DNA from: Candidatus Izemoplasma sp.
GTDB lineage: Bacteria; Bacillota_I; Bacilli_A; Izemoplasmatales; Izemoplasmataceae
Direction: 5' to 3'
DNA length: 54,181 nucleotides
Assembly (NCBI GenBank): GCA_007117835.1
Contig: SKFU01000019.1
Span: forward strand, 1 to 54,181
The notes below the pieces were generated by a model. It searched no databases. It was given only the letters and a program-made list of their open reading frames with translations, and was not told where the DNA came from. A program made the translations under genes and the position numbers. This document shows positions 1 through 54,181 of the stretch, one piece after another (the first letter of the stretch is position 1; each line of letters begins with the position of its first letter).

Positions 1-2
1 AG

Positions 3-1199
3 TATATTGCCTATGTCAAACTCATTAATCTTAGCCAAAAAGCATGGGAAGAAGCAAAAGCACAAAGTGATTTTACCCTGTTTAAACCGTATTTAGAAAA
101 AATCATCGCAGCGCAAAAGCAAATGATTGTTTATAGAGATACTGGTAAAGCACCATACGATGTTTTACTCGATGATTTTGAAGAAGGCATGAACATGGCA
201 TTATACGATGCGTTCTTTGAGACAATTAAAAATGAATTGGTGCCTTTTGTTAAGCAGGTTTTAAAAAAGAAACCATTACGCAATGATGCATTTATACACA
301 CCCATTTTCCCAAAGCAAAACAAAAAGAATTTGTCGAATATTTAATGGGTGTTTTCAACTATGATTTTGATCGCGGGGGTTTAAAAGAAAGTGTCCATCC
401 ATTTACTTGGAATACGCATAGTAAAGATGTGCGCTTTACCGTGCGCTATTTAGAAAATTTTGTCTTTAGTTCTATTTTTGCAGCAATTCATGAGTTGGGT
501 CATGCGCTTTATGAAATGCAAATTGATGAAGTGTTTGACATGACGAACCTAAACAGTGGTACCTCAATGGGAATGCATGAATCACAGTCACGTTTTTATG
601 AAAATATTGTGGGGCGAAGTTATGCGTTTTGGCAAGTCCACTATCCAAAATTACAACGCATATTTAAAGAACAACTCGACAATGTAAGTCTCGATGATTT
701 CTATCAAGGCATAAACAAAGTTGAAGAGAGTATGATTCGAGTCGAAGCCGATGAACTGACTTACCCGCTTCATATTTTGATCCGTTATGAACTAGAACGT
801 GAAATCTTTGAAGGAAATGTTGATCTCGATCAATTGCCTGAGTTATGGCATGAAAAGATGAAAAAATATCTTAATGTTACCCCGGCAAACAATGCTGAAG
901 GTGTTTTGCAAGATGTTCATTGGTCAGGTGGGGCTTTCGGGTATTTTCCAACATACGCACTTGGCAGTGCTTATGCTGCACAAATATATTACACGATGAT
1001 TCACGAGATTGATTTTGAAAAAATGATTCTAGAGGGTAATATTGAGGCAATCAATAATTGGCTAAAAGATAAAATCCATTGTTTTGGATCGTCGAAAAAA
1101 CCGTTAGAAATACTTGAATCAGTGACCAAAGAACCGTTTAACCCAAAATATTATTTAAGGTATCTTAAAGAAAAATATACACAACTTTACTTAGTATAA
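3..1199 (+). CDS. M32 family metallocarboxypeptidase, 5'-truncated by window edge
   Basis: Zinc carboxypeptidase that trims C-terminal residues from peptides in the cytoplasm. The reading frame is open from base 3, and the upstream residues look like genuine M32 sequence, so the ATG at 123 is internal. Visible motifs: HELGH zinc site at 489-503, the family HES motif (HESQSRFYEN), the IRVEADELTYPLH segment, and the GVLQDVHWSG motif near the C terminus. 398 residues are visible; the family is usually about 500, so roughly 100 N-terminal residues lie outside. The stop is followed immediately by the ribosome binding site of the next gene. Confidence 0.93.
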   Translation, partial: YIAYVKLINLSQKAWEEAKAQSDFTLFKPYLEKIIAAQKQMIVYRDTGKAPYDVLLDDFEEGMNMALYDAFFETIKNELVPFVKQVLKKKPLRNDAFIHTHFPKAKQKEFVEYLMGVFNYDFDRGGLKESVHPFTWNTHSKDVRFTVRYLENFVFSSIFAAIHELGHALYEMQIDEVFDMTNLNSGTSMGMHESQSRFYENIVGRSYAFWQVHYPKLQRIFKEQLDNVSLDDFYQGINKVEESMIRVEADELTYPLHILIRYELEREIFEGNVDLDQLPELWHEKMKKYLNVTPANNAEGVLQDVHWSGGAFGYFPTYALGSAYAAQIYYTMIHEIDFEKMILEGNIEAINNWLKDKIHCFGSSKKPLEILESVTKEPFNPKYYLRYLKEKYTQLYLV

Positions 1200-1212
1200 A
1201 GGAGGCATTTGA

Positions 1213-1734
1213 TTGGTTGATACCTATTACAAACACAGCGAACTATTGTTGAAACAATTACCCAAAGGGGTGTTCATTACAGTTCAAGCGAAAGCGCGCT
1301 TAAACACCATGACCATTGCCTGGGCACATATTGGTATTTTATGGGGCAAACCGGTCATGATTGCTTATGTAAGATATTCTAGATTTACCTATGATTTATT
1401 GATTGATGCTGATGATTTTACAATCAATGTCCCAATCTCTAATCCGTTAAAAGACGCGTTACGCATTGCAGGTTCTGAATCAGGTCGGGATGTCGACAAG
1501 TTTAAAAAAGCAAAACTGAAATTAAAACCAAGTCAAAGCATTAAAAGTCCTGGAATTGAAGCCTGTGATCTTAACTATGAATGCGCGATAATTTATCGAC
1601 AAACACTAGAACCGGCGATGATTCCAGAACACATTAAAGCGCGATATTATCCAAATCACGACACGCATATTGTGTTTTATGGTGAAATCGTAAATATGAC
1701 AATGAAGGGAGAACCACATGAATCAAATCATTAA
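1213..1734 (+). CDS. Flavin reductase-like domain protein
   Basis: A 173-residue protein of the flavin reductase-like FMN-binding fold (split barrel). The segments LNTMTIAWAHIGILWGKPVM, VRYSRFTYDLL and AGSESGRDVDKFKKA match this family's FMN and phosphate contacts. The start is a TTG at 1213, 7 nt after AAAGGAGG (1198-1205); no better start exists. The 3' end overlaps folD by 17 bp, which suggests translational coupling. The electron acceptor cannot be told from sequence. Confidence 0.85.
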   Translation: MVDTYYKHSELLLKQLPKGVFITVQAKARLNTMTIAWAHIGILWGKPVMIAYVRYSRFTYDLLIDADDFTINVPISNPLKDALRIAGSESGRDVDKFKKAKLKLKPSQSIKSPGIEACDLNYECAIIYRQTLEPAMIPEHIKARYYPNHDTHIVFYGEIVNMTMKGEPHESNH

Positions 1735-2569
1735 TGGTAAAACACTCGCAAAATCAATTCGAGAAGAAGTAAAAAAACGTGTTGACGTATTAAAAGAACA
1801 AATTGGCAAAGTACCGCATTTGGTGGTAATATTGGTGGGCGAAGACCCAGCAAGTCAATCATATGTCAAAGCAAAAGAACGTGCATGTCTTACCGCAGGT
1901 ATGAAAAGCACATTATTACAAAAAGATGATACAATGACAGAAGAGGATTTATTAAACTTAATTAAACAATTGAATGATGACGTGGATGTTCATGGTATTT
2001 TAGTTCAGTTGCCATTACCAAACCATATGGATGCGAACCTTGTCATCAATACTATCCGCAAAGATAAAGACGTTGATGGATTTCATCCATTGAATATTGC
2101 GGCTTTACACATCGGTGAGCCTGGGATTTTACCAGCGACACCAAAAGGTATTATGACGATGTTACACAGCACTGGAATTCCTTTAAAAGGCAAAAACGCG
2201 TTGGTTATTGGTCGCAGTAATATTGTTGGTAAACCGGTTGCAGCGTTACTGTTGAAAGAACATGCGACAGTTACAATTGCCCATTCAAGAACGGTTGATT
2301 TAAAATCACTATGCTTACAAGCAGACATTGTTGTAGCCGCAGTTGGCCGTGCACATATGGTCACTGCAGACATGATTAAACCAGGTGCTGTAGTTATTGA
2401 TGTTGGTGTTAACCGTGTGAATGGGAAATTGGTTGGTGATGTCGATTTTGACGCCGCAAAAGACGTAGCGTCATACATTACACCAGTGCCAGGTGGTGTC
2501 GGCCCAATGACCATTGCATCATTGCTTCAAAACACAGTAGAATGTTTTTTAAGTTTAGAAAAAAAATAA
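1718..2569 (+). CDS. folD: Bifunctional methylenetetrahydrofolate dehydrogenase/cyclohydrolase FolD
   Basis: Interconverts 5,10-methylene-THF, 5,10-methenyl-THF and 10-formyl-THF using NADP, feeding purine and formyl-methionine synthesis. 283 residues, normal length. Visible motifs: catalytic Tyr/Lys segment SYVKAKE, HGILVQLPLP, KDVDGFHPLN, the NADP-binding GRSNIVGKPVA and the C-terminal PVPGGVGPMT. Ribosome binding site GAAGGGAG lies just upstream. It is followed by purB after 15 bp, and glyA and a purine permease are nearby, so this is a one-carbon and purine neighbourhood. Confidence 0.98.
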   Translation: MNQIINGKTLAKSIREEVKKRVDVLKEQIGKVPHLVVILVGEDPASQSYVKAKERACLTAGMKSTLLQKDDTMTEEDLLNLIKQLNDDVDVHGILVQLPLPNHMDANLVINTIRKDKDVDGFHPLNIAALHIGEPGILPATPKGIMTMLHSTGIPLKGKNALVIGRSNIVGKPVAALLLKEHATVTIAHSRTVDLKSLCLQADIVVAAVGRAHMVTADMIKPGAVVIDVGVNRVNGKLVGDVDFDAAKDVASYITPVPGGVGPMTIASLLQNTVECFLSLEKK

Positions 2570-2584
2570 AAAGTTGGTGAATGG

Positions 2585-3880
2585 ATGATAGAACGTTATC
2601 AGCGTAAAGTGATGGCTGAGTGTTTTAAAGATGCACGCAAATTCGACCATTTTTTAGCGGTAGAAATAGCAGCACTTAAAGCCTTTGCAACGGCTGGAAT
2701 AATACCGAAAGAAGCCGTTAAAGCGATTGAAGATAATGCCTCTTTTGATGTGCAAAGAATCCAAGAAATTGAAGCAGAAACACATCACGATGTGATTGCA
2801 TTTACACGTTCTGTCAGTGAGTCACTGGGCCCAGAAAAACGTTGGTTTCACTACGGGTTAACAAGTACCGATGTGGTCGATACAGCGTGGGGATTAACCA
2901 TTCAAAAAGCAAACCGAATTATCGAACAAGATTTGCTTGACTTTATTGAGATACTTAAACAAATAGCACTTAAGCATGAACAGACCTTATGTGTGGGAAG
3001 AACGCATGGCATCCATGCAGAGATGACGACTTTCGGGCTTAAATTTGCACTGTACTATGATCGTTTTCAAACACATTTAAAACGCTTTCGTCATGTTAGA
3101 AAACACATCGAAGTGGGTAAACTTAGTGGTGCTGTTGGTAATTTTGTGATAACCACGCCTAAAATTCAAGATGATGCATGTCAATTTTTAGGACTCGGCA
3201 GTGCCACCATTTCAACCCAGGTTTTACCCAGAGATATTCATGCTGAGTACATGAGTGTGATTGCCTTGATTGCCAGTGGTATTGAGCAAATCGCTGTTGA
3301 AATTAGACATTTGATGCGGACCGAAGTGGCTGAGGTTAAAGAGGCTTTTAAATTAAATCAAAAAGGGTCTTCTGCGATGCCACATAAGCAAAATCCGATT
3401 GCCAGTGAAAACATGACAGGCTGTGCACGACTGATTCGGGGATATATGCACACAAGTTTTGAAAATATTGCCTTATGGCATGAACGAGATATTAGTCATT
3501 CTTCGGTTGAACGTGTCATTTTTCCAGATGCGTTAATGGTATTAGATTACATGCTTAACCGCTACAAAGAAGTCCTTAGTAATTTGGTGGTCGATACCCA
3601 GCAGATGCTTAATAATAGCGCCTTAACATACGATATCATATATTCACAAAAAGTGTTACACCGATTGATTGATGCGGGCATGACTCGAGAAGCAGCGTAT
3701 GATTTAATCCAACCATTGTCTAATCAGGCATACACTCAAAAAATACCATTCAAAACTGTTTTATTAAAAACAGAAACCGTTTTGAAAACAATCAGTGCAG
3801 ATGCGATTGAAGACTGTTTTTCAGACCGAGAATCACTCAAAAACGTTGGAGAAATTTACCGTCGGGTGGGCTTGAAATGA
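2585..3880 (+). CDS. purB: Adenylosuccinate lyase
   Basis: Fumarase/aspartase superfamily lyase releasing fumarate from adenylosuccinate and from SAICAR. 431 residues, typical of the Bacillus-type enzyme. The family signature GSSAMPHKQNP is present, as are TSTDVVDTAW and the catalytic His region GRTHGIHAEMTTFG. The TGA stop overlaps the following ATG by 4 bp (ATGA). No other de novo purine genes lie in the window, so a salvage role (IMP to AMP) is at least as likely as full biosynthesis. Confidence 0.97.
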   Translation: MIERYQRKVMAECFKDARKFDHFLAVEIAALKAFATAGIIPKEAVKAIEDNASFDVQRIQEIEAETHHDVIAFTRSVSESLGPEKRWFHYGLTSTDVVDTAWGLTIQKANRIIEQDLLDFIEILKQIALKHEQTLCVGRTHGIHAEMTTFGLKFALYYDRFQTHLKRFRHVRKHIEVGKLSGAVGNFVITTPKIQDDACQFLGLGSATISTQVLPRDIHAEYMSVIALIASGIEQIAVEIRHLMRTEVAEVKEAFKLNQKGSSAMPHKQNPIASENMTGCARLIRGYMHTSFENIALWHERDISHSSVERVIFPDALMVLDYMLNRYKEVLSNLVVDTQQMLNNSALTYDIIYSQKVLHRLIDAGMTREAAYDLIQPLSNQAYTQKIPFKTVLLKTETVLKTISADAIEDCFSDRESLKNVGEIYRRVGLK

Positions 3881-4524
3881 TGCGTTTTGTGCATGGTATC
3901 ATGTCAATATTATGGGCAATTTTCTTGATTATGTTGTTTGCGAATATATTGACATCACGCCCCTATATTCAGTTATCAAAAGGGTTGTATGATACCCATG
4001 AAGCGATTGATTATGATCATGGTTATGTCGCTAGACAGTTGATTGATTACTTAAACTATCGTCATGATGACTTATATTTTGGTGCCGATGTTAACGATGA
4101 TACAGTATTAATGCGCGATATCGAAATCCGTCATATGGTTGACGTCAAACACTTGTATACAAGTTTGCGGGTTGTTGCACTGGCTGCATTGATTATTGTC
4201 ATGGGCTTTTCTATTTGGCTTTACCAAAAAGACATCAACTCTTTTTATCAAATGGTCAAAAACAGTTATCAAATACCGCTTGCGTTTGCCGTCTTTATTG
4301 GGGTGTGGTTCTTGATTGATTTTAACCGAATATTCACGCTATTTCACGAACTGTTCTTTGATAACGATGACTGGTTACTGCGTAGTGATGACGTATTAAT
4401 ACTATTGTTACCTCAAATGTTTTGGTTTGTAAGTGGTGCTTTGATATTGTTAGGCTTAGTAATATCGATTGGATTAACTTTGCTATTCAACCATACTAAA
4501 ATAAAACCGAAAGTCTCTGATTGA
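3877..4524 (+). CDS. DUF1461/TIGR01906 family integral membrane protein
   Basis: A 215-residue membrane protein of unknown function. The extracytoplasmic segment LMRDIEIRHMVDVKHLY and the C-terminal FHELFFDNDDWLL...LLPQMFW are the two hallmark segments of the TIGR01906/DUF1461 family of lactic acid bacteria and relatives. Four hydrophobic segments are visible: N-terminal (about residues 5-25), 98-115, 134-152 and 185-207. It overlaps purB by 4 bp and ends inside an intrinsic terminator, so it closes the folD-purB transcript. Confidence 0.8.
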   Translation: MMRFVHGIMSILWAIFLIMLFANILTSRPYIQLSKGLYDTHEAIDYDHGYVARQLIDYLNYRHDDLYFGADVNDDTVLMRDIEIRHMVDVKHLYTSLRVVALAALIIVMGFSIWLYQKDINSFYQMVKNSYQIPLAFAVFIGVWFLIDFNRIFTLFHELFFDNDDWLLRSDDVLILLLPQMFWFVSGALILLGLVISIGLTLLFNHTKIKPKVSD

Positions 4525-4534
4525 GACTTTTTTC
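4511..4534 (+). terminator. Intrinsic terminator after DUF1461 gene
   Basis: AAGTCTC (4511-4517) pairs with GAGACTT (4523-4529) across a 5-nt loop, followed by a T-rich run. The stem includes the stop codon of the upstream gene. Confidence 0.85.
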
Positions 4535-4573
4535 TTAAATGTTGATTTTACTATTTTTTTAAAGGCTTCTTTT

Positions 4574-4582
4574 TGATACAAT
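4574..4582 (+). promoter_or_regulatory. Extended -10 promoter of the purine riboswitch transcript
   Basis: TGATACAAT matches the TGn-extended -10. The predicted start, about 7 nt downstream near 4589, puts the RNA 5' end at the first base of a segment able to pair with 4704-4715. No good -35 is visible. Confidence 0.55.
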
Positions 4583-4594
4583 TAATATGGTTGG

Positions 4595-4663
4595 TATCAT
4601 ATAAGGTCAGTAATACGGTCTGATTGTCTCTACCCCAACACCGTAAACGTTGGGACTATGGTA
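4595..4663 (+). ncRNA. Purine riboswitch aptamer, guanine type
   Basis: A three-way junction matches the purine aptamer. P1 is TATCATA (4595-4601) with TATGGTA (4657-4663). P2 is GTCAG (4606-4610) with CTGAT (4620-4624). P3 is CCCAAC (4634-4639) with GTTGGG (4649-4654). Conserved core stretches TCTACC, CCGTAAA and GACTATG are present. The specificity base after GA is C (4656), the guanine/hypoxanthine state rather than the adenine state (T). It precedes a purine permease, as expected. No T-run terminator follows; control may be translational. Confidence 0.93.
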
Positions 4664-4739
4664 TTCACATGAATCAATAACAAGTTTTCTGCAATTTGTG
4701 GTTATGATACTAACCGACAAAAAAAAGGAGGCTTCATTC

Positions 4740-6110
4740 ATGGAAAAAGTAACAGAGTTTTTTAAGATTCGCCAGCGTGGCAGTACAATTAAGACAGAAT
4801 TACTTGCCGGTTTAACAACATTTTTAGCGATGGCGTATATCTTACCAGTCAACTCAGGTATGCTGAGTGCAACTGGGATGCCGATTGCAGGTGTATTTTT
4901 TGCAACTGTCATGGCATCAATGATTGCTGCAATGATTATGGGATTCATCGCGAATTATCCCGTAGCATTAGCACCTGGCATGGGAATTAATGCATTTTTC
5001 ACCTACACTGTTGTATTTGGGTATGGGTTGAGTTGGCAAGCAGCACTTGCTGCCGTGTTAATTTCAGGTGTATTGTTCCTAGTCATCTCGATTTCAGGAT
5101 TGCGTAAAATGGTCATTGACGCAATTCCACAGGGACTTAAATTTGCCGTTGGTGCAGGTATTGGGTTTTTCATTACATTTATTGGACTTAAGAATGCCGG
5201 AATCATTGTATCAGATCCAGTCACATTTGTGACCTTAGGCAACTTAGGACATCCAGCAGTTTTACTGGGTATTTTCGGGTTGATTTTAGTTGTTGTTCTT
5301 TTCACAATGGGCAATCGTTTTGCACTTATTATCGCCATTGCAGCAACCGCAATCCTTGGTGTTGTTTTAGGTTTATTGGGTGTTTCAAACATGCCAGCAT
5401 TTGATGCAAGTGCAACCGAAGGGTTACTTGCTGGTGTTTCTGAAACATTCTTAGCCGCGTTTGCTGGCATGGGAGAACTGTTTTCAAAACCAGAAGCCAT
5501 TTTCATTATTTTTACTTTCTTGTTTGTTGATTTCTTTGATACGGCAGGCACACTGATTGCCGTTGGTAACCGTGCAGGTTTAATCAACGAAGACGGCGAA
5601 TTGGTTAATGGAAATAAAGCGTTATTGGCAGATTCAGTTGGGACAATTGCTGGGGCACTACTCGGGACTAGTACGGTGACTAGCTATATTGAGTCAAGTA
5701 CCGGGATTGAACAAGGTGGCCGCACAGGGTTGACTGCGGTTACTGTGGGTATTTTATTTTTCTTATCGCTTCTCATTTATCCAGTGCTTAGTATATTTAC
5801 AGGGATATTTGACCCAGCGACAGGCACGGTTTATTCACCAGTTACCGCGATGGCTTTAATTATGGTTGGGGCACTCATGGTTGCTCAATTGAAAGAAATT
5901 GATTGGGATGATAAAGCAATCTTAATTCCATCATTCTTAACCATCGTATTTATGATTTTCACCTTCTCAATTGCGGAAGGTATTGCCATTGGATTCATCT
6001 TCTATCCAATTGTGATGATGTCACAAGGCCGCGCTAAAGAAGTTAATAAAATTATGTATATTTTAATGATTTTCTTTGTTGTGTTCTTTGTTTTAAATGT
6101 ATTGATTTAA
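4740..6110 (+). CDS. NCS2 family guanine/hypoxanthine permease (PbuG/AzgA-like)
   Basis: Purine base importer of the cytoplasmic membrane, 456 residues with about 12-13 hydrophobic segments. Recognised by FVDFFDTAGTLIAVGNRAG and SVGTIAGALLGTSTVTSYIE, typical of the AzgA/PbuG group. The start is the ATG at 4740, 8 nt after AAGGAGG (GGAGG 4727-4731); an in-frame upstream start at 4650 would lie inside the riboswitch and is rejected. The guanine-type aptamer upstream supports purine as the substrate and repression by guanine. Confidence 0.95.
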   Translation: MEKVTEFFKIRQRGSTIKTELLAGLTTFLAMAYILPVNSGMLSATGMPIAGVFFATVMASMIAAMIMGFIANYPVALAPGMGINAFFTYTVVFGYGLSWQAALAAVLISGVLFLVISISGLRKMVIDAIPQGLKFAVGAGIGFFITFIGLKNAGIIVSDPVTFVTLGNLGHPAVLLGIFGLILVVVLFTMGNRFALIIAIAATAILGVVLGLLGVSNMPAFDASATEGLLAGVSETFLAAFAGMGELFSKPEAIFIIFTFLFVDFFDTAGTLIAVGNRAGLINEDGELVNGNKALLADSVGTIAGALLGTSTVTSYIESSTGIEQGGRTGLTAVTVGILFFLSLLIYPVLSIFTGIFDPATGTVYSPVTAMALIMVGALMVAQLKEIDWDDKAILIPSFLTIVFMIFTFSIAEGIAIGFIFYPIVMMSQGRAKEVNKIMYILMIFFVVFFVLNVLI

Positions 6111-6115
6111 AGTTT

Positions 6116-6141
6116 AAGGGTGCTTCGGCACCCTTTTTTTT
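6116..6141 (+). terminator. Intrinsic terminator of permease gene
   Basis: AAGGGTGC, a TTCG tetraloop and GCACCCTT form a GC-rich stem followed by eight T. Five nt after the stop codon. Confidence 0.95.
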
Positions 6142-6170
6142 AGCTAAAATGAAAACGCTTGATTTCTTGG

Positions 6171-6199
6171 TTTACATCACACCATAAATCCGATAAAAT
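6171..6199 (+). promoter_or_regulatory. Promoter of pyrR-glyA
   Basis: TTTACA (6171-6176), a 17-nt spacer and TAAAAT (6194-6199). No PyrR-type RNA binding loop or attenuator is evident before pyrR. Confidence 0.6.
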
Positions 6200-6225
6200 A
6201 AGATTGTGTGAATTGGAGGAATTAT

Positions 6226-6720
6226 ATGCATTTATTATTCGATGAAATAAAAGTTCAAAGAACTTTAAGACGCATTACCCATGAAATATTAGAAAGGCAT
6301 CAAGGGGGTAAAAACTTGGTGTTGCTTGGGATTGAAAAAAGTGGGGTGCTGTTAGCGCAGATGATTAAAGATAACATGCTTGAGTTTGAGTCATTAGATG
6401 TGCCTTTATATACCGTGAACATAACAAGATATCGCGATGATATTCAAGAAGAAGGCCCACCTTTTGAAATCGACTTAACCTCACAATCAGTGATTCTTAT
6501 TGATGATGTGCTTTATACAGGAAGAACTGTGAGGGCAGCGATGGATGCGATTATGGACGCAGGCAGACCTGATCAAGTTGAACTTGCTGTGTTGATTGAC
6601 CGAGGGCATCGTGAGTTGCCAATACGTGCAGATTATGTGGGAAAAAATGTACCAACAAATAAAAAAGAAAAAGTCATTGTCGACATGAAAGACACGAAAA
6701 CTGTTTACCTAATAAAATGA
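6226..6720 (+). CDS. pyrR: PyrR: pyr operon RNA-binding regulator/uracil phosphoribosyltransferase
   Basis: PyrR binds pyrimidine-operon leader RNA in response to UMP and can also make UMP from uracil and PRPP. 164 residues. The PRPP-binding loop SVILIDDVLYTGRTVRAAMD, the RNA-binding region LAVLIDRGHRELPIRADYVG and the tail VPTNKKEKV are almost canonical. Start ATG 6226 follows GGAGG (6215-6219); an in-frame GTG at 6208 has no ribosome site. No pyrimidine genes are next to it: the neighbours are a purine permease and glyA, so it may act on distant leaders or mainly in uracil salvage. Confidence 0.95.
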   Translation: MHLLFDEIKVQRTLRRITHEILERHQGGKNLVLLGIEKSGVLLAQMIKDNMLEFESLDVPLYTVNITRYRDDIQEEGPPFEIDLTSQSVILIDDVLYTGRTVRAAMDAIMDAGRPDQVELAVLIDRGHRELPIRADYVGKNVPTNKKEKVIVDMKDTKTVYLIK

Positions 6721-6738
6721 TTAACAGGAGGTTATGAT

Positions 6739-7980
6739 ATGCATTTAAAAAACAATGATTACGAGTTATTTCAATTGATTGAAGCGGAAAAAAACAGACA
6801 AGAAACACATTTAGAGCTGATTGCTAGTGAAAACTTTGTGTCCCCTTCAGTCTTAGAGGTTGATGGTAGTATATTGACCAACAAGTATGCAGAAGGTTAT
6901 CCAAACAAACGCTATTATGGTGGGTGTGAATTTGTAGATCAAATTGAGGATTTAGCACGCACGCGCTTAAAACAATTATTCAATGTTAAATATGTCAATG
7001 TTCAAGCACACTCAGGTTCGACAGCGAATATGGCTGCGTACCGAAGTGTGTTAGAACCTAACGACGTTGTCTTAGGCATGAGTTTAGATCATGGCGGCCA
7101 TTTAACGCACGGTCATCCGTTAAATTTTAGTGGTGTTGATTATCGTTTTGAAAGTTACGGTGTAGACAAAGACACAGAAATGATTGATTATGACGTATTA
7201 AGACAAATCGCAAAGCGAGTTAAACCAAGACTTATTGTCGCAGGTGCTAGCGCGTATCCAAGAGCGATTAATTTCAAGAAATTCCGTGAAATAGCCGATG
7301 AGGTCAATGCTTTATTGATGGTGGATATGGCACATATTGCAGGACTTGTTGCTGCAGGGATTCATGAAAATCCATGTGAGGTTGCTGATATTGTAACGTC
7401 AACCACCCATAAAACATTAAGAGGGCCACGTGGTGGTATTATCTTAACCAATAATTTTGAAATTTATAAAAAAGTGAATAAAATAGTCTTTCCTGGCATT
7501 CAAGGAGGACCATTAATGCATATTATTGGTGCGAAAGCTGTCGCCTTTAAAGAAGCCGCAAGTGACGCATTTAAAACATACCAAGAAAACGTTGTTGCCA
7601 ATGCAAAAGCCCTAGCCGAACAGTTAAAACAACTGGGGTTTAATGTTGTGAGTGGGGGCACAGATAACCATTTGGTTTTAGTCGAGGTCAAAACCTTATC
7701 AGGACTGACTGGGTTAGAAGCTGAAAAACTGTTAGAAACAGTGAACATTACCTGCAATAAAAACACGGTGCCAAATGATCTTGAAAAACCATATATCACA
7801 AGCGGTATACGTTTAGGCACCCCCGCCTTAACCACAAGAGGATTTAGCACTGAAGACATGAAAACTGTCGCACAGTTAATTTATGACATACTGATGAATC
7901 CAAATAACGACTTCGTGGTTGACGAAGTTAAAAAGCGTGTCGGTATTTTGACGAGTCGTTATCCACTGTATAAAAAATAG
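6739..7980 (+). CDS. glyA: Serine hydroxymethyltransferase
   Basis: PLP enzyme converting serine and tetrahydrofolate to glycine and methylene-THF, the substrate of FolD. 413 residues, full length. The PLP lysine motif [27 protein letters not shown] near the N terminus, [15 protein letters not shown] and FPGIQGGP are visible. Preceded by AGGAGG (6726-6731). It shares the pyrR transcript (18 bp gap) and ends in a bidirectional terminator facing hslO. Confidence 0.98.
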
Positions 7981-8004
7981 GGAATTAATTATCCCTATTT
8001 TTTT
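7973..8004. terminator. Bidirectional terminator between glyA and hslO
   Basis: AAAAATAGGGA (7973-7983) and TCCCTATTTTT (7992-8002) form a stem flanked by A-run and T-run, so it can serve both converging genes. Confidence 0.88.
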
Positions 8005-8884
8005 CGCTTTCTTTAATTAACTTTTGAATATCATTGGCATCAAAATGATAAGTTTCCAAACAGAAATGACAGACTGTCTCAATCATATTGTCTTCTTCAA
8101 GTAAACGTTTGAGTTCTACTGGACCAAGACTAATAATACCACGTTCAAACTTTTCTTTATGGCAATCGCAACGGTAGTGTAAATCCATTGTTTCAAGCAA
8201 TTGGTAATTGTCTTGAGTCAGTTTAGCCGCAATCATTTCTGGGGTATTTCCTTGGTCTAACAAAACCGATATGGGCGGTAAATCTTTTAAAATAGTCTCA
8301 ATCGTTGTGACGGTTTCTTTTTGGTAACCAGGCATCATTTGAATAATAAAACCACCGGCATGTAAAATCGTGTGATCATCATTGACTTTAACACCCAAAG
8401 ACACGGCTGATGGTATTTGCTCACTGGCGGTGAAATAATAGGCAAAATCTTCCGCAACTTCACCTGTTTGAATATCAACACTAGACGTGAAAATATTACG
8501 AACTTTCAAATCTTTAGTTACGTGAAGTTGACCTTGCCCTACGGCTTGTGCTACATTTAACTTGCCATCATTATACTGTAAAAAAACATGGGGGTTTCCG
8601 ACGTAGCCACGGACTTCTCCTTTGGCATTGGTTGTTGCGACCATCCCTTCTAATGGGCCGTTGGTCGCATAACGAATCGTGAGTTCATGGTCATCATGAT
8701 TTAAAGCCCCTTTATACATTGCGCCCATAATCACGCTTGCAGTCAAAAGACGACCAAGTGCCGCAGCACTGGTTGGCCATAAATCATGTACTTTTTGTGC
8801 ATGCGCAATCATCTGTGTTGTTCTTGCGACATACACACGCACTGTGCCATCATAGGCATAAGCTTTTATTAAATAATCTTTCAT
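7985..8884 (-). CDS. hslO: Redox-regulated chaperone Hsp33
   Basis: Holdase chaperone activated when its zinc-bound cysteines are oxidised. 299 residues from the ATG at 8884 ([18 protein letters not shown], the normal family N terminus), preceded by GGTGAT on the minus strand. An in-frame extension to 8926 adds 14 residues without support. The C-terminal redox switch is seen as CDC, 27 residues, then CHFC. Convergent with glyA and divergent from dusB. Confidence 0.96.
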
Positions 8885-8900
8885 CGATATCACCGCGAAT

Positions 8901-8909
8901 ATTATAGCA
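8901..8909 (-). promoter_or_regulatory. Extended -10 promoter of hslO
   Basis: On the minus strand this reads TGCTATAAT, just upstream of the hslO ribosome binding site. Confidence 0.6.
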
Positions 8910-8987
8910 TGTTTAAGTAAAATCACAAATGATTTGAAAAAACCTTGTGATTATGGAATAATAGTAGCGTTTAAAGGAGGTGTTTTC

Positions 8988-9962
8988 GTGTTTAAAATCG
9001 GCGATGTAGAGATTACTAATCCGGTGATTGTTGCCCCGCTAGCAGGGATATCAAATGAAGCATTTAGAACCATTGCGAGTGCGTTTAATCCGGGGTTAAT
9101 CTATACAGAAATGATTAGTGATAAAGCACTCAAACACCGCAATGAAAGAACCCAAAAAATGGCAGAAATTGCACCGTGTAAAGCACCTGTTGCTTTACAG
9201 TTGTTTGGTGCTGACCATGAGGCACTTGCGTTTGCTGTAAACTATGTCAGTAACCAGACGAATGCCCAAATCATTGACTTTAACATGGGGTGTCCTGTAC
9301 CTAAAGTAGTCAAAGGAAATGGTGGGTCAAGTTTAATGAAAACCCCTGAACTGGCGTATGAACTGATGAAAATACTGTGTGAAAACACCGATAAACCGGT
9401 GACAGTTAAAATCAGAACGGGCTGGGATAACCAACAGGTAAATGCGGTTGAAATTGCAAAGTTGGCAGAAAAAGCCGGGGTAAAGGCCATTGCAATTCAT
9501 GGGAGAACACGAAATCAAATGTATCATGGTTCTGTGGATTTTGCCACCATTAAAGCAGTAAAAGATGCTGTCAGTATTCCAGTGTTTGGTAACGGAGATA
9601 TAAAAACACCTGAGGATGCTAAAGCGATGCTCGATCAAACAGGTGTGGACGGGATTATGATTGGTCGTGGCCTATTGGGTAATCCATGGTTGATTAAACA
9701 AACGGTGGATTACTTAACGTTTGGCCATTACGATGCAACGATTTCCATAAAAGAGAAAATCGATATGGTATTACATCATGCACAGTTACTCACACAACTC
9801 AAGGGTGAGAAAATCGCGATGTTAGAAATGCGTTCACATGCGGCATGGTACATCAAAGGGTTAAAGGGTGCAACCCAAGTGAAAAGAAAGATTTCTGAAA
9901 TTAAAACACTCTCTTCTTTAGAAACGCTGATGAAAGAATATAGACAGTATTTATCAGGGTAA
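8988..9962 (+). CDS. dusB: tRNA-dihydrouridine synthase (DusB-like)
   Basis: FMN- and NADPH-dependent enzyme reducing uridines in tRNA D-loops. 324 residues from the GTG at 8988, 7 nt after AAAGGAGG (8973-8980). TIM-barrel signature [19 protein letters not shown] holds the catalytic cysteine; [13 protein letters not shown] and FGNGDI are the FMN-phosphate and RNA contacts. Dus paralogues are hard to separate by eye; DusB (DUS family 1) is the usual Bacillota form. Convergent with hflX. Confidence 0.93.
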
Positions 9963-9988
9963 AAAAAAACGCGAAATCGCGTTTTTTT
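9963..9988. terminator. Bidirectional terminator between dusB and hflX
   Basis: A-run plus ACGCGA (stem 9963-9974) pairs with TCGCGT plus T-run (9977-9988). Suitable for both converging genes. Confidence 0.88.
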
Positions 9989-11231
9989 ATACTTCATATT
10001 GTTTCATCTGTGCTTTTAATCGTTTTGAAATACGTGCTTTAACATCAATACCATCATGGGTGAACTCTTGTGATATTACTTGCCCGTGCTCGATTAATTT
10101 ATTTAATAAGTCACCACGGTCAACGGGGATTTTCAAGCACACTGTCACATCATCTTTAAACAATAGTTTAGGGATTAATTCCAAAAGTTCTGGGATATTG
10201 TGTTGTGTTTTTAATGAAATTTTAACGGCAGGTGAAAATCCGTGTGGTAAAGTTGCATCAGTCAAATCAATTTTATTGAACACATAAAGTGTCTCGATGT
10301 CATCGGCACCGAGTTCTTTTAACACCGATTGTGTTGTTGCGATTTGATCGAAATAAAACGGATGTGAAAAATCAATGACATGAAGTAATAAGTCCGCTTC
10401 TTGAATTTCTTCAAGGGTGGCCTTAAATGATTCAACTAAATCATGTGGTAAGTGTGATACAAAACCGATGGTATCTGTGATTGTAAATGAGTTATAGTCT
10501 TTCAGGTGTATTTGCCGTGTTGCGGTTTCTAAGGTCGCAAACAATTGGTCTTTGGTATGGACTAATTTATCGGTTTCATCCGCTTTTGCATGTGTAAGTA
10601 GCGTATTCATTAAAGTCGATTTTCCAGCATTTGTATAACCAACAATCGCAACATTTTTAAGATTACTTTTTTGACGCTGTAAACGATTCGTTTTTCGGAC
10701 TTGGACGATGTGCGATAAGGTTTTATTGAGTTGTATAATGTCTTGTTCGATTTTACGGCGTGACATTTCAAGCTTTTTTTCACCCGGTCCACGGGAACCG
10801 ATACCGCCTTGTTGCTTGTCAAAACTTGTCTTTAAGGCGGTTAGGCGTGGTAACAAATATTTGAGCTGAGCGACTTCAACTTGTAATTTCGCTTCTTTTG
10901 TTTTGGCGCGATTAGCAAATATTTCAAGAATCAACAACGTCCGATCAATGACAGGAATTTCAAATGCATTTTCTAAGTTTCTAATTTGAGTATTCGTGAG
11001 TTCATCATTAAAAATAACAAGGTCAATGTTATGTTCGAAAATCATATCTTTTAATTCTTCAACTTTGCCTGTACCGATTTTAAAGGGCGTTGAAGATAAC
11101 TTGACATCTTGTATAATGTGATCGACTGCAACGATATTTAAGGTTTTGGCTAAGTTCTCAAGTTCTTGCATCAAGTAGCGCATCATTGTTTTAGATTGAT
11201 GGCTAATACCAACGAGTAAAGCGTTTTTCAT
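9987..11231 (-). CDS. hflX: Ribosome-associated GTPase HflX
   Basis: TRAFAC GTPase that binds the 50S subunit and splits stalled ribosomes. 414 residues from the ATG at 11231 (MKNALLVG), preceded on the minus strand by AGGAGGT. N-terminal HflX domain about residues 1-180 including the glycine-rich GGIGSRGPGEKKLE linker; G domain with GYTNAGKST (G1), DTIGFVSHLP (G3) and NKID (G4). The in-frame upstream extension to 11276 runs through the promoter and is rejected. Confidence 0.96.
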   Translation of the reverse strand: MKNALLVGISHQSKTMMRYLMQELENLAKTLNIVAVDHIIQDVKLSSTPFKIGTGKVEELKDMIFEHNIDLVIFNDELTNTQIRNLENAFEIPVIDRTLLILEIFANRAKTKEAKLQVEVAQLKYLLPRLTALKTSFDKQQGGIGSRGPGEKKLEMSRRKIEQDIIQLNKTLSHIVQVRKTNRLQRQKSNLKNVAIVGYTNAGKSTLMNTLLTHAKADETDKLVHTKDQLFATLETATRQIHLKDYNSFTITDTIGFVSHLPHDLVESFKATLEEIQEADLLLHVIDFSHPFYFDQIATTQSVLKELGADDIETLYVFNKIDLTDATLPHGFSPAVKISLKTQHNIPELLELIPKLLFKDDVTVCLKIPVDRGDLLNKLIEHGQVISQEFTHDGIDVKARISKRLKAQMKQYEV

Positions 11232-11249
11232 GCAACACCTCCTAACGTT

Positions 11250-11258
11250 ATTATACCA
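11250..11258 (-). promoter_or_regulatory. Extended -10 promoter of hflX
   Basis: Minus strand reads TGGTATAAT, followed about 10 nt later by the hflX ribosome binding site. Confidence 0.6.
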
Positions 11259-11306
11259 TGAAAACAGTGTGCCCACAAAATAAGAAAAAAACCAACAAAT
11301 GTTGGT

Positions 11307-13838
11307 TTATAATCCGCATTTTAGTTGAGCGTTACAGTTTGTACATGTATGACATCCACCAAGATTTTCAACGGTGCCTTCTAAGCAGATAGGGCAAATA
11401 TCGCCGGCTTCTACACCGATGTTGCGATCTTGTCGGTCACTACGTAAGCCTTTTGTTTTGGAATCTTTTTGTGGTTTTTGTTCTTCTGGGGTATCAATGC
11501 CGAGTTCATCCATGGCAACTTGTTGTGGTTTTAGTGGTTTTTCAGAGTCTTCTTTCGTGAGACTTAATACTTGAGAATCCCTTGAACCATCTACATAAAC
11601 AGTACCACCTTTAGCGCCACCACGATAGAGACGACGATACACATTTTCGACTTCTTCAACAGAATAGCCTTTAGGAGCATTTACAGTTTTAGAAATCGAA
11701 GAATCGACCCAGTATTGAATGGCACATTGAACATCAACGTGTGCCTCTGGCGATAAATCCATTGCACTAATAAAGATATCCGGCAATGTGGTTTTTGTAT
11801 ACCCTGGATATTTATCTAAATACTGATCGACAATTGGTGCATTCACTTCAATGTACTTGCCGAGCCGACCGCTTCTAAAATAACTGAAGGCAAAATAAGG
11901 TTCAAGGCCGGTTGAGACGCCAACCATGGTACCGGTTGATCCAGTAGGCGCTATGGTCAAAAGATGAGAGTTTCGAATGCCATGCTTTAATACGCCTTCG
12001 CGAATATGTTCAGGCATTTTTTTCATGTATCCTGTCTCAATCATTTTTTCTCTATTGTTTTGTGTTTTAAGAAAAGGGAATGACCCTTTTTCTTTTGCCA
12101 GTTCAATGCTTGTTTCATAAGCGTTTAACGCAATGAACTCAAACAACTTATTGACAAGAGCTAAGCCGTCTTCTGCACCGTATTTCCGATTGGTCCAAAT
12201 CAATAAATCATGCAATCCCATGACACCCAGACCGATACGTCTTTCACCCAACGCTTGTTCCTGATTGTCGACCAAAAAGTAGTGGGTTTTATCGATGACA
12301 TTATCTTGCAAACGGACAGCGGTGATAATCGTTTGTTTTAATTTATCCCAGGCCACATCTTTGGTTTCATAATCCACCATATTTGCAAGATTAATGGCCG
12401 CTAAATTACACACTGAATACGGTGCTAAAGGCTGTTCACCACAAGGGTTAGTACACACGACTTTTTGGTCATAGCCTTTGGCATTGGTTTGCTCGTTGGC
12501 ATTATCGATGAAGAAAATGCCGGGTTCTGCAGAGTAGGTCGCACAAATATTTATGAGATTCCACAATTCTTTGGCGCGGATTGTGTAATAAGTTTTGATT
12601 GGATAGCCCAACGCTTCCCATTCACGCACATCACCAACATCCATCCACAAATCATCATACGCTTGTTTTTGGGATTCATTGTATTGATCAATGTCTGGGA
12701 ATCTTAAGGTGTAGTCTGTATCGTTTTCAACGGCATCCATAAACTCTTTTGTAATGGCCACTGAAATGTTTGCGCCGGATAAAAACTCAGCGTTATTTAC
12801 ACCATAATTACCACCTTTATTTAATCTTTCAAAGGCGGCATCCACAATGCGTTTTGAAAATAAATCGGTGTGTTTTTTTGATTGTTCTAAAATATATTCA
12901 TTGATTTCAATTTCTTCATCAGATAGTGGGGTAAACTTAAGTTTATTTTTTGCGGCACGTTGAATCATAGGGTCTTTAATCGTATCCAATAAAAATTGCA
13001 GTATTTTAGGGTTTTGCATTTTCGAGATGATGAATTCAACGATGTCAGGATGCCAATCGGCAAGCATAATCATTTGTGCACCACGGCGAGAGCCACCTTG
13101 TTCGACAAGATGTGTCAGTTCCGACAAATCATGAAGCCAACTCACAGCACCACTTGACTTACCATTAACACCTTTTGCAAGGGCATTTTTAGGTCTTAAA
13201 GTTGACCCATTTGTGCCAACGCCACCCCCACGACTCATGATTTCCATGACTTGTTTTCGGTGGTCGCTAATGCCACCACGAGAATCATGGATAAATGGCA
13301 TCACAAAACAATTAAAGTAGGTGACTTCTGTATTTGAACCAGCACCGAATAAAATACGGCCTGCAGGGACTAAATTCAAAGAAGAGACTTCATGATAAAA
13401 CGCATCTTTGATGGCGTCTGTTTCATCCGCACCTAAATGTGCCGCAAGTCTTTTCGCGATTTGCTCAAAGTAAAGTTCAAGTGGTTTATCAATTTGACGA
13501 ATACGACGCACGATACAGCCGTTTTCATCGGCATCTTCAGTGGTTAATAAATATTCTTTTTCAACTTCGATGGTTATTTCATCGTCATGAATGGCTTTAA
13601 CATAACCGATGCCACGTGCAGGAAATTTCGGATCATCGCGCACCACAGTAATGACTAAATCGCCCACAGATAGGGTTTTAAGTGTTAGATCTTTTTGGGT
13701 ATATCGATCAATCATTACTAAGCGAGAAACACCCTCAAACGATTTATACATCGTCGGTTCTACTGGGAAAAGGTGATTAAAATGTGTGGCAATATCTTGA
13801 TTTAGTTTACGAATCATTGGTGCAGAATACTGTTTCAT
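11307..13838 (-). CDS. nrdJ: Class II (adenosylcobalamin-dependent) ribonucleoside-diphosphate reductase
   Basis: Makes deoxyribonucleotides with a B12-derived thiyl radical, needing neither oxygen nor a separate radical subunit. 843 residues. The ten-stranded barrel motifs are present: TYFNCFVMP (active-site cysteine), SRGGGVGTNGSTLR, VVCTNPCGEQPLAPYSVCNL, and TIAPTGSTGTM. The C terminus carries CPICLEGTVENLGGCHTCTNCNAQLKCG, the zinc and redox-shuttle cysteine tail of class II enzymes. No nrdA/B/F/D-type partner is adjacent. A cobalamin riboswitch was looked for upstream and not seen. Confidence 0.93.
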   Translation of the reverse strand: MKQYSAPMIRKLNQDIATHFNHLFPVEPTMYKSFEGVSRLVMIDRYTQKDLTLKTLSVGDLVITVVRDDPKFPARGIGYVKAIHDDEITIEVEKEYLLTTEDADENGCIVRRIRQIDKPLELYFEQIAKRLAAHLGADETDAIKDAFYHEVSSLNLVPAGRILFGAGSNTEVTYFNCFVMPFIHDSRGGISDHRKQVMEIMSRGGGVGTNGSTLRPKNALAKGVNGKSSGAVSWLHDLSELTHLVEQGGSRRGAQMIMLADWHPDIVEFIISKMQNPKILQFLLDTIKDPMIQRAAKNKLKFTPLSDEEIEINEYILEQSKKHTDLFSKRIVDAAFERLNKGGNYGVNNAEFLSGANISVAITKEFMDAVENDTDYTLRFPDIDQYNESQKQAYDDLWMDVGDVREWEALGYPIKTYYTIRAKELWNLINICATYSAEPGIFFIDNANEQTNAKGYDQKVVCTNPCGEQPLAPYSVCNLAAINLANMVDYETKDVAWDKLKQTIITAVRLQDNVIDKTHYFLVDNQEQALGERRIGLGVMGLHDLLIWTNRKYGAEDGLALVNKLFEFIALNAYETSIELAKEKGSFPFLKTQNNREKMIETGYMKKMPEHIREGVLKHGIRNSHLLTIAPTGSTGTMVGVSTGLEPYFAFSYFRSGRLGKYIEVNAPIVDQYLDKYPGYTKTTLPDIFISAMDLSPEAHVDVQCAIQYWVDSSISKTVNAPKGYSVEEVENVYRRLYRGGAKGGTVYVDGSRDSQVLSLTKEDSEKPLKPQQVAMDELGIDTPEEQKPQKDSKTKGLRSDRQDRNIGVEAGDICPICLEGTVENLGGCHTCTNCNAQLKCGL

Positions 13839-13868
13839 ACAAAAACCCCCATCTTTTGGTTAAAGTCT

Positions 13869-13897
13869 ATTATAATCAAAAATCTTTGTGATGTTAA
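13869..13897 (-). promoter_or_regulatory. Promoter of the ribonucleotide reductase gene
   Basis: On the minus strand TTAACA (13897-13892), a 17-nt spacer and TATAAT (13874-13869), close to consensus. No NrdR box was recognised around it. Confidence 0.65.
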
Positions 13898-14018
13898 GTC
13901 TTGACAAAAAGAGACTATCGTGAATACCCTATGGTTGTGCGATAAATGAAAATAAAAAAAATTGTCAATCACGTTTTTAAGAAAAAATGAGAACTTGAAA
14001 CAAGGTGACCAACTTATA

Positions 14019-14027
14019 TGGTATAAT
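14019..14027 (+). promoter_or_regulatory. Extended -10 promoter of cdaA operon
   Basis: TGGTATAAT within TATATGGTATAAT. Predicted start near 14034, giving a leader of about 55 nt; the long gene run down to yutD probably starts here. Confidence 0.6.
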
Positions 14028-14089
14028 TTATCATGAAATCGATAGATTTCTTTCGATAATACTCTAACTTTTTCTAAGCAGGTGCACAG

Positions 14090-14821
14090 ATGATACCATT
14101 AGACCTTTTTATGATTCATTTTTATATGTTGGCTATATTTGCAACATTGGTCAAAACAAAAATTGATATTAAACTCTATCGGACCTTAAAGCTTGCGGTG
14201 GTCTTACTTTTTGTCAGTTGGCTATATTTGCATTTCAAATCGCCACCCACAAAACATTGGGTCTATTTTCTATTGCAATTATTACCCATGGTTTTGGTGT
14301 TTATCGTGATGGTAAAAACAGAAGTGAACACGGGTATTCGTTTTTTAGGAATAAAGGCCGGTTTCTTAGTTGCCACACCACTTGACGCCTCGTTAAAGGC
14401 AGAGCTATTGCAAGCTATCACCCGTTTATCTGATGAAAAAATAGGCGCTTTAATTACGTTTGAACGCAGTGATCGTTTGGATGAGTTTATTGATGCTGCA
14501 TTTCCGCTTGACGCATCAATCCAACAAGAACTTTTAGTTACCTTGTTTATGCCTAAAACACCACTACACGATGGTGCGGTTATTATTCGGGAGAGCCGTC
14601 TAGTGTGTGCAGGTGCTTACTATCCAACCAGCGATCAAGTCACGATTCCTAAATCATTGGGTTCACGTCACCGCGCTGCCATTGGTATCAGTGAAATCAC
14701 GGATGCCTTAACAATCATTGTGAGTGAACAAACTGGACACATTAGCATCACGATTAACGGCTATTTAGACCAAGATATTAGTCACGATTCATTAATGCTT
14801 TACGTAGAAAAGTACTTATAG
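14090..14821 (+). CDS. cdaA: Diadenylate cyclase CdaA
   Basis: Joins two ATP into c-di-AMP, the second messenger for potassium, osmolyte and envelope homeostasis. 243 residues: three N-terminal membrane segments (about 5-20, 31-47, 55-75) then a DAC domain with LHDGAVII (DGA motif) and GSRHRAAIGIS (RHR motif), both intact, so catalysis is expected. In most Bacillota cdaA is followed by the regulator cdaR (YbbR) and glmM; neither is here. Instead two membrane proteins of unusual composition follow at 27 bp and with overlap. AGGTG ribosome site upstream. Confidence 0.95.
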   Translation: MIPLDLFMIHFYMLAIFATLVKTKIDIKLYRTLKLAVVLLFVSWLYLHFKSPPTKHWVYFLLQLLPMVLVFIVMVKTEVNTGIRFLGIKAGFLVATPLDASLKAELLQAITRLSDEKIGALITFERSDRLDEFIDAAFPLDASIQQELLVTLFMPKTPLHDGAVIIRESRLVCAGAYYPTSDQVTIPKSLGSRHRAAIGISEITDALTIIVSEQTGHISITINGYLDQDISHDSLMLYVEKYL

Positions 14822-14848
14822 GAATGTTCCTTGTATGGGGGTGGTTTG

Positions 14849-17080
14849 ATGCAAACGTATGATGTTGTCATTACAGGGTCTGATTTTACTGCATATGTTG
14901 CAGCTTTTTATCTTGCCAAAAAAGACCGCCGCATCGCCTTGATTCAAACACCCAACCCATCAACTTATGAGTATTTAAAAAAACCACTCATTGATGCCGA
15001 TAAAATTCGATATCCATTTGATTATCCGTATCGAGAACTGGGGGGACTTGAACCCAATCAACTGACACAAAGCTATTTAGAAGCGATGGGGTTATCCGCG
15101 CTCACCTTGAATGTGATAAAACAAAAAGAGACAGAAATTATCCAAGCCAAAGATAAACGATATCAACGCCCAAACGATTGGGTAGGGTTCCGTATTTACT
15201 TGGTGCGTTTCTATCCTAAATATCGTGATCAAATCCACCGCTTTTTTGCCGATATGAATGATTATTATGAGGATTTCAAACACCAACGTTTCGAGCGATT
15301 TAAAGACAGACCTTACCGTTTATCAAAGATGATGGCTAGTTTCCGTAACAAGTCGCTTGAGACAGTGTTAAAAGAGTATTTTGAAGATGATATTTTACGC
15401 GAAGAGTTCCGTTTTTTTCAAGCAGTCGACGGGTATAAACTGCATGAAATTCATGCGACCGAATATTTTAAACGTTTTTTTAACTCGATGATTGAACAAT
15501 CTTATTATTTGGTTCAAACCGATGCGTCATTATATAAAATGTTTGATATGCAACAGTTTGAAGATGTGGATGTCTACAAGTCAACGATTGAATCTATTGA
15601 TAATAACGAACAAGGCATTCAAAGCATCACGCTATCTAGTGGTCAAAAGATTGCTGCTGAGTATTTTATTCTTGATCAACCCTATGGGGCACTAAAACAA
15701 CAAGGTATTCCCTTAAATAACCGTTTTAAGCAATCGTTATACATAGCCTTAGAAGCACCTGCGGAGACGTATGGGTTTCATGCATTGAACGTCTTGTTAA
15801 GCGTTCCTAAATCAGCACTAAGCATACGTGTGATCAATTATGGGTACTTTCACCCTAAACAAAAACCAAGTTTAAGGATAGAAACAGTAAATCCTATGAG
15901 CGAAGACGCTGTAATTAATGAGATTATAACGTATTTTCCAGCGTTAAAAGGACACATTAAAAAAGTTAAGGCCAGCGATGTTGAACCACTCTACTCAAGT
16001 TTGATACAAACCGCTAAGATGAGTTTAGAACACACCGACAAAGCGGATCGTTTACAGCATCGATACAGTTTTGGCAACACGCTATATTCAGGCAGTAAAA
16101 TAGGGCAAGAGTCGGGTTTGATTGGCCGCTTAATGTTGGGCGTTGAACTTGCTGATTTAATAGAAAAACGGTTAAAACAAAAAGAAAGTGATACCGTCAT
16201 CGCGAAACAGAATATGTTGATTTCTAAACTACTGCATGGGTATAAAAAAATGGTGATTACCGATGATGTGATGGTTTCGTTTGACTTTGGGAAACGCAAA
16301 GTCCCTGTCAGGTTCAATCATCAAAACGCATATACTTATGATAAACCTGTCAAGATTCAATTAAATATCAAAGCATCTTACATGATACTAGAGCAATTAA
16401 GACAAGGCCAAATTACAATCGCAGATGCATTGACACAAAAGCAATTATCATTTACAGGCGATGTTAATTTGTTTAAAGCGATTACAGCAAGTTTACGTTT
16501 GGGTGAACGCGCTGTAACACCGCCGAAATACGTGTCTTATCCCAAACCGTACGGGTATTATATGTTGATTATAAACATGGCCCTTTTAACAGTATGGATG
16601 GGTGCAGTAATGCAAACACAAACATGGATAGTGACCGCCATATATGTGGGGATACTAATTATTAAAGTTTTCATCCAAACATTGCGTCTAAAACTGATAA
16701 TGCCAAGTGATTTTATAGGGTTTGGTGTGGCACTTATTGTTTTTCTTACAAATTACTTTGATATTACTTTCCATGTAAGCAATGTTCCATGGATTTATGC
16801 AGGGGTTTTACTGTTGGGGTTGGTATTAAAAAAACCATGGCTGTATTATGAAATGTATCGCGATGAAAAACCGGCGGATGCATTTACGTTTTTATATGTT
16901 ACAATGATGCAAGGTCTCACGTGGTTGTGGACCATTAGTTTTGTTTTGGTGGGTATCATTTTACGTTATGTTGAGATGCCTAACACCTGGTTATATATCT
17001 ATGTTTTTGTTATCATGATGTACATTTCAGGCCGTTACAAGAAAAACTATATTCTTAACACGATTAAAGGAAGAATGTAA
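14849..17080 (+). CDS. Fusion protein: FAD/NAD-type oxidoreductase domain + SCP2 lipid-binding domain + about six TM helices
   Basis: Not a family I can name as a whole. 743 residues from the ATG at 14849 (GGGGTGG just upstream; an in-frame TTG at 14831 is less likely). Residues 1-450 resemble amine-oxidase/phytoene-desaturase type flavoproteins: YDVVITGSDFTAYVAAFYLA is a Rossmann start in which the usual GxGxxG is GSDFTA, so cofactor binding is uncertain. About 455-560 looks like an SCP2 sterol-carrier domain (LEQLRQGQITIADALTQ, then LSFTGDVNLFKAITASL). From about 570 onward there are six hydrophobic helices. It sits between cdaA and a PAS/GGDEF protein, upstream of isoprenoid genes. A membrane lipid or isoprenoid substrate is inference. 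Confidence 0.7.
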   Translation: MQTYDVVITGSDFTAYVAAFYLAKKDRRIALIQTPNPSTYEYLKKPLIDADKIRYPFDYPYRELGGLEPNQLTQSYLEAMGLSALTLNVIKQKETEIIQAKDKRYQRPNDWVGFRIYLVRFYPKYRDQIHRFFADMNDYYEDFKHQRFERFKDRPYRLSKMMASFRNKSLETVLKEYFEDDILREEFRFFQAVDGYKLHEIHATEYFKRFFNSMIEQSYYLVQTDASLYKMFDMQQFEDVDVYKSTIESIDNNEQGIQSITLSSGQKIAAEYFILDQPYGALKQQGIPLNNRFKQSLYIALEAPAETYGFHALNVLLSVPKSALSIRVINYGYFHPKQKPSLRIETVNPMSEDAVINEIITYFPALKGHIKKVKASDVEPLYSSLIQTAKMSLEHTDKADRLQHRYSFGNTLYSGSKIGQESGLIGRLMLGVELADLIEKRLKQKESDTVIAKQNMLISKLLHGYKKMVITDDVMVSFDFGKRKVPVRFNHQNAYTYDKPVKIQLNIKASYMILEQLRQGQITIADALTQKQLSFTGDVNLFKAITASLRLGERAVTPPKYVSYPKPYGYYMLIINMALLTVWMGAVMQTQTWIVTAIYVGILIIKVFIQTLRLKLIMPSDFIGFGVALIVFLTNYFDITFHVSNVPWIYAGVLLLGLVLKKPWLYYEMYRDEKPADAFTFLYVTMMQGLTWLWTISFVLVGIILRYVEMPNTWLYIYVFVIMMYISGRYKKNYILNTIKGRM

Positions 17081-18234
17081 TGTTAAACGATTTAAATCAG
17101 TTCATTCACGTTATGTTTATTATCTGGGCGTTGCTTATAATCAGTAAACGACTCCTAACTAAGAAAGGTGATTTCGAGGTTTTCTTATGGGTGCTTTTTG
17201 GCGCGTTGTATTTGGTTTTCGACGTGTTTTCATTGGCGACATTACCTTTTGGAGAACCCGTTGATTTTATTGTAATTGGGTTATTATATACAGTGTTTTT
17301 TTATGACATTAAAGCACTCTTTAAACGCAAAGATGAACAACAAAGATATCAAATGCTACAAAAAAATTATGATATGCTTGAAAAACAAGCAGAGCTTTTA
17401 AGGCAACGCTTTATTGCAACCATTGATTTATTGCCCACCGGTATTGTTTTTCGAACCGGGAAAGAGTCTATGTTTGGGACCGATAAGTACATTGAATTAA
17501 TGGATATTGATAACAATGAATTTACATACGATGCATTTTATAATCGATTGCATACAGATGATCGCAACACCTATGAAACGACCATTAAAAAACTGTCTTC
17601 AAAACGCAACACCTATCAAACCAGCTACCGCTTTAAAATGGGGACGCGCTATGTTTGGATGAAAGAAATAGGGACTAAGATTACCGTTGATAAGCATCCT
17701 GTGGTAATCAGTATTGTGACAGGATTGGATGTAAAAATGTATCCGAAAACGGATATTGAAGTGTTAAATAATTTACCGAATGAAAAAGCCTTCGAAGAGC
17801 ATATTCTTAGTTTGAACCGTTTACAAAAATCCTATACTTTGATATTCTTTGAACTGACGAATATCCCAAAAGTTAACGAGAAGTATGGCCGAGATATCGG
17901 CGATTTAATGATGGGAGAGTTTCTCAAGAAACTTAAACACAATTTTGTTAAGGATGCACACAGTGTTTATCGGTTAACGGGGATTCGATTTGCGCTTATA
18001 CTCAAAGACCCACGTAAATACGAGGTCTTAGAACGCGCCTTAGTCCATGGTGGCGACTTGATGAATTTTGACATGCAATTTGGTGGTATCAAACACAGTA
18101 TTTATCCAGCATTTGGGATTCACCATATTCAGGCGTTTAACGAACCGATTGATGCGATTATTGCCCGTGTCCATAAAGCGCTAAACATTGCCTTAGACAA
18201 TCAGATGACAGAAAATTATTTCATTATCCGATGA
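17080..18234 (+). CDS. Membrane-bound PAS-degenerate GGDEF protein (GdpP-like N-terminal architecture, no DHH domain)
   Basis: 384 residues. Two or three hydrophobic segments (residues 5-80), a basic coiled-coil linker (about 83-112), a PAS fold (about 113-220, with LHTDDRNTYETTIKKL and TRYVWMKEIGTKI), then a GGDEF-like domain (about 225-384). The helix motif KYGRDIGDLMMGEFLKKL is GGDEF-like but the signature itself is TGIRF, lacking the metal and GTP-binding residues, so no c-di-GMP synthesis is expected. TM-PAS-degenerate GGDEF is the front half of the c-di-AMP phosphodiesterase GdpP, but the DHH/DHHA1 part is absent. Start overlaps the previous stop (TAATG). Confidence 0.75.
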   Translation: MLNDLNQFIHVMFIIWALLIISKRLLTKKGDFEVFLWVLFGALYLVFDVFSLATLPFGEPVDFIVIGLLYTVFFYDIKALFKRKDEQQRYQMLQKNYDMLEKQAELLRQRFIATIDLLPTGIVFRTGKESMFGTDKYIELMDIDNNEFTYDAFYNRLHTDDRNTYETTIKKLSSKRNTYQTSYRFKMGTRYVWMKEIGTKITVDKHPVVISIVTGLDVKMYPKTDIEVLNNLPNEKAFEEHILSLNRLQKSYTLIFFELTNIPKVNEKYGRDIGDLMMGEFLKKLKHNFVKDAHSVYRLTGIRFALILKDPRKYEVLERALVHGGDLMNFDMQFGGIKHSIYPAFGIHHIQAFNEPIDAIIARVHKALNIALDNQMTENYFIIR

Positions 18235-18764
18235 AGGCACAAAAGAAAGCATTGAGAACAACTTGGTTAAAACAAAGAAAGCAAATGGCTGATTCAGATA
18301 TCCACATGAAATCACAACACATTCAAAACCACATTATCGCATGGTTAAAAACACAGGACGTGCGTAACGTAGGACTCTATGTACCAATTCAAAACGAGGT
18401 TGACATAAGACCCCTATGCGAACACGTCCGTTGTCTTTATCCAAAAATTGATCAAACACTGCATTTTTTTGATGATACACAGGGTTTCAGCTTAGGGCCT
18501 ATGGGAACAAAAGAACCCATAGGAACAACGCCCGTACCACCAGAGGCCATCGATGTGTTATTAATCCCTGGAATTGCGTTTGACCTTATGGGATATCGCT
18601 TAGGTTATGGCAAAGGGTACTTCGATAGATACTTAGAAAACTACCAAGGGGTGACCATTGGTATCACCATAGAAACATTTTTAGTTGAGTCATTGCCGCA
18701 TGAAAAACACGATCAACCAGTGGCATTTGTAGTGACAGAAAACGGATTTTGGAGGAGTCGATGA
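18231..18764 (+). CDS. fau: 5-formyltetrahydrofolate cyclo-ligase
   Basis: ATP-dependent conversion of 5-formyl-THF to 5,10-methenyl-THF, recycling a folate side product. 177 residues. The family signature IPGIAFDLMGYRLGYGKGYFDRYL is intact, and the N-terminal basic segment KAQKKALRTTWLKQRKQM is typical. The start overlaps the preceding stop by 4 bp (ATGA), so it is co-translated with the PAS/GGDEF gene; ispD follows after 1 bp. Confidence 0.95.
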   Translation: MKAQKKALRTTWLKQRKQMADSDIHMKSQHIQNHIIAWLKTQDVRNVGLYVPIQNEVDIRPLCEHVRCLYPKIDQTLHFFDDTQGFSLGPMGTKEPIGTTPVPPEAIDVLLIPGIAFDLMGYRLGYGKGYFDRYLENYQGVTIGITIETFLVESLPHEKHDQPVAFVVTENGFWRSR

Positions 18765-18765
18765 T

Positions 18766-19434
18766 ATGACGTTTGGTATGATTATTTTAGCCGCAGGAAC
18801 AGGCGCTCGAACACAACTTGACTACAATAAAGTAATGTACGAGTTTAAAGGCAAATGTTTAATTGATTACGTACTCATGTTTTTAAGTCAAGACACAGAC
18901 ATTAAATCTAAAATATTGGTCGTACATCCTAAAGAACTTGGGTACATGAAAAAACGCTTTGAAGATCAAATTGATCTTATTATTACTGGTGGCACAACCC
19001 GTCAAGAAAGCGTTTATGAAGGGCTTAAGATGATTAAAGAAGAGTATGTAATGATCCATGACGCAGCACGGGTACTTATCAATCAAGACGTCATCAAACG
19101 ACTGAAAACAGGGTTAGAGTCACACGACTCAATAAGCCCTTATGTGCCCGTAGTCGACACGTTAAAACGTCGCCAACAAAACAACGCATTTGAAACGGTT
19201 GACCGCGAAGGGTTGGTTCACATTCAAACACCACAAGCATTTAAAACACAAACAATACTCCAAGCCCATCAAAAAGCACAAAACCATAATTATACCTGTG
19301 ATGCAAGCTTACTTAAAGCCGTGTTAGATAAAGACACGTTACTCATTGAAGGAGACCGACGCCACATGAAATTCACGACTCAAGATGACTTACCACTGAT
19401 GGAGTTGATTGTCAATGATACGTATTGGAAGTAG
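18766..19434 (+). CDS. ispD: 2-C-methyl-D-erythritol 4-phosphate cytidylyltransferase IspD
   Basis: Third step of the DXP/MEP isoprenoid pathway, making CDP-methylerythritol from CTP. 222 residues. Nucleotidyltransferase loop IILAAGTGART is present, but the downstream residue of the usual PKQ motif is replaced (YNKVMYEFKG). MIHDAARVLI, VDTLKR and IQTPQAFKTQTI fit the family. Directly followed by ispF, overlapping by 20 bp, the usual arrangement. The TarI/IspD family is broad, but the ispF partner settles the call. Confidence 0.92.
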   Translation: MTFGMIILAAGTGARTQLDYNKVMYEFKGKCLIDYVLMFLSQDTDIKSKILVVHPKELGYMKKRFEDQIDLIITGGTTRQESVYEGLKMIKEEYVMIHDAARVLINQDVIKRLKTGLESHDSISPYVPVVDTLKRRQQNNAFETVDREGLVHIQTPQAFKTQTILQAHQKAQNHNYTCDASLLKAVLDKDTLLIEGDRRHMKFTTQDDLPLMELIVNDTYWK

Positions 19435-19909
19435 TATTGATGTACACGCTTTGAAAGCTGGGAAATCTCTTAGATTAGGTGGAATTGATATCCCTTCGCC
19501 AGTTGAAAGTGTTGGACATAGTGACGCAGATTGCTTGATTCATAGTATTGCTGAGGCATTATTAGGCAGTCTTGCATTGGGTGATTTAGGGACGTATTTC
19601 CCCGATAATCAACCAGAGTATAAAAACATTGATTCAATGATTTTATTGGATCAAGTTTACCAAATGGTTTTAGATAAAGGGTATGCATTAAACAACCTAG
19701 ATGCCATGATTATACTGGAAAAACCTGTGCTAAAACCGTATATATTTAAAATGCGTGAACGCATTTGTAACGCATTAAATGTTACAATTGACTCGATTAG
19801 TATTAAAGCGACAACCAGTGAAAAAATTGGTGCGGTGGGTGAACAACGTGCAATCATATGTCATTCAGTGATTACCATTAAACCACGATCAACGGCACAG
19901 TTTTTATAG
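19415..19909 (+). CDS. ispF: 2-C-methyl-D-erythritol 2,4-cyclodiphosphate synthase IspF
   Basis: Fifth step of the MEP pathway, cyclising CDP-ME-2-phosphate. 164 residues from the ATG at 19415, with GGAG at 19401-19404; an in-frame TTG at 19409 is less likely. Zinc ligands are visible in SSIDVHAL and GHSDADCLIHSI; also DLGTYFPDN and KATTSEKIGAVGEQRAI. Overlaps ispD by 20 bp. Shows that this organism makes isoprenoid precursors by the MEP route. Confidence 0.97.
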   Translation: MIRIGSSIDVHALKAGKSLRLGGIDIPSPVESVGHSDADCLIHSIAEALLGSLALGDLGTYFPDNQPEYKNIDSMILLDQVYQMVLDKGYALNNLDAMIILEKPVLKPYIFKMRERICNALNVTIDSISIKATTSEKIGAVGEQRAIICHSVITIKPRSTAQFL

Positions 19910-19918
19910 GAGAGAATA

Positions 19919-20206
19919 ATGGAAAAAAAATGGGTAAGACCAACCGATAGACGTGTGCTTGCAGGTGTCTGTCAAGGCTTAAGTGATTATACAGAAGTAG
20001 ATGTGGGTATCATCCGCTTGATAGCGGTGTTGATTTTTTTATTCAGCTCGGGAACGATATTTGTGGTCTATATTATTATGATATTTGTTTTGCCTTTAGA
20101 CTCTAATGAACCGCCGATAATAATAAATGCAAAAACAAAAAAAGATGATTCAGATATTTACGCATATGATCCAGAGGATTACGATTTAGAAAAAGATTTT
20201 AAGTGA
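19919..20206 (+). CDS. PspC domain membrane protein
   Basis: 95 residues. The PspC core RPTDRRVLAGVCQGLSDYTE, VDVGIIRLIAVLIFL and YIIMIFVLPL is clear, with one or two membrane helices (about 32-58) and an acidic cytoplasmic tail. Members sense or respond to membrane stress in other bacteria; no other psp/lia genes are adjacent. Ribosome site GGAGAG upstream, 9 bp after ispF. Confidence 0.9.
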   Translation: MEKKWVRPTDRRVLAGVCQGLSDYTEVDVGIIRLIAVLIFLFSSGTIFVVYIIMIFVLPLDSNEPPIIINAKTKKDDSDIYAYDPEDYDLEKDFK

Positions 20207-20215
20207 GGTGTAACA

Positions 20216-20473
20216 ATGATTGAAACTGAACATGGTGTATTTGAATTAATTAAAGATTATCGCGAAGCATTCGAAGTGGGTAAATTTAATGCGCGTTATG
20301 TTGATCACTTTAATCAATATGAATTTATTGTTGGAGATTTATCTGCAGATATGTTAAGGCTAAAAGGTTTCCATAAGAAAGACGTTGAATCGATTCCAGA
20401 TTATTTAATGGAGTCAGCAACCCCAAATGGCCCTTATTTTGTCATGAGACGCGTTATTAAACCAGTTAAGTAA
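20216..20473 (+). CDS. yutD: YutD-like (DUF1027) protein
   Basis: 85 residues, function unknown. The segments ELIKDYREAFEVGKFNARYVD, the YEFIVGDLSADMLRLKGF core and YFVMRRV match the YutD family of Bacillota, where the gene lies near NifU (yutI) and pgpA (yutG) homologues. The same three families are adjacent here (20216-21362), supporting the call. Ribosome site GAGGTG upstream. Confidence 0.85.
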   Translation: MIETEHGVFELIKDYREAFEVGKFNARYVDHFNQYEFIVGDLSADMLRLKGFHKKDVESIPDYLMESATPNGPYFVMRRVIKPVK

Positions 20474-20595
20474 ATCATACGCAAAAGGACAAAAGCACGC
20501 TTAATTTGGCTTTCTAAAGATAAATAATTTAGCATTTAAGACCTCGATAAAAGGGAATTAATGTATAATGGAAATTGCAGAAAAGAGGTGTTAAA

Positions 20596-20829
20596 ATGGA
20601 TGCTAAAGAAACCGAAAAAAAAGTGATTGATATCATCGAAAAAATACGTCCATACATTAATCGTGATGGTGGGGATATTCGTTTTGTCAAATTTGAAGAA
20701 GGTATTGTTTACGTACAAATGCTTGGTGCATGTGTCGGTTGTGCGATGATAGATTCAACACTGACTGACGGTGTTGAAGCCATTTTATTAGAAGAAGTTC
20801 CGGGTATTATTGGTGTTGAACAAATATAA
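20596..20829 (+). CDS. NifU-like iron-sulfur scaffold (Nfu/YutI)
   Basis: 77 residues, only the NifU C-terminal domain. The cluster-binding CxxC is in GACVGCAMIDSTL, and RPYINRDGGDIRFVKFEEG is the conserved N-terminal part. Carries 4Fe-4S clusters to apoproteins. Start ATG 20596 after GAGGTG (20585-20590); an in-frame upstream start at 20575 lies within the promoter region (TATAAT at 20564-20569). Monocistronic or cotranscribed with pgpA 17 bp downstream. Confidence 0.94.
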   Translation: MDAKETEKKVIDIIEKIRPYINRDGGDIRFVKFEEGIVYVQMLGACVGCAMIDSTLTDGVEAILLEEVPGIIGVEQI

Positions 20830-20846
20830 CTATAACGGAGGAAATG

Positions 20847-21362
20847 ATGGATAAAAGTACCGTTAATCATGACCGTTTTAATGACATGACAAAACGCGAT
20901 GTTGTCGTCAAAAGACTCAATGAACGTGGTGTAAAACTGTCAGACATAGCAGCATTAACACTAGAACTTCAATTGCCCTACGTGAAAGAATTAACACAGG
21001 AAATTTGTATAGAGCATGTTGAACGGGTAGTGATGAAAAGAGAAGTTCAAAATGCCATACTCACTGGATTAGAGCTGGATATTTTGGCTGAAAAAAAACT
21101 GATTAGTGAACCGTTGCTTTCAATGTTATTAAACGATTATGGCCTGTATGGCATTGACGAAGTTTTAGCATTAGCGATTGTCAACGTGTATGGTTCTATT
21201 GGATTAACCAATTTTGGGTATGTGGATAAACTTAAACCCGGCATTATTAAGAAACTTGATGAAGCAGGGAAAAACAAGGGCACTTGCCATACGTTTTTAG
21301 ATGATATCGTCGGAGCAATTGCCGCGGCGGCCGCAAGCAGTATCGCCCATCGCTATGTTTAA
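20847..21362 (+). CDS. pgpA: Phosphatidylglycerophosphatase A family protein (YutG-like)
   Basis: 171 residues. The segments LPYVKELTQEICIEHVERVV, YGSIGLTNFGYVDKLKPGII and HTFLDDIVGAIAAAAASSIAH match the soluble PgpA/YutG family. In Bacillus-type relatives this makes phosphatidylglycerol from PG-phosphate. Two ATGs (20844 and 20847) are possible; 20847 gives the better spacing from GGAGG (20837-20841). The protein has no clear membrane helices. Confidence 0.88.
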   Translation: MDKSTVNHDRFNDMTKRDVVVKRLNERGVKLSDIAALTLELQLPYVKELTQEICIEHVERVVMKREVQNAILTGLELDILAEKKLISEPLLSMLLNDYGLYGIDEVLALAIVNVYGSIGLTNFGYVDKLKPGIIKKLDEAGKNKGTCHTFLDDIVGAIAAAAASSIAHRYV

Positions 21363-21376
21363 TTGACATACCATGG

Positions 21377-21445
21377 AAAGCTTTTAATCAAAACATTTGA
21401 GTTACTTTTTAAAGTAAAAACAAGTGATTGATTAAAAGCTTTTTT
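21377..21445 (+). terminator. Long nested-hairpin terminator
   Basis: A perfect 15-bp stem (21377-21391 with 21428-21442) ends in six T. Its 36-nt loop holds a second hairpin, TTACTTT/AAAGTAA (21411-21426). Acts most simply as the pgpA terminator, but it is larger than others in the window. Confidence 0.75.
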
Positions 21446-21481
21446 AAAAGCCTTGTGTCTCTTGAAAGAATTTAGTGGATA

Positions 21482-21499
21482 TCTAAGCGCACGCTTAGA
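21482..21499. promoter_or_regulatory. Palindromic operator candidate before the S1-domain gene
   Basis: TCTAAGCG CA CGCTTAGA is a perfect 8-2-8 palindrome. It covers the -35 position of the extended -10 promoter at 21507-21515, a classic repressor or activator position. The regulator is unknown. Confidence 0.5.
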
Positions 21500-21506
21500 C
21501 AATATG

Positions 21507-21515
21507 TGATATAAT
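21507..21515 (+). promoter_or_regulatory. Extended -10 promoter of S1-domain gene
   Basis: TGATATAAT; the -35 region is occupied by the palindrome at 21482-21499 and does not match consensus. Confidence 0.6.
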
Positions 21516-21545
21516 ATCCCTAACAAACCTATGAGGTGTTTAATC

Positions 21546-21872
21546 ATGAAAACTGGTGATATTATTAAAGGTAAAATCACTGCAATTAAACCTTACGGGG
21601 CGTTTGTAAAAATTGATGAAGAGGTCTCAGGGCTTATACACATTTCAGAGTTTAGTCACCGTTATGTTCGCGATATTGAAGATTATGTCAGTGTGGGTGA
21701 CACATTGGATTTGCGTGTGATTGATATTGATGATTCTGGCAAAGTATCGCTTAGTTTTAAAGCACTTCATCACAAGAAGAAACGTTATCGTATCCGTTTA
21801 AAAACAGGCTTTGAACCTTTAAGGAAACGTTTGAGTACTTGGATTTCTAAGCACAATCAAAACAGTGAATAA
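21546..21872 (+). CDS. S1 RNA-binding domain protein (GSP13/CvfD-like)
   Basis: 108 residues. One S1 domain (about 1-75: MKTGDIIKGKITAIKPYGAF, GLIHISEFSHRYVRDIEDYVSVGD) with a short basic tail. Resembles Bacillus general stress protein 13/CvfD, a ribosome-associated RNA-binding regulator. Start ATG 21546 follows GAGGTG (21532-21537). Likely monocistronic, with its own promoter, palindrome and terminator. Confidence 0.87.
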   Translation: MKTGDIIKGKITAIKPYGAFVKIDEEVSGLIHISEFSHRYVRDIEDYVSVGDTLDLRVIDIDDSGKVSLSFKALHHKKKRYRIRLKTGFEPLRKRLSTWISKHNQNSE

Positions 21873-21887
21873 ATTTCACTGTTTTTT
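21861..21887 (+). terminator. Intrinsic terminator of S1-domain gene
   Basis: AACAGTGAA (21861-21869) pairs with TTCACTGTT (21874-21882), followed by T-run. Overlaps the stop codon. Confidence 0.85.
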
Positions 21888-21888
21888 A

Positions 21889-21897
21889 TGGTATAAT
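21889..21897 (+). promoter_or_regulatory. Extended -10 promoter of pgi
   Basis: TGGTATAAT directly after the preceding terminator; pgi starts 27 nt further. Confidence 0.6.
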
Positions 21898-21923
21898 TAC
21901 GATAGCAAATAGGAGGGATTTCA

Positions 21924-23240
21924 ATGTTAAAAGTTGATTTAAAATATGCATTTAACACGGGTGACGTAGACGTATTATCTGAGTGGTTAGAACCACTGAA
22001 AAAGGCCCATCAATCACTCATTAACAAATCGGGTAAAGGTGCGGAATTTTTAGGGTGGTATGACTTACCTAAACGGATTCAATCAGAGGTTAAGTCAATC
22101 AACCAAGTTGCCGAAACAATTATCCAAAAAGCCGATGTTTTTTTGGTCATTGGCATTGGTGGTTCTTACTTAGGTGCTAAAGCGGTTATTGAAGCGTTAA
22201 AACCTTACTTTAATCACCAAGAAAAAGAAATTATATTTGTGGGGCACCATATTTCAGCGGCTTATATACAAGAGTTAAAAACGTATTTAATGGATAAGAA
22301 ATTTGCCATAAATGTTATTAGTAAGTCGGGTACAACAACTGAACCAGCCATTGCTTTTCGTGTATTTAAAGCATTACTAGAAACGCAAATCGGCAAAGAT
22401 GAAGCCAAACAATTGATTGTTGCTACCACCGATGAAAAAAGAGGTGCACTCAAACAATTGGCTGATCAAGAAGGCTATCAAACATTTGTTATTCCAGATG
22501 ATGTCGGTGGGCGATACAGCGTTTTTACCGCAGTCGGATTGTTACCTATTGCTTTGGCAGGTATTGACATCGAAGCATTTTTAAGTGGTGCAGAAAAGGC
22601 GTTTGTGATGTATCAAAATCAGTCGTTAAGCAATCCAGTTTACCAATATGTTGCAATGCGAAACATACACTATGCTCAAGGTAAAAAAATTGAGATGTTG
22701 ATTGGCTATGAACCGAAACTCCATTATGTTTCTGAATGGTGGAAACAGCTGTTTGGTGAAAGCGAAGGTAAAGACCACAAAGGCCTGTTTGTCGGGAGTG
22801 CCAATTTTACCACAGACTTACATTCTTTAGGCCAATATATCCAGGATGGGCAACGGGTCTTGTTTGAAACCGTATTAAATATTGAAACACCACTCGATGA
22901 TTTTAATATACCTTATGATGAGGATAATTTAGATGGACTTAACTTTTTAACAAAAACCAGTGTTGATACAATCAATAAACAAGCAATGTTAGGCACACTT
23001 ATGGCACATCAAGATGGTCTTGCGCCAAGCATTGTACTTCATTTAAACCGTTTAGACGCAGAACATCTGGGGCACTTATTATACTTTTTTGAACTAAGTT
23101 GCGCACTCAGTGGCTATTTGATTGATGTCAATCCATTTGATCAACCTGGTGTTGAGGCGTATAAGAAAAACATGTTTGCTTTACTTGAAAAACCAGGCTT
23201 TGAATTAGAAACTCAAACATTAAAAAAACGTCTCAAATAA
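21924..23240 (+). CDS. pgi: Glucose-6-phosphate isomerase
   Basis: Glycolytic interconversion of glucose-6-phosphate and fructose-6-phosphate. 438 residues, the shorter Bacillota/Mollicutes form. Signatures: the sugar-phosphate loop NVISKSGTTTEPAIAFR, VIGIGGSYLGAKA, YSVFTAVGLLPIALAG and the C-terminal NPFDQPGVEAYKKNMF. AGGAGG ribosome site. Own promoter and terminator. Confidence 0.97.
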   Translation: MLKVDLKYAFNTGDVDVLSEWLEPLKKAHQSLINKSGKGAEFLGWYDLPKRIQSEVKSINQVAETIIQKADVFLVIGIGGSYLGAKAVIEALKPYFNHQEKEIIFVGHHISAAYIQELKTYLMDKKFAINVISKSGTTTEPAIAFRVFKALLETQIGKDEAKQLIVATTDEKRGALKQLADQEGYQTFVIPDDVGGRYSVFTAVGLLPIALAGIDIEAFLSGAEKAFVMYQNQSLSNPVYQYVAMRNIHYAQGKKIEMLIGYEPKLHYVSEWWKQLFGESEGKDHKGLFVGSANFTTDLHSLGQYIQDGQRVLFETVLNIETPLDDFNIPYDEDNLDGLNFLTKTSVDTINKQAMLGTLMAHQDGLAPSIVLHLNRLDAEHLGHLLYFFELSCALSGYLIDVNPFDQPGVEAYKKNMFALLEKPGFELETQTLKKRLK

Positions 23241-23266
23241 AAACACGGAATTTTCCGTGTTTTATT
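23240..23266. terminator. Bidirectional terminator between pgi and lipid kinase
   Basis: AAAACACGGAA (23240-23250) pairs with TTCCGTGTTTT (23253-23263); A- and T-flanks serve both converging genes. Confidence 0.88.
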
Positions 23267-24116
23267 TACCGGTAAAAAGTTTAAAGTGTGCTTTTCGATC
23301 AGTCGCAAATACCTCAATGGTCTCCGTGTTTTCAAAACATTCACCATCGCATTGCGCAACTTGTTTACTAAACATGGAAGCTTTAACGTGTTTAGCTTTC
23401 GTGTTATAAATAAACTTTTTAAACTTTAAATGAAGGCCCATATAAATCGTCAGGAATACCATGACCAAAACGACACGACTGACGTTGTGGACCACCAAAA
23501 CGTCAAGCCATGCATCATCGAGTTGAGCGTGTGGTGTAATTTTCATACCACCGCCAATAAAACAGCCGTTATTAGCCGTCATTAAATAGGCTTTTTCATA
23601 CCGTTTGGTTTTACCATCTAACGTGAGTTCTAGAGTCTGTGGTTTATAAGTAATCAGCGATTTTAAGGTGACCATTAAATAGCGAAGCTGACTTTTATTG
23701 GTGGCTTGATTTACACCGAGTCCGATGGTGCCGTCAATACCGATGCCTGCACCATTTAAAAAATACTGTGTTTTACCATCATGGATTAGTTGCATAATCG
23801 TTTGATGGGGAGTATTTTTAAGCTTTAAGGTTCTTAAAAAATCATTACCTGAACCGTTACTTTTAAGGTATACTTGTTGTTTTATAGGATAATTCATCGT
23901 TTGATTCACGAAATTATTGATGGTGCCATCACCACCAAGCAAAATAATTTCTACGTTGTCTTGCGCTTTTTCAAGGTATGCAATCAAATCCTTGATTTTT
24001 AAAAGTGACTTCAACCGAAAAGGAATGTTTCGACGTTTGAAGTCATCGACCAATTTTTTTGTTGTTCTTTTTGATTTTTTGTTTTTAGAAAGCGGATTAT
24101 GTAATATAATATACAT
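23262..24116 (-). CDS. Diacylglycerol kinase family lipid kinase (YegS/DgkB type)
   Basis: 284 residues from the ATG at 24116 (MYIILHNPLSKN), with GGGGA about 9 nt upstream on the minus strand. DAGK catalytic motifs are clear: LLGGDGTINNFVNQ and SNGSGNDFLR; the C-terminal half has GAGIGIDGTIG and GGGMKITPHAQLDD. Phosphorylates diacylglycerol or a related lipid, salvaging it into phospholipid synthesis. A longer open frame to 24368 runs antisense through tsaE and is rejected. Divergent from the t6A operon. Confidence 0.92.
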   Translation of the reverse strand: MYIILHNPLSKNKKSKRTTKKLVDDFKRRNIPFRLKSLLKIKDLIAYLEKAQDNVEIILLGGDGTINNFVNQTMNYPIKQQVYLKSNGSGNDFLRTLKLKNTPHQTIMQLIHDGKTQYFLNGAGIGIDGTIGLGVNQATNKSQLRYLMVTLKSLITYKPQTLELTLDGKTKRYEKAYLMTANNGCFIGGGMKITPHAQLDDAWLDVLVVHNVSRVVLVMVFLTIYMGLHLKFKKFIYNTKAKHVKASMFSKQVAQCDGECFENTETIEVFATDRKAHFKLFTGK

Positions 24117-24146
24117 CGCATTCATTCCCCTATATTTAGTAGTCAT

Positions 24147-24155
24147 ATTATAGCA
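24147..24155 (-). promoter_or_regulatory. Extended -10 promoter of the lipid kinase gene
   Basis: Minus strand TGCTATAAT, divergent from the tsaE promoter about 30 bp away. Confidence 0.6.
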
Positions 24156-24182
24156 TGATTGCGCGAGTATGGATATTAAATA

Positions 24183-24191
24183 TGATATAAT
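24183..24191 (+). promoter_or_regulatory. Extended -10 promoter of tsaE operon
   Basis: TGATATAAT, 20 bp before the tsaE start; GTGGTGA serves as ribosome site. Confidence 0.6.
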
Positions 24192-24210
24192 CTTGTAAAG
24201 TGGTGATACG

Positions 24211-24660
24211 ATGGAAAAACAAGTACTAATTAAAGATTTAGCAGAAATGAAACAGTTTGCCCAGTCCGTGAGCAGGTTTGTTGTCCCTGGATTTGTTTTA
24301 TGTTTATCAGGAGATTTAGGGGCGGGTAAAACCACATTCACACAATTTTTAGGTGATGCAATGGGCATTAAAGATGCGATTAATTCACCAACGTTTACGT
24401 TGATGAAAATATATGATCACCAATTACCGTTATATCATATTGATGCTTATCGGTTAGAAGGGGTTGGGTCAGATGCTCAACTAGAAGAGTATATTTATGG
24501 TGATGGCGTGTGTGTGATAGAATGGTACCAATACATATATCATAGTATTCCTAACGACTGTTTGGTGATTGATATTGAATGGGTTTCTAAAACTGAACGT
24601 TTATTACGTTTGAAAGGCAGTGGTATGTATGCTTCAATCCTTAAAAACCTTGGTGATTGA
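24211..24660 (+). CDS. tsaE: tRNA t6A biosynthesis ATPase TsaE
   Basis: P-loop ATPase that works with TsaB and TsaD to put threonylcarbamoyl on A37 of ANN-decoding tRNAs. 149 residues. Walker A GDLGAGKTTFTQFLG, SPTFTLMKIY and YHIDAYRLEG are diagnostic. First gene of tsaE-tsaB-rimI-tsaD, all overlapping, so the complex is made from one transcript. The partner TsaC/Sua5 is not in the window. Confidence 0.96.
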   Translation: MEKQVLIKDLAEMKQFAQSVSRFVVPGFVLCLSGDLGAGKTTFTQFLGDAMGIKDAINSPTFTLMKIYDHQLPLYHIDAYRLEGVGSDAQLEEYIYGDGVCVIEWYQYIYHSIPNDCLVIDIEWVSKTERLLRLKGSGMYASILKNLGD

Positions 24661-25252
24661 TACATCAACACCGTATCTTTTTTTGGCGTTATACGATCAG
24701 CGTGAGTTGGTTGATTCTCACTATCAAAAAGGTCATAATGATCATTCGGTAACACTCATGGACACATTGCAAGAAATGCTTAGTTCACAAGGGTGGAAAC
24801 CAGCATTTTTAGATGAGATAATTGTTGGTATCGGCCCAGGGAGTTATACAGGACTACGGATTGGTGTGGTTGTGGCTAAAATGCTAGCATGGAGTTTATC
24901 ATGTCGCTTGTATACCGTGAGCTCTTTGGCTTTGCTGGCAAGCAGTGTTTTAGAAGATGGTCAGGTGTTGGCTTGGATGGACGCACGTAGAGATCATGCA
25001 TTTTTAGAAATGTATGAAAAAACAAGGCATACACTAATCCCGGTTGATCAACCGAGATACAGTGATTTTAAAGCCTATCAAAACAGCGTGAAAAACCCCT
25101 TTGTTTTGGTTTCATCAGGGCATCCGAATATGAATGTTATTTGGGCATCAGATTTAGCAGTTTTAGTGACAGATGTGCATCAAGTTGAACCCTTTTATCT
25201 ACGGGATACAGAAGCGGAAAGGCAATTAAAAGATCGTGTTAACAATTCGTAA
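24629..25252 (+). CDS. tsaB: tRNA t6A biosynthesis protein TsaB
   Basis: Pseudo-protease/ASKHA-fold partner of TsaD. 207 residues from the ATG at 24629; an in-frame GTG at 24620 is possible. IDTSTPYLFLALYD at the N terminus and the diagnostic GIGPGSYTGLRIGV are visible. Overlaps tsaE by 32 bp and rimI by 17 bp, indicating tight translational coupling. Confidence 0.95.
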   Translation: MLQSLKTLVIDTSTPYLFLALYDQRELVDSHYQKGHNDHSVTLMDTLQEMLSSQGWKPAFLDEIIVGIGPGSYTGLRIGVVVAKMLAWSLSCRLYTVSSLALLASSVLEDGQVLAWMDARRDHAFLEMYEKTRHTLIPVDQPRYSDFKAYQNSVKNPFVLVSSGHPNMNVIWASDLAVLVTDVHQVEPFYLRDTEAERQLKDRVNNS

Positions 25253-25688
25253 AATGGACATGTCTGATGTGCCTTATGTGTATCAAGCAGAACTTGAGGT
25301 TTTCGGTAAAAGTTTGGATATGCCCATGCTTTATGATGAAGTGATATACAACCCTATGGCACATTACTTTATTGCATGTATCCATCAAGAGCGGGTTGGG
25401 TATATCGGATGCTGGATTACTGAACCCAATGCTGAAATATTGAACTTGTTGGTGCAAGCACCTTACCGAAAACAAGGGATTGGTCGTGCGCTTATAAATC
25501 ACGTAATCGCGCTTTGTCAAGAAAAGGGTGTTCAGGCACTGACTTTAGAAGTGAACCAAACCGATGAGCCAACAATTCGGTTTTATGAAAATAGTGGGTT
25601 TAAAATCATTACTACCCGTAAACAATACTATGCTACAGGTGAGGATGCATTGTTAATGATGTTAACTATTCGAGGTGAAAATTCATGA
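25236..25688 (+). CDS. rimI: Ribosomal protein alanine N-acetyltransferase RimI (GNAT)
   Basis: 150 residues, GNAT fold with the acetyl-CoA loop VQAPYRKQGIGRALINHV and C-terminal NQTDEPTIRFYENSGFKI. Acetylates N-terminal alanine of a ribosomal protein in E. coli; in Bacillota the gene is regularly embedded between tsaB and tsaD, as here. The GTG at 25236 is chosen because it keeps the first beta strand (LTIRKMD); an ATG at 25254 would remove it. Confidence 0.9.
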   Translation: MLTIRKMDMSDVPYVYQAELEVFGKSLDMPMLYDEVIYNPMAHYFIACIHQERVGYIGCWITEPNAEILNLLVQAPYRKQGIGRALINHVIALCQEKGVQALTLEVNQTDEPTIRFYENSGFKIITTRKQYYATGEDALLMMLTIRGENS

Positions 25689-26671
25689 TTGTACTTGGCG
25701 TTGAAAGTAGTTGTGATGAAACTAGTGTAAGCTTAAGTCGTGATGGAAAAACGATTTTAAGTAATGTTGTTTTATCACAAATTGATTTGCATAAAGCGTT
25801 TGGTGGTGTGGTTCCTGAAATTGCTTCTAGGGAACACATTAAAGGGATTACAGTGGTCTTTGAACAAGCATTAAAAGAAGCGAAGTTAACCCCAAGTGAC
25901 GTTGATTTGGTTGCTGTAACACAAGGCCCAGGTTTAATTGGAAGTTTATTAATTGGTATTAACGCAGCAAAGGCATTTGCTTTTGCTAATGATATACCGA
26001 TTATTGGTGTACACCATATAGCTGGGCATATCTACGCGAATCAAATTGCGTCTGATATGGTGTTTCCACTGCTTTGTTTGGTTGTCTCAGGCGGTCATAC
26101 AGAACTCATACTAATGCGCGATCACTTTCACTTTGAAAAGTTAGGTGAGACGAAAGATGATGCGATTGGAGAAGCATATGATAAAGTTGCCCGGGTTTTG
26201 GGATTGCCTTACCCTGGTGGTCCCGCAATTGACCGAATTTCTGATCAAGGTCAATCAAGCTATCCCATGCCACAAATTCAGGTTGAGGGATTCAATTTTA
26301 GTTATAGTGGTTTAAAAAGTCATGTAATTAATCTTGTCAATACACTACGCATGAAAAAAGAACCCATCGATGTTGCGTCGATGGCAAAAAGTTTTCAAGA
26401 AGCAGCTGTTGCCCACGTGATGGATAAAAGCATTCAAGCATTTAATGCGTATGATGTGAAGATGTTTATGATCGCTGGTGGCGTTGCGGCAAACCGTTTA
26501 TTAAGACAAAACGTTGAAAAAACTTTTGGCGATGGTTTGTTAAGCATTCCTGCGTTTAAGTACTGTACTGACAATGCCGCGATGATGAGTATAGCAGGTT
26601 ATTATCAATACCAAAAACAAAAAGACACTGCAACGATGGCATTGAATGGTTATTCTAGACTGAACCTTTAA
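25685..26671 (+). CDS. tsaD: tRNA N6-adenosine threonylcarbamoyltransferase TsaD
   Basis: Catalytic subunit of the t6A complex. 328 residues. N-terminal VLGVESSCDETSVSLS, metal ligands in HHIAGHIYAN, LVVSGGHTEL, and MIAGGVAANRLLR are all conserved. Overlaps rimI by 4 bp. Last gene of the operon; no clear terminator follows, but a promoter for the next gene lies in the short gap. Confidence 0.97.
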   Translation: MIVLGVESSCDETSVSLSRDGKTILSNVVLSQIDLHKAFGGVVPEIASREHIKGITVVFEQALKEAKLTPSDVDLVAVTQGPGLIGSLLIGINAAKAFAFANDIPIIGVHHIAGHIYANQIASDMVFPLLCLVVSGGHTELILMRDHFHFEKLGETKDDAIGEAYDKVARVLGLPYPGGPAIDRISDQGQSSYPMPQIQVEGFNFSYSGLKSHVINLVNTLRMKKEPIDVASMAKSFQEAAVAHVMDKSIQAFNAYDVKMFMIAGGVAANRLLRQNVEKTFGDGLLSIPAFKYCTDNAAMMSIAGYYQYQKQKDTATMALNGYSRLNL

Positions 26672-26705
26672 AGCAATTATGACTTTAAATTTATTGTTTG
26701 TGATA

Positions 26706-26711
26706 TATAAT
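26706..26711 (+). promoter_or_regulatory. -10 element for the large surface-protein gene
   Basis: TATAAT in an AT-rich stretch between tsaD and the next gene. A four-codon open frame (ATG 26734 to TGA 26746-26748) overlaps the start of the downstream gene. Confidence 0.4.
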
Positions 26712-26744
26712 AAAGATGTTAAGAAAGAGAGGAATGCGTAGCCT

Positions 26745-28562
26745 ATGAAAAAATTATTGTTGCTGATATTAACACCAATTATTATTGTTGTGGGTATTCC
26801 AGTGGCGACGTTTGCGATTATGTATGATGGACAAACAGTCGATAACATGCCAATCCATTTATACACTCATGATGCAGACCCTATGGGAATATTAACACGA
26901 GATTTAAATGATGCAATTGATGCTGTTAGAAATGACACAAGTCAAGATTTACTAATTACTGTGCATCAAGACATTATTAATATGGCCATTTATAACATGA
27001 TTATTGGCGATGAGGCAGTCGAAGGGATTAATCCAAATTACCGTCCTGATGCATCTTGTCAATCGAGTGAATGCATGTACATATTCGAAGAAACCGTTCA
27101 AGTCGGAGACATGGATATCGATTTACGTTTCATGGGTATGTGGGTGACTTTTTCTGATGAACGCTTAACATTAAATACATCCGTTGAGATTGATCTGGGG
27201 AGTTTTTCTTATAAAACAACCGTGCGCACAAACATGATTATACAGGACAATGAGGATGATTATAACATTGAGTTTGCTGGTTTTAACATTGGTAATCTGC
27301 CATTGCCAAAAGCCATGTTTTCGTTCTTTTTAAATGCAGTATTTACGATTGCTGATTTAGATTTATCTGAATTATCGGATGATATTCCAGGAACACTTGA
27401 TGCACCAAATTTAAAGTACAATATTCTAAAAACTGAAATTAGAGATTATGTTGAAGCCAGTAGCGATGATGCGAGTGGTATCTTATTGGCTGAGTTGGTT
27501 GATGTTATTTATCAAAACCGTCTGATTTCTTTTGCATTAGAAGAAGAACGATTCGTTCTTAACTTCGCAGTGTCATTAATAAGAAATGAGGACAATGTAT
27601 CAATGCCTACTTACTTAAACACAATGTTAGATGCCGATGGACGTTTTATTGAAGGTGCGTTTAACGTCGATGTTTACATGAGAAATCGATTCCAAGAATT
27701 CATTTTTAATCAAGCATTAACCGGGCAGCAACAATTTAATCTTAGTCAAGACGCATTGAACCGTATTGTGTTTAGTTCAGCGACTGGTTTTAGTGAGTCA
27801 CAGTATGAATTCACTTATGAAAATCCAAGTGGTGACGAAGAAACTATTGTTATGGGGCTTCGTGGGTTGTGGTTTGAGCTTAAGGCAGATCATATTAACA
27901 TTTATGTGTTGGTCGTGATTGATGCCATTAACATTCAAATGAAGATTACAGCCACAGAACTCACCGGCCAAGCAAACGAAATAATTTATGACTTAAGTAG
28001 GATTTCGATTGGTGAAGACCCAGGTGAAACCGAAGATCAGTATTTACTAATTACAGCACTGGATAATTTCAAAAATTCTTTGGCCACTTTAGGCGATTTT
28101 GGTTTTGGCCACTTTAACGACTTAGGGCAGTTCGTGATTAACACCGAAGCGCTGACTGATGTTTTTGATGACGGGACTGTAGAAGGAAACATTCAGGTTA
28201 ATAGTTTCAATATTATCGATGGGGCAATCAGTATGAATATTACTGCACCGACTGAGTTACAAGGTGTACTGGATGATTATGCCGACGCCATTAAAGAAGT
28301 CTTTTTAGAAGAAGACATTGAAACCAGTTTAAACAATAACTTAAACCCTACACCAGGAAGCTCAGAAGAGGCCGCAATTCAAACCGCACTTGATATTCAA
28401 AACAAACTGATTAATGATGAACCAATTACCTCAGAAGATGTCCAAGACTTGTTTGACGCGTTTGACGCGATGGATGAAGCAAACCAAGACTTGTTTTTAG
28501 ATGTTTTTGAGTCATTACTGGATCCGAGTATTTTTGATCAATTTAGCGAAAACTTTAAGTAA
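26745..28562 (+). CDS. Large membrane-anchored extracytoplasmic protein, unknown, apparent internal duplication
   Basis: 605 residues, not recognised. An N-terminal hydrophobic helix (about 3-26) without a lipobox looks like a signal anchor; the rest is acidic and lies outside the cell by prediction. Two regions seem related: about 70-195 (helix, then MGMWVTFSDERLTLNTSVEI) and about 325-420 (FNLSQDALNRIVF, then LRGLWFELKADHINIYVLVV). Both are a helix followed by an amphipathic beta meander, suggesting two copies of one lipid- or ligand-binding-like fold. The C terminus is helical and rich in D and E. Own promoter and strong terminator; monocistronic. Confidence 0.75.
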   Translation: MKKLLLLILTPIIIVVGIPVATFAIMYDGQTVDNMPIHLYTHDADPMGILTRDLNDAIDAVRNDTSQDLLITVHQDIINMAIYNMIIGDEAVEGINPNYRPDASCQSSECMYIFEETVQVGDMDIDLRFMGMWVTFSDERLTLNTSVEIDLGSFSYKTTVRTNMIIQDNEDDYNIEFAGFNIGNLPLPKAMFSFFLNAVFTIADLDLSELSDDIPGTLDAPNLKYNILKTEIRDYVEASSDDASGILLAELVDVIYQNRLISFALEEERFVLNFAVSLIRNEDNVSMPTYLNTMLDADGRFIEGAFNVDVYMRNRFQEFIFNQALTGQQQFNLSQDALNRIVFSSATGFSESQYEFTYENPSGDEETIVMGLRGLWFELKADHINIYVLVVIDAINIQMKITATELTGQANEIIYDLSRISIGEDPGETEDQYLLITALDNFKNSLATLGDFGFGHFNDLGQFVINTEALTDVFDDGTVEGNIQVNSFNIIDGAISMNITAPTELQGVLDDYADAIKEVFLEEDIETSLNNNLNPTPGSSEEAAIQTALDIQNKLINDEPITSEDVQDLFDAFDAMDEANQDLFLDVFESLLDPSIFDQFSENFK

Positions 28563-28569
28563 CACTATC

Positions 28570-28602
28570 AAAACCGCCTTTTAGAGTTAAAGGCGGTTTT
28601 TT
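28570..28602 (+). terminator. Intrinsic terminator of the surface-protein gene
   Basis: AAAACCGCCTTT (28570-28581) pairs with AAAGGCGGTTTT (28589-28600), 12-bp stem and T-run. Confidence 0.95.
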
Positions 28603-28641
28603 AATGGCCGTTAGTAAGTGATTAAATATCAAGAGGAATTC

Positions 28642-28670
28642 TTGTTAATTGGTGTACTATCAAGTATAAT
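28642..28670 (+). promoter_or_regulatory. Promoter of glnS
   Basis: TTGTTA (28642-28647), 17-nt spacer, TATAAT (28665-28670). No T-box leader is visible between this and glnS, and there is no room for one. Confidence 0.65.
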
Positions 28671-28696
28671 AATGCGTGAAAGAAAGAGTGATGACT

Positions 28697-30319
28697 ATGG
28701 AAAACAGCAATTTTATTCGCACCATTATCGAAAATGATGTAAAAAGTGGAAAACACGATACAATCATTACGCGCTTCCCTCCTGAACCGAATGGGTTCTT
28801 GCATTTAGGGCATGCGCGTGCGATTATAATGAATCACACCTTGGCCCACGATTATGGTGGATATTTTAATTTACGGTTTGATGATACCAACCCTGTCAAA
28901 GAAGATACGATGTATGTTGAAGCGATAAAAAAAGATATTGCATGGCTCGGTTGTCACTGGAAAAATTTATATTTTGCCAGTGATTATTTCGATGAAATGT
29001 ATTTTCGTGCCATGCGATTGGTAGAAAAGGGATTGGCTTATGTTTGTGATTTAAGCGCAGAACAGATAAAAGACACACGTGGTGATTTAACAAACTCAGG
29101 CGTGGGTAGTCCTTATAGAAACCGTTCGATTGAAGAAAACATCGCGTTGTTTAAAGCAATGAAAAACGGTGAGTTTGCGGATGGTGCAAAAGTTTTGCGG
29201 GCAAAAATCGATATGTCGAGCCCCAATATGAATATGCGCGATCCAGTGGTTTACCGTATTCAACGTGCCACCCACCACAACACTCAAGATAAGTGGTGCA
29301 TTTATCCTATGTACGATTTTGCGCACCCACTAGAAGATGCGATTGAAGGCATAACACATTCATTGTGTAGTTTAGAGTTCGAAGACCATCGACCACTGTA
29401 TGATTGGTTTGTTAAACATACAGAGATGGAAAATGTGCCGCGTCAAATCGAGTTTGGCAAACTACGTATCGCCAATCAAATAAGTGGTAAACGTTACATT
29501 AAACAATTGGTTGATGAAGGGCATGTGGATGGTTGGGATGATCCAAGGTTAATTACATTAAGTGGACTACGTCGTCGCGGCGTACCACCCCAAGCCATTC
29601 ATCAGTTCATTCATGCGTTGGGGTTACCTAAATCTGAGGGTGATACTGATTTAAACATGTTAGATGAAGCCATTCGTGATGTGCTAAAAATATCCGCAAA
29701 GCGTATTCATGCAGTGATTGATCCGATTCACATAGAAATTACAAATTATCCAGACAACGCGTTCGAGACACTCATCGCGCCATTTAATAAAGACAATGAA
29801 TCACTTGGAGATAGACCACTACATTTTTCTCGTCATTTATTGATTGAACGTGATGATTTTATGCGACAAAAACCAAATAAAAAATACAAGCGCCTTGCAC
29901 TCGGTGAAGAAGTGCGTTTAATGCACGCTTACTTTATCAAAGCCAACGATGTAAAATATGATGACGCAGGGTGCATTGAGACTGTATACTGTACGTATGA
30001 CCCACAAACAAAGAGTGGGAGTGGGTTCACCGATCGAAAACCAAATGGGACAATTCACTTTGTAGAAAAAACGCAAGCGCAAGCTGTTGAAATCCGATTG
30101 TATGAACCCTTAGTATTAAATACTGATCAAAAAGACATACCGGTCCATGAAAAAATAAATTCAAACTCACGGGTAATCAAACAAGGGTTTATTGAAGCTT
30201 CGGTACCTTTAAAACCGAATGAGTCATATCAGTTCACACGCATCGGGTATTTTTCTGTCGATGCCGATAATCCCGCAATATTACACCGTATTGTTGCATT
30301 AAAGTCATCATTTAAGTAA
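28697..30319 (+). CDS. glnS: Glutaminyl-tRNA synthetase
   Basis: Charges tRNA-Gln directly. 540 residues. Class Ib features: [17 protein letters not shown] (HIGH motif as HLGH), [12 protein letters not shown] and [21 protein letters not shown]. The KMSKS-equivalent loop, normally VMSKR in GlnRS, reads ISGKR; the functional lysine is kept. GlnRS rather than GluRS is supported by these and by the C-terminal anticodon barrels. Start among 28691 or 28697 is uncertain; 28697 fits GTGA spacing. Most Bacillota and Mollicutes use GatCAB instead, so lateral origin is possible. Confidence 0.95.
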
Positions 30320-30343
30320 TTTCAACAAAATAGTGAATATTAC

Positions 30344-30371
30344 TTGCAATATATTTATAATCGTGTATTAT
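30344..30371 (+). promoter_or_regulatory. Promoter of cold-shock gene
   Basis: TTGCAA (30344-30349), 16-nt spacer, TATTAT (30366-30371). Predicted leader of about 100 nt, long for this genome. Confidence 0.6.
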
Positions 30372-30418
30372 AGAGAAGAACTTAAACGAAATATGGTATT
30401 AAGAACTGGACCAATCAT

Positions 30419-30469
30419 CTCCATTCTTATGAAACATTGAGTAATTTAAGCACCTAAAAAAGAATGGAG
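30419..30469 (+). promoter_or_regulatory. SD-sequestering leader hairpin of cold-shock gene (candidate RNA thermometer)
   Basis: CTCCATTCTT (30419-30428) is the exact complement of AAGAATGGAG (30460-30469), which contains the Shine-Dalgarno sequence of the cold-shock gene. A further U-G pair extends it to 11 bp. The 31-nt loop is unpaired. Such pairing would hide the ribosome site unless remodelled. Confidence 0.65.
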
Positions 30470-30478
30470 GAACAAATT

Positions 30479-30676
30479 ATGACAGGTACAGTAAAATGGT
30501 TTAACGCAGAAAAAGGTTTCGGATTCATCACAACTGATGAAGGTAATGATGTTTTTGCACATTACTCACACATCAACAAAGAAGGATTCAAAACATTAGA
30601 AGAAGGCGAAAAAGTAACTTTTGACGTTGTTGAAGGCGCAAAAGGACCACAAGCTGAGAACATTACATCACTTTAA
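30479..30676 (+). CDS. Cold-shock domain protein (CspA family)
   Basis: 65 residues, a single cold-shock domain binding single-stranded RNA and DNA. RNP1 is [11 protein letters not shown] and RNP2 is DVFAHYSHI. Start ATG 30479 ([16 protein letters not shown]), 8 nt after GGAGG; an in-frame GTG/ATG further upstream would cut into the leader. Monocistronic, with a long leader and a strong terminator. Confidence 0.97.
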
Positions 30677-30714
30677 TTAGTGGTTGTATAAATCAGACGC
30701 ATTCAAAAAATGCT

Positions 30715-30744
30715 AGACCTTGCACATTTGTGCAAGGTCTTTTT
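30715..30744 (+). terminator. Intrinsic terminator of cold-shock gene
   Basis: AGACCTTGCACA (30715-30726) pairs with TGTGCAAGGTCT (30729-30740), then T-run. Confidence 0.95.
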
Positions 30745-30809
30745 ATGTTTAAAAAATCAAATCCAAAGCAAAATAATCGGTTATTTATATATCAAAAAAC
30801 AGTCAATTT

Positions 30810-30818
30810 TGGTATAAT
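30810..30818 (+). promoter_or_regulatory. Extended -10 promoter of pcrA-ligA-uvrA
   Basis: TGGTATAAT shortly before the pcrA ribosome site. Confidence 0.6.
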
Positions 30819-30835
30819 TTTTATGGGTGATTACA

Positions 30836-32998
30836 ATGGTGTCTTGGCGTAACAATCTCAATTCAATGCAAGAAAAAGCTGTCACCACATACGAAGGACC
30901 TGTGATGGTTGTTGCCGGTGCAGGCAGTGGAAAAACAAGTGTGCTAACCAAAAGGATTGCACACTTAATTTTGAATTTGGGTGTCCCAAAAGACGCTGTT
31001 TTAGCGATTACTTTTACCAATAAAGCTGCTTTAGAAATGAAGACGCGCTTGTATGAACTGCTTGAGTTTAACACGCACACTATGTGGATATCGACATTTC
31101 ATTCAATGTGTGTACGTATTTTAAGGGAACACATTGAACATCTAGACTATCACAAACATTTTCAAATTGTTGACGATGATGATACTTTGCAAATAATTAA
31201 ATCATTGATGAAGCGTCATGGCGTTGATGCAAAAATCATGGCACCACACAGTATTAAAAATTATGTGCTCAAAATCAAAACAGATGAAGCGCGCATGCAA
31301 AACCTAGAACAACCAATGCGTGAGATTATCGAAATCATTTACCCTGCCTACCAGAAACAACTTAAAGATAATAACCTTGTTGATTTTGATGATTTGATTT
31401 TATTAACGATAAGATTATTAGAAGATTTTCCAGAAATACAAAAACGATATCATCGTCAGTTTGAATATATCTTAGTCGATGAGTTTCAAGATACCAACAC
31501 AGTACAATACCGTTTAATCCGTGCGTTGGTTAATGAGAAAAAAAATGTGTTTATTGTTGGTGATGAAGACCAAAGTATTTATGCGTTTAGAGGCGCTAAC
31601 ATTGAAAATATTCAGCGATTTAAACGGGATTATCATCCGGTAAACACGATCGTTTTAGAACAAAATTATCGCAGTACGAACACCATATTAAAAGCGGCCA
31701 ATGCGGTCATTAAAGAAAATAAAAACCGGATTAAGAAAAATTTGTTTTCGACTAAGGGCGATGGCGATAAAATTGTCTTCTTTAAAGCCTATTCTGAGCG
31801 CGATGAAGTTGAGTATGTTGCCGAAACCATTCGCTTGCTTGTGCGCAGTGGGATTGATTATCAGTCGATTGCTGTGTTATATCGAACCAACAACACATCA
31901 CGTTTGTTTGAAGAAGTCTTTATGCAAAAACAACTGCCATACTTAATTTATGGCAACACAAGTTTTTTTAAGCGTAAAGAGATTAAAGATTTAGTCGCCT
32001 ATTTAAGGTTGATTATTAACCCGCATGATGACTATAGTTTCATGCGCGTTGTCAACGAACCAAGACGCGGAATCGGCGCAAAAACAATCGAAACACTGTC
32101 ACGAAATGCTGAACACGCAGGGCTAAGTATTTACGAAACACTTGTTCAAGATAAGTCATCGTTAAGTAAAGGTGTGCTTAACAAAATTAATCATTTCATC
32201 ACCTTAATGCAGTCACTACAAAAACACTTTGATACAGTGCATTTTAATCAGTTTATCGATGATTTGCTTGAGCGAATAGGGTATTTAAAGATGTTACAAA
32301 ATGATGATAAAGGTGATGTGCGCTTAGAAAACATGTTAGAAATTAAAACGATGTTTAAAGAAGCGGAAAATTCGTACGATGTTGATGATAAAACCACAGT
32401 ACTTTTATACATGCTAGAAGATATTGCACTTAAATCACAAGAAGAAAAAGAAAAAGATCCGAATTCAGTGTCGTTGATGACACTGCATGCGGCAAAAGGA
32501 TTAGAGTTTGATGTTGTGTTTATGGTTGCTTTAGAAAAAGGGATATTTCCTCAACACCGTCATTACGATAGTCTTGAATCAATTGAAGAAGAAAGACGCT
32601 TAATGTATGTTGGTGTAACCCGCTGTAAACAACAACTTTATCTAACCAATGCATCACAGCGTTATTTATATGGTAGTTTAACACAAAACCTTGATACACC
32701 GTTTATTCAAGACATTAGCCCAACACTATTACAACTTGAAGGATTAAATAAAGAGCGCATGAAAACCACTTTGCGCTATACTCAAGACTACCAACAAACC
32801 CAAGTTTATAAAGAACGATTAAAAGCAATAACAAAGACAAATGAAAATCACCTTGATAAAGGCAATAAAGTAAACCATAAAGTCTTTGGTATCGGGGTTG
32901 TGGTTTCAGTTAATAATGATCAATGTGTGATTGCATTCAGTCATCCTCACGGCATCAAAACCCTGATGAAAGATCACCCATCGATTTCGAAAGTTTAA
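30836..32998 (+). CDS. pcrA: UvrD/PcrA-type ATP-dependent DNA helicase
   Basis: SF1A 3'-5' helicase in nucleotide excision repair and recombination control. 720 residues from the ATG at 30836, after GGGTGA. Motif I VVAGAGSGKTSVLTKRI, motif II VDEFQDTN, motif III GDEDQSIYAFRGA, motif IV EQNYRST, motif V LMTLHAAKGLEFDVVF and motif VI RLMYVGVTR are intact. The C-terminal Tudor-like tail is present. It leads straight into ligA (11 bp gap), the standard pcrA-ligA pair. Confidence 0.96.
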   Translation: MVSWRNNLNSMQEKAVTTYEGPVMVVAGAGSGKTSVLTKRIAHLILNLGVPKDAVLAITFTNKAALEMKTRLYELLEFNTHTMWISTFHSMCVRILREHIEHLDYHKHFQIVDDDDTLQIIKSLMKRHGVDAKIMAPHSIKNYVLKIKTDEARMQNLEQPMREIIEIIYPAYQKQLKDNNLVDFDDLILLTIRLLEDFPEIQKRYHRQFEYILVDEFQDTNTVQYRLIRALVNEKKNVFIVGDEDQSIYAFRGANIENIQRFKRDYHPVNTIVLEQNYRSTNTILKAANAVIKENKNRIKKNLFSTKGDGDKIVFFKAYSERDEVEYVAETIRLLVRSGIDYQSIAVLYRTNNTSRLFEEVFMQKQLPYLIYGNTSFFKRKEIKDLVAYLRLIINPHDDYSFMRVVNEPRRGIGAKTIETLSRNAEHAGLSIYETLVQDKSSLSKGVLNKINHFITLMQSLQKHFDTVHFNQFIDDLLERIGYLKMLQNDDKGDVRLENMLEIKTMFKEAENSYDVDDKTTVLLYMLEDIALKSQEEKEKDPNSVSLMTLHAAKGLEFDVVFMVALEKGIFPQHRHYDSLESIEEERRLMYVGVTRCKQQLYLTNASQRYLYGSLTQNLDTPFIQDISPTLLQLEGLNKERMKTTLRYTQDYQQTQVYKERLKAITKTNENHLDKGNKVNHKVFGIGVVVSVNNDQCVIAFSHPHGIKTLMKDHPSISKV

Positions 32999-33009
32999 GG
33001 AGGAAGACC

Positions 33010-34998
33010 ATGGATCCTAAACAACGCATTGAACAGTTAAAACAATTGATACGCCAACACAACCATGCATATTTTGTGCTCGATAATCCTACCATATCAG
33101 ATGTTGAGTATGATCAATTGATTCAAGAACTGACATTGTTAGAATTAAGATATCCAGAGTATGTGACCTCAGATTCACCAACACAAATGGTGGGAGACAG
33201 CATATCTCCGTCATTTAGCAAAGTTGAACACAGCACTCCAATGTTATCTTTAAGCAACGCTTTTAACGCTGAAGAGCTGAATGCATTTGCCGAAAGATTG
33301 AACAAAAACAAATTTTCTGTGACCTACGTTGTTGAACCTAAAATCGACGGGCTCGCAGCGACTTTGCGTTACCGAAACGGTCTTTTAGTGCTTGGTGCGA
33401 CCCGTGGTAACGGGCTTGTCGGTGAAGACATTACCGACAATATTAAAGTGATTGAGTCAGTGCCTTTACAGTTAAGTCAACCCGTCGATATTGAAGTACG
33501 GGGAGAAATTTTTATGAGTAAAAGTGCGTTTGCAAAACTCAATCAAAAACGTTTAGAAATTGGCGAACCCCTATTTAAAAATCCACGCAATGCAGCCGCA
33601 GGAACGATGCGTGGGTTAAATGTTGAAGTCGTCGCATCCCGTGGATTGCAGATGTTTGTTTATGCCATCGCAGAATTAGATGAGGATGCATCGATGACAC
33701 ACAATCAGGTACTGACTTATTTAAAATCACTTGGATTTAATGTGAACGATCAAACAAAGCTTGCAGAGGATATAGATTCAGCGATCATTCACGCAGAGTA
33801 TTTCGAACAACAACGCACGACCTATCCGTATGATATCGATGGGGCAGTGATAAAAGTGAATGAACGTCATTTGTATGGGCAAATCGGATACACTGCAAAA
33901 AGCCCGAAATGGGCGATTGCGTATAAGTTTAAAGCCGAAGAAGCGATTAGTCGAATCCACGCCATAGAATATCAAGTTGGGCGTACTGGACAAATCACCC
34001 CGGTTGCCCATTTGACGCCAGTGTTCATCCAAGGCAGTACAGTAGCTAAAGCCACACTTCATAACGCTGATTACATCGCGGACAAGGATATCAGGGTGGA
34101 TGATGATGTAATTATTCGTAAGGCGGGCGATATTATCCCCGAGGTTGTTTCAGTTATACTTAAAAACCGAGCACCCAATACTCAACCCACAGGATTCATC
34201 CAAACATGTCCAATATGTGATACACCGTTACACCGAATTGATTCAGAAGTCGATTACTACTGTATGAACCCTGCTTGTTCGGGCAAAACCGTTGAAGGAC
34301 TCATCCATTTTGCTTCTCGACAAGCGATGAACATTGATGGACTCGGTGATAAAATTATAAGACAGTGGTATGCTCTAGACTATTTAAAAACAATTCCTGA
34401 TATTTATACACTACACCAGCATAAAGACACGCTCACCGCACAACCCGGTTTTGGCGAAAAAAGCATTGAGAAAATACTACAAGCCATCGAAGCTTCGAAA
34501 ACCAATAGCTTAGAACTGTTACTCTTTGGGTTAGGAATTCGCTATGTTGGTCAAAAAGTCGCGAAAGTATTAGCGGTGCATTTTAACACGTTATTTGATA
34601 TTATACAGGCAACGCGTGAGGCCTTAATTGATGTACCAGAAATTGGTGATAAAATTGCGGATAGTATTATTGCATCCGCAAACAACCCTGTCTTTATAAA
34701 CACCATTGAAACATTGCAAAAATATGGTGTGAACATGACATATCAAAACGCACAGACTCAATCAACCACAGTTGCCGGGCTGACTTTTGTCCTGACAGGA
34801 ACACTCCCAAATTTATCACGCCAACAAGCCAAAGCAATGATTGAGGCTGCCGGTGGAAAAGTCACATCAACCGTATCAACTAAAACGAGCTATTTATGTG
34901 CGGGCGATGCGGCAGGTTCAAAACTGAAACAAGCAGAAAAACTAAAAATTCCAATTATCGATGAACAGCAACTCAAAGCACTACTTGATAGGAAGTAA
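33010..34998 (+). CDS. ligA: NAD+-dependent DNA ligase LigA
   Basis: Seals nicks in replication and repair. 662 residues from the ATG at 33010, with AAGGAGG at 32998-33004; an in-frame extension into pcrA is rejected. Adenylation lysine in EPKIDGLAATLRYR, TRGNGLVGEDITDNIK, PRNAAAGTMRGL, zinc finger CPICDTPLHR with CMNPACSGK, helix-hairpin-helix region, and a C-terminal BRCT domain (about 585-660, VLTGTLPNLSRQQAKAMIE). Only 3 bp separate it from uvrA. Confidence 0.98.
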   Translation: MDPKQRIEQLKQLIRQHNHAYFVLDNPTISDVEYDQLIQELTLLELRYPEYVTSDSPTQMVGDSISPSFSKVEHSTPMLSLSNAFNAEELNAFAERLNKNKFSVTYVVEPKIDGLAATLRYRNGLLVLGATRGNGLVGEDITDNIKVIESVPLQLSQPVDIEVRGEIFMSKSAFAKLNQKRLEIGEPLFKNPRNAAAGTMRGLNVEVVASRGLQMFVYAIAELDEDASMTHNQVLTYLKSLGFNVNDQTKLAEDIDSAIIHAEYFEQQRTTYPYDIDGAVIKVNERHLYGQIGYTAKSPKWAIAYKFKAEEAISRIHAIEYQVGRTGQITPVAHLTPVFIQGSTVAKATLHNADYIADKDIRVDDDVIIRKAGDIIPEVVSVILKNRAPNTQPTGFIQTCPICDTPLHRIDSEVDYYCMNPACSGKTVEGLIHFASRQAMNIDGLGDKIIRQWYALDYLKTIPDIYTLHQHKDTLTAQPGFGEKSIEKILQAIEASKTNSLELLLFGLGIRYVGQKVAKVLAVHFNTLFDIIQATREALIDVPEIGDKIADSIIASANNPVFINTIETLQKYGVNMTYQNAQTQSTTVAGLTFVLTGTLPNLSRQQAKAMIEAAGGKVTSTVSTKTSYLCAGDAAGSKLKQAEKLKIPIIDEQQLKALLDRK

Positions 34999-35001
34999 AT
35001 T

Positions 35002-37836
35002 ATGAAAAATATTATTATTAAGGGCGCCAAAGAAAACAACTTAAAAAACATTGACATCACACTTCCTAAAAATCAGTTTATTGTGATGACAGGTCTCAGC
35101 GGTAGCGGAAAAACTTCGCTCGCTTTTGATACAATATATAAAGAAGGCCAACGTCGCTATGTTGAAAGCTTAAGTGCGTATGCGCGCCAATTTTTAGGTA
35201 ATCTTGAAAAACCCAACGTGGAATCCATTGAAGGATTATCTCCAGCCATATCTATTGATCAAAAAACCACCAGCAAAAATCCCCGAAGTACTGTGGGTAC
35301 CGTCACAGAAATCTACGATTATCTACGTTTGCTTTATGCTAGGATCGGGAAACCCATGTGTCCAACACACGGCATAGAAATCACCTCGAGTAGTATCGAG
35401 GAAATGACAGATAAAGTTTTAGAAAGACCTGAGGCGACCCGCATAGAGATTATGGCACCCATTGTGGATGGCAAAAAAGGTTCCCATCAAAAAACACTAG
35501 AACAATTGCGTAAAGACGGGTATGTCCGTGTACGTATCAACAACGAACTTATGGATTTAGATGAAGAAATCATACTCGATAAAAACAAAAAGCATACCAT
35601 TGACGTGGTGATCGATCGGATAAAAATCCGTGATAGCATCCGTTCTAGACTTTATGATTCATTAGAAATCGCAAGCAAACTTGGTCAAGGTAAAGTAAAT
35701 GTATTAATCGATAAAAAAAACCATGTGTTTAGCGAACATTTTGCCTGTCCTCACTGTGATTTTTCAATCGGAGAACTCGAACCCAGGTTGTTTTCTTTTA
35801 ACGCTCCTTTTGGCGCATGTGAGGCATGTACAGGGCTTGGTTATACAAAAAAAATCGATCCTGAATTATTGATTGCGAATGACAAACTCAGTGTTTATGA
35901 GGGCGCCATTAAAGGCTGGCAAAATACGAGTACTTATCATTTTAAGCAATTATCAAGTACAGCCAATCATTACGGCATTAACTTAAGACAACCCTTTAAT
36001 CAATTGACCGAGGATGAAAAATCAATTATATTTTATGGTTCCGATGAACCAATCGAGTTTAATTTCAAAGGGAAAACGAGTAAAATAACCCACCAAAAAG
36101 TGGACTATTATGAAGGCGTTATTACTAATTTAGAACGTCGCTACATTGAAACAACCTCACGGTTTATGCGTGAATGGATTGAAACACTAATGACTGAAAA
36201 AACATGTTTAAAATGTCGCGGTAAAAAATTAAATGAAAAAGCACTGAGCGTTAAAATTGGAGACATCGATATTATTGATTTAACGGATTTAAGTGTACAT
36301 GAGATGATTGCTTTTATTGAAACATTGGGATTGAGTAAGCAAGACCGTCTTATTTCTGAAATGATTTTGAAAGAAATCATTGAACGACTGATGTTTTTAA
36401 AAAATGTGGGGCTTGATTATTTAACCCTCTCAAGACGCTCAGCCACGCTATCAGGTGGTGAAAGTCAACGGATTCGTTTGGCAACCCAAATTGGATCACG
36501 GTTGACTGGTGTGCTCTATGTTTTAGATGAGCCATCCATCGGACTACATCAACGGGATAATTTAAGGTTGATAGAGACGTTAAAATCTATGCGTGATTTA
36601 GGCAACACATTAATTGTTGTTGAGCATGATGAAGAAACCATGGCATTGTGTGACCACATTGTTGATATTGGCCCAGGCGCTGGAGATTTTGGGGGCGAAG
36701 TTGTTTTTCAAGGGACTTATGAAGACATACTTTTATCAGAGCACAGTATTACCGGACAATATTTATCTAAGCGCAAGCGTATCAAAATACCCTCAACCCG
36801 TAGGCCATACAGTGAACACACCATTCGGATAACACAAGCACAAGAGAATAACTTAAAATCAATCGATGTTGATTTTCCATTAGGCCTTTTGACAGTGGTT
36901 ACCGGTGTGAGTGGTAGTGGGAAAAGCTCTTTGGTGAATGAATGTCTTTATAAAGGACTGCATAACAAAGTTTATAAGAAAAAACAATCACACGGTGCAT
37001 TTAAAACGATACTAGGATCAGAAAATATTAGCAAAATTATCAATATCGACCAATCACCGATTGGCCGAACACCGCGTAGTAATCCAGGAACATATACCGG
37101 TGTTTTCGATGATATCCGGGACTTGTTTGCGATGACGAACGAAGCGAGATTACGAGGCTATCTCAAGGGCCGTTTTAGTTTCAATGTTAAAGGTGGTCGT
37201 TGTGAAACATGTCACGGTGATGGCTTGATTAAAATCGAAATGCATTTTTTACCCGATGTTTATGTCCCATGTGAGGCTTGTCATGGGAAAAGGTATAATA
37301 AAGAAACCTTACAGGTTAAATACAAAGGCAAATCGATTGCGGATGTTCTTAATTTATCGATTGATGAGGCGGTCTCTTTTTTTACCAACATCCCAAAAAT
37401 ACATCACAAACTCATGACATTGCAAAATGTTGGTTTGGGTTATTTGAAAATAGGGCAACCAGCACCGACATTATCAGGTGGCGAAGCCCAGCGTGTTAAA
37501 CTCGCAAAAGAGTTGCACAAAAAAATTACTGCCGACACATTCTACATCTTAGACGAACCGACAACAGGATTGCATGCGGATGACGTTAATCGATTATTGT
37601 CAGTAATTCAAGACATCGTTAATCACGGGGCTAGCGTGGTGATTATTGAGCATAATTTAGATGTGATTAAAGTCGCAGACCATATTATTGACTTGGGTCC
37701 CGAAGGTGGCGACAAAGGTGGCTATGTAATTACTTCAGGCACACCTGAGCAAGTCGCAGACCATCCCACCAGTTATACAGGACAATTTCTTAAGAAAGTA
37801 TTGATAGAGGAGGAAAGTGATGTCAGAGAAAGATAA
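35002..37836 (+). CDS. uvrA: Excinuclease ABC subunit A
   Basis: DNA damage recognition ATPase of nucleotide excision repair. 944 residues. Two ABC modules: GLSGSGKTSLAFDTIY and GVSGSGKSSLVNECLY Walker A, LSGGESQRIRLATQ and LSGGEAQRVKLAKEL signatures, and DEPSIGLHQRD/DEPTTGLHADD Walker B. Both zinc modules are present (CPHCDFSIGELEPR..CEACTGLG; CETCHGDGLIKIEM..CEACHGKR). uvrB is not next to it, unlike many Bacillota. Confidence 0.98.
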   Translation: MKNIIIKGAKENNLKNIDITLPKNQFIVMTGLSGSGKTSLAFDTIYKEGQRRYVESLSAYARQFLGNLEKPNVESIEGLSPAISIDQKTTSKNPRSTVGTVTEIYDYLRLLYARIGKPMCPTHGIEITSSSIEEMTDKVLERPEATRIEIMAPIVDGKKGSHQKTLEQLRKDGYVRVRINNELMDLDEEIILDKNKKHTIDVVIDRIKIRDSIRSRLYDSLEIASKLGQGKVNVLIDKKNHVFSEHFACPHCDFSIGELEPRLFSFNAPFGACEACTGLGYTKKIDPELLIANDKLSVYEGAIKGWQNTSTYHFKQLSSTANHYGINLRQPFNQLTEDEKSIIFYGSDEPIEFNFKGKTSKITHQKVDYYEGVITNLERRYIETTSRFMREWIETLMTEKTCLKCRGKKLNEKALSVKIGDIDIIDLTDLSVHEMIAFIETLGLSKQDRLISEMILKEIIERLMFLKNVGLDYLTLSRRSATLSGGESQRIRLATQIGSRLTGVLYVLDEPSIGLHQRDNLRLIETLKSMRDLGNTLIVVEHDEETMALCDHIVDIGPGAGDFGGEVVFQGTYEDILLSEHSITGQYLSKRKRIKIPSTRRPYSEHTIRITQAQENNLKSIDVDFPLGLLTVVTGVSGSGKSSLVNECLYKGLHNKVYKKKQSHGAFKTILGSENISKIINIDQSPIGRTPRSNPGTYTGVFDDIRDLFAMTNEARLRGYLKGRFSFNVKGGRCETCHGDGLIKIEMHFLPDVYVPCEACHGKRYNKETLQVKYKGKSIADVLNLSIDEAVSFFTNIPKIHHKLMTLQNVGLGYLKIGQPAPTLSGGEAQRVKLAKELHKKITADTFYILDEPTTGLHADDVNRLLSVIQDIVNHGASVVIIEHNLDVIKVADHIIDLGPEGGDKGGYVITSGTPEQVADHPTSYTGQFLKKVLIEEESDVRER

Positions 37837-38395
37837 AGACAAGAACGTTTCTAGTGACCATGATCTTTCCGGATTTGAGCATTTAAGCGATGAAGAAAAA
37901 TTAGAAGTATTGAAAGCAACGCTAAAGGTGTTAGAAGAAAAAGAAAAACAAAAACAAACCAAACCACCAAAAAAACCCGTGATAATGATCGAGTTCGGGG
38001 GGATTTTTCATCGCAGTGGGGTTGTTAATTTTTTCATGTATTATGCATTAAATCTTGTCATTATTTATGGACTTGTTTCGGTGTTTGAGTTTGGTTTTTT
38101 CCGGGGTGGGTTAGAAATACCATTACTGTTTGTGTTATGTTATACTTTAGGTGAACTATTTTTCCGCCATTACATCATGACCAACCACTTTAAAATCGCC
38201 ATCAAATCATTGGGTTTCATTTTCTTTTTTGGTTATTTGACAATATTTTACATGATTGAACGTTATCTTTTTAATCATTCTGTCAAGTTTTATAATGAGA
38301 CGCTGCTGGTTGTTTTCACAGGTATGTTTGTGGTGATACGTTATGGCTTGAGTTATTTAATTAAGTACAAACTATTAAGACAAAGGAGTTGGTGA
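37820..38395 (+). CDS. Unknown four-TM membrane protein between uvrA and hprK
   Basis: 191 residues, not recognised. A charged cytoplasmic N-terminal region (about 1-55, many K, E and D, partly coiled coil: LSDEEKLEVLKATLKVLEEK) is followed by four hydrophobic helices (about 62-85, 92-112, 120-142, 150-175). Start ATG 37820 after AGGAGG (37808-37813); overlaps the uvrA end by 17 bp. It is 1 bp from hprK, so it is in the same transcript. An accessory to hprK/lgt is only a position-based guess. Confidence 0.75.
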   Translation: MSEKDKDKNVSSDHDLSGFEHLSDEEKLEVLKATLKVLEEKEKQKQTKPPKKPVIMIEFGGIFHRSGVVNFFMYYALNLVIIYGLVSVFEFGFFRGGLEIPLLFVLCYTLGELFFRHYIMTNHFKIAIKSLGFIFFFGYLTIFYMIERYLFNHSVKFYNETLLVVFTGMFVVIRYGLSYLIKYKLLRQRSW

Positions 38396-38396
38396 A

Positions 38397-39323
38397 ATGG
38401 CAGTACATGTGAAACAGTTGGTTGAACAATATAAAATGACTGTGTTGGCAGGCGAAGAAGGACTCAGTCATCCAATTGAACTCGCTCAAATAACCCGTCC
38501 GGGTTTGGAACTTGCGGGTATGTTTGAGTTTTATGAAAACGATCGACTACAACTGATAGGTAGTAAAGAAATGACGTTTTTTTATTGGTTGAGCGAACAC
38601 GATCAAAACATTCGTGTGCGTATGTTATTTGAGAAAATACCACCGGCATTCATATTTACAAGAAATGTCGAAGTACCTGAGGTTTTTATTCGTTTTGGTA
38701 AAGCCTTTAAAGTACCTGTTTTAAAAAGCCAGATGAAGACCAATGAATTGTTCAGTAGTATGTATAGGTATTTGTCTGCGGTTTTAGCACCACGACAAAG
38801 TATTCACGGGACATTAGTCGATATTAACGGTGTGGGTGTTTTGATACGGGGTTCGAGTGGCATTGGTAAAAGTGAAGTTGCTTTAGAACTTGTGCGAAGA
38901 GGTCACCAACTGGTGGCTGATGACCGGGTTGATATTTATCAACGTGAACCTGGGATACTCGTCGGCGAGGCACCTGAATTACTTCAAAAATATTTAGAAA
39001 TTAGAGGGATTGGTATTGTCAACGTTGTTAAACTCTTTGGCGCAAGTGCTTATAAAGAAAACAAACGCATTATGTTGGCGGTAGATTTGGTATCTTTTGA
39101 AGAACATTCTGATTATGATCGGTTGGGATTAGAAGAACTATCAGAAAAAATATTTGACACTGAGATACCGTGTGTAACGATTCCTATTACGGCAGCGCGT
39201 TCGGTGCCTAGTTTGGTTGAAGTTGCAGCCATGAATGCACGACTAAAGTTTTTAGGGACCAATATGGCCAGCGAGTTTAATGAAGCACTCAATCACACAA
39301 TACAATCAAAAAATAAAAAATAG
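38397..39323 (+). CDS. hprK: HPr(Ser) kinase/phosphorylase
   Basis: Phosphorylates and dephosphorylates Ser46 of HPr to control carbon catabolite repression in Bacillota. 308 residues: N-terminal domain then catalytic P-loop GSSGIGKSEVALELVRRGHQ, the conserved LVADDRVDI, and the EIRGIGIVNVVKLFG motif near the subunit interface. Followed by lgt and trxB, the conserved Bacillus neighbourhood. HPr and PTS genes are elsewhere. Confidence 0.97.
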   Translation: MAVHVKQLVEQYKMTVLAGEEGLSHPIELAQITRPGLELAGMFEFYENDRLQLIGSKEMTFFYWLSEHDQNIRVRMLFEKIPPAFIFTRNVEVPEVFIRFGKAFKVPVLKSQMKTNELFSSMYRYLSAVLAPRQSIHGTLVDINGVGVLIRGSSGIGKSEVALELVRRGHQLVADDRVDIYQREPGILVGEAPELLQKYLEIRGIGIVNVVKLFGASAYKENKRIMLAVDLVSFEEHSDYDRLGLEELSEKIFDTEIPCVTIPITAARSVPSLVEVAAMNARLKFLGTNMASEFNEALNHTIQSKNKK

Positions 39324-39338
39324 ATAGAAGGTTTTAAT

Positions 39339-40229
39339 ATGCAACATGTGTTTGATCCGTTATCAAATGAACTATTTTCGATAGGACCAATTACGATTTA
39401 CATGTATAGCTTCATGATATTAACAGGGGTTATTTCAGCACTCATGATGGGTATTTTCGAAGGCAAGAAGTTGGGAATTAAATCCGACTTAATTTTAGAC
39501 GGCATTACGATTATTTTACCCTTATCAATTTTAGGTACACGTTTATGGTATGTGGCATTTGCGTGGGACCAGTATCGCGATGACTTAATGCGTATTTTCC
39601 GCTTTTCAGAAGGTGGACTCGCCATTCATGGCGGTTTCATTACCGCAGTTGTTTCAACAATTATTTATACACGCATTCGTAAAATTGATGTGTTTAAAGT
39701 CATTGACTTGATTGCGCCTGGTTTTCTTATTGGCCAAGCATTGGGTCGCTGGGGTAATTTCTTCAATCAAGAAGCACATGGTGGCGTCATTGGGGGTCTA
39801 AACAACAATCAACCGATTCTTGATTGGGATGCACAAAGACAGTTTTTAAGTGAAACATTACGATTACCAAAATTTATTGTCAACAATATGTATTTAAGAG
39901 GGCCTCAAGGACTGAATTACTATCATCCAACCTTTTTGTATGAATCGTTATGGAACTTACTGGGCTTAGGGATTATTTTGGTATTACGAAGAACGCGATT
40001 TGTCCGTAGTGGCGACTTCTTAGGGTTTTACCTAATTTGGTATTCTGTAGGACGATTCTTTATTGAAGGCATGCGTACAGATTCCTTATATATCGGGGAC
40101 ACAGGATTAAGAACTGCACAAATTGTGTCGATACTGATGATTCTCGGTGGGGTCATATTCTTAGTCATCAACCATAAAGTATTTAAAAGACAATATTATC
40201 ATGATGCCCTTAAAGAAAACGCATCATAG
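39339..40229 (+). CDS. lgt: Prolipoprotein diacylglyceryl transferase
   Basis: Transfers diacylglycerol from phosphatidylglycerol to lipobox cysteines. 296 residues, about seven membrane helices. The Lgt signature GRWGNFFNQEAHGG and HGGFITAV (catalytic histidine region) are conserved; YHPTFLYESLWN near the C-terminal side. Consistent with the lipoprotein at 43659-44438. Confidence 0.96.
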   Translation: MQHVFDPLSNELFSIGPITIYMYSFMILTGVISALMMGIFEGKKLGIKSDLILDGITIILPLSILGTRLWYVAFAWDQYRDDLMRIFRFSEGGLAIHGGFITAVVSTIIYTRIRKIDVFKVIDLIAPGFLIGQALGRWGNFFNQEAHGGVIGGLNNNQPILDWDAQRQFLSETLRLPKFIVNNMYLRGPQGLNYYHPTFLYESLWNLLGLGIILVLRRTRFVRSGDFLGFYLIWYSVGRFFIEGMRTDSLYIGDTGLRTAQIVSILMILGGVIFLVINHKVFKRQYYHDALKENAS

Positions 40230-40242
40230 AAAGGATTAACCA

Positions 40243-41169
40243 ATGAGAGATTTAGTAATTATCGGTGCGGGACCGGGTGGTTTGACTGCAGGTATTTATG
40301 CTGTGAGAGCGAACCTTGATACCGTCATGTTAGAACGTTCTGCCCCTGGGGGTAAAATGATTAACACATACGAAATTGAAAATTGGCCAGGTGTTGGTAA
40401 AGTCACTGGTTTTGAACTAAGCCAACAAATGTACGACCACACACAATCATTGGGTGTTGAGTATGCCTATGGCAATGTGGTCGCCATTAAAGATCACAAA
40501 ACCCATAAGACAGTGCATACTGAGGATGGTAATGTGATTGAAACTAAAGCCATTATTATTGCTAGTGGCACTGAACCAAGAACGCTAGACGTACCAAACG
40601 AACAAAAATTTATGGCCAAAGGCATTAGTTTTTGTGCGGTTTGTGATGGTAATTTCTTTAAAAACAAACACGTTGTCGTCCTTGGTGGTGGAAACAGTGC
40701 GATTGAAGAGTCTGTATTTTTAACGAGTTTGAATGTAACTGTGACAGTGGTCAACATATTGGACACTTTACAAGCTGACCCGAAAGCCATCAATCAAGCA
40801 AAAAATACTGGCATGATTGATTTTAAACTGGGCTATGAAGTGCTTAGTTTTGAAGGGGACAAAGCATTAAGTGGGGTTCGTGTTAAAGAACTTAAAACAG
40901 GGGCGATTAGTGTGTTGCCTGCGGATGGCGCATTTTTGTTTATCGGACATATCCCCAAAACAGATTTTGCAAGTGAACTTGGTATTACCGATAAACATGG
41001 TTACATTGATGTTAATGCACGTATGGAAACCAAAACGCCAGGAATTTATGGCATCGGTGATGTCATTGTTAAAGAGTTACGTCAAATTGTTACTGCATCT
41101 GCAGACGGGGCAATCGCTGCACAAAACTGCGCAAAATATATTGAATCAATAAAACAAAAAAAACGATGA
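40243..41169 (+). CDS. trxB: Thioredoxin-disulfide reductase
   Basis: Flavoenzyme reducing thioredoxin with NADPH. 308 residues: FAD fold IIGAGPGGLTAGIYAVRAN, redox CAVCDG, NADPH fold VLGGGNSAIEES and FAD motif GIYGIGDV. Last gene of hprK-lgt-trxB. Thioredoxin-like proteins at 43659-44438 and 50261-50728 and the ArsC at 49710-50105 are potential redox partners; for the extracellular ones only indirectly. Confidence 0.97.
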   Translation: MRDLVIIGAGPGGLTAGIYAVRANLDTVMLERSAPGGKMINTYEIENWPGVGKVTGFELSQQMYDHTQSLGVEYAYGNVVAIKDHKTHKTVHTEDGNVIETKAIIIASGTEPRTLDVPNEQKFMAKGISFCAVCDGNFFKNKHVVVLGGGNSAIEESVFLTSLNVTVTVVNILDTLQADPKAINQAKNTGMIDFKLGYEVLSFEGDKALSGVRVKELKTGAISVLPADGAFLFIGHIPKTDFASELGITDKHGYIDVNARMETKTPGIYGIGDVIVKELRQIVTASADGAIAAQNCAKYIESIKQKKR

Positions 41170-41184
41170 TTTCATCGTTTTTTT
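41157..41184 (+). terminator. Intrinsic terminator of trxB
   Basis: AAAACGATGA (41160-41169) pairs with TCATCGTTTT (41172-41181), then T-run; includes the stop codon. Confidence 0.85.
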
Positions 41185-41196
41185 ACCTGTTTTCGA

Positions 41197-41202
41197 TATA
41201 AT
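41197..41202 (+). promoter_or_regulatory. -10 element before membrane protein gene
   Basis: TATAAT shortly after the trxB terminator; the next gene starts at 41219. Confidence 0.5.
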
Positions 41203-41218
41203 ATAGTTGGGTGATAGT

Positions 41219-41722
41219 ATGCGACCATTCTTTTATCTTATTGTTTATGGATTTTTAGGATTCATCATTGAACGTATTATTAACATCGTTATTTTAGGAT
41301 ACCATTATGACAACAGTGTTTTGTTTTTACCAATACAACCCATGTACGGGCTCGGTGTTGTCATTACCATTTATGCTTATCACTATTTAAAGCGCATCCG
41401 CATCGGTCATTTTGGTTTACTCGTGCTGATAATCATAGTCGGCATTGGTGCAACCATGTTTAGTGAACATCTTTCAGGCACACTTTATTACCGATTGTAT
41501 GGCCGTAATTTATGGGATTATCGCCACACATTTAGTTTATGTACAAGACCGTATACATGCATCATACCTTCGTCTTTATTTGGATTATTATCGGTAGTGA
41601 CTGTGTTGTTTATCCATCCATGGATTGAACTTTTTGTAAAGCGCATGCCACAGTGGATGATGAGTACTGTGCTCGGTATTGTTTTAATAGATTATATACT
41701 CACCTATGGGGGTTTCCGATGA
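41219..41722 (+). CDS. Putative ABC-transporter permease-type membrane protein (CmpB/DUF1113-like)
   Basis: 167 residues, about five hydrophobic segments. FLPIQPMYGLGVVITIYAY, FSEHLSGTLYYR and GRNLWDYR followed by C/P-rich TRPYTCIIPSSLFGL match the CmpB (DUF1113) family, called ABC permease in databases though no ATPase is adjacent. Start ATG 41219, 5 nt after GGGTGA; TTG at 41207 is unlikely. Overlaps the following gene by 4 bp. Confidence 0.75.
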   Translation: MRPFFYLIVYGFLGFIIERIINIVILGYHYDNSVLFLPIQPMYGLGVVITIYAYHYLKRIRIGHFGLLVLIIIVGIGATMFSEHLSGTLYYRLYGRNLWDYRHTFSLCTRPYTCIIPSSLFGLLSVVTVLFIHPWIELFVKRMPQWMMSTVLGIVLIDYILTYGGFR

Positions 41723-42363
41723 AAAGAAACGATGTTATAATCATCAGTAGTATCATAGTATTCTTGACATTTTTAGTAGTACCGGTGACGCATCGTATCG
41801 TCTTTGGACTGAGTGACGATTATCCAATTATTGGGGGTTTCATTAAGTTTTTCTTATTGGCGAGTCTCGGCGATTTAATCAGTCACCGAATCATTCATAA
41901 AAACTATCAAGTAAAAGGCATGATTTACAAGGCGTTAATATGGGGAATCATCGGGGTTATAATCGTTTTGGTTTTTCCGCTTTATTTTACCGGTGTTCAG
42001 CATCTTCAAGAGTCTGGGTTGTTGCCTTTTGCGCAAGTAGCACTTGTTACAGCACTTTTAACATCTGTGTTAATGAACATTACTTTTGCACCAACAATGA
42101 TGGCATTTCATCGCATTACAGATCATTACATTGAACATCGAATCGACGATTCAATGCATCGCCTTAAAACATCGATAAACGCAATTGATTGGGGCCGCTT
42201 TGTTGATCAAGTGGTGTTTAAAACAATTCCTCTATTTTGGATTCCGGCACATACAATCACGTTTATGTTGCCGGGGGTTTATCGTGTGTTGTTCGCGAGT
42301 TTTTTAGGAATCGCCTTAGGATTATTTTTAGGACTGGCAAAGTCAAAACCACGAAAGGTGTGA
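41719..42363 (+). CDS. Unknown polytopic membrane protein
   Basis: 214 residues from the ATG at 41719 (GGGGG upstream; an ATG at 41653 in frame is inside the previous gene). Five or six membrane helices with conserved-looking polar motifs in them: FIKFFLLASLGDLISHRI, NITFAPTMMAFHRITDHYIE and FKTIPLFWIPAHTITFMLPG. Resembles Mpv17/PMP22-like conserved bacterial proteins with no established function. Coupled to the CmpB-like gene and 3 bp from whiA. Confidence 0.75.
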   Translation: MKRNDVIIISSIIVFLTFLVVPVTHRIVFGLSDDYPIIGGFIKFFLLASLGDLISHRIIHKNYQVKGMIYKALIWGIIGVIIVLVFPLYFTGVQHLQESGLLPFAQVALVTALLTSVLMNITFAPTMMAFHRITDHYIEHRIDDSMHRLKTSINAIDWGRFVDQVVFKTIPLFWIPAHTITFMLPGVYRVLFASFLGIALGLFLGLAKSKPRKV

Positions 42364-42366
42364 TTT

Positions 42367-43335
42367 GTGGTGAGTTTTACTTCTGATTTGAAACAAGAGA
42401 TTTTAACTCTCAATCAAAAAACGTGCTGTGACATCGCCATGCTCAGTGCACTTTTTGCGATTAATGGTCACTTATCACTGTCTCATGAAGGCATGGGTGT
42501 GGCGTTTCAGACAACAAGCTTACCACTCGCAAGAAAAGTTATTGGGCTGATTAAAAAACTATATAAAGTCGAGATTTCTGTGGGTTATAAAAAACAAGTG
42601 ACTTTGAATAAAAAAAATCAGTATCAAATTTCGATTAATCAAAAAGTGATGGAAATAATCCGTGAACTGGGGTTGATGGATGAAAATCATGGTTACGCTT
42701 ATCACATTGATGAAACCATTATCCAAAAGCCATGTGATTTGCAAGCGTATCTTAGTGGGGCTTTTTTGGCCTCAGGCTCGATTAATCATCCACGCAGTTC
42801 AAGTTATCATTTAGAAATTTCTGGCTTGACTGAGCATTATGCGGTACAGTTGACTGAGTTGATGAACCGTTTTGACCTTAAAGCCAAAGCATTGAGCCGC
42901 AAAAAACACAGCATTGTTTATATCAAAGAAAGTGAAAAAATTTCCGATTTCATCCGTATAGTGGGGGCCACAAACGCATTGTTTGTATTTGAAGATGAAC
43001 GAATTAAACGTGATTTTGTTAACTCAATAACACGTGTGATGAATATGGAAATTGCAAACCAACATAAGACACTAGAAGCCGCAGATAAACAACTTAAAAA
43101 TATTGCAATTATCGAGAATTTGATGGACGAGACATTGTTATCAAAAGGTGTACAACAAGCGATTATGTTACGCAAAACTTATCCAGAGTCATCACTAACA
43201 GAGTTAAGTGAGCTAAGTCGTAATCACTTCAATAAATCCATCTCTAAATCCGCGTTAAATCATCGTTTTAGAGAAGTTGATGATTTGGCATCTAAAGCAC
43301 TGGAGGGATTTAATGAACGCATCAATCGGCATTGA
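42367..43335 (+). CDS. whiA: WhiA-type DNA-binding protein
   Basis: 322 residues: LAGLIDADG-homing-endonuclease-like N-terminal fold (GAFLASGSINHPRSSSYHLEI, no catalytic acidic pair expected) and C-terminal helix-turn-helix (LSELSRNHFNKSISKSALNHRFREVDDLA). Nucleoid-associated regulator of division and chromosome functions in Bacillota. In Bacillus it follows trxB, rapZ and yvcK; here rapZ and yvcK are missing and two membrane genes intervene. GTG start at 42367. Confidence 0.94.
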   Translation: MVSFTSDLKQEILTLNQKTCCDIAMLSALFAINGHLSLSHEGMGVAFQTTSLPLARKVIGLIKKLYKVEISVGYKKQVTLNKKNQYQISINQKVMEIIRELGLMDENHGYAYHIDETIIQKPCDLQAYLSGAFLASGSINHPRSSSYHLEISGLTEHYAVQLTELMNRFDLKAKALSRKKHSIVYIKESEKISDFIRIVGATNALFVFEDERIKRDFVNSITRVMNMEIANQHKTLEAADKQLKNIAIIENLMDETLLSKGVQQAIMLRKTYPESSLTELSELSRNHFNKSISKSALNHRFREVDDLASKALEGFNERINRH

Positions 43336-43675
43336 TATTGTAGAATTTGAGTCGATTAAAGATAAACTAACAAAAGCGTTTATTCACCGTGTACTTTCAG
43401 AAGAAGAACAGGCAATATTTTATAAGATAAAACACAAACAACGTAAAATTGAGTTTATTGCAGGACGTTTTGCAGCAAAAGAAGCATACACAAAATGTTA
43501 TGAAACGTTTGATCGACCACTCAACTTTAATCAAGTGAGCATTTTAAATAAAAACTCAGGTGCACCATATATAAAAAGCGATTATCGACCTGAAGATTGT
43601 CTAAAGATAAGTATTTCGCACAGTAAACACTATGTGGTCGCAGTTGTATGGAAAGCAGATGATGCGCATGCGTAA
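43313..43675 (+). CDS. acpS: Holo-[acyl-carrier-protein] synthase
   Basis: Transfers phosphopantetheine from CoA to ACP. 120 residues from ATG 43313 (MNASIGIDIVEFESI), with GGAGGG upstream. Metal-binding IGIDIVE, FIAGRFAAKEAYTKC and ISISHSKHYVVAVV are conserved. Overlaps the whiA end by 23 bp and the next gene by 17 bp. Confidence 0.95.
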   Translation: MNASIGIDIVEFESIKDKLTKAFIHRVLSEEEQAIFYKIKHKQRKIEFIAGRFAAKEAYTKCYETFDRPLNFNQVSILNKNSGAPYIKSDYRPEDCLKISISHSKHYVVAVVWKADDAHA

Positions 43676-44438
43676 GGTTTATCTGGTTGTGATTTTCATG
43701 ATATTGTTAATGACTTTATCAGGGTGCCGACAAACATATTTTGGTGAATATACTTATCGTGATTTTGACCATTTAGACCATTGGACTGAACTCGATGACT
43801 TAGGACATGACCGCATTGATATGGTGTATTATTATGATCGAGACTTTTTTGGAACACCATGCCCAGGATGTAAAATGGTTAATGAATCTATCTTTTTATT
43901 TGGTCAAGAAAACACCCTTGGTGTACACTTGACATTAGTCAACGAAAGAGAAGTCCAAGGGTTAAGGCCGGTCGGTGTGAGAACGGCACCACGACTTATA
44001 CTGATAGAAAATGGGGAAATCACACACAATGTCATGGGCGCTGGACCGATATTTGAATGGCTAGAAGCACTGGATAAAAAACAGTTTGAGCTGCCTTATT
44101 ATGATCCACCACATCAGTTTGAGTATCGTGATTTTGAAACATTTTCACTGTCACAACTACAGTCGCTAGATAATGAAGATATCATCGTTTATGCATACCT
44201 AGAAGTATGTGCGGCTTGCCAACTAATTAAACAGGATGTTTTACACTTTATTGATCAGTATAACGGGGCCTATACTGTCTATATTTGGGATCTACTCTAT
44301 GTCTCAATACCCTCTGAATATAGCGATTTTCCAACAGTTGTGCCCAGCATTATTGTGTTTGAATCAGGCGACATTATTGCAACTTACAAAGGTGTTGCAG
44401 AAGTCATTGATTATTTGGATACATTACACGACGAATAA
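43659..44438 (+). CDS. Lipoprotein with two thioredoxin-like domains
   Basis: 259 residues. Signal peptide with lipobox LMTLSGC (Lgt substrate). Domain 1 (about 50-150) has DFFGTPCPGCKMV, domain 2 (about 165-255) has YLEVCAACQLIKQDVLHFI; both CxxC motifs sit after a beta strand as in thioredoxins, and both domains end in cis-Pro-like T-A-P-R / V-P-S segments then G-I/V-x-E. It probably acts as a surface disulfide reductase or oxidase; direction of electron flow unknown. Paralogous in domain 2 to the 50261-50728 protein. Start choice (43659, 43662 or 43668) is uncertain. Confidence 0.8.
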   Translation: MMRMRKVYLVVIFMILLMTLSGCRQTYFGEYTYRDFDHLDHWTELDDLGHDRIDMVYYYDRDFFGTPCPGCKMVNESIFLFGQENTLGVHLTLVNEREVQGLRPVGVRTAPRLILIENGEITHNVMGAGPIFEWLEALDKKQFELPYYDPPHQFEYRDFETFSLSQLQSLDNEDIIVYAYLEVCAACQLIKQDVLHFIDQYNGAYTVYIWDLLYVSIPSEYSDFPTVVPSIIVFESGDIIATYKGVAEVIDYLDTLHDE

Positions 44439-44442
44439 CACA

Positions 44443-44475
44443 CAACAGTCACGAGTAATCGTGACTGTTGTTTTT
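44443..44475 (+). terminator. Intrinsic terminator of thioredoxin-like lipoprotein gene
   Basis: CAACAGTCACG (44443-44453) pairs with CGTGACTGTTG (44460-44470), then T-run. Confidence 0.92.
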
Positions 44476-44526
44476 AATATAGTCACCCTTAACTATAAAC
44501 AAGTGCAAATCAGTCGCGATGAAAAC

Positions 44527-44541
44527 CCTAACATGTTAAGG
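44527..44541. promoter_or_regulatory. Operator-like near-palindrome before the SDR gene
   Basis: CCTAACATGTTAAGG, with a perfect TAACATGTTA core (44529-44538). It resembles operators of MerR or TetR type regulators, but no regulator gene is adjacent. A second inverted pair, AGGGTAC (44544-44550) with GTACCCT (44572-44578), lies just downstream in the leader. Confidence 0.4.
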
Positions 44542-44599
44542 TAAGGGTACAAGATGGTAATGTGAAAACAAGTACCCTAAAAAAAAGAGGAGGCAAACA

Positions 44600-45367
44600 A
44601 TGGGTCGTTTAGAAAAGAAAGTCGCATTAATCACTGGTGGTGCTCAAGGCATTGGATTAGAAACTGCAAGACTGTTTTTAGAAGAAGGCGCAAAAGTTGC
44701 GATTGTAGACATTTCGTCAGAGCATTTGAAAGAAGCTGAAAAGCAACTGAAGTCACTGGGAGAAATCATCGTCATTCAAGCAGATGTTTCAGATGAGGCA
44801 CAAACAAAAATGTATGTTAAAAAAACAGTCGAAGCTTTTGGTACCGTCGATGTGTTTTTCAACAATGCAGGTATTGAAGGGAAATCAGGACCACTTGTTG
44901 AGACTAAACAAGAAGATTGGGACAAAATATTTGCCATTAACGTACGTGGCGTTTGGCTGGGTATTAAACATGTTCTACCAGTTATGATGGCACAAAAATC
45001 AGGTTCAATTATCAATACATCATCGGTCGCAGGATTACAAGGCTCTGCCGGATTAGGACCATACGTAACAACTAAGCACGCAGTTATTGGTCTAACACGC
45101 ACCGCAGCTTTAGAAGCCGCACCTGCTCAAGTACGTGTTAATTCAGTGCATCCAGGACCAATCAATACGCGTATGATGCGTTCAATTGAAGGGCAATTCA
45201 ATCCAGATGATCCTGACAGTGTTTCAGCAGGATTTAATCAAATGATTCCGCTTGGACGTTATGGTGAGTCAAGAGAAATTGCATATGTTGTATTATTCTT
45301 AGCTTCAGACGAATCGTCATATGTGACAGGGAAACAATATGTTGCAGATGGTGGATTAATCAATTAG
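44600..45367 (+). CDS. SDR family oxidoreductase
   Basis: 255-residue classical short-chain dehydrogenase. NAD(P) motif [21 protein letters not shown], catalytic Ser in [10 protein letters not shown] and YVTTK (Tyr, Lys), then VHPGPINT and GKQYVADGG at the C terminus. VDIS after beta-2 (acidic D) favours NAD over NADP. Substrate not predictable. GAGGAGG ribosome site; single gene with own terminator and unusual palindromic leader. Confidence 0.92.
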
Positions 45368-45379
45368 TTTAAATATAGT

Positions 45380-45417
45380 AAAAGAGTTGTAAGTGTCAGT
45401 TCACTTACAACTCTTTT
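45380..45417. terminator. Bidirectional terminator between SDR and helicase-nuclease genes
   Basis: AAGAGTTGTAAGTG pairs with CACTTACAACTCTT around TCAGTT; A- and T-flanks serve both converging genes. Confidence 0.92.
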
Positions 45418-48400
45418 TATGTGTTCAGTAGTTTCTTGATTTCACGCATTTCTTTGTTTGGGTCTTTATACCAGTTTGGTGCAAACAAGCGATAGATTGT
45501 CCAACCACGTGCGTGCAAGTATTTTTCTTGATGATAATAAAGATTACGTATATCGTCGCTGTTGCTTTGATTGACATCACAAATGATACCGAGATTATAC
45601 GATTTATTGTCAGTGTCAGTTAGCCCGAAATCAATCGTGTATTGTCCAATGCCAATATCTTTTTTAACTGGGAGCTTTGCTTTTTTCAATCGATCAAAAA
45701 CATCATTGTGAAGGCGAGTAAACTGTTCACTTAGGCGACTGGTTTCAGAGGGGTGTAGTCGGTTCAAAACAGTTTCTATACCCGTTTGATCGCGATTAGA
45801 TATTGCATAACAGTATTCTAAATAAGCTTTTAAGTATAAGGGACCCTGACTTTTCAAGTCTTCAACATGGAACTGTTGTGGGTATAATGAAGTGACCAAA
45901 TATATTTTCTCTTTAGCACGGGAAATCGCGACATTTAGACGATTTTGACCACCTTCATTATTCAACCAACCAAATTGTCTAAGGAGTCTTCCATCAACAT
46001 TATAACCGTAAGCTGTTGAGAAAATAATGACATCACGTTCGTCACCCTGAACATTTTCAATGTTCTTAATAAAGAGACTGTGGTCTTCACCGTTATCAAA
46101 GCGATTCAGTTCTTTTTCTAAGGACTTAGCAAGCCGTGGGTTGTTAAACATTTCTTGGTCGAGTAAATCTTCGATTAGATTTCTTTGTTGGATATTAAAA
46201 GTAATGACACCAATGGTTGGTTTTAATTTTTGTCTTATCACTTTTTGAATAATCTCTACCACTTTTTTGGCTTCCGCAACATTTCTTCGGTTTTCCCATC
46301 GGCCATCTTCACAGACAACGTATTCAATCGGAGGCTTTTTAGGATGTGTTTGGTTGGGTGATACAATTAACTTGCCGTCGTAAAAAGCCACATTAGAAAA
46401 TTCAATAAGTTCTTCATATTTGGAGCGATAGTGATAATTCAAAATTGTTTCTGGATAACGGAAACGTGCCAAATCAAGCAAACTTTCTGCATCTTGTGCA
46501 ACGTCAATGTCATCATCATCTAAAGGGTCATACATGTCGAGTCTGCCTTGACCTAAAGCAGACGGTCTTAGTTGCTTTGAATCCCCAGCAATAACCACTT
46601 TTTTAGCACGATAAATAGTTGGAATGGCTTTTTCAACAAACATTTGAGAGGCTTCATCAAAAATGACCAGATCAAACATCGCAAAATTCAGTGGAATTAT
46701 TTCTGAAACGACTTCTGGGGTCATCATCCAAACTTTAATGTTTGAAAATAGTTCTAGCTGATATGTTTGAACGAACTGAGCGACACTCATTAAACGCTGT
46801 TGTTGGACACGATGCTTGATATCCATAATGCGTTTGGCGTTCGAAAAATTAAGCGCATCTTGATACAGTGTCATATAAAAACTTTCAGAGACCATGGCTT
46901 TTTTATCTTGAACAGTGCGCTCAATCGTTTCAATATGACTTCGGTAGTTTTCCATATCATACACATGATTTGGATGTTTGGCTTCAAACAACTCAAGATA
47001 ACCTGTGTAAAATGCATCAAAAACATCATGATGATGTCGGTGAATATTATCTAACGCCTTAAAAGGCGATTGTTCAATGAGCATATCAATGTATTTTAAC
47101 GCGTGCTTAGAAAGTTTTTGGATTTGGTGCGATGCGAGTTCAAAACGGTGAAATTCATTCTTGATTAATGTGTAAAATGCGTCGTCATGAATGATTCTTT
47201 TCAGCCATTTAACACGATGCTTTTTCTTTGGGAAAAAATAGTCAATGGCCGATTCGTTTTCGCGAATAAACGCCTTTTTAACACGGTGCTTTTTAAACCA
47301 CCATGTGTTTAGATAAGTGACTAAAAATTCATCGAATATTCGATAAAATTGCGTGCGTTTAGTTTTTTCACTACGGGTCAATTGATAGTTCATTTTTAAA
47401 ATGAAGGGATATTGCTTAATGGCGCGCGTATATACTAATATATTCTTAAGTTTTTTAAGGTCTAAAAAAGTGTTTTCTAGGGTTTTAAATTGGGCAATAT
47501 CGATCGTTTTAAAGGTTTCTTTAAAACGTAAGTAAACTGTTTCTGGAAACAGAGTTTCTTTGATTTTTTGATTCGTTAGGTAACGACTGTATAAATCGAC
47601 AATGTCTTTTGATGAGGTGCCAGTATAAAACGCATCATGCATTGCGCTAATTTTTTTAAATGTTTTTTCAATTTGGTGATTATAGGCATCGACATCATTG
47701 TTTTTTGTCCGAGTTGGTGGTGTTGGGTCAATATAGTGCTTTATTTGTTGGTAAAATGTTTGCTTGTCTTGGGCATCATCCATGAATAATGCAAATTTGG
47801 CTGCATAACCTAAGCGGTTCTTAATGACATCTAAAGCCACTTTCTTTTCACTCACAATCAAAACATTCCCGCCATTTTCAACTTGTTGGGCAATCATCGA
47901 GGTAATGGTTTGTGATTTACCTGTACCAGGTGGCCCCCAAATAACAAGCTTATCATGCTTTTTCAACATCTGAATGACTTTTTCTTGGGTATAATTTAAA
48001 TCATTTATGTAGGTCAAATGGGATTCCTTTATGGTTGATAACTGTGCGATTTTAAACGCAGTTTTTGTTTTATAATCATACGTTTGAAAGGGCTGGTCGA
48101 GTAATTCTTCTAACAAATCATTATAGGTTTTATTTTCAATGATGGTAGTAATGTCTTCTTGTAGTTTTGATGAGTGCATACGGTAATGACCTAAGACGAT
48201 TGTCGGTGTTATTTCAAAGATGCCAGGTTTCATCTTTCGTTGCTCAGAAGGTGAGTGTGTGCTAAATCCGGAAAAAGGCAGTTCTAAAGTATTTTTAAAA
48301 ATAAAATGGTTTTTTTCATAAAACGGAATAACGACAGTGTTCACTGTTTTGAATGATAGTTGGTCAGCATCAGGCATCGACTTCAAATCCTCTAGACGAT

Positions 48401-49136
48401 TAAACTTATGGTGTGCTAACAACAAATCACGGTTAATATTAACGTCTTTATCATGGTTAAAAGTCAGATAAAAATCAATGCCTTTACGTTCTAACCTTAC
48501 AGGAAAAAACATCAAAGGTGCTTTGATGTAAAACCCATCTTTAGGCATTAAACCTTCGACAAAAGGATAAGCAATATGTAAATCATACGCGCCTGTTTCT
48601 TTAGCGAAACGATTGATGTTTCGGTATAAAAGCGTTAAGTGACGATAAAAGCGCTCAGATTCTTTTGAAGATAACCGCTTTTGATCGGTCAGTCTTAATG
48701 GTTTATTGCTGTGACTTGTCATAAACGTTTTGAGTGCGTCTAAAAGATGTTCTTGTGTTAAATCGATGGCTGTTTTCTGTGATAGTTTGGTGGCGTATAA
48801 ATTCCGATTTCTTCGACTAATATTGGTTAAACGATCTTTATAGTTTAACAATGTTTTTTGTGATTGTTTAGAAACACCCACTGTGTGTATTGATGCGTTT
48901 TTGTGCTGGTAGATAATTTCTAAAAAAGATTCAGAGTAATTATCCACAAACGTTGTATCCAATCCTTGAATCGCATAAAAGTCAGATGTCTTTAAAGGTT
49001 TTCTTGTGGCGATTTCCCGTAAAGCAGTATCACTGCAAATAAGCGGAGAGGATTGTCCGCTTTCTTGGTGTTTGAGTCTTAGATAATCTCTTAATTCAGA
49101 TAACGCATCGAGTAAATAATCTTTTTTTAATGGCAT
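45417..49136 (-). CDS. HRDC-DUF4011-SF1 helicase with C-terminal Vsr-like nuclease fold
   Basis: 1239 residues from the ATG at 49136 (GGTGG upstream on minus strand). N-terminal HRDC-like domain (about 1-80), DUF4011-type region (about 98-140, LLNYKDRLTNISRRNRNLY), helicase core with Walker A WGPPGTGKSQTITSM (about 405), a long helical insert (about 500-810), then FDLVIFDEASQ, AGDSKQLRPSALG, LNYHYRSKYEEL, ENVQGDERDVIIF and LNVAISRAKEKIY. C-terminal 100 residues (IGQYTIDFGLT, LGIICDVNQSN, YLHARGWTIYRLF) look like the Vsr/DUF559 (MTES_1575) endonuclease fold, with aspartates kept. Similar fusions are found among single-gene anti-phage proteins; a repair or RNA/DNA processing role is also possible. 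Confidence 0.85.
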   Translation of the reverse strand: MPLKKDYLLDALSELRDYLRLKHQESGQSSPLICSDTALREIATRKPLKTSDFYAIQGLDTTFVDNYSESFLEIIYQHKNASIHTVGVSKQSQKTLLNYKDRLTNISRRNRNLYATKLSQKTAIDLTQEHLLDALKTFMTSHSNKPLRLTDQKRLSSKESERFYRHLTLLYRNINRFAKETGAYDLHIAYPFVEGLMPKDGFYIKAPLMFFPVRLERKGIDFYLTFNHDKDVNINRDLLLAHHKFNRLEDLKSMPDADQLSFKTVNTVVIPFYEKNHFIFKNTLELPFSGFSTHSPSEQRKMKPGIFEITPTIVLGHYRMHSSKLQEDITTIIENKTYNDLLEELLDQPFQTYDYKTKTAFKIAQLSTIKESHLTYINDLNYTQEKVIQMLKKHDKLVIWGPPGTGKSQTITSMIAQQVENGGNVLIVSEKKVALDVIKNRLGYAAKFALFMDDAQDKQTFYQQIKHYIDPTPPTRTKNNDVDAYNHQIEKTFKKISAMHDAFYTGTSSKDIVDLYSRYLTNQKIKETLFPETVYLRFKETFKTIDIAQFKTLENTFLDLKKLKNILVYTRAIKQYPFILKMNYQLTRSEKTKRTQFYRIFDEFLVTYLNTWWFKKHRVKKAFIRENESAIDYFFPKKKHRVKWLKRIIHDDAFYTLIKNEFHRFELASHQIQKLSKHALKYIDMLIEQSPFKALDNIHRHHHDVFDAFYTGYLELFEAKHPNHVYDMENYRSHIETIERTVQDKKAMVSESFYMTLYQDALNFSNAKRIMDIKHRVQQQRLMSVAQFVQTYQLELFSNIKVWMMTPEVVSEIIPLNFAMFDLVIFDEASQMFVEKAIPTIYRAKKVVIAGDSKQLRPSALGQGRLDMYDPLDDDDIDVAQDAESLLDLARFRYPETILNYHYRSKYEELIEFSNVAFYDGKLIVSPNQTHPKKPPIEYVVCEDGRWENRRNVAEAKKVVEIIQKVIRQKLKPTIGVITFNIQQRNLIEDLLDQEMFNNPRLAKSLEKELNRFDNGEDHSLFIKNIENVQGDERDVIIFSTAYGYNVDGRLLRQFGWLNNEGGQNRLNVAISRAKEKIYLVTSLYPQQFHVEDLKSQGPLYLKAYLEYCYAISNRDQTGIETVLNRLHPSETSRLSEQFTRLHNDVFDRLKKAKLPVKKDIGIGQYTIDFGLTDTDNKSYNLGIICDVNQSNSDDIRNLYYHQEKYLHARGWTIYRLFAPNWYKDPNKEMREIKKLLNT

Positions 49137-49174
49137 GATTGACACCACCTAATCTGCTTGAATGGTTTATACTC

Positions 49175-49183
49175 ATTGTATCA
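49175..49183 (-). promoter_or_regulatory. Extended -10 promoter of the helicase-nuclease gene
   Basis: Minus strand TGATACAAT, about 40 nt before the start codon at 49136. Confidence 0.5.
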
Positions 49184-49217
49184 TAACCTCAGAATAATTC
49201 TGCATGAAATGTCAGGA

Positions 49218-49622
49218 TTAATCACCAATCAATTGAATCTGATACTCGCGTACTCTTGGACCGTCAAACTCACATAAATAAACACTTTGCCAAACCCCCA
49301 GTTGACATTGTTTATTGACGACCAATAAAGTCACGCTAGAACCCATTAAAGAGGATTTAATGTGCGCCGTCGAATTGCCTTCTAAATGTTTGAACATGAC
49401 ATCGTTTGGAACAATTTTTGAAAGGCCGTAGAGCATGTCTTTAAGCACATCGGGGTCAGCGTTTTCGTTAATGGTAATACCAGCGGTAGTATGAGGCACA
49501 AACACAGTAATTTGGCCGTTTTCAATGGTGCTCATCTCAACGATCTGTTTAATTGATTCGGTTATGTCAATTAAACATGACTGTTTGGGTGTATGAATGC
49601 TTAAACGCTTACTAATAATCAT
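49218..49622 (-). CDS. YjbQ family protein (UPF0047)
   Basis: 134 residues. FVPHTTAGITINENADPDVL, HLEGNSTAHIKSSLMGSS and LGVWQSVYLCEFDGPRVRE are the complete UPF0047/YjbQ signatures, including the conserved His and Glu. Some members show thiamine-phosphate synthase activity as a side reaction; the physiological role is unsettled. GGAGA ribosome site on the minus strand. Confidence 0.95.
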   Translation of the reverse strand: MIISKRLSIHTPKQSCLIDITESIKQIVEMSTIENGQITVFVPHTTAGITINENADPDVLKDMLYGLSKIVPNDVMFKHLEGNSTAHIKSSLMGSSVTLLVVNKQCQLGVWQSVYLCEFDGPRVREYQIQLIGD

Positions 49623-49651
49623 ATCGGGTCTCCTTATTATTTGATAGTTCT

Positions 49652-49680
49652 ATTATGATAAAGCTGATGAAAAATTGCAA
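49652..49680 (-). promoter_or_regulatory. Promoter of yjbQ
   Basis: Minus strand TTGCAA (49680-49675), 17-nt spacer, CATAAT (49657-49652). Confidence 0.6.
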
Positions 49681-49684
49681 ATGA

Positions 49685-49711
49685 TAAAAAAAACTCTCAG
49701 TTGAGAGTTTT
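49685..49711 (-). terminator. Intrinsic terminator of arsC-like gene
   Basis: AAAACTCTCA and TGAGAGTTTT form a 10-bp stem; on the minus strand it is followed by seven T. Confidence 0.88.
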
Positions 49712-50105
49712 ATTTACTTTGTTCAATGCGTTTTATCAATTCAATCACACGCGCTTTAATTAAATCACGCGTTGCTATGTAGGCTTCTAGTGGGCCACCA
49801 CTTGGGTCTTCTAAACCCCAATCTTCCCGATTCTTAGTGGGAACAAATGGGCATTCTACGCCACATCCCATCGTTATTAAGTAATCTAAATCCGCAGGTA
49901 ATACATCAAGCGTTTTTGGATACTGTATAGAGATATCAATACCATCTAAAGCCATGGCTTTTATGGCACCTGGTTTTACAGCAGGATAATCTTCGGTACC
50001 TGCGGAAAACACTTCAACGTTGTGATTACTTAGTGCACGCAAGTAGCCTTCAGCCATTTGAGAACGACAACTATTATGAATACATACAAAAGCGACTTTA
50101 ACCAT
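49710..50105 (-). CDS. arsC: Arsenate reductase, thioredoxin-coupled type (LMW-PTP fold)
   Basis: 131 residues from ATG 50105 (MVKVAFVCIHNSCRSQM), preceded by GAGGTG; the open frame to 50186 is not needed. P-loop CIHNSCRS and the MGCGVECPFVP pair give the three-cysteine relay of the thioredoxin-dependent ArsC type; WGLEDPSGG carries the general acid Asp. No arsenite pump or ArsR is adjacent, so a solitary detoxification gene or a phosphatase role is possible. Confidence 0.92.
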   Translation of the reverse strand: MVKVAFVCIHNSCRSQMAEGYLRALSNHNVEVFSAGTEDYPAVKPGAIKAMALDGIDISIQYPKTLDVLPADLDYLITMGCGVECPFVPTKNREDWGLEDPSGGPLEAYIATRDLIKARVIELIKRIEQSK

Positions 50106-50260
50106 TTTAAACACCTCATTAAACAAGATATTAACAGTATAATAGATTTTTACCTTATATGCATCAATTTTACATAAACTTAACATTTGTGAACCAAGTA
50201 TTTTCGCTTGTATAAATCACCATAATCATATACAATATTCATTGTGAAGGAAGTGAAAAT

Positions 50261-50728
50261 ATGGCAAAAAAGAATAAAAACAACATCCCTATATTTTTGA
50301 TTGGACTCGTCGGATTATTTTTTGTTTTAATCATTACTTTAGTCGTTTATAACTTAGTGACTGTACAGTATGATTATAACGATGAACAGTTCAACCAAAT
50401 AGATGAGTGGGTATCATTCAGATTGATGGAAATGCCTGAAGATGAGTACATCTTATTGTATAATTATGATGAGTTTTGTGCAGCATGTAATGAACTTAAA
50501 CAAGATGTATTAAAGTTTGCCAACAGCAATAATAATGATATCGCCATGTATTTTGCGGATGTTCGTAAACAAAGTTTAGCTGAAAACGCATTTTTAAACC
50601 CAGCACCAACAGAATCAATTCCACACATGGCATTGCTTTATAATGGACAGATTGTTGTTCAACGCACAGGCGTTTCAAATATTTTAGATTTATTAAAAGC
50701 GATCGATGACGGTGAATATATCTCGTAA
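50261..50728 (+). CDS. Membrane-anchored thioredoxin-like protein
   Basis: 155 residues. N-terminal basic residues then one helix (about 9-32), no lipobox, so a signal anchor. The extracytoplasmic part has YNYDEFCAACNELKQDVLKFA, a thioredoxin-like CxxC, then ESIPHMALLYNGQIV with the cis-Pro position and a GVSNILDLLKAI C-terminal helix. The CAAC plus LKQDVL pattern matches domain 2 of the lipoprotein at 43659-44438, so the two are probably paralogues. AAGGAAG ribosome site. Confidence 0.8.
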   Translation: MAKKNKNNIPIFLIGLVGLFFVLIITLVVYNLVTVQYDYNDEQFNQIDEWVSFRLMEMPEDEYILLYNYDEFCAACNELKQDVLKFANSNNNDIAMYFADVRKQSLAENAFLNPAPTESIPHMALLYNGQIVVQRTGVSNILDLLKAIDDGEYIS

Positions 50729-50748
50729 AAAGCCTAAAGGCTTTTTTC
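50726..50748 (+). terminator. Short intrinsic terminator before tex
   Basis: AAAAAGCC and GGCTTTTTT around TAAA; only 14 nt before the tex start, so read-through may supply tex mRNA. Confidence 0.8.
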
Positions 50749-50761
50749 ATATGGAGGGACA

Positions 50762-52942
50762 ATGATGGATAAAAATATTGTACAAGGATTGGTTCAAACT
50801 TTAAACGTTAAAGCAACACAAATTGAAACGGTGCTTACGTTGTTAAGTGATAACACAGTGCCGTTTATTGCCCGTTACCGAAAAGAACTCACAGGTGGTT
50901 TAGACGAAGAACAGATTCGTGAGATACATCAAGCCTATGAAGCCCGTAAAAACTTACTGCAAAGAAAAGAAGACGTGATTCGGCTGATTGATGAAAAGGG
51001 CATGTTAACCGAAGACTTAAGAGCCGAAATTATGGTGGCTGAAAAGTTGGTTGATGTCGACGATTTGTATCGTCCATTCAAAGAAAAGAAAAAAACTAAA
51101 GCAACAGAGGCAATCAAAAAAGGGTTAGAACCACTCGCAGAGTTTCTACTTCAGTTTCCACAGACGTCAATTGAAGAAAAAGCCAATGAATTTATTACTG
51201 AAGAGGTTCCTGATGCTCAGTCTGCTTTAGCGGGTGCATCACACATTATTTCAGAACGTGTTAGCGATGATGCCCGTTATCGAAAATGGATTCGTTCATT
51301 TACTATGAACAACGGATCGGTTGTCGCAAAAATTAAAAAAGACGCGATTGACCCAAAACAAATTTATGACATGTACTACGATTACGAAGAACCACTAAAA
51401 CGGATCAAACTATTTCGTGTGCTTGCCTTAAATCGCGGTGAAAAAGAAAAAATATTGAATGTAAAAATACAAGTTGAAGAAACGCGTATTTTAGACTATT
51501 TGATACGTCAAGTGATTGGCAACCATGACTCTGAAGCCAATACTGTTATTGAGTTTGCGATTGAAGACGGTTATAAACGATTGATTAAACCGTCTATTGA
51601 ACGAGAAATTCGTAGTGAACTCTCAGAAAAGGCCGAACATCAAGCAATTCATATATTTAGTGAAAACTTGCGTAGTTTACTATTACAACCACCAATGAAA
51701 GGTAAAACGGTTTTGGGTATAGACCCGGCTTTTCGTACGGGTTGTAAACTGGCCGTTGTGGATGAACTAGGGTCCTTAAAAGCGATAGATGTTATTTATC
51801 CTCATCAAATGTATCCGGGTGAAAAAATCGCCAACCAACGACTTCAAGAAGCACAAGAAAAAATAATTAGCTTATTGAAAAAATACCGTATTGACATTGT
51901 TGCGATAGGTAATGGTACTGCCTCAAGAGAAACCGAACAGTTTGTTTTAGATACGTTTAAATTGCTCGATGAAAAACAGTACTATATCATTGTTAACGAG
52001 GCAGGCGCAAGCGTTTATAGTGCAAGCCCGCTTGCCAAAAAAGAATTTCCTAAGCTACAAGTCGAAGAACGCTCAGCGGTCAGTATAGCCCGCCGATTAC
52101 AAGACCCTTTAAGCGAGTTAGTTAAAATCGATCCTCAATCAATTGGGGTTGGGCAGTACCAACACGACGTGACCCAAAGTAAACTCACAGACTCACTGGA
52201 TTTCGTGGTCGAAACTGCGGTGAATCAAGTTGGGGTTAATGTCAACACAGCCAGTTCAGCGTTATTGCAGTATGTGGCTGGGCTATCTAAGTCAGTTGCT
52301 GAAAATATTGTTAATATGAGAGAAACTGAAGGGGCTTTCACCAACCGCAAACAGTTGTTAAAAGTACCAAAGCTTGGTGCTAAAACTTACGAACAAGCGA
52401 TTGGGTTTCTAAGGATTTTAAACGGGGATAATCCACTTGATAAAACAGCCATTCATCCTGAAAGTTATCGCACGGCTAAGGCGATATTAAAACATATTAA
52501 CGCCAGTGAAAATGATATTGGGTCAGACATACTGCGTTTAAAAATAAGTCAGTATGAGGCTAAAGTAATTGCCGAAGCACTTGATGTTGGACTACCAACG
52601 ATAGAAGATATCATTGCCTCTTTACTTCAACCATTACGTGATCCACGTGATGCATTTGAAGCGCCACTTTTAAAAAGTGATATACTTAAACTCGAAGATT
52701 TAACCATCGGCATGGCATTGCAAGGCACCGTTCGTAACGTTGTAGACTTTGGCGTCTTTGTGGATTGTGGTGTGAAAGAAGATGGACTCGTCCATATTTC
52801 TGAAATTTCTAAAACATTCATCAAACACCCACTCGATGTTTTAAGCGTGGGTGACATCATCAAAGTTTGGGTAAAAGGTATTGACATAAACCGCTCTAGA
52901 CTGCAATTAACCATGGTTCAAGAGAACCTAAAAAAAGCATAG
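50762..52942 (+). CDS. tex: Tex family RNA-binding protein
   Basis: 726 residues: N-terminal helical region, YqgF/RuvC-like fold (KGKTVLGIDPAFRTGCKLAVVDE, VAIGNGTASRETEQF), helix-hairpin-helix repeats (LLQYVAGLSKSVAENIVNMRE; FLRIL) and a C-terminal S1 domain (GTVRNVVDFGVFVDCGVKEDGL). Binds nucleic acid; linked to transcription and stress in other bacteria. ATG at 50762 or 50765 after GGAGGG. Confidence 0.96.
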   Translation: MMDKNIVQGLVQTLNVKATQIETVLTLLSDNTVPFIARYRKELTGGLDEEQIREIHQAYEARKNLLQRKEDVIRLIDEKGMLTEDLRAEIMVAEKLVDVDDLYRPFKEKKKTKATEAIKKGLEPLAEFLLQFPQTSIEEKANEFITEEVPDAQSALAGASHIISERVSDDARYRKWIRSFTMNNGSVVAKIKKDAIDPKQIYDMYYDYEEPLKRIKLFRVLALNRGEKEKILNVKIQVEETRILDYLIRQVIGNHDSEANTVIEFAIEDGYKRLIKPSIEREIRSELSEKAEHQAIHIFSENLRSLLLQPPMKGKTVLGIDPAFRTGCKLAVVDELGSLKAIDVIYPHQMYPGEKIANQRLQEAQEKIISLLKKYRIDIVAIGNGTASRETEQFVLDTFKLLDEKQYYIIVNEAGASVYSASPLAKKEFPKLQVEERSAVSIARRLQDPLSELVKIDPQSIGVGQYQHDVTQSKLTDSLDFVVETAVNQVGVNVNTASSALLQYVAGLSKSVAENIVNMRETEGAFTNRKQLLKVPKLGAKTYEQAIGFLRILNGDNPLDKTAIHPESYRTAKAILKHINASENDIGSDILRLKISQYEAKVIAEALDVGLPTIEDIIASLLQPLRDPRDAFEAPLLKSDILKLEDLTIGMALQGTVRNVVDFGVFVDCGVKEDGLVHISEISKTFIKHPLDVLSVGDIIKVWVKGIDINRSRLQLTMVQENLKKA

Positions 52943-52949
52943 AGAGTTG

Positions 52950-52978
52950 TTGACAGTAGGTCATAAATGGTATATCAT
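52950..52978 (+). promoter_or_regulatory. Promoter of the tRNA pair
   Basis: TTGACA (52950-52955), 17-nt spacer, TATCAT (52973-52978); perfect -35, strong rRNA/tRNA-like promoter. Confidence 0.75.
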
Positions 52979-52996
52979 ATAATGGCTTACTTTTAA

Positions 52997-53087
52997 GGAG
53001 TAGTACTCAAGCGGCTGAAGAGGTGCCCCTGCTAAGGGCATAGGTCGGGGAACCGGCGCGAGGGTTCAAATCCCTCCTACTCCGCCA
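52997..53087 (+). tRNA. tRNA-Ser (GCU anticodon)
   Basis: Acceptor GGAGTAG (52997-53003) pairs with CTACTCC (53077-53083); discriminator G and encoded CCA (53085-53087). Anticodon stem TGCCC/GGGCA with loop CTGCTAA; anticodon GCT at 53031-53033 reads AGC/AGU. A long variable arm (from 53041) and the T-arm GGGTTCAAATCCC are typical of tRNA-Ser. Confidence 0.96.
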
Positions 53088-53091
53088 CCGT

Positions 53092-53168
53092 GGCCCGTTG
53101 GAGAAGCGGCTTAACTCACATGCCTTTCACGCATGCATTCACGGGTTCGAATCCCGTACGGGTCACCA
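53092..53168 (+). tRNA. tRNA-Glu (UUC anticodon)
   Basis: Acceptor GGCCCGT (53092-53098) pairs with ACGGGTC (53158-53164); discriminator A and encoded CCA (53166-53168). Anticodon stem CATGC/GCATG, anticodon TTC at 53126-53128. T-arm with GGGTTCGAATCCC. Lies 4 bp after tRNA-Ser in the same transcript. Confidence 0.96.
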
Positions 53169-53181
53169 ACACTATCAGAGT

Positions 53182-53215
53182 AAGTTCATCTCATAAAAGA
53201 GATGGGCTTTTTTTG
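53182..53215 (+). terminator. Intrinsic terminator of the tRNA operon
   Basis: AAGTTCATCTC (53182-53192) pairs with GAGATGGGCTT (53199-53109 region, ending 53109) with two G-U pairs, followed by seven T. Confidence 0.85.
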
Positions 53216-53229
53216 TCTTTGTCAGGCTG

Positions 53230-53367
53230 TTAAGTCGATAAGAATTCAAGTAATTTTATCATTTCATCTTGTATCAAAAACAGTCGATCAAAAAACGGTA
53301 ATTGTTGTCTTTTTAACCATTTAGGGTCTACACTCCTGTTTTTGATATATTTATGTGCAGATAAGTA
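53230..53367 (-). other. Short open frame on minus strand, possible gene remnant
   Basis: About 44 codons between stops, ending in a peptide that reads like a real protein C terminus (VDPKWLKRQQLPFFDRLF, then LIQDEMIKLLEFLST) and a TAA at 53230-53232. No start codon with ribosome site was found. Could be a decayed gene end next to the tRNAs or chance. Confidence 0.25.
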
Positions 53368-53444
53368 AAACCGTTATAAAATAAAGAAAACTCATAGCAA
53401 GTTCGAGAAAAACAAGAAAAACAGCAACTTATGTGCAGATAAGT
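53351..53444. repeat. Pair of 16-bp direct repeats, second copy within a 20-bp palindrome
   Basis: TTATGTGCAGATAAGT occurs at 53351-53366 and 53429-53444. The second copy is part of AACTTAT GTGCAG ATAAGTT (53426-53445), a 7-6-7 inverted repeat. Located about 180-280 bp after the tRNA-Glu gene in non-coding DNA. Confidence 0.8.
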
Positions 53445-53468
53445 TTTGGGATGACCCTTGTTTTTAAC

Positions 53469-53538
53469 GTGGTACGCGTGGTAGACGTGGTAAATATAGG
53501 TGAAAATATACTGTGGTAAATATAGGTGAAAATATACT
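53469..53538. repeat. Tandem repeat: 9-bp CGTGGTAnn units leading into two perfect 26-bp units
   Basis: CGTGGTA recurs at 9-bp spacing three times (from about 53469), then a 26-bp unit beginning GTGGTAAATATAGG is repeated exactly at 53487-53512 and 53513-53538. Not coding on either strand as far as can be seen. Confidence 0.85.
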
Positions 53539-53753
53539 TCTTCCATCTGTAATATGATACATGATATAATGTGGGCAATAGAGTGAGATAATAGAAACCT
53601 TTTTAGTACCATAGAGGAGTTGTGTATCCCAGATAATGCACTGCCCCATAAAATGTTCAAAAACAGAATAGATATTAAGACCATAAATGTTTATTACCAG
53701 ATAATAGAATAGAATAAATGTTAGATTTATTTTAAAGAATGAGAGGGAATAAT

Positions 53754-54181
53754 ATGGGTACTGCAAATACCATAAAATGCACAAACTGTGATTATGCAGA
53801 TGAATTGAGTGTTGGTGGGGGATTAGGACCTTGGTTTAAACAACCTAGCATTAATACTCTAATCCAAGTAATTGGAAGCGACAGAGAAGTTGAACGAATA
53901 CTATCATTGAGAGATAATTTGAATGGTAAACTCTCTGGCAGACCCAACAATGATTATTATGTGTGTCCCAAGTGTAATACTTTATATAGCAAATTTTATT
54001 ATGAAATCAGTTATGGTGACAATAAAAAATACACTAAAACATATTTTTGTTCTAAATGTGGTTCAGAATTGAAGCATCTAGATGATGAAATAGAAGTGGA
54101 ATTTGACGTGCCCCCTGAAAATTGGTCCAACCTGAATGAGAGAAAAAGTGATATACTAAACTCAAATGAAGGATGGATGAA
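53754..54181 (+). CDS. Zinc-ribbon-like protein of unknown function, truncated by window edge
   Basis: Open from ATG 53754 (GAGAGGGA upstream) to the right edge, at least 142 residues. Three CxxC pairs: CTNCDYADELSVGGGLG near the N terminus, CPKCNTLY mid-way, and CSKCGSELKHL, consistent with zinc binding; the first pair followed by the D-E-x-S-V-G-G-G pattern recalls small uncharacterised Clostridia proteins. Its 3' end and neighbours are not visible, and function is unknown. Confidence 0.7.
   Translation, partial: MGTANTIKCTNCDYADELSVGGGLGPWFKQPSINTLIQVIGSDREVERILSLRDNLNGKLSGRPNNDYYVCPKCNTLYSKFYYEISYGDNKKYTKTYFCSKCGSELKHLDDEIEVEFDVPPENWSNLNERKSDILNSNEGWM

Follow-up and report, generated by a model that had tools for sequence, protein, structure and literature searches.

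Gene order at the cdaA locus

Which proteins control the diadenylate cyclase CdaA where its established partner is missing is the question raised by the locus described here. In Bacillus subtilis and related bacteria CdaA is under the control of CdaR and GlmM, both of which bind it (PMC8573169, PMC10243994); the mode of control by CdaR is unresolved, and c-di-AMP is essential in many Bacillota (PMC8573169). The window, a stretch of 54,181 nucleotides from a Candidatus Izemoplasma contig, carries cdaA in a different company. The order Izemoplasmatales comprises relatives of the wall-less mycoplasmas. Four genes are central to the locus, the second and third of which encode proteins referred to here as FST and PGG:

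14090..14821, + strand: cdaA, membrane diadenylate cyclase (Pfam DAC, E = 3.6e-39; motifs PLHDGAV and GSRHRAA)
14849..17080, + strand: FST, 743 aa, fusion of an amine-oxidase/CrtI-type fold, an SCP2 domain and a membrane domain
17080..18234, + strand: PGG, three N-terminal hydrophobic helices, PAS domain and catalytically dead GGDEF domain
18231..18764, + strand: fau, 5-formyltetrahydrofolate cyclo-ligase (TIGR02727, 1.5e-42), opening the downstream housekeeping genes

The gap between cdaA and FST measures 27 bp (14822-14848), FST and PGG overlap by one base and PGG and fau by 4 bp. Consensus scans detected no terminator-like site in the gap, and promoter-like sites were at the level of shuffled sequence. 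Downstream of PGG follow fau, ispD and ispF, and all three identities were confirmed by domain and family profile searches. The open reading frames, gene order and spacings given in the first-pass annotation were reproduced on rechecking. The locus lies in a longer conserved order, nrdJ // cdaA ... fau-ispD-ispF-nifU-S1-pgi, which includes unrelated genes.

The assignment of cdaA as a c-di-AMP synthase gene was confirmed by the DAC domain with its DGA and RHR motifs. N-terminal membrane helices were evident from hydropathy, and the LHDG and RHRA positions are invariant across 38 aligned homologs, so that the motifs show a catalytically intact enzyme. With 182.1 bits the protein stays below the TIGR00159 cut-off of 188.8, as is the case in 58 of the 61 Izemoplasmatales genomes, for which reason we judge this to be divergence of the lineage; the catalytic features are present.

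PGG in the position of CdaR

CdaR was absent from all 61 Izemoplasmatales genomes, in which no YbbR domain was found, and neither PGG nor FST contains such domains. Among 395 genomes PGG occurred in 100 and CdaR in 117, and none encoded both (Fisher 1.2e-18, kinship ignored). This mutual exclusion clusters along family lines, and a single historical replacement may underlie it. Because the two never co-occur and CdaR adjoins cdaA in 11 of the 12 loci checked, PGG has taken the genomic slot held elsewhere by CdaR. The arrangement resembles the cdaA-cdaR-glmM operon of Bacillota in that the gene of membrane-bound CdaA and, directly after it, that of a membrane partner share an operon, the partner gene occupying the same chromosomal slot; it differs in that a PAS/pseudo-GGDEF protein stands where CdaR with its YbbR domains would be expected, and in the addition of FST. 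A further difference concerns GlmM, which was considered as a member of the operon and rejected, glmM-like genes being located only elsewhere in the genomes.

PGG is the general element of the cassette. Outside the order, 20 loci from other families of the class were read; PGG lies downstream of cdaA in 17 of them, and in 16 of these 17 a membrane protein of about 60 aa, with no match in Pfam or NCBIfam, is encoded between the two. ORFs of about 530 aa outside the order were suspected to be CdaA-PGG fusions, a reading that was dropped because a separate cdaA lies immediately before them and their additional length is part of PGG itself. In one family (f2), whose seven genomes are 82-97% complete, the DAC domain is missing altogether, yet PGG is kept beside ispD and ispF; the tie of PGG to CdaA is accordingly not a strict one.

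Within PGG the following features were located:

17455..17703, + strand: PAS_3 domain, residues 126-208 (in 46/47 members)
17764..18201, + strand: GGDEF-fold domain, residues 229-374 (in 47/47 members)
17977..17991, + strand: TGIRF in place of GGDEF

In the window copy, Pfam recognizes GGDEF with 4.7e-11 and PAS_3 with 9.5e-6. Judged by its residues PGG cannot be a diguanylate cyclase, because the catalytic Glu is replaced by Ile in all 47 homologs; the metal-binding Asp position holds E, Q, H, R or Y and never Asp, in agreement with the degenerate GGDEF domain noticed in the first reading. The guanine-site Asn is retained in 47/47. A PGG that synthesizes c-di-GMP, or degrades c-di-AMP as a truncated form of the phosphodiesterase GdpP, is accordingly most improbable, the GGDEF match itself and the order of membrane helices, PAS and degenerate GGDEF domain shared with the N-terminal half of GdpP notwithstanding. 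Profile-profile similarity to GdpP is weak and limited to the membrane and early PAS region, the GGDEF domain is not of the GdpP Pfam type, and the protein ends after it, with no DHH/DHHA1 catalytic domains. Moreover, PF24898 finds separate GdpP genes, and an intact GdpP is encoded elsewhere in nearly all Izemoplasmatales genomes examined.

FST, an order-specific fusion protein

FST was found in 41 of the 61 Izemoplasmatales genomes and adjoins cdaA in 40 of them, the remaining locus being split at contig ends; an extra gene separates the two in two of the FST-bearing loci opened. Genomes with cdaA but without FST carry PGG directly after cdaA in 11 of 11 cases, and the absence traces to at least two separate losses. 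No full-length match was found outside Izemoplasmatales, where the nearest match is a plain CrtI-like protein in one genome (G082), not near cdaA. FST is an addition specific to this order, which occurs in full length only in the cdaA operon. The order cdaA-FST-PGG recurs across Izemoplasmatales, and both the linkage to cdaA and the grouping of a c-di-AMP synthase with two further membrane proteins in three consecutive genes, first proposed from the window by itself, are conserved features.

This conservation could also mean that the genes merely share an old housekeeping operon with slow rearrangement, PGG and FST serving other processes. The whole gene order is kept, unrelated genes included, and family f2 retains PGG next to ispD and ispF without cdaA, as such passive linkage would predict. 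We regard it as rather unlikely: FST was never encountered away from cdaA in the Izemoplasmatales genomes and other orders searched, and it is missing from f2, where cdaA is lost. In addition, the exchange in the CdaR slot is specific, and three membrane-protein solutions (FST, the protein of about 60 aa and CdaR) recur in the same place.

Searched alone, FST of the window gave no significant Pfam match; as an aligned family it matched CrtI/amine-oxidase-type and SCP2-type profiles. AlphaFold2 models (pLDDT 82.6 and 89.0) were compared to known structures by Foldseek, and the features below could be delimited:

14849..16183, + strand: residues 1-445, flavoprotein fold of the amine oxidase/carotenoid desaturase/Rab-GDI kind (Foldseek)
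14876..14893, + strand: degenerate dinucleotide-binding motif GSDFTA, where GxGxxG is expected
16256..16513, + strand: residues 470-555, SCP2 lipid-carrier-type domain (profiles and Foldseek)
16541..17077, + strand: residues 565-743, membrane domain of about six helices (model, hydropathy)

Structures matching residues 1-445 included nicotine oxidoreductase (9.8e-16), carotenoid desaturase 4rep (1.3e-14), CrtI 4dgk (5.5e-14) and Rab-GDI (2.6e-13). The SCP2 region matched Alkyl_sulf_C in 28 and SCP2 in 11 of 37 members (E <= 0.1) as well as the PDB profiles 4nur and 2nbm, and Foldseek returned Pisa1, UbiJ-SCP2 and SCP2, which identifies the SCP2 fold. The C-terminal part of about 180 residues is helical and membrane-like; two members matched the family VC0807 here, and Foldseek gave no match to solved structures. 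The flavoprotein and SCP2 similarities originally suspected in the middle protein are thus borne out by profiles and models. For the flavoprotein-like region this holds for the fold; the flavin-binding motif of the window copy is degenerate, and Gln instead of an acid ends strand 2. In the alignment GxG is present in 16 of 37 rows, combined with the strand-2 acid in 14. The complete FAD signature is confined to one clade of 14 genomes and absent in all 15 members of family f3, whereas separate CrtI-like proteins of the same genome retain it. FST is probably flavin-dependent at most in this clade and a pseudo-flavoprotein elsewhere, the window included, and the scattered loss suggests that a flavoenzyme fold was kept for binding.

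The fold of CrtI and the amine oxidases, the profile matches, the canonical motif in one clade and the proximity of ispD and ispF would fit an active CrtI-type desaturase/isomerase or another isoprenoid redox enzyme, by which the cassette would tie c-di-AMP to isoprenoid synthesis. Such a role is improbable. Most FSTs, among them the window copy and the f3 proteins, lack the FAD signature, and unlike the CrtI/amine oxidase family FST is fused to SCP2 and membrane domains. The isoprenoid idea is further weakened because FST does not track phytoene/squalene synthase, which occurs in 9/41 genomes with FST versus 10/11 genomes with cdaA and without FST. The cassette also persists in two genera (g5 and g10) in which ispF was not found; ispD and ispF are simply part of the longer conserved gene order. 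Isoprenoid coupling, put forward in the first-pass annotation, was consequently abandoned as the main reading, and carotenoid coupling with it. Coupling to lipids is possible in view of the modeled SCP2 fold. In UbiJ-SCP2 and the C-terminal domains of alkylsulfatases this fold binds hydrophobic ligands; in FST it sits inside a membrane fusion encoded in a cdaA operon. Rab-GDI/REP provides a precedent for a flavoprotein fold that binds lipids (prenyl groups). The likeness to FST is one of fold only, these proteins being eukaryotic, soluble and devoid of SCP2 and membrane domains.

A candidate regulatory cassette for CdaA

We propose, at about even odds (roughly 0.5), that cdaA-FST-PGG constitutes an alternative regulatory cassette for CdaA in Bacilli without CdaR. 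PGG would be a membrane-anchored sensor that controls CdaA in the manner of CdaR, probably through helix-helix contacts in the membrane. Its PAS domain would read a cytosolic cue, and its GGDEF domain may bind a nucleotide without catalysis, because the guanine-site Asn is invariant. FST would be a membrane-anchored binder of hydrophobic ligands, by means of its SCP2 and flavoprotein-type folds, and add a lipid or redox input. Doubtful, and offered as such, is the more specific picture of a different membrane complex governing CdaA, in which FST, repurposed as a lipid receptor, would report the state of the membrane lipids and PGG the cytosolic redox or nucleotide state, together setting c-di-AMP and hence turgor control without a wall.

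The first-pass annotation knew of no described system of this composition, and the literature searched likewise yielded no description of it or of the domain combination of FST. Izemoplasma is described as wall-less (PMC8397711), and it may be speculated that the exchange of CdaR for PGG marks a rewiring of c-di-AMP control at wall loss. A lineage in which CdaR has given way to a membrane sensor unrelated to it offers a natural experiment on the tasks that a partner of CdaA has to perform, and the loss of CdaR together with the new partners of cdaA points to a predicted different control of an often essential signal in these bacteria.

The CdaA Neighbourhood in Izemoplasmatales

The three ORFs reported by the first-pass annotation, their spacing and the downstream genes fau, ispD and ispF were all borne out on re-reading of the window, in which Rfam additionally placed a riboswitch and tRNA genes:

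14090-14821 (+), cdaA, c-di-AMP synthase
14849-17080 (+), FST, 743-residue fusion of a flavoprotein fold, an SCP2 domain and transmembrane helices
17080-18234 (+), PGG, transmembrane protein with PAS and pseudo-GGDEF domains
4577-4678 (+), purine riboswitch (RF00167, 74 bits), directly preceding a nucleobase-permease-like ORF (within 4650-6110)
52997-53165 (+), two tRNA genes close to the window end

The window CdaA has a DAC domain (Pfam, E = 3.6e-39) and the catalytic motifs, which are invariant among 38 homologs. A search of 61 related genomes recovered FST from 41, cdaA from 52 (by TIGR00159) and full-scale homologs of PGG from 59; the loci keep the order cdaA-FST-PGG with unchanged orientation and slot. 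The claimed linkage to cdaA is conserved, as in 40 of the 41 genomes FST either adjoins cdaA or is separated from it by one gene; the locus of the 41st (G012) is broken at contig ends. A nucleotidyltransferase-like ORF separates the two genes in two opened loci from Izemoplasmatales genomes (L073:4517-5344, L077:759-1559). Where cdaA occurs without FST, PGG follows directly 3' of cdaA (11/11 genomes). On the PGG tree the presence of FST needs four changes, versus a shuffled mean of 25.5; we read its history as one gain and three losses, with the polarity as we infer it. That FST is an addition limited to Izemoplasmatales and tied to cdaA belongs to the firm, genomic part of the results. The CdaA neighbourhood is real and conserved, and a literature search found no published description of it.

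Replacement of CdaR by PGG

The gene order in Bacillota is cdaA-cdaR-glmM, and both downstream products bind and regulate CdaA (PMC8573169, PMC10243994). YbbR, the domain of CdaR, was found in none of the 61 relatives; B. subtilis and L. lactis, run as controls, both gave hits. In a survey of 395 genomes from the class, PGG (counted as present at E<=1e-30) occurred in 100 and YbbR in 117, never together (Fisher 1.2e-18, uncorrected for phylogeny), and no family holds both. CdaR adjoins cdaA at 11 of 12 loci checked. There is strong genomic evidence that PGG replaces CdaR in the slot beside CdaA; the exchange was possibly a single historical event.

A PGG profile search also picked up longer relatives (~520-540 residues) elsewhere in the class, in several further families. 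Of 20 such loci read, 17 have cdaA immediately upstream; L192 is cut off by the end of its contig, cdaA is 1.9 kb distant in L194, and L200 lacks it. At 16 of these 17 loci the cdaA-PGG gap encodes a protein of 55-65 residues that has a single hydrophobic helix and whose N-terminal stretch closes with P[FIVL]; its ORF begins 5-15 bases past the cdaA stop:

L185:3300-3488, L190:3009-3188, L195:5462-5656 and 13 further loci, unannotated single-helix membrane protein

Pfam and NCBIfam scans of seven of these proteins gave no match. By reading of the sequence, the gap of L197 holds a methylglyoxal-synthase-like ORF instead. In six other-family loci (L185, L186, L187, L191, L201, L203) ispD and ispF form a single fused ORF of ~370 residues, whereas they are unfused in Izemoplasmatales.

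No DAC domain of any kind was found in the seven genomes of family f2 (G037, G039, G041, G043, G045, G047, G049). All seven keep a PGG homolog, adjoining ispD/ispF in all five loci read, and five keep the c-di-AMP phosphodiesterase GdpP; FST was not found, its search giving weak partial matches only. PGG can persist without CdaA, and either loss of c-di-AMP synthesis or some unrecognised synthase is possible in f2.

Predicted Properties of PGG and FST

In PGG three hydrophobic segments at the N-terminus precede a PAS_3 domain and a GGDEF fold. Its catalytic and guanine-site positions were assigned by aligning it to PleD. Among 47 homologs the metal Asp position is E, Q, H, R or Y and the catalytic Glu is always Ile; the Asn of the guanine site is present in every one, and the site's second position (Asp) is D, N or S. 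Because metal and catalytic residues are replaced and the guanine-site Asn is kept, PGG, to judge from its sequence, is not a cyclase and could bind a nucleotide. An identity with GdpP was ruled out, since PGG lacks DHH domains and nearly all genomes encode a separate GdpP scoring above cut-off.

The window FST alone had no significant Pfam match. An AlphaFold2 model was built from 37 sequences (pLDDT 82.6). Foldseek grouped residues ~1-445 with amine oxidases, carotenoid desaturase, CrtI and Rab-GDI, in agreement with the proposed flavoprotein-like region, and the proposed SCP2 domain was recovered at ~470-555 by profile and by fold (neighbours UbiJ-SCP2, alkylsulfatase C-domain and SCP2). 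The C-terminal ~180 residues form membrane helices matched by no solved structure. A complete FAD signature is limited to the FSTs of 14 genomes, which the PGG tree places in a single supported clade, and is missing from all members of family f3 and from the window's clade. Separate CrtI-like paralogs in the window's own genome keep an intact motif (L217, G000:C55:33800-37600); the phytoene synthase of this genome lies at G000:C33. The helical cap residues R107, Y117-L118-x-R120, P123, F133 and D135 are conserved with and without the signature. The retained function of FST would be binding via cap, SCP2 and membrane domain, not flavin chemistry.

Isoprenoid Link and Function

The suggested coupling to isoprenoids was not supported: phytoene/squalene synthase occurs in 9 of 41 genomes with FST versus 10 of 11 with cdaA but no FST, uncorrected for phylogeny. 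The cassette is also kept in genera g5 and g10 without detectable ispF (G004, G019, G026, G033, G009), which suggests loss of the MEP pathway there; in these operons PGG is directly followed by pspC/nifU. Since the g5 copies of FST are shorter and their SCP2 region is poorly conserved, FST function may be decaying in this genus. For the cassette in general, we put at roughly even odds (about 0.5) that PGG regulates CdaA, with a hydrophobic-ligand input via FST.
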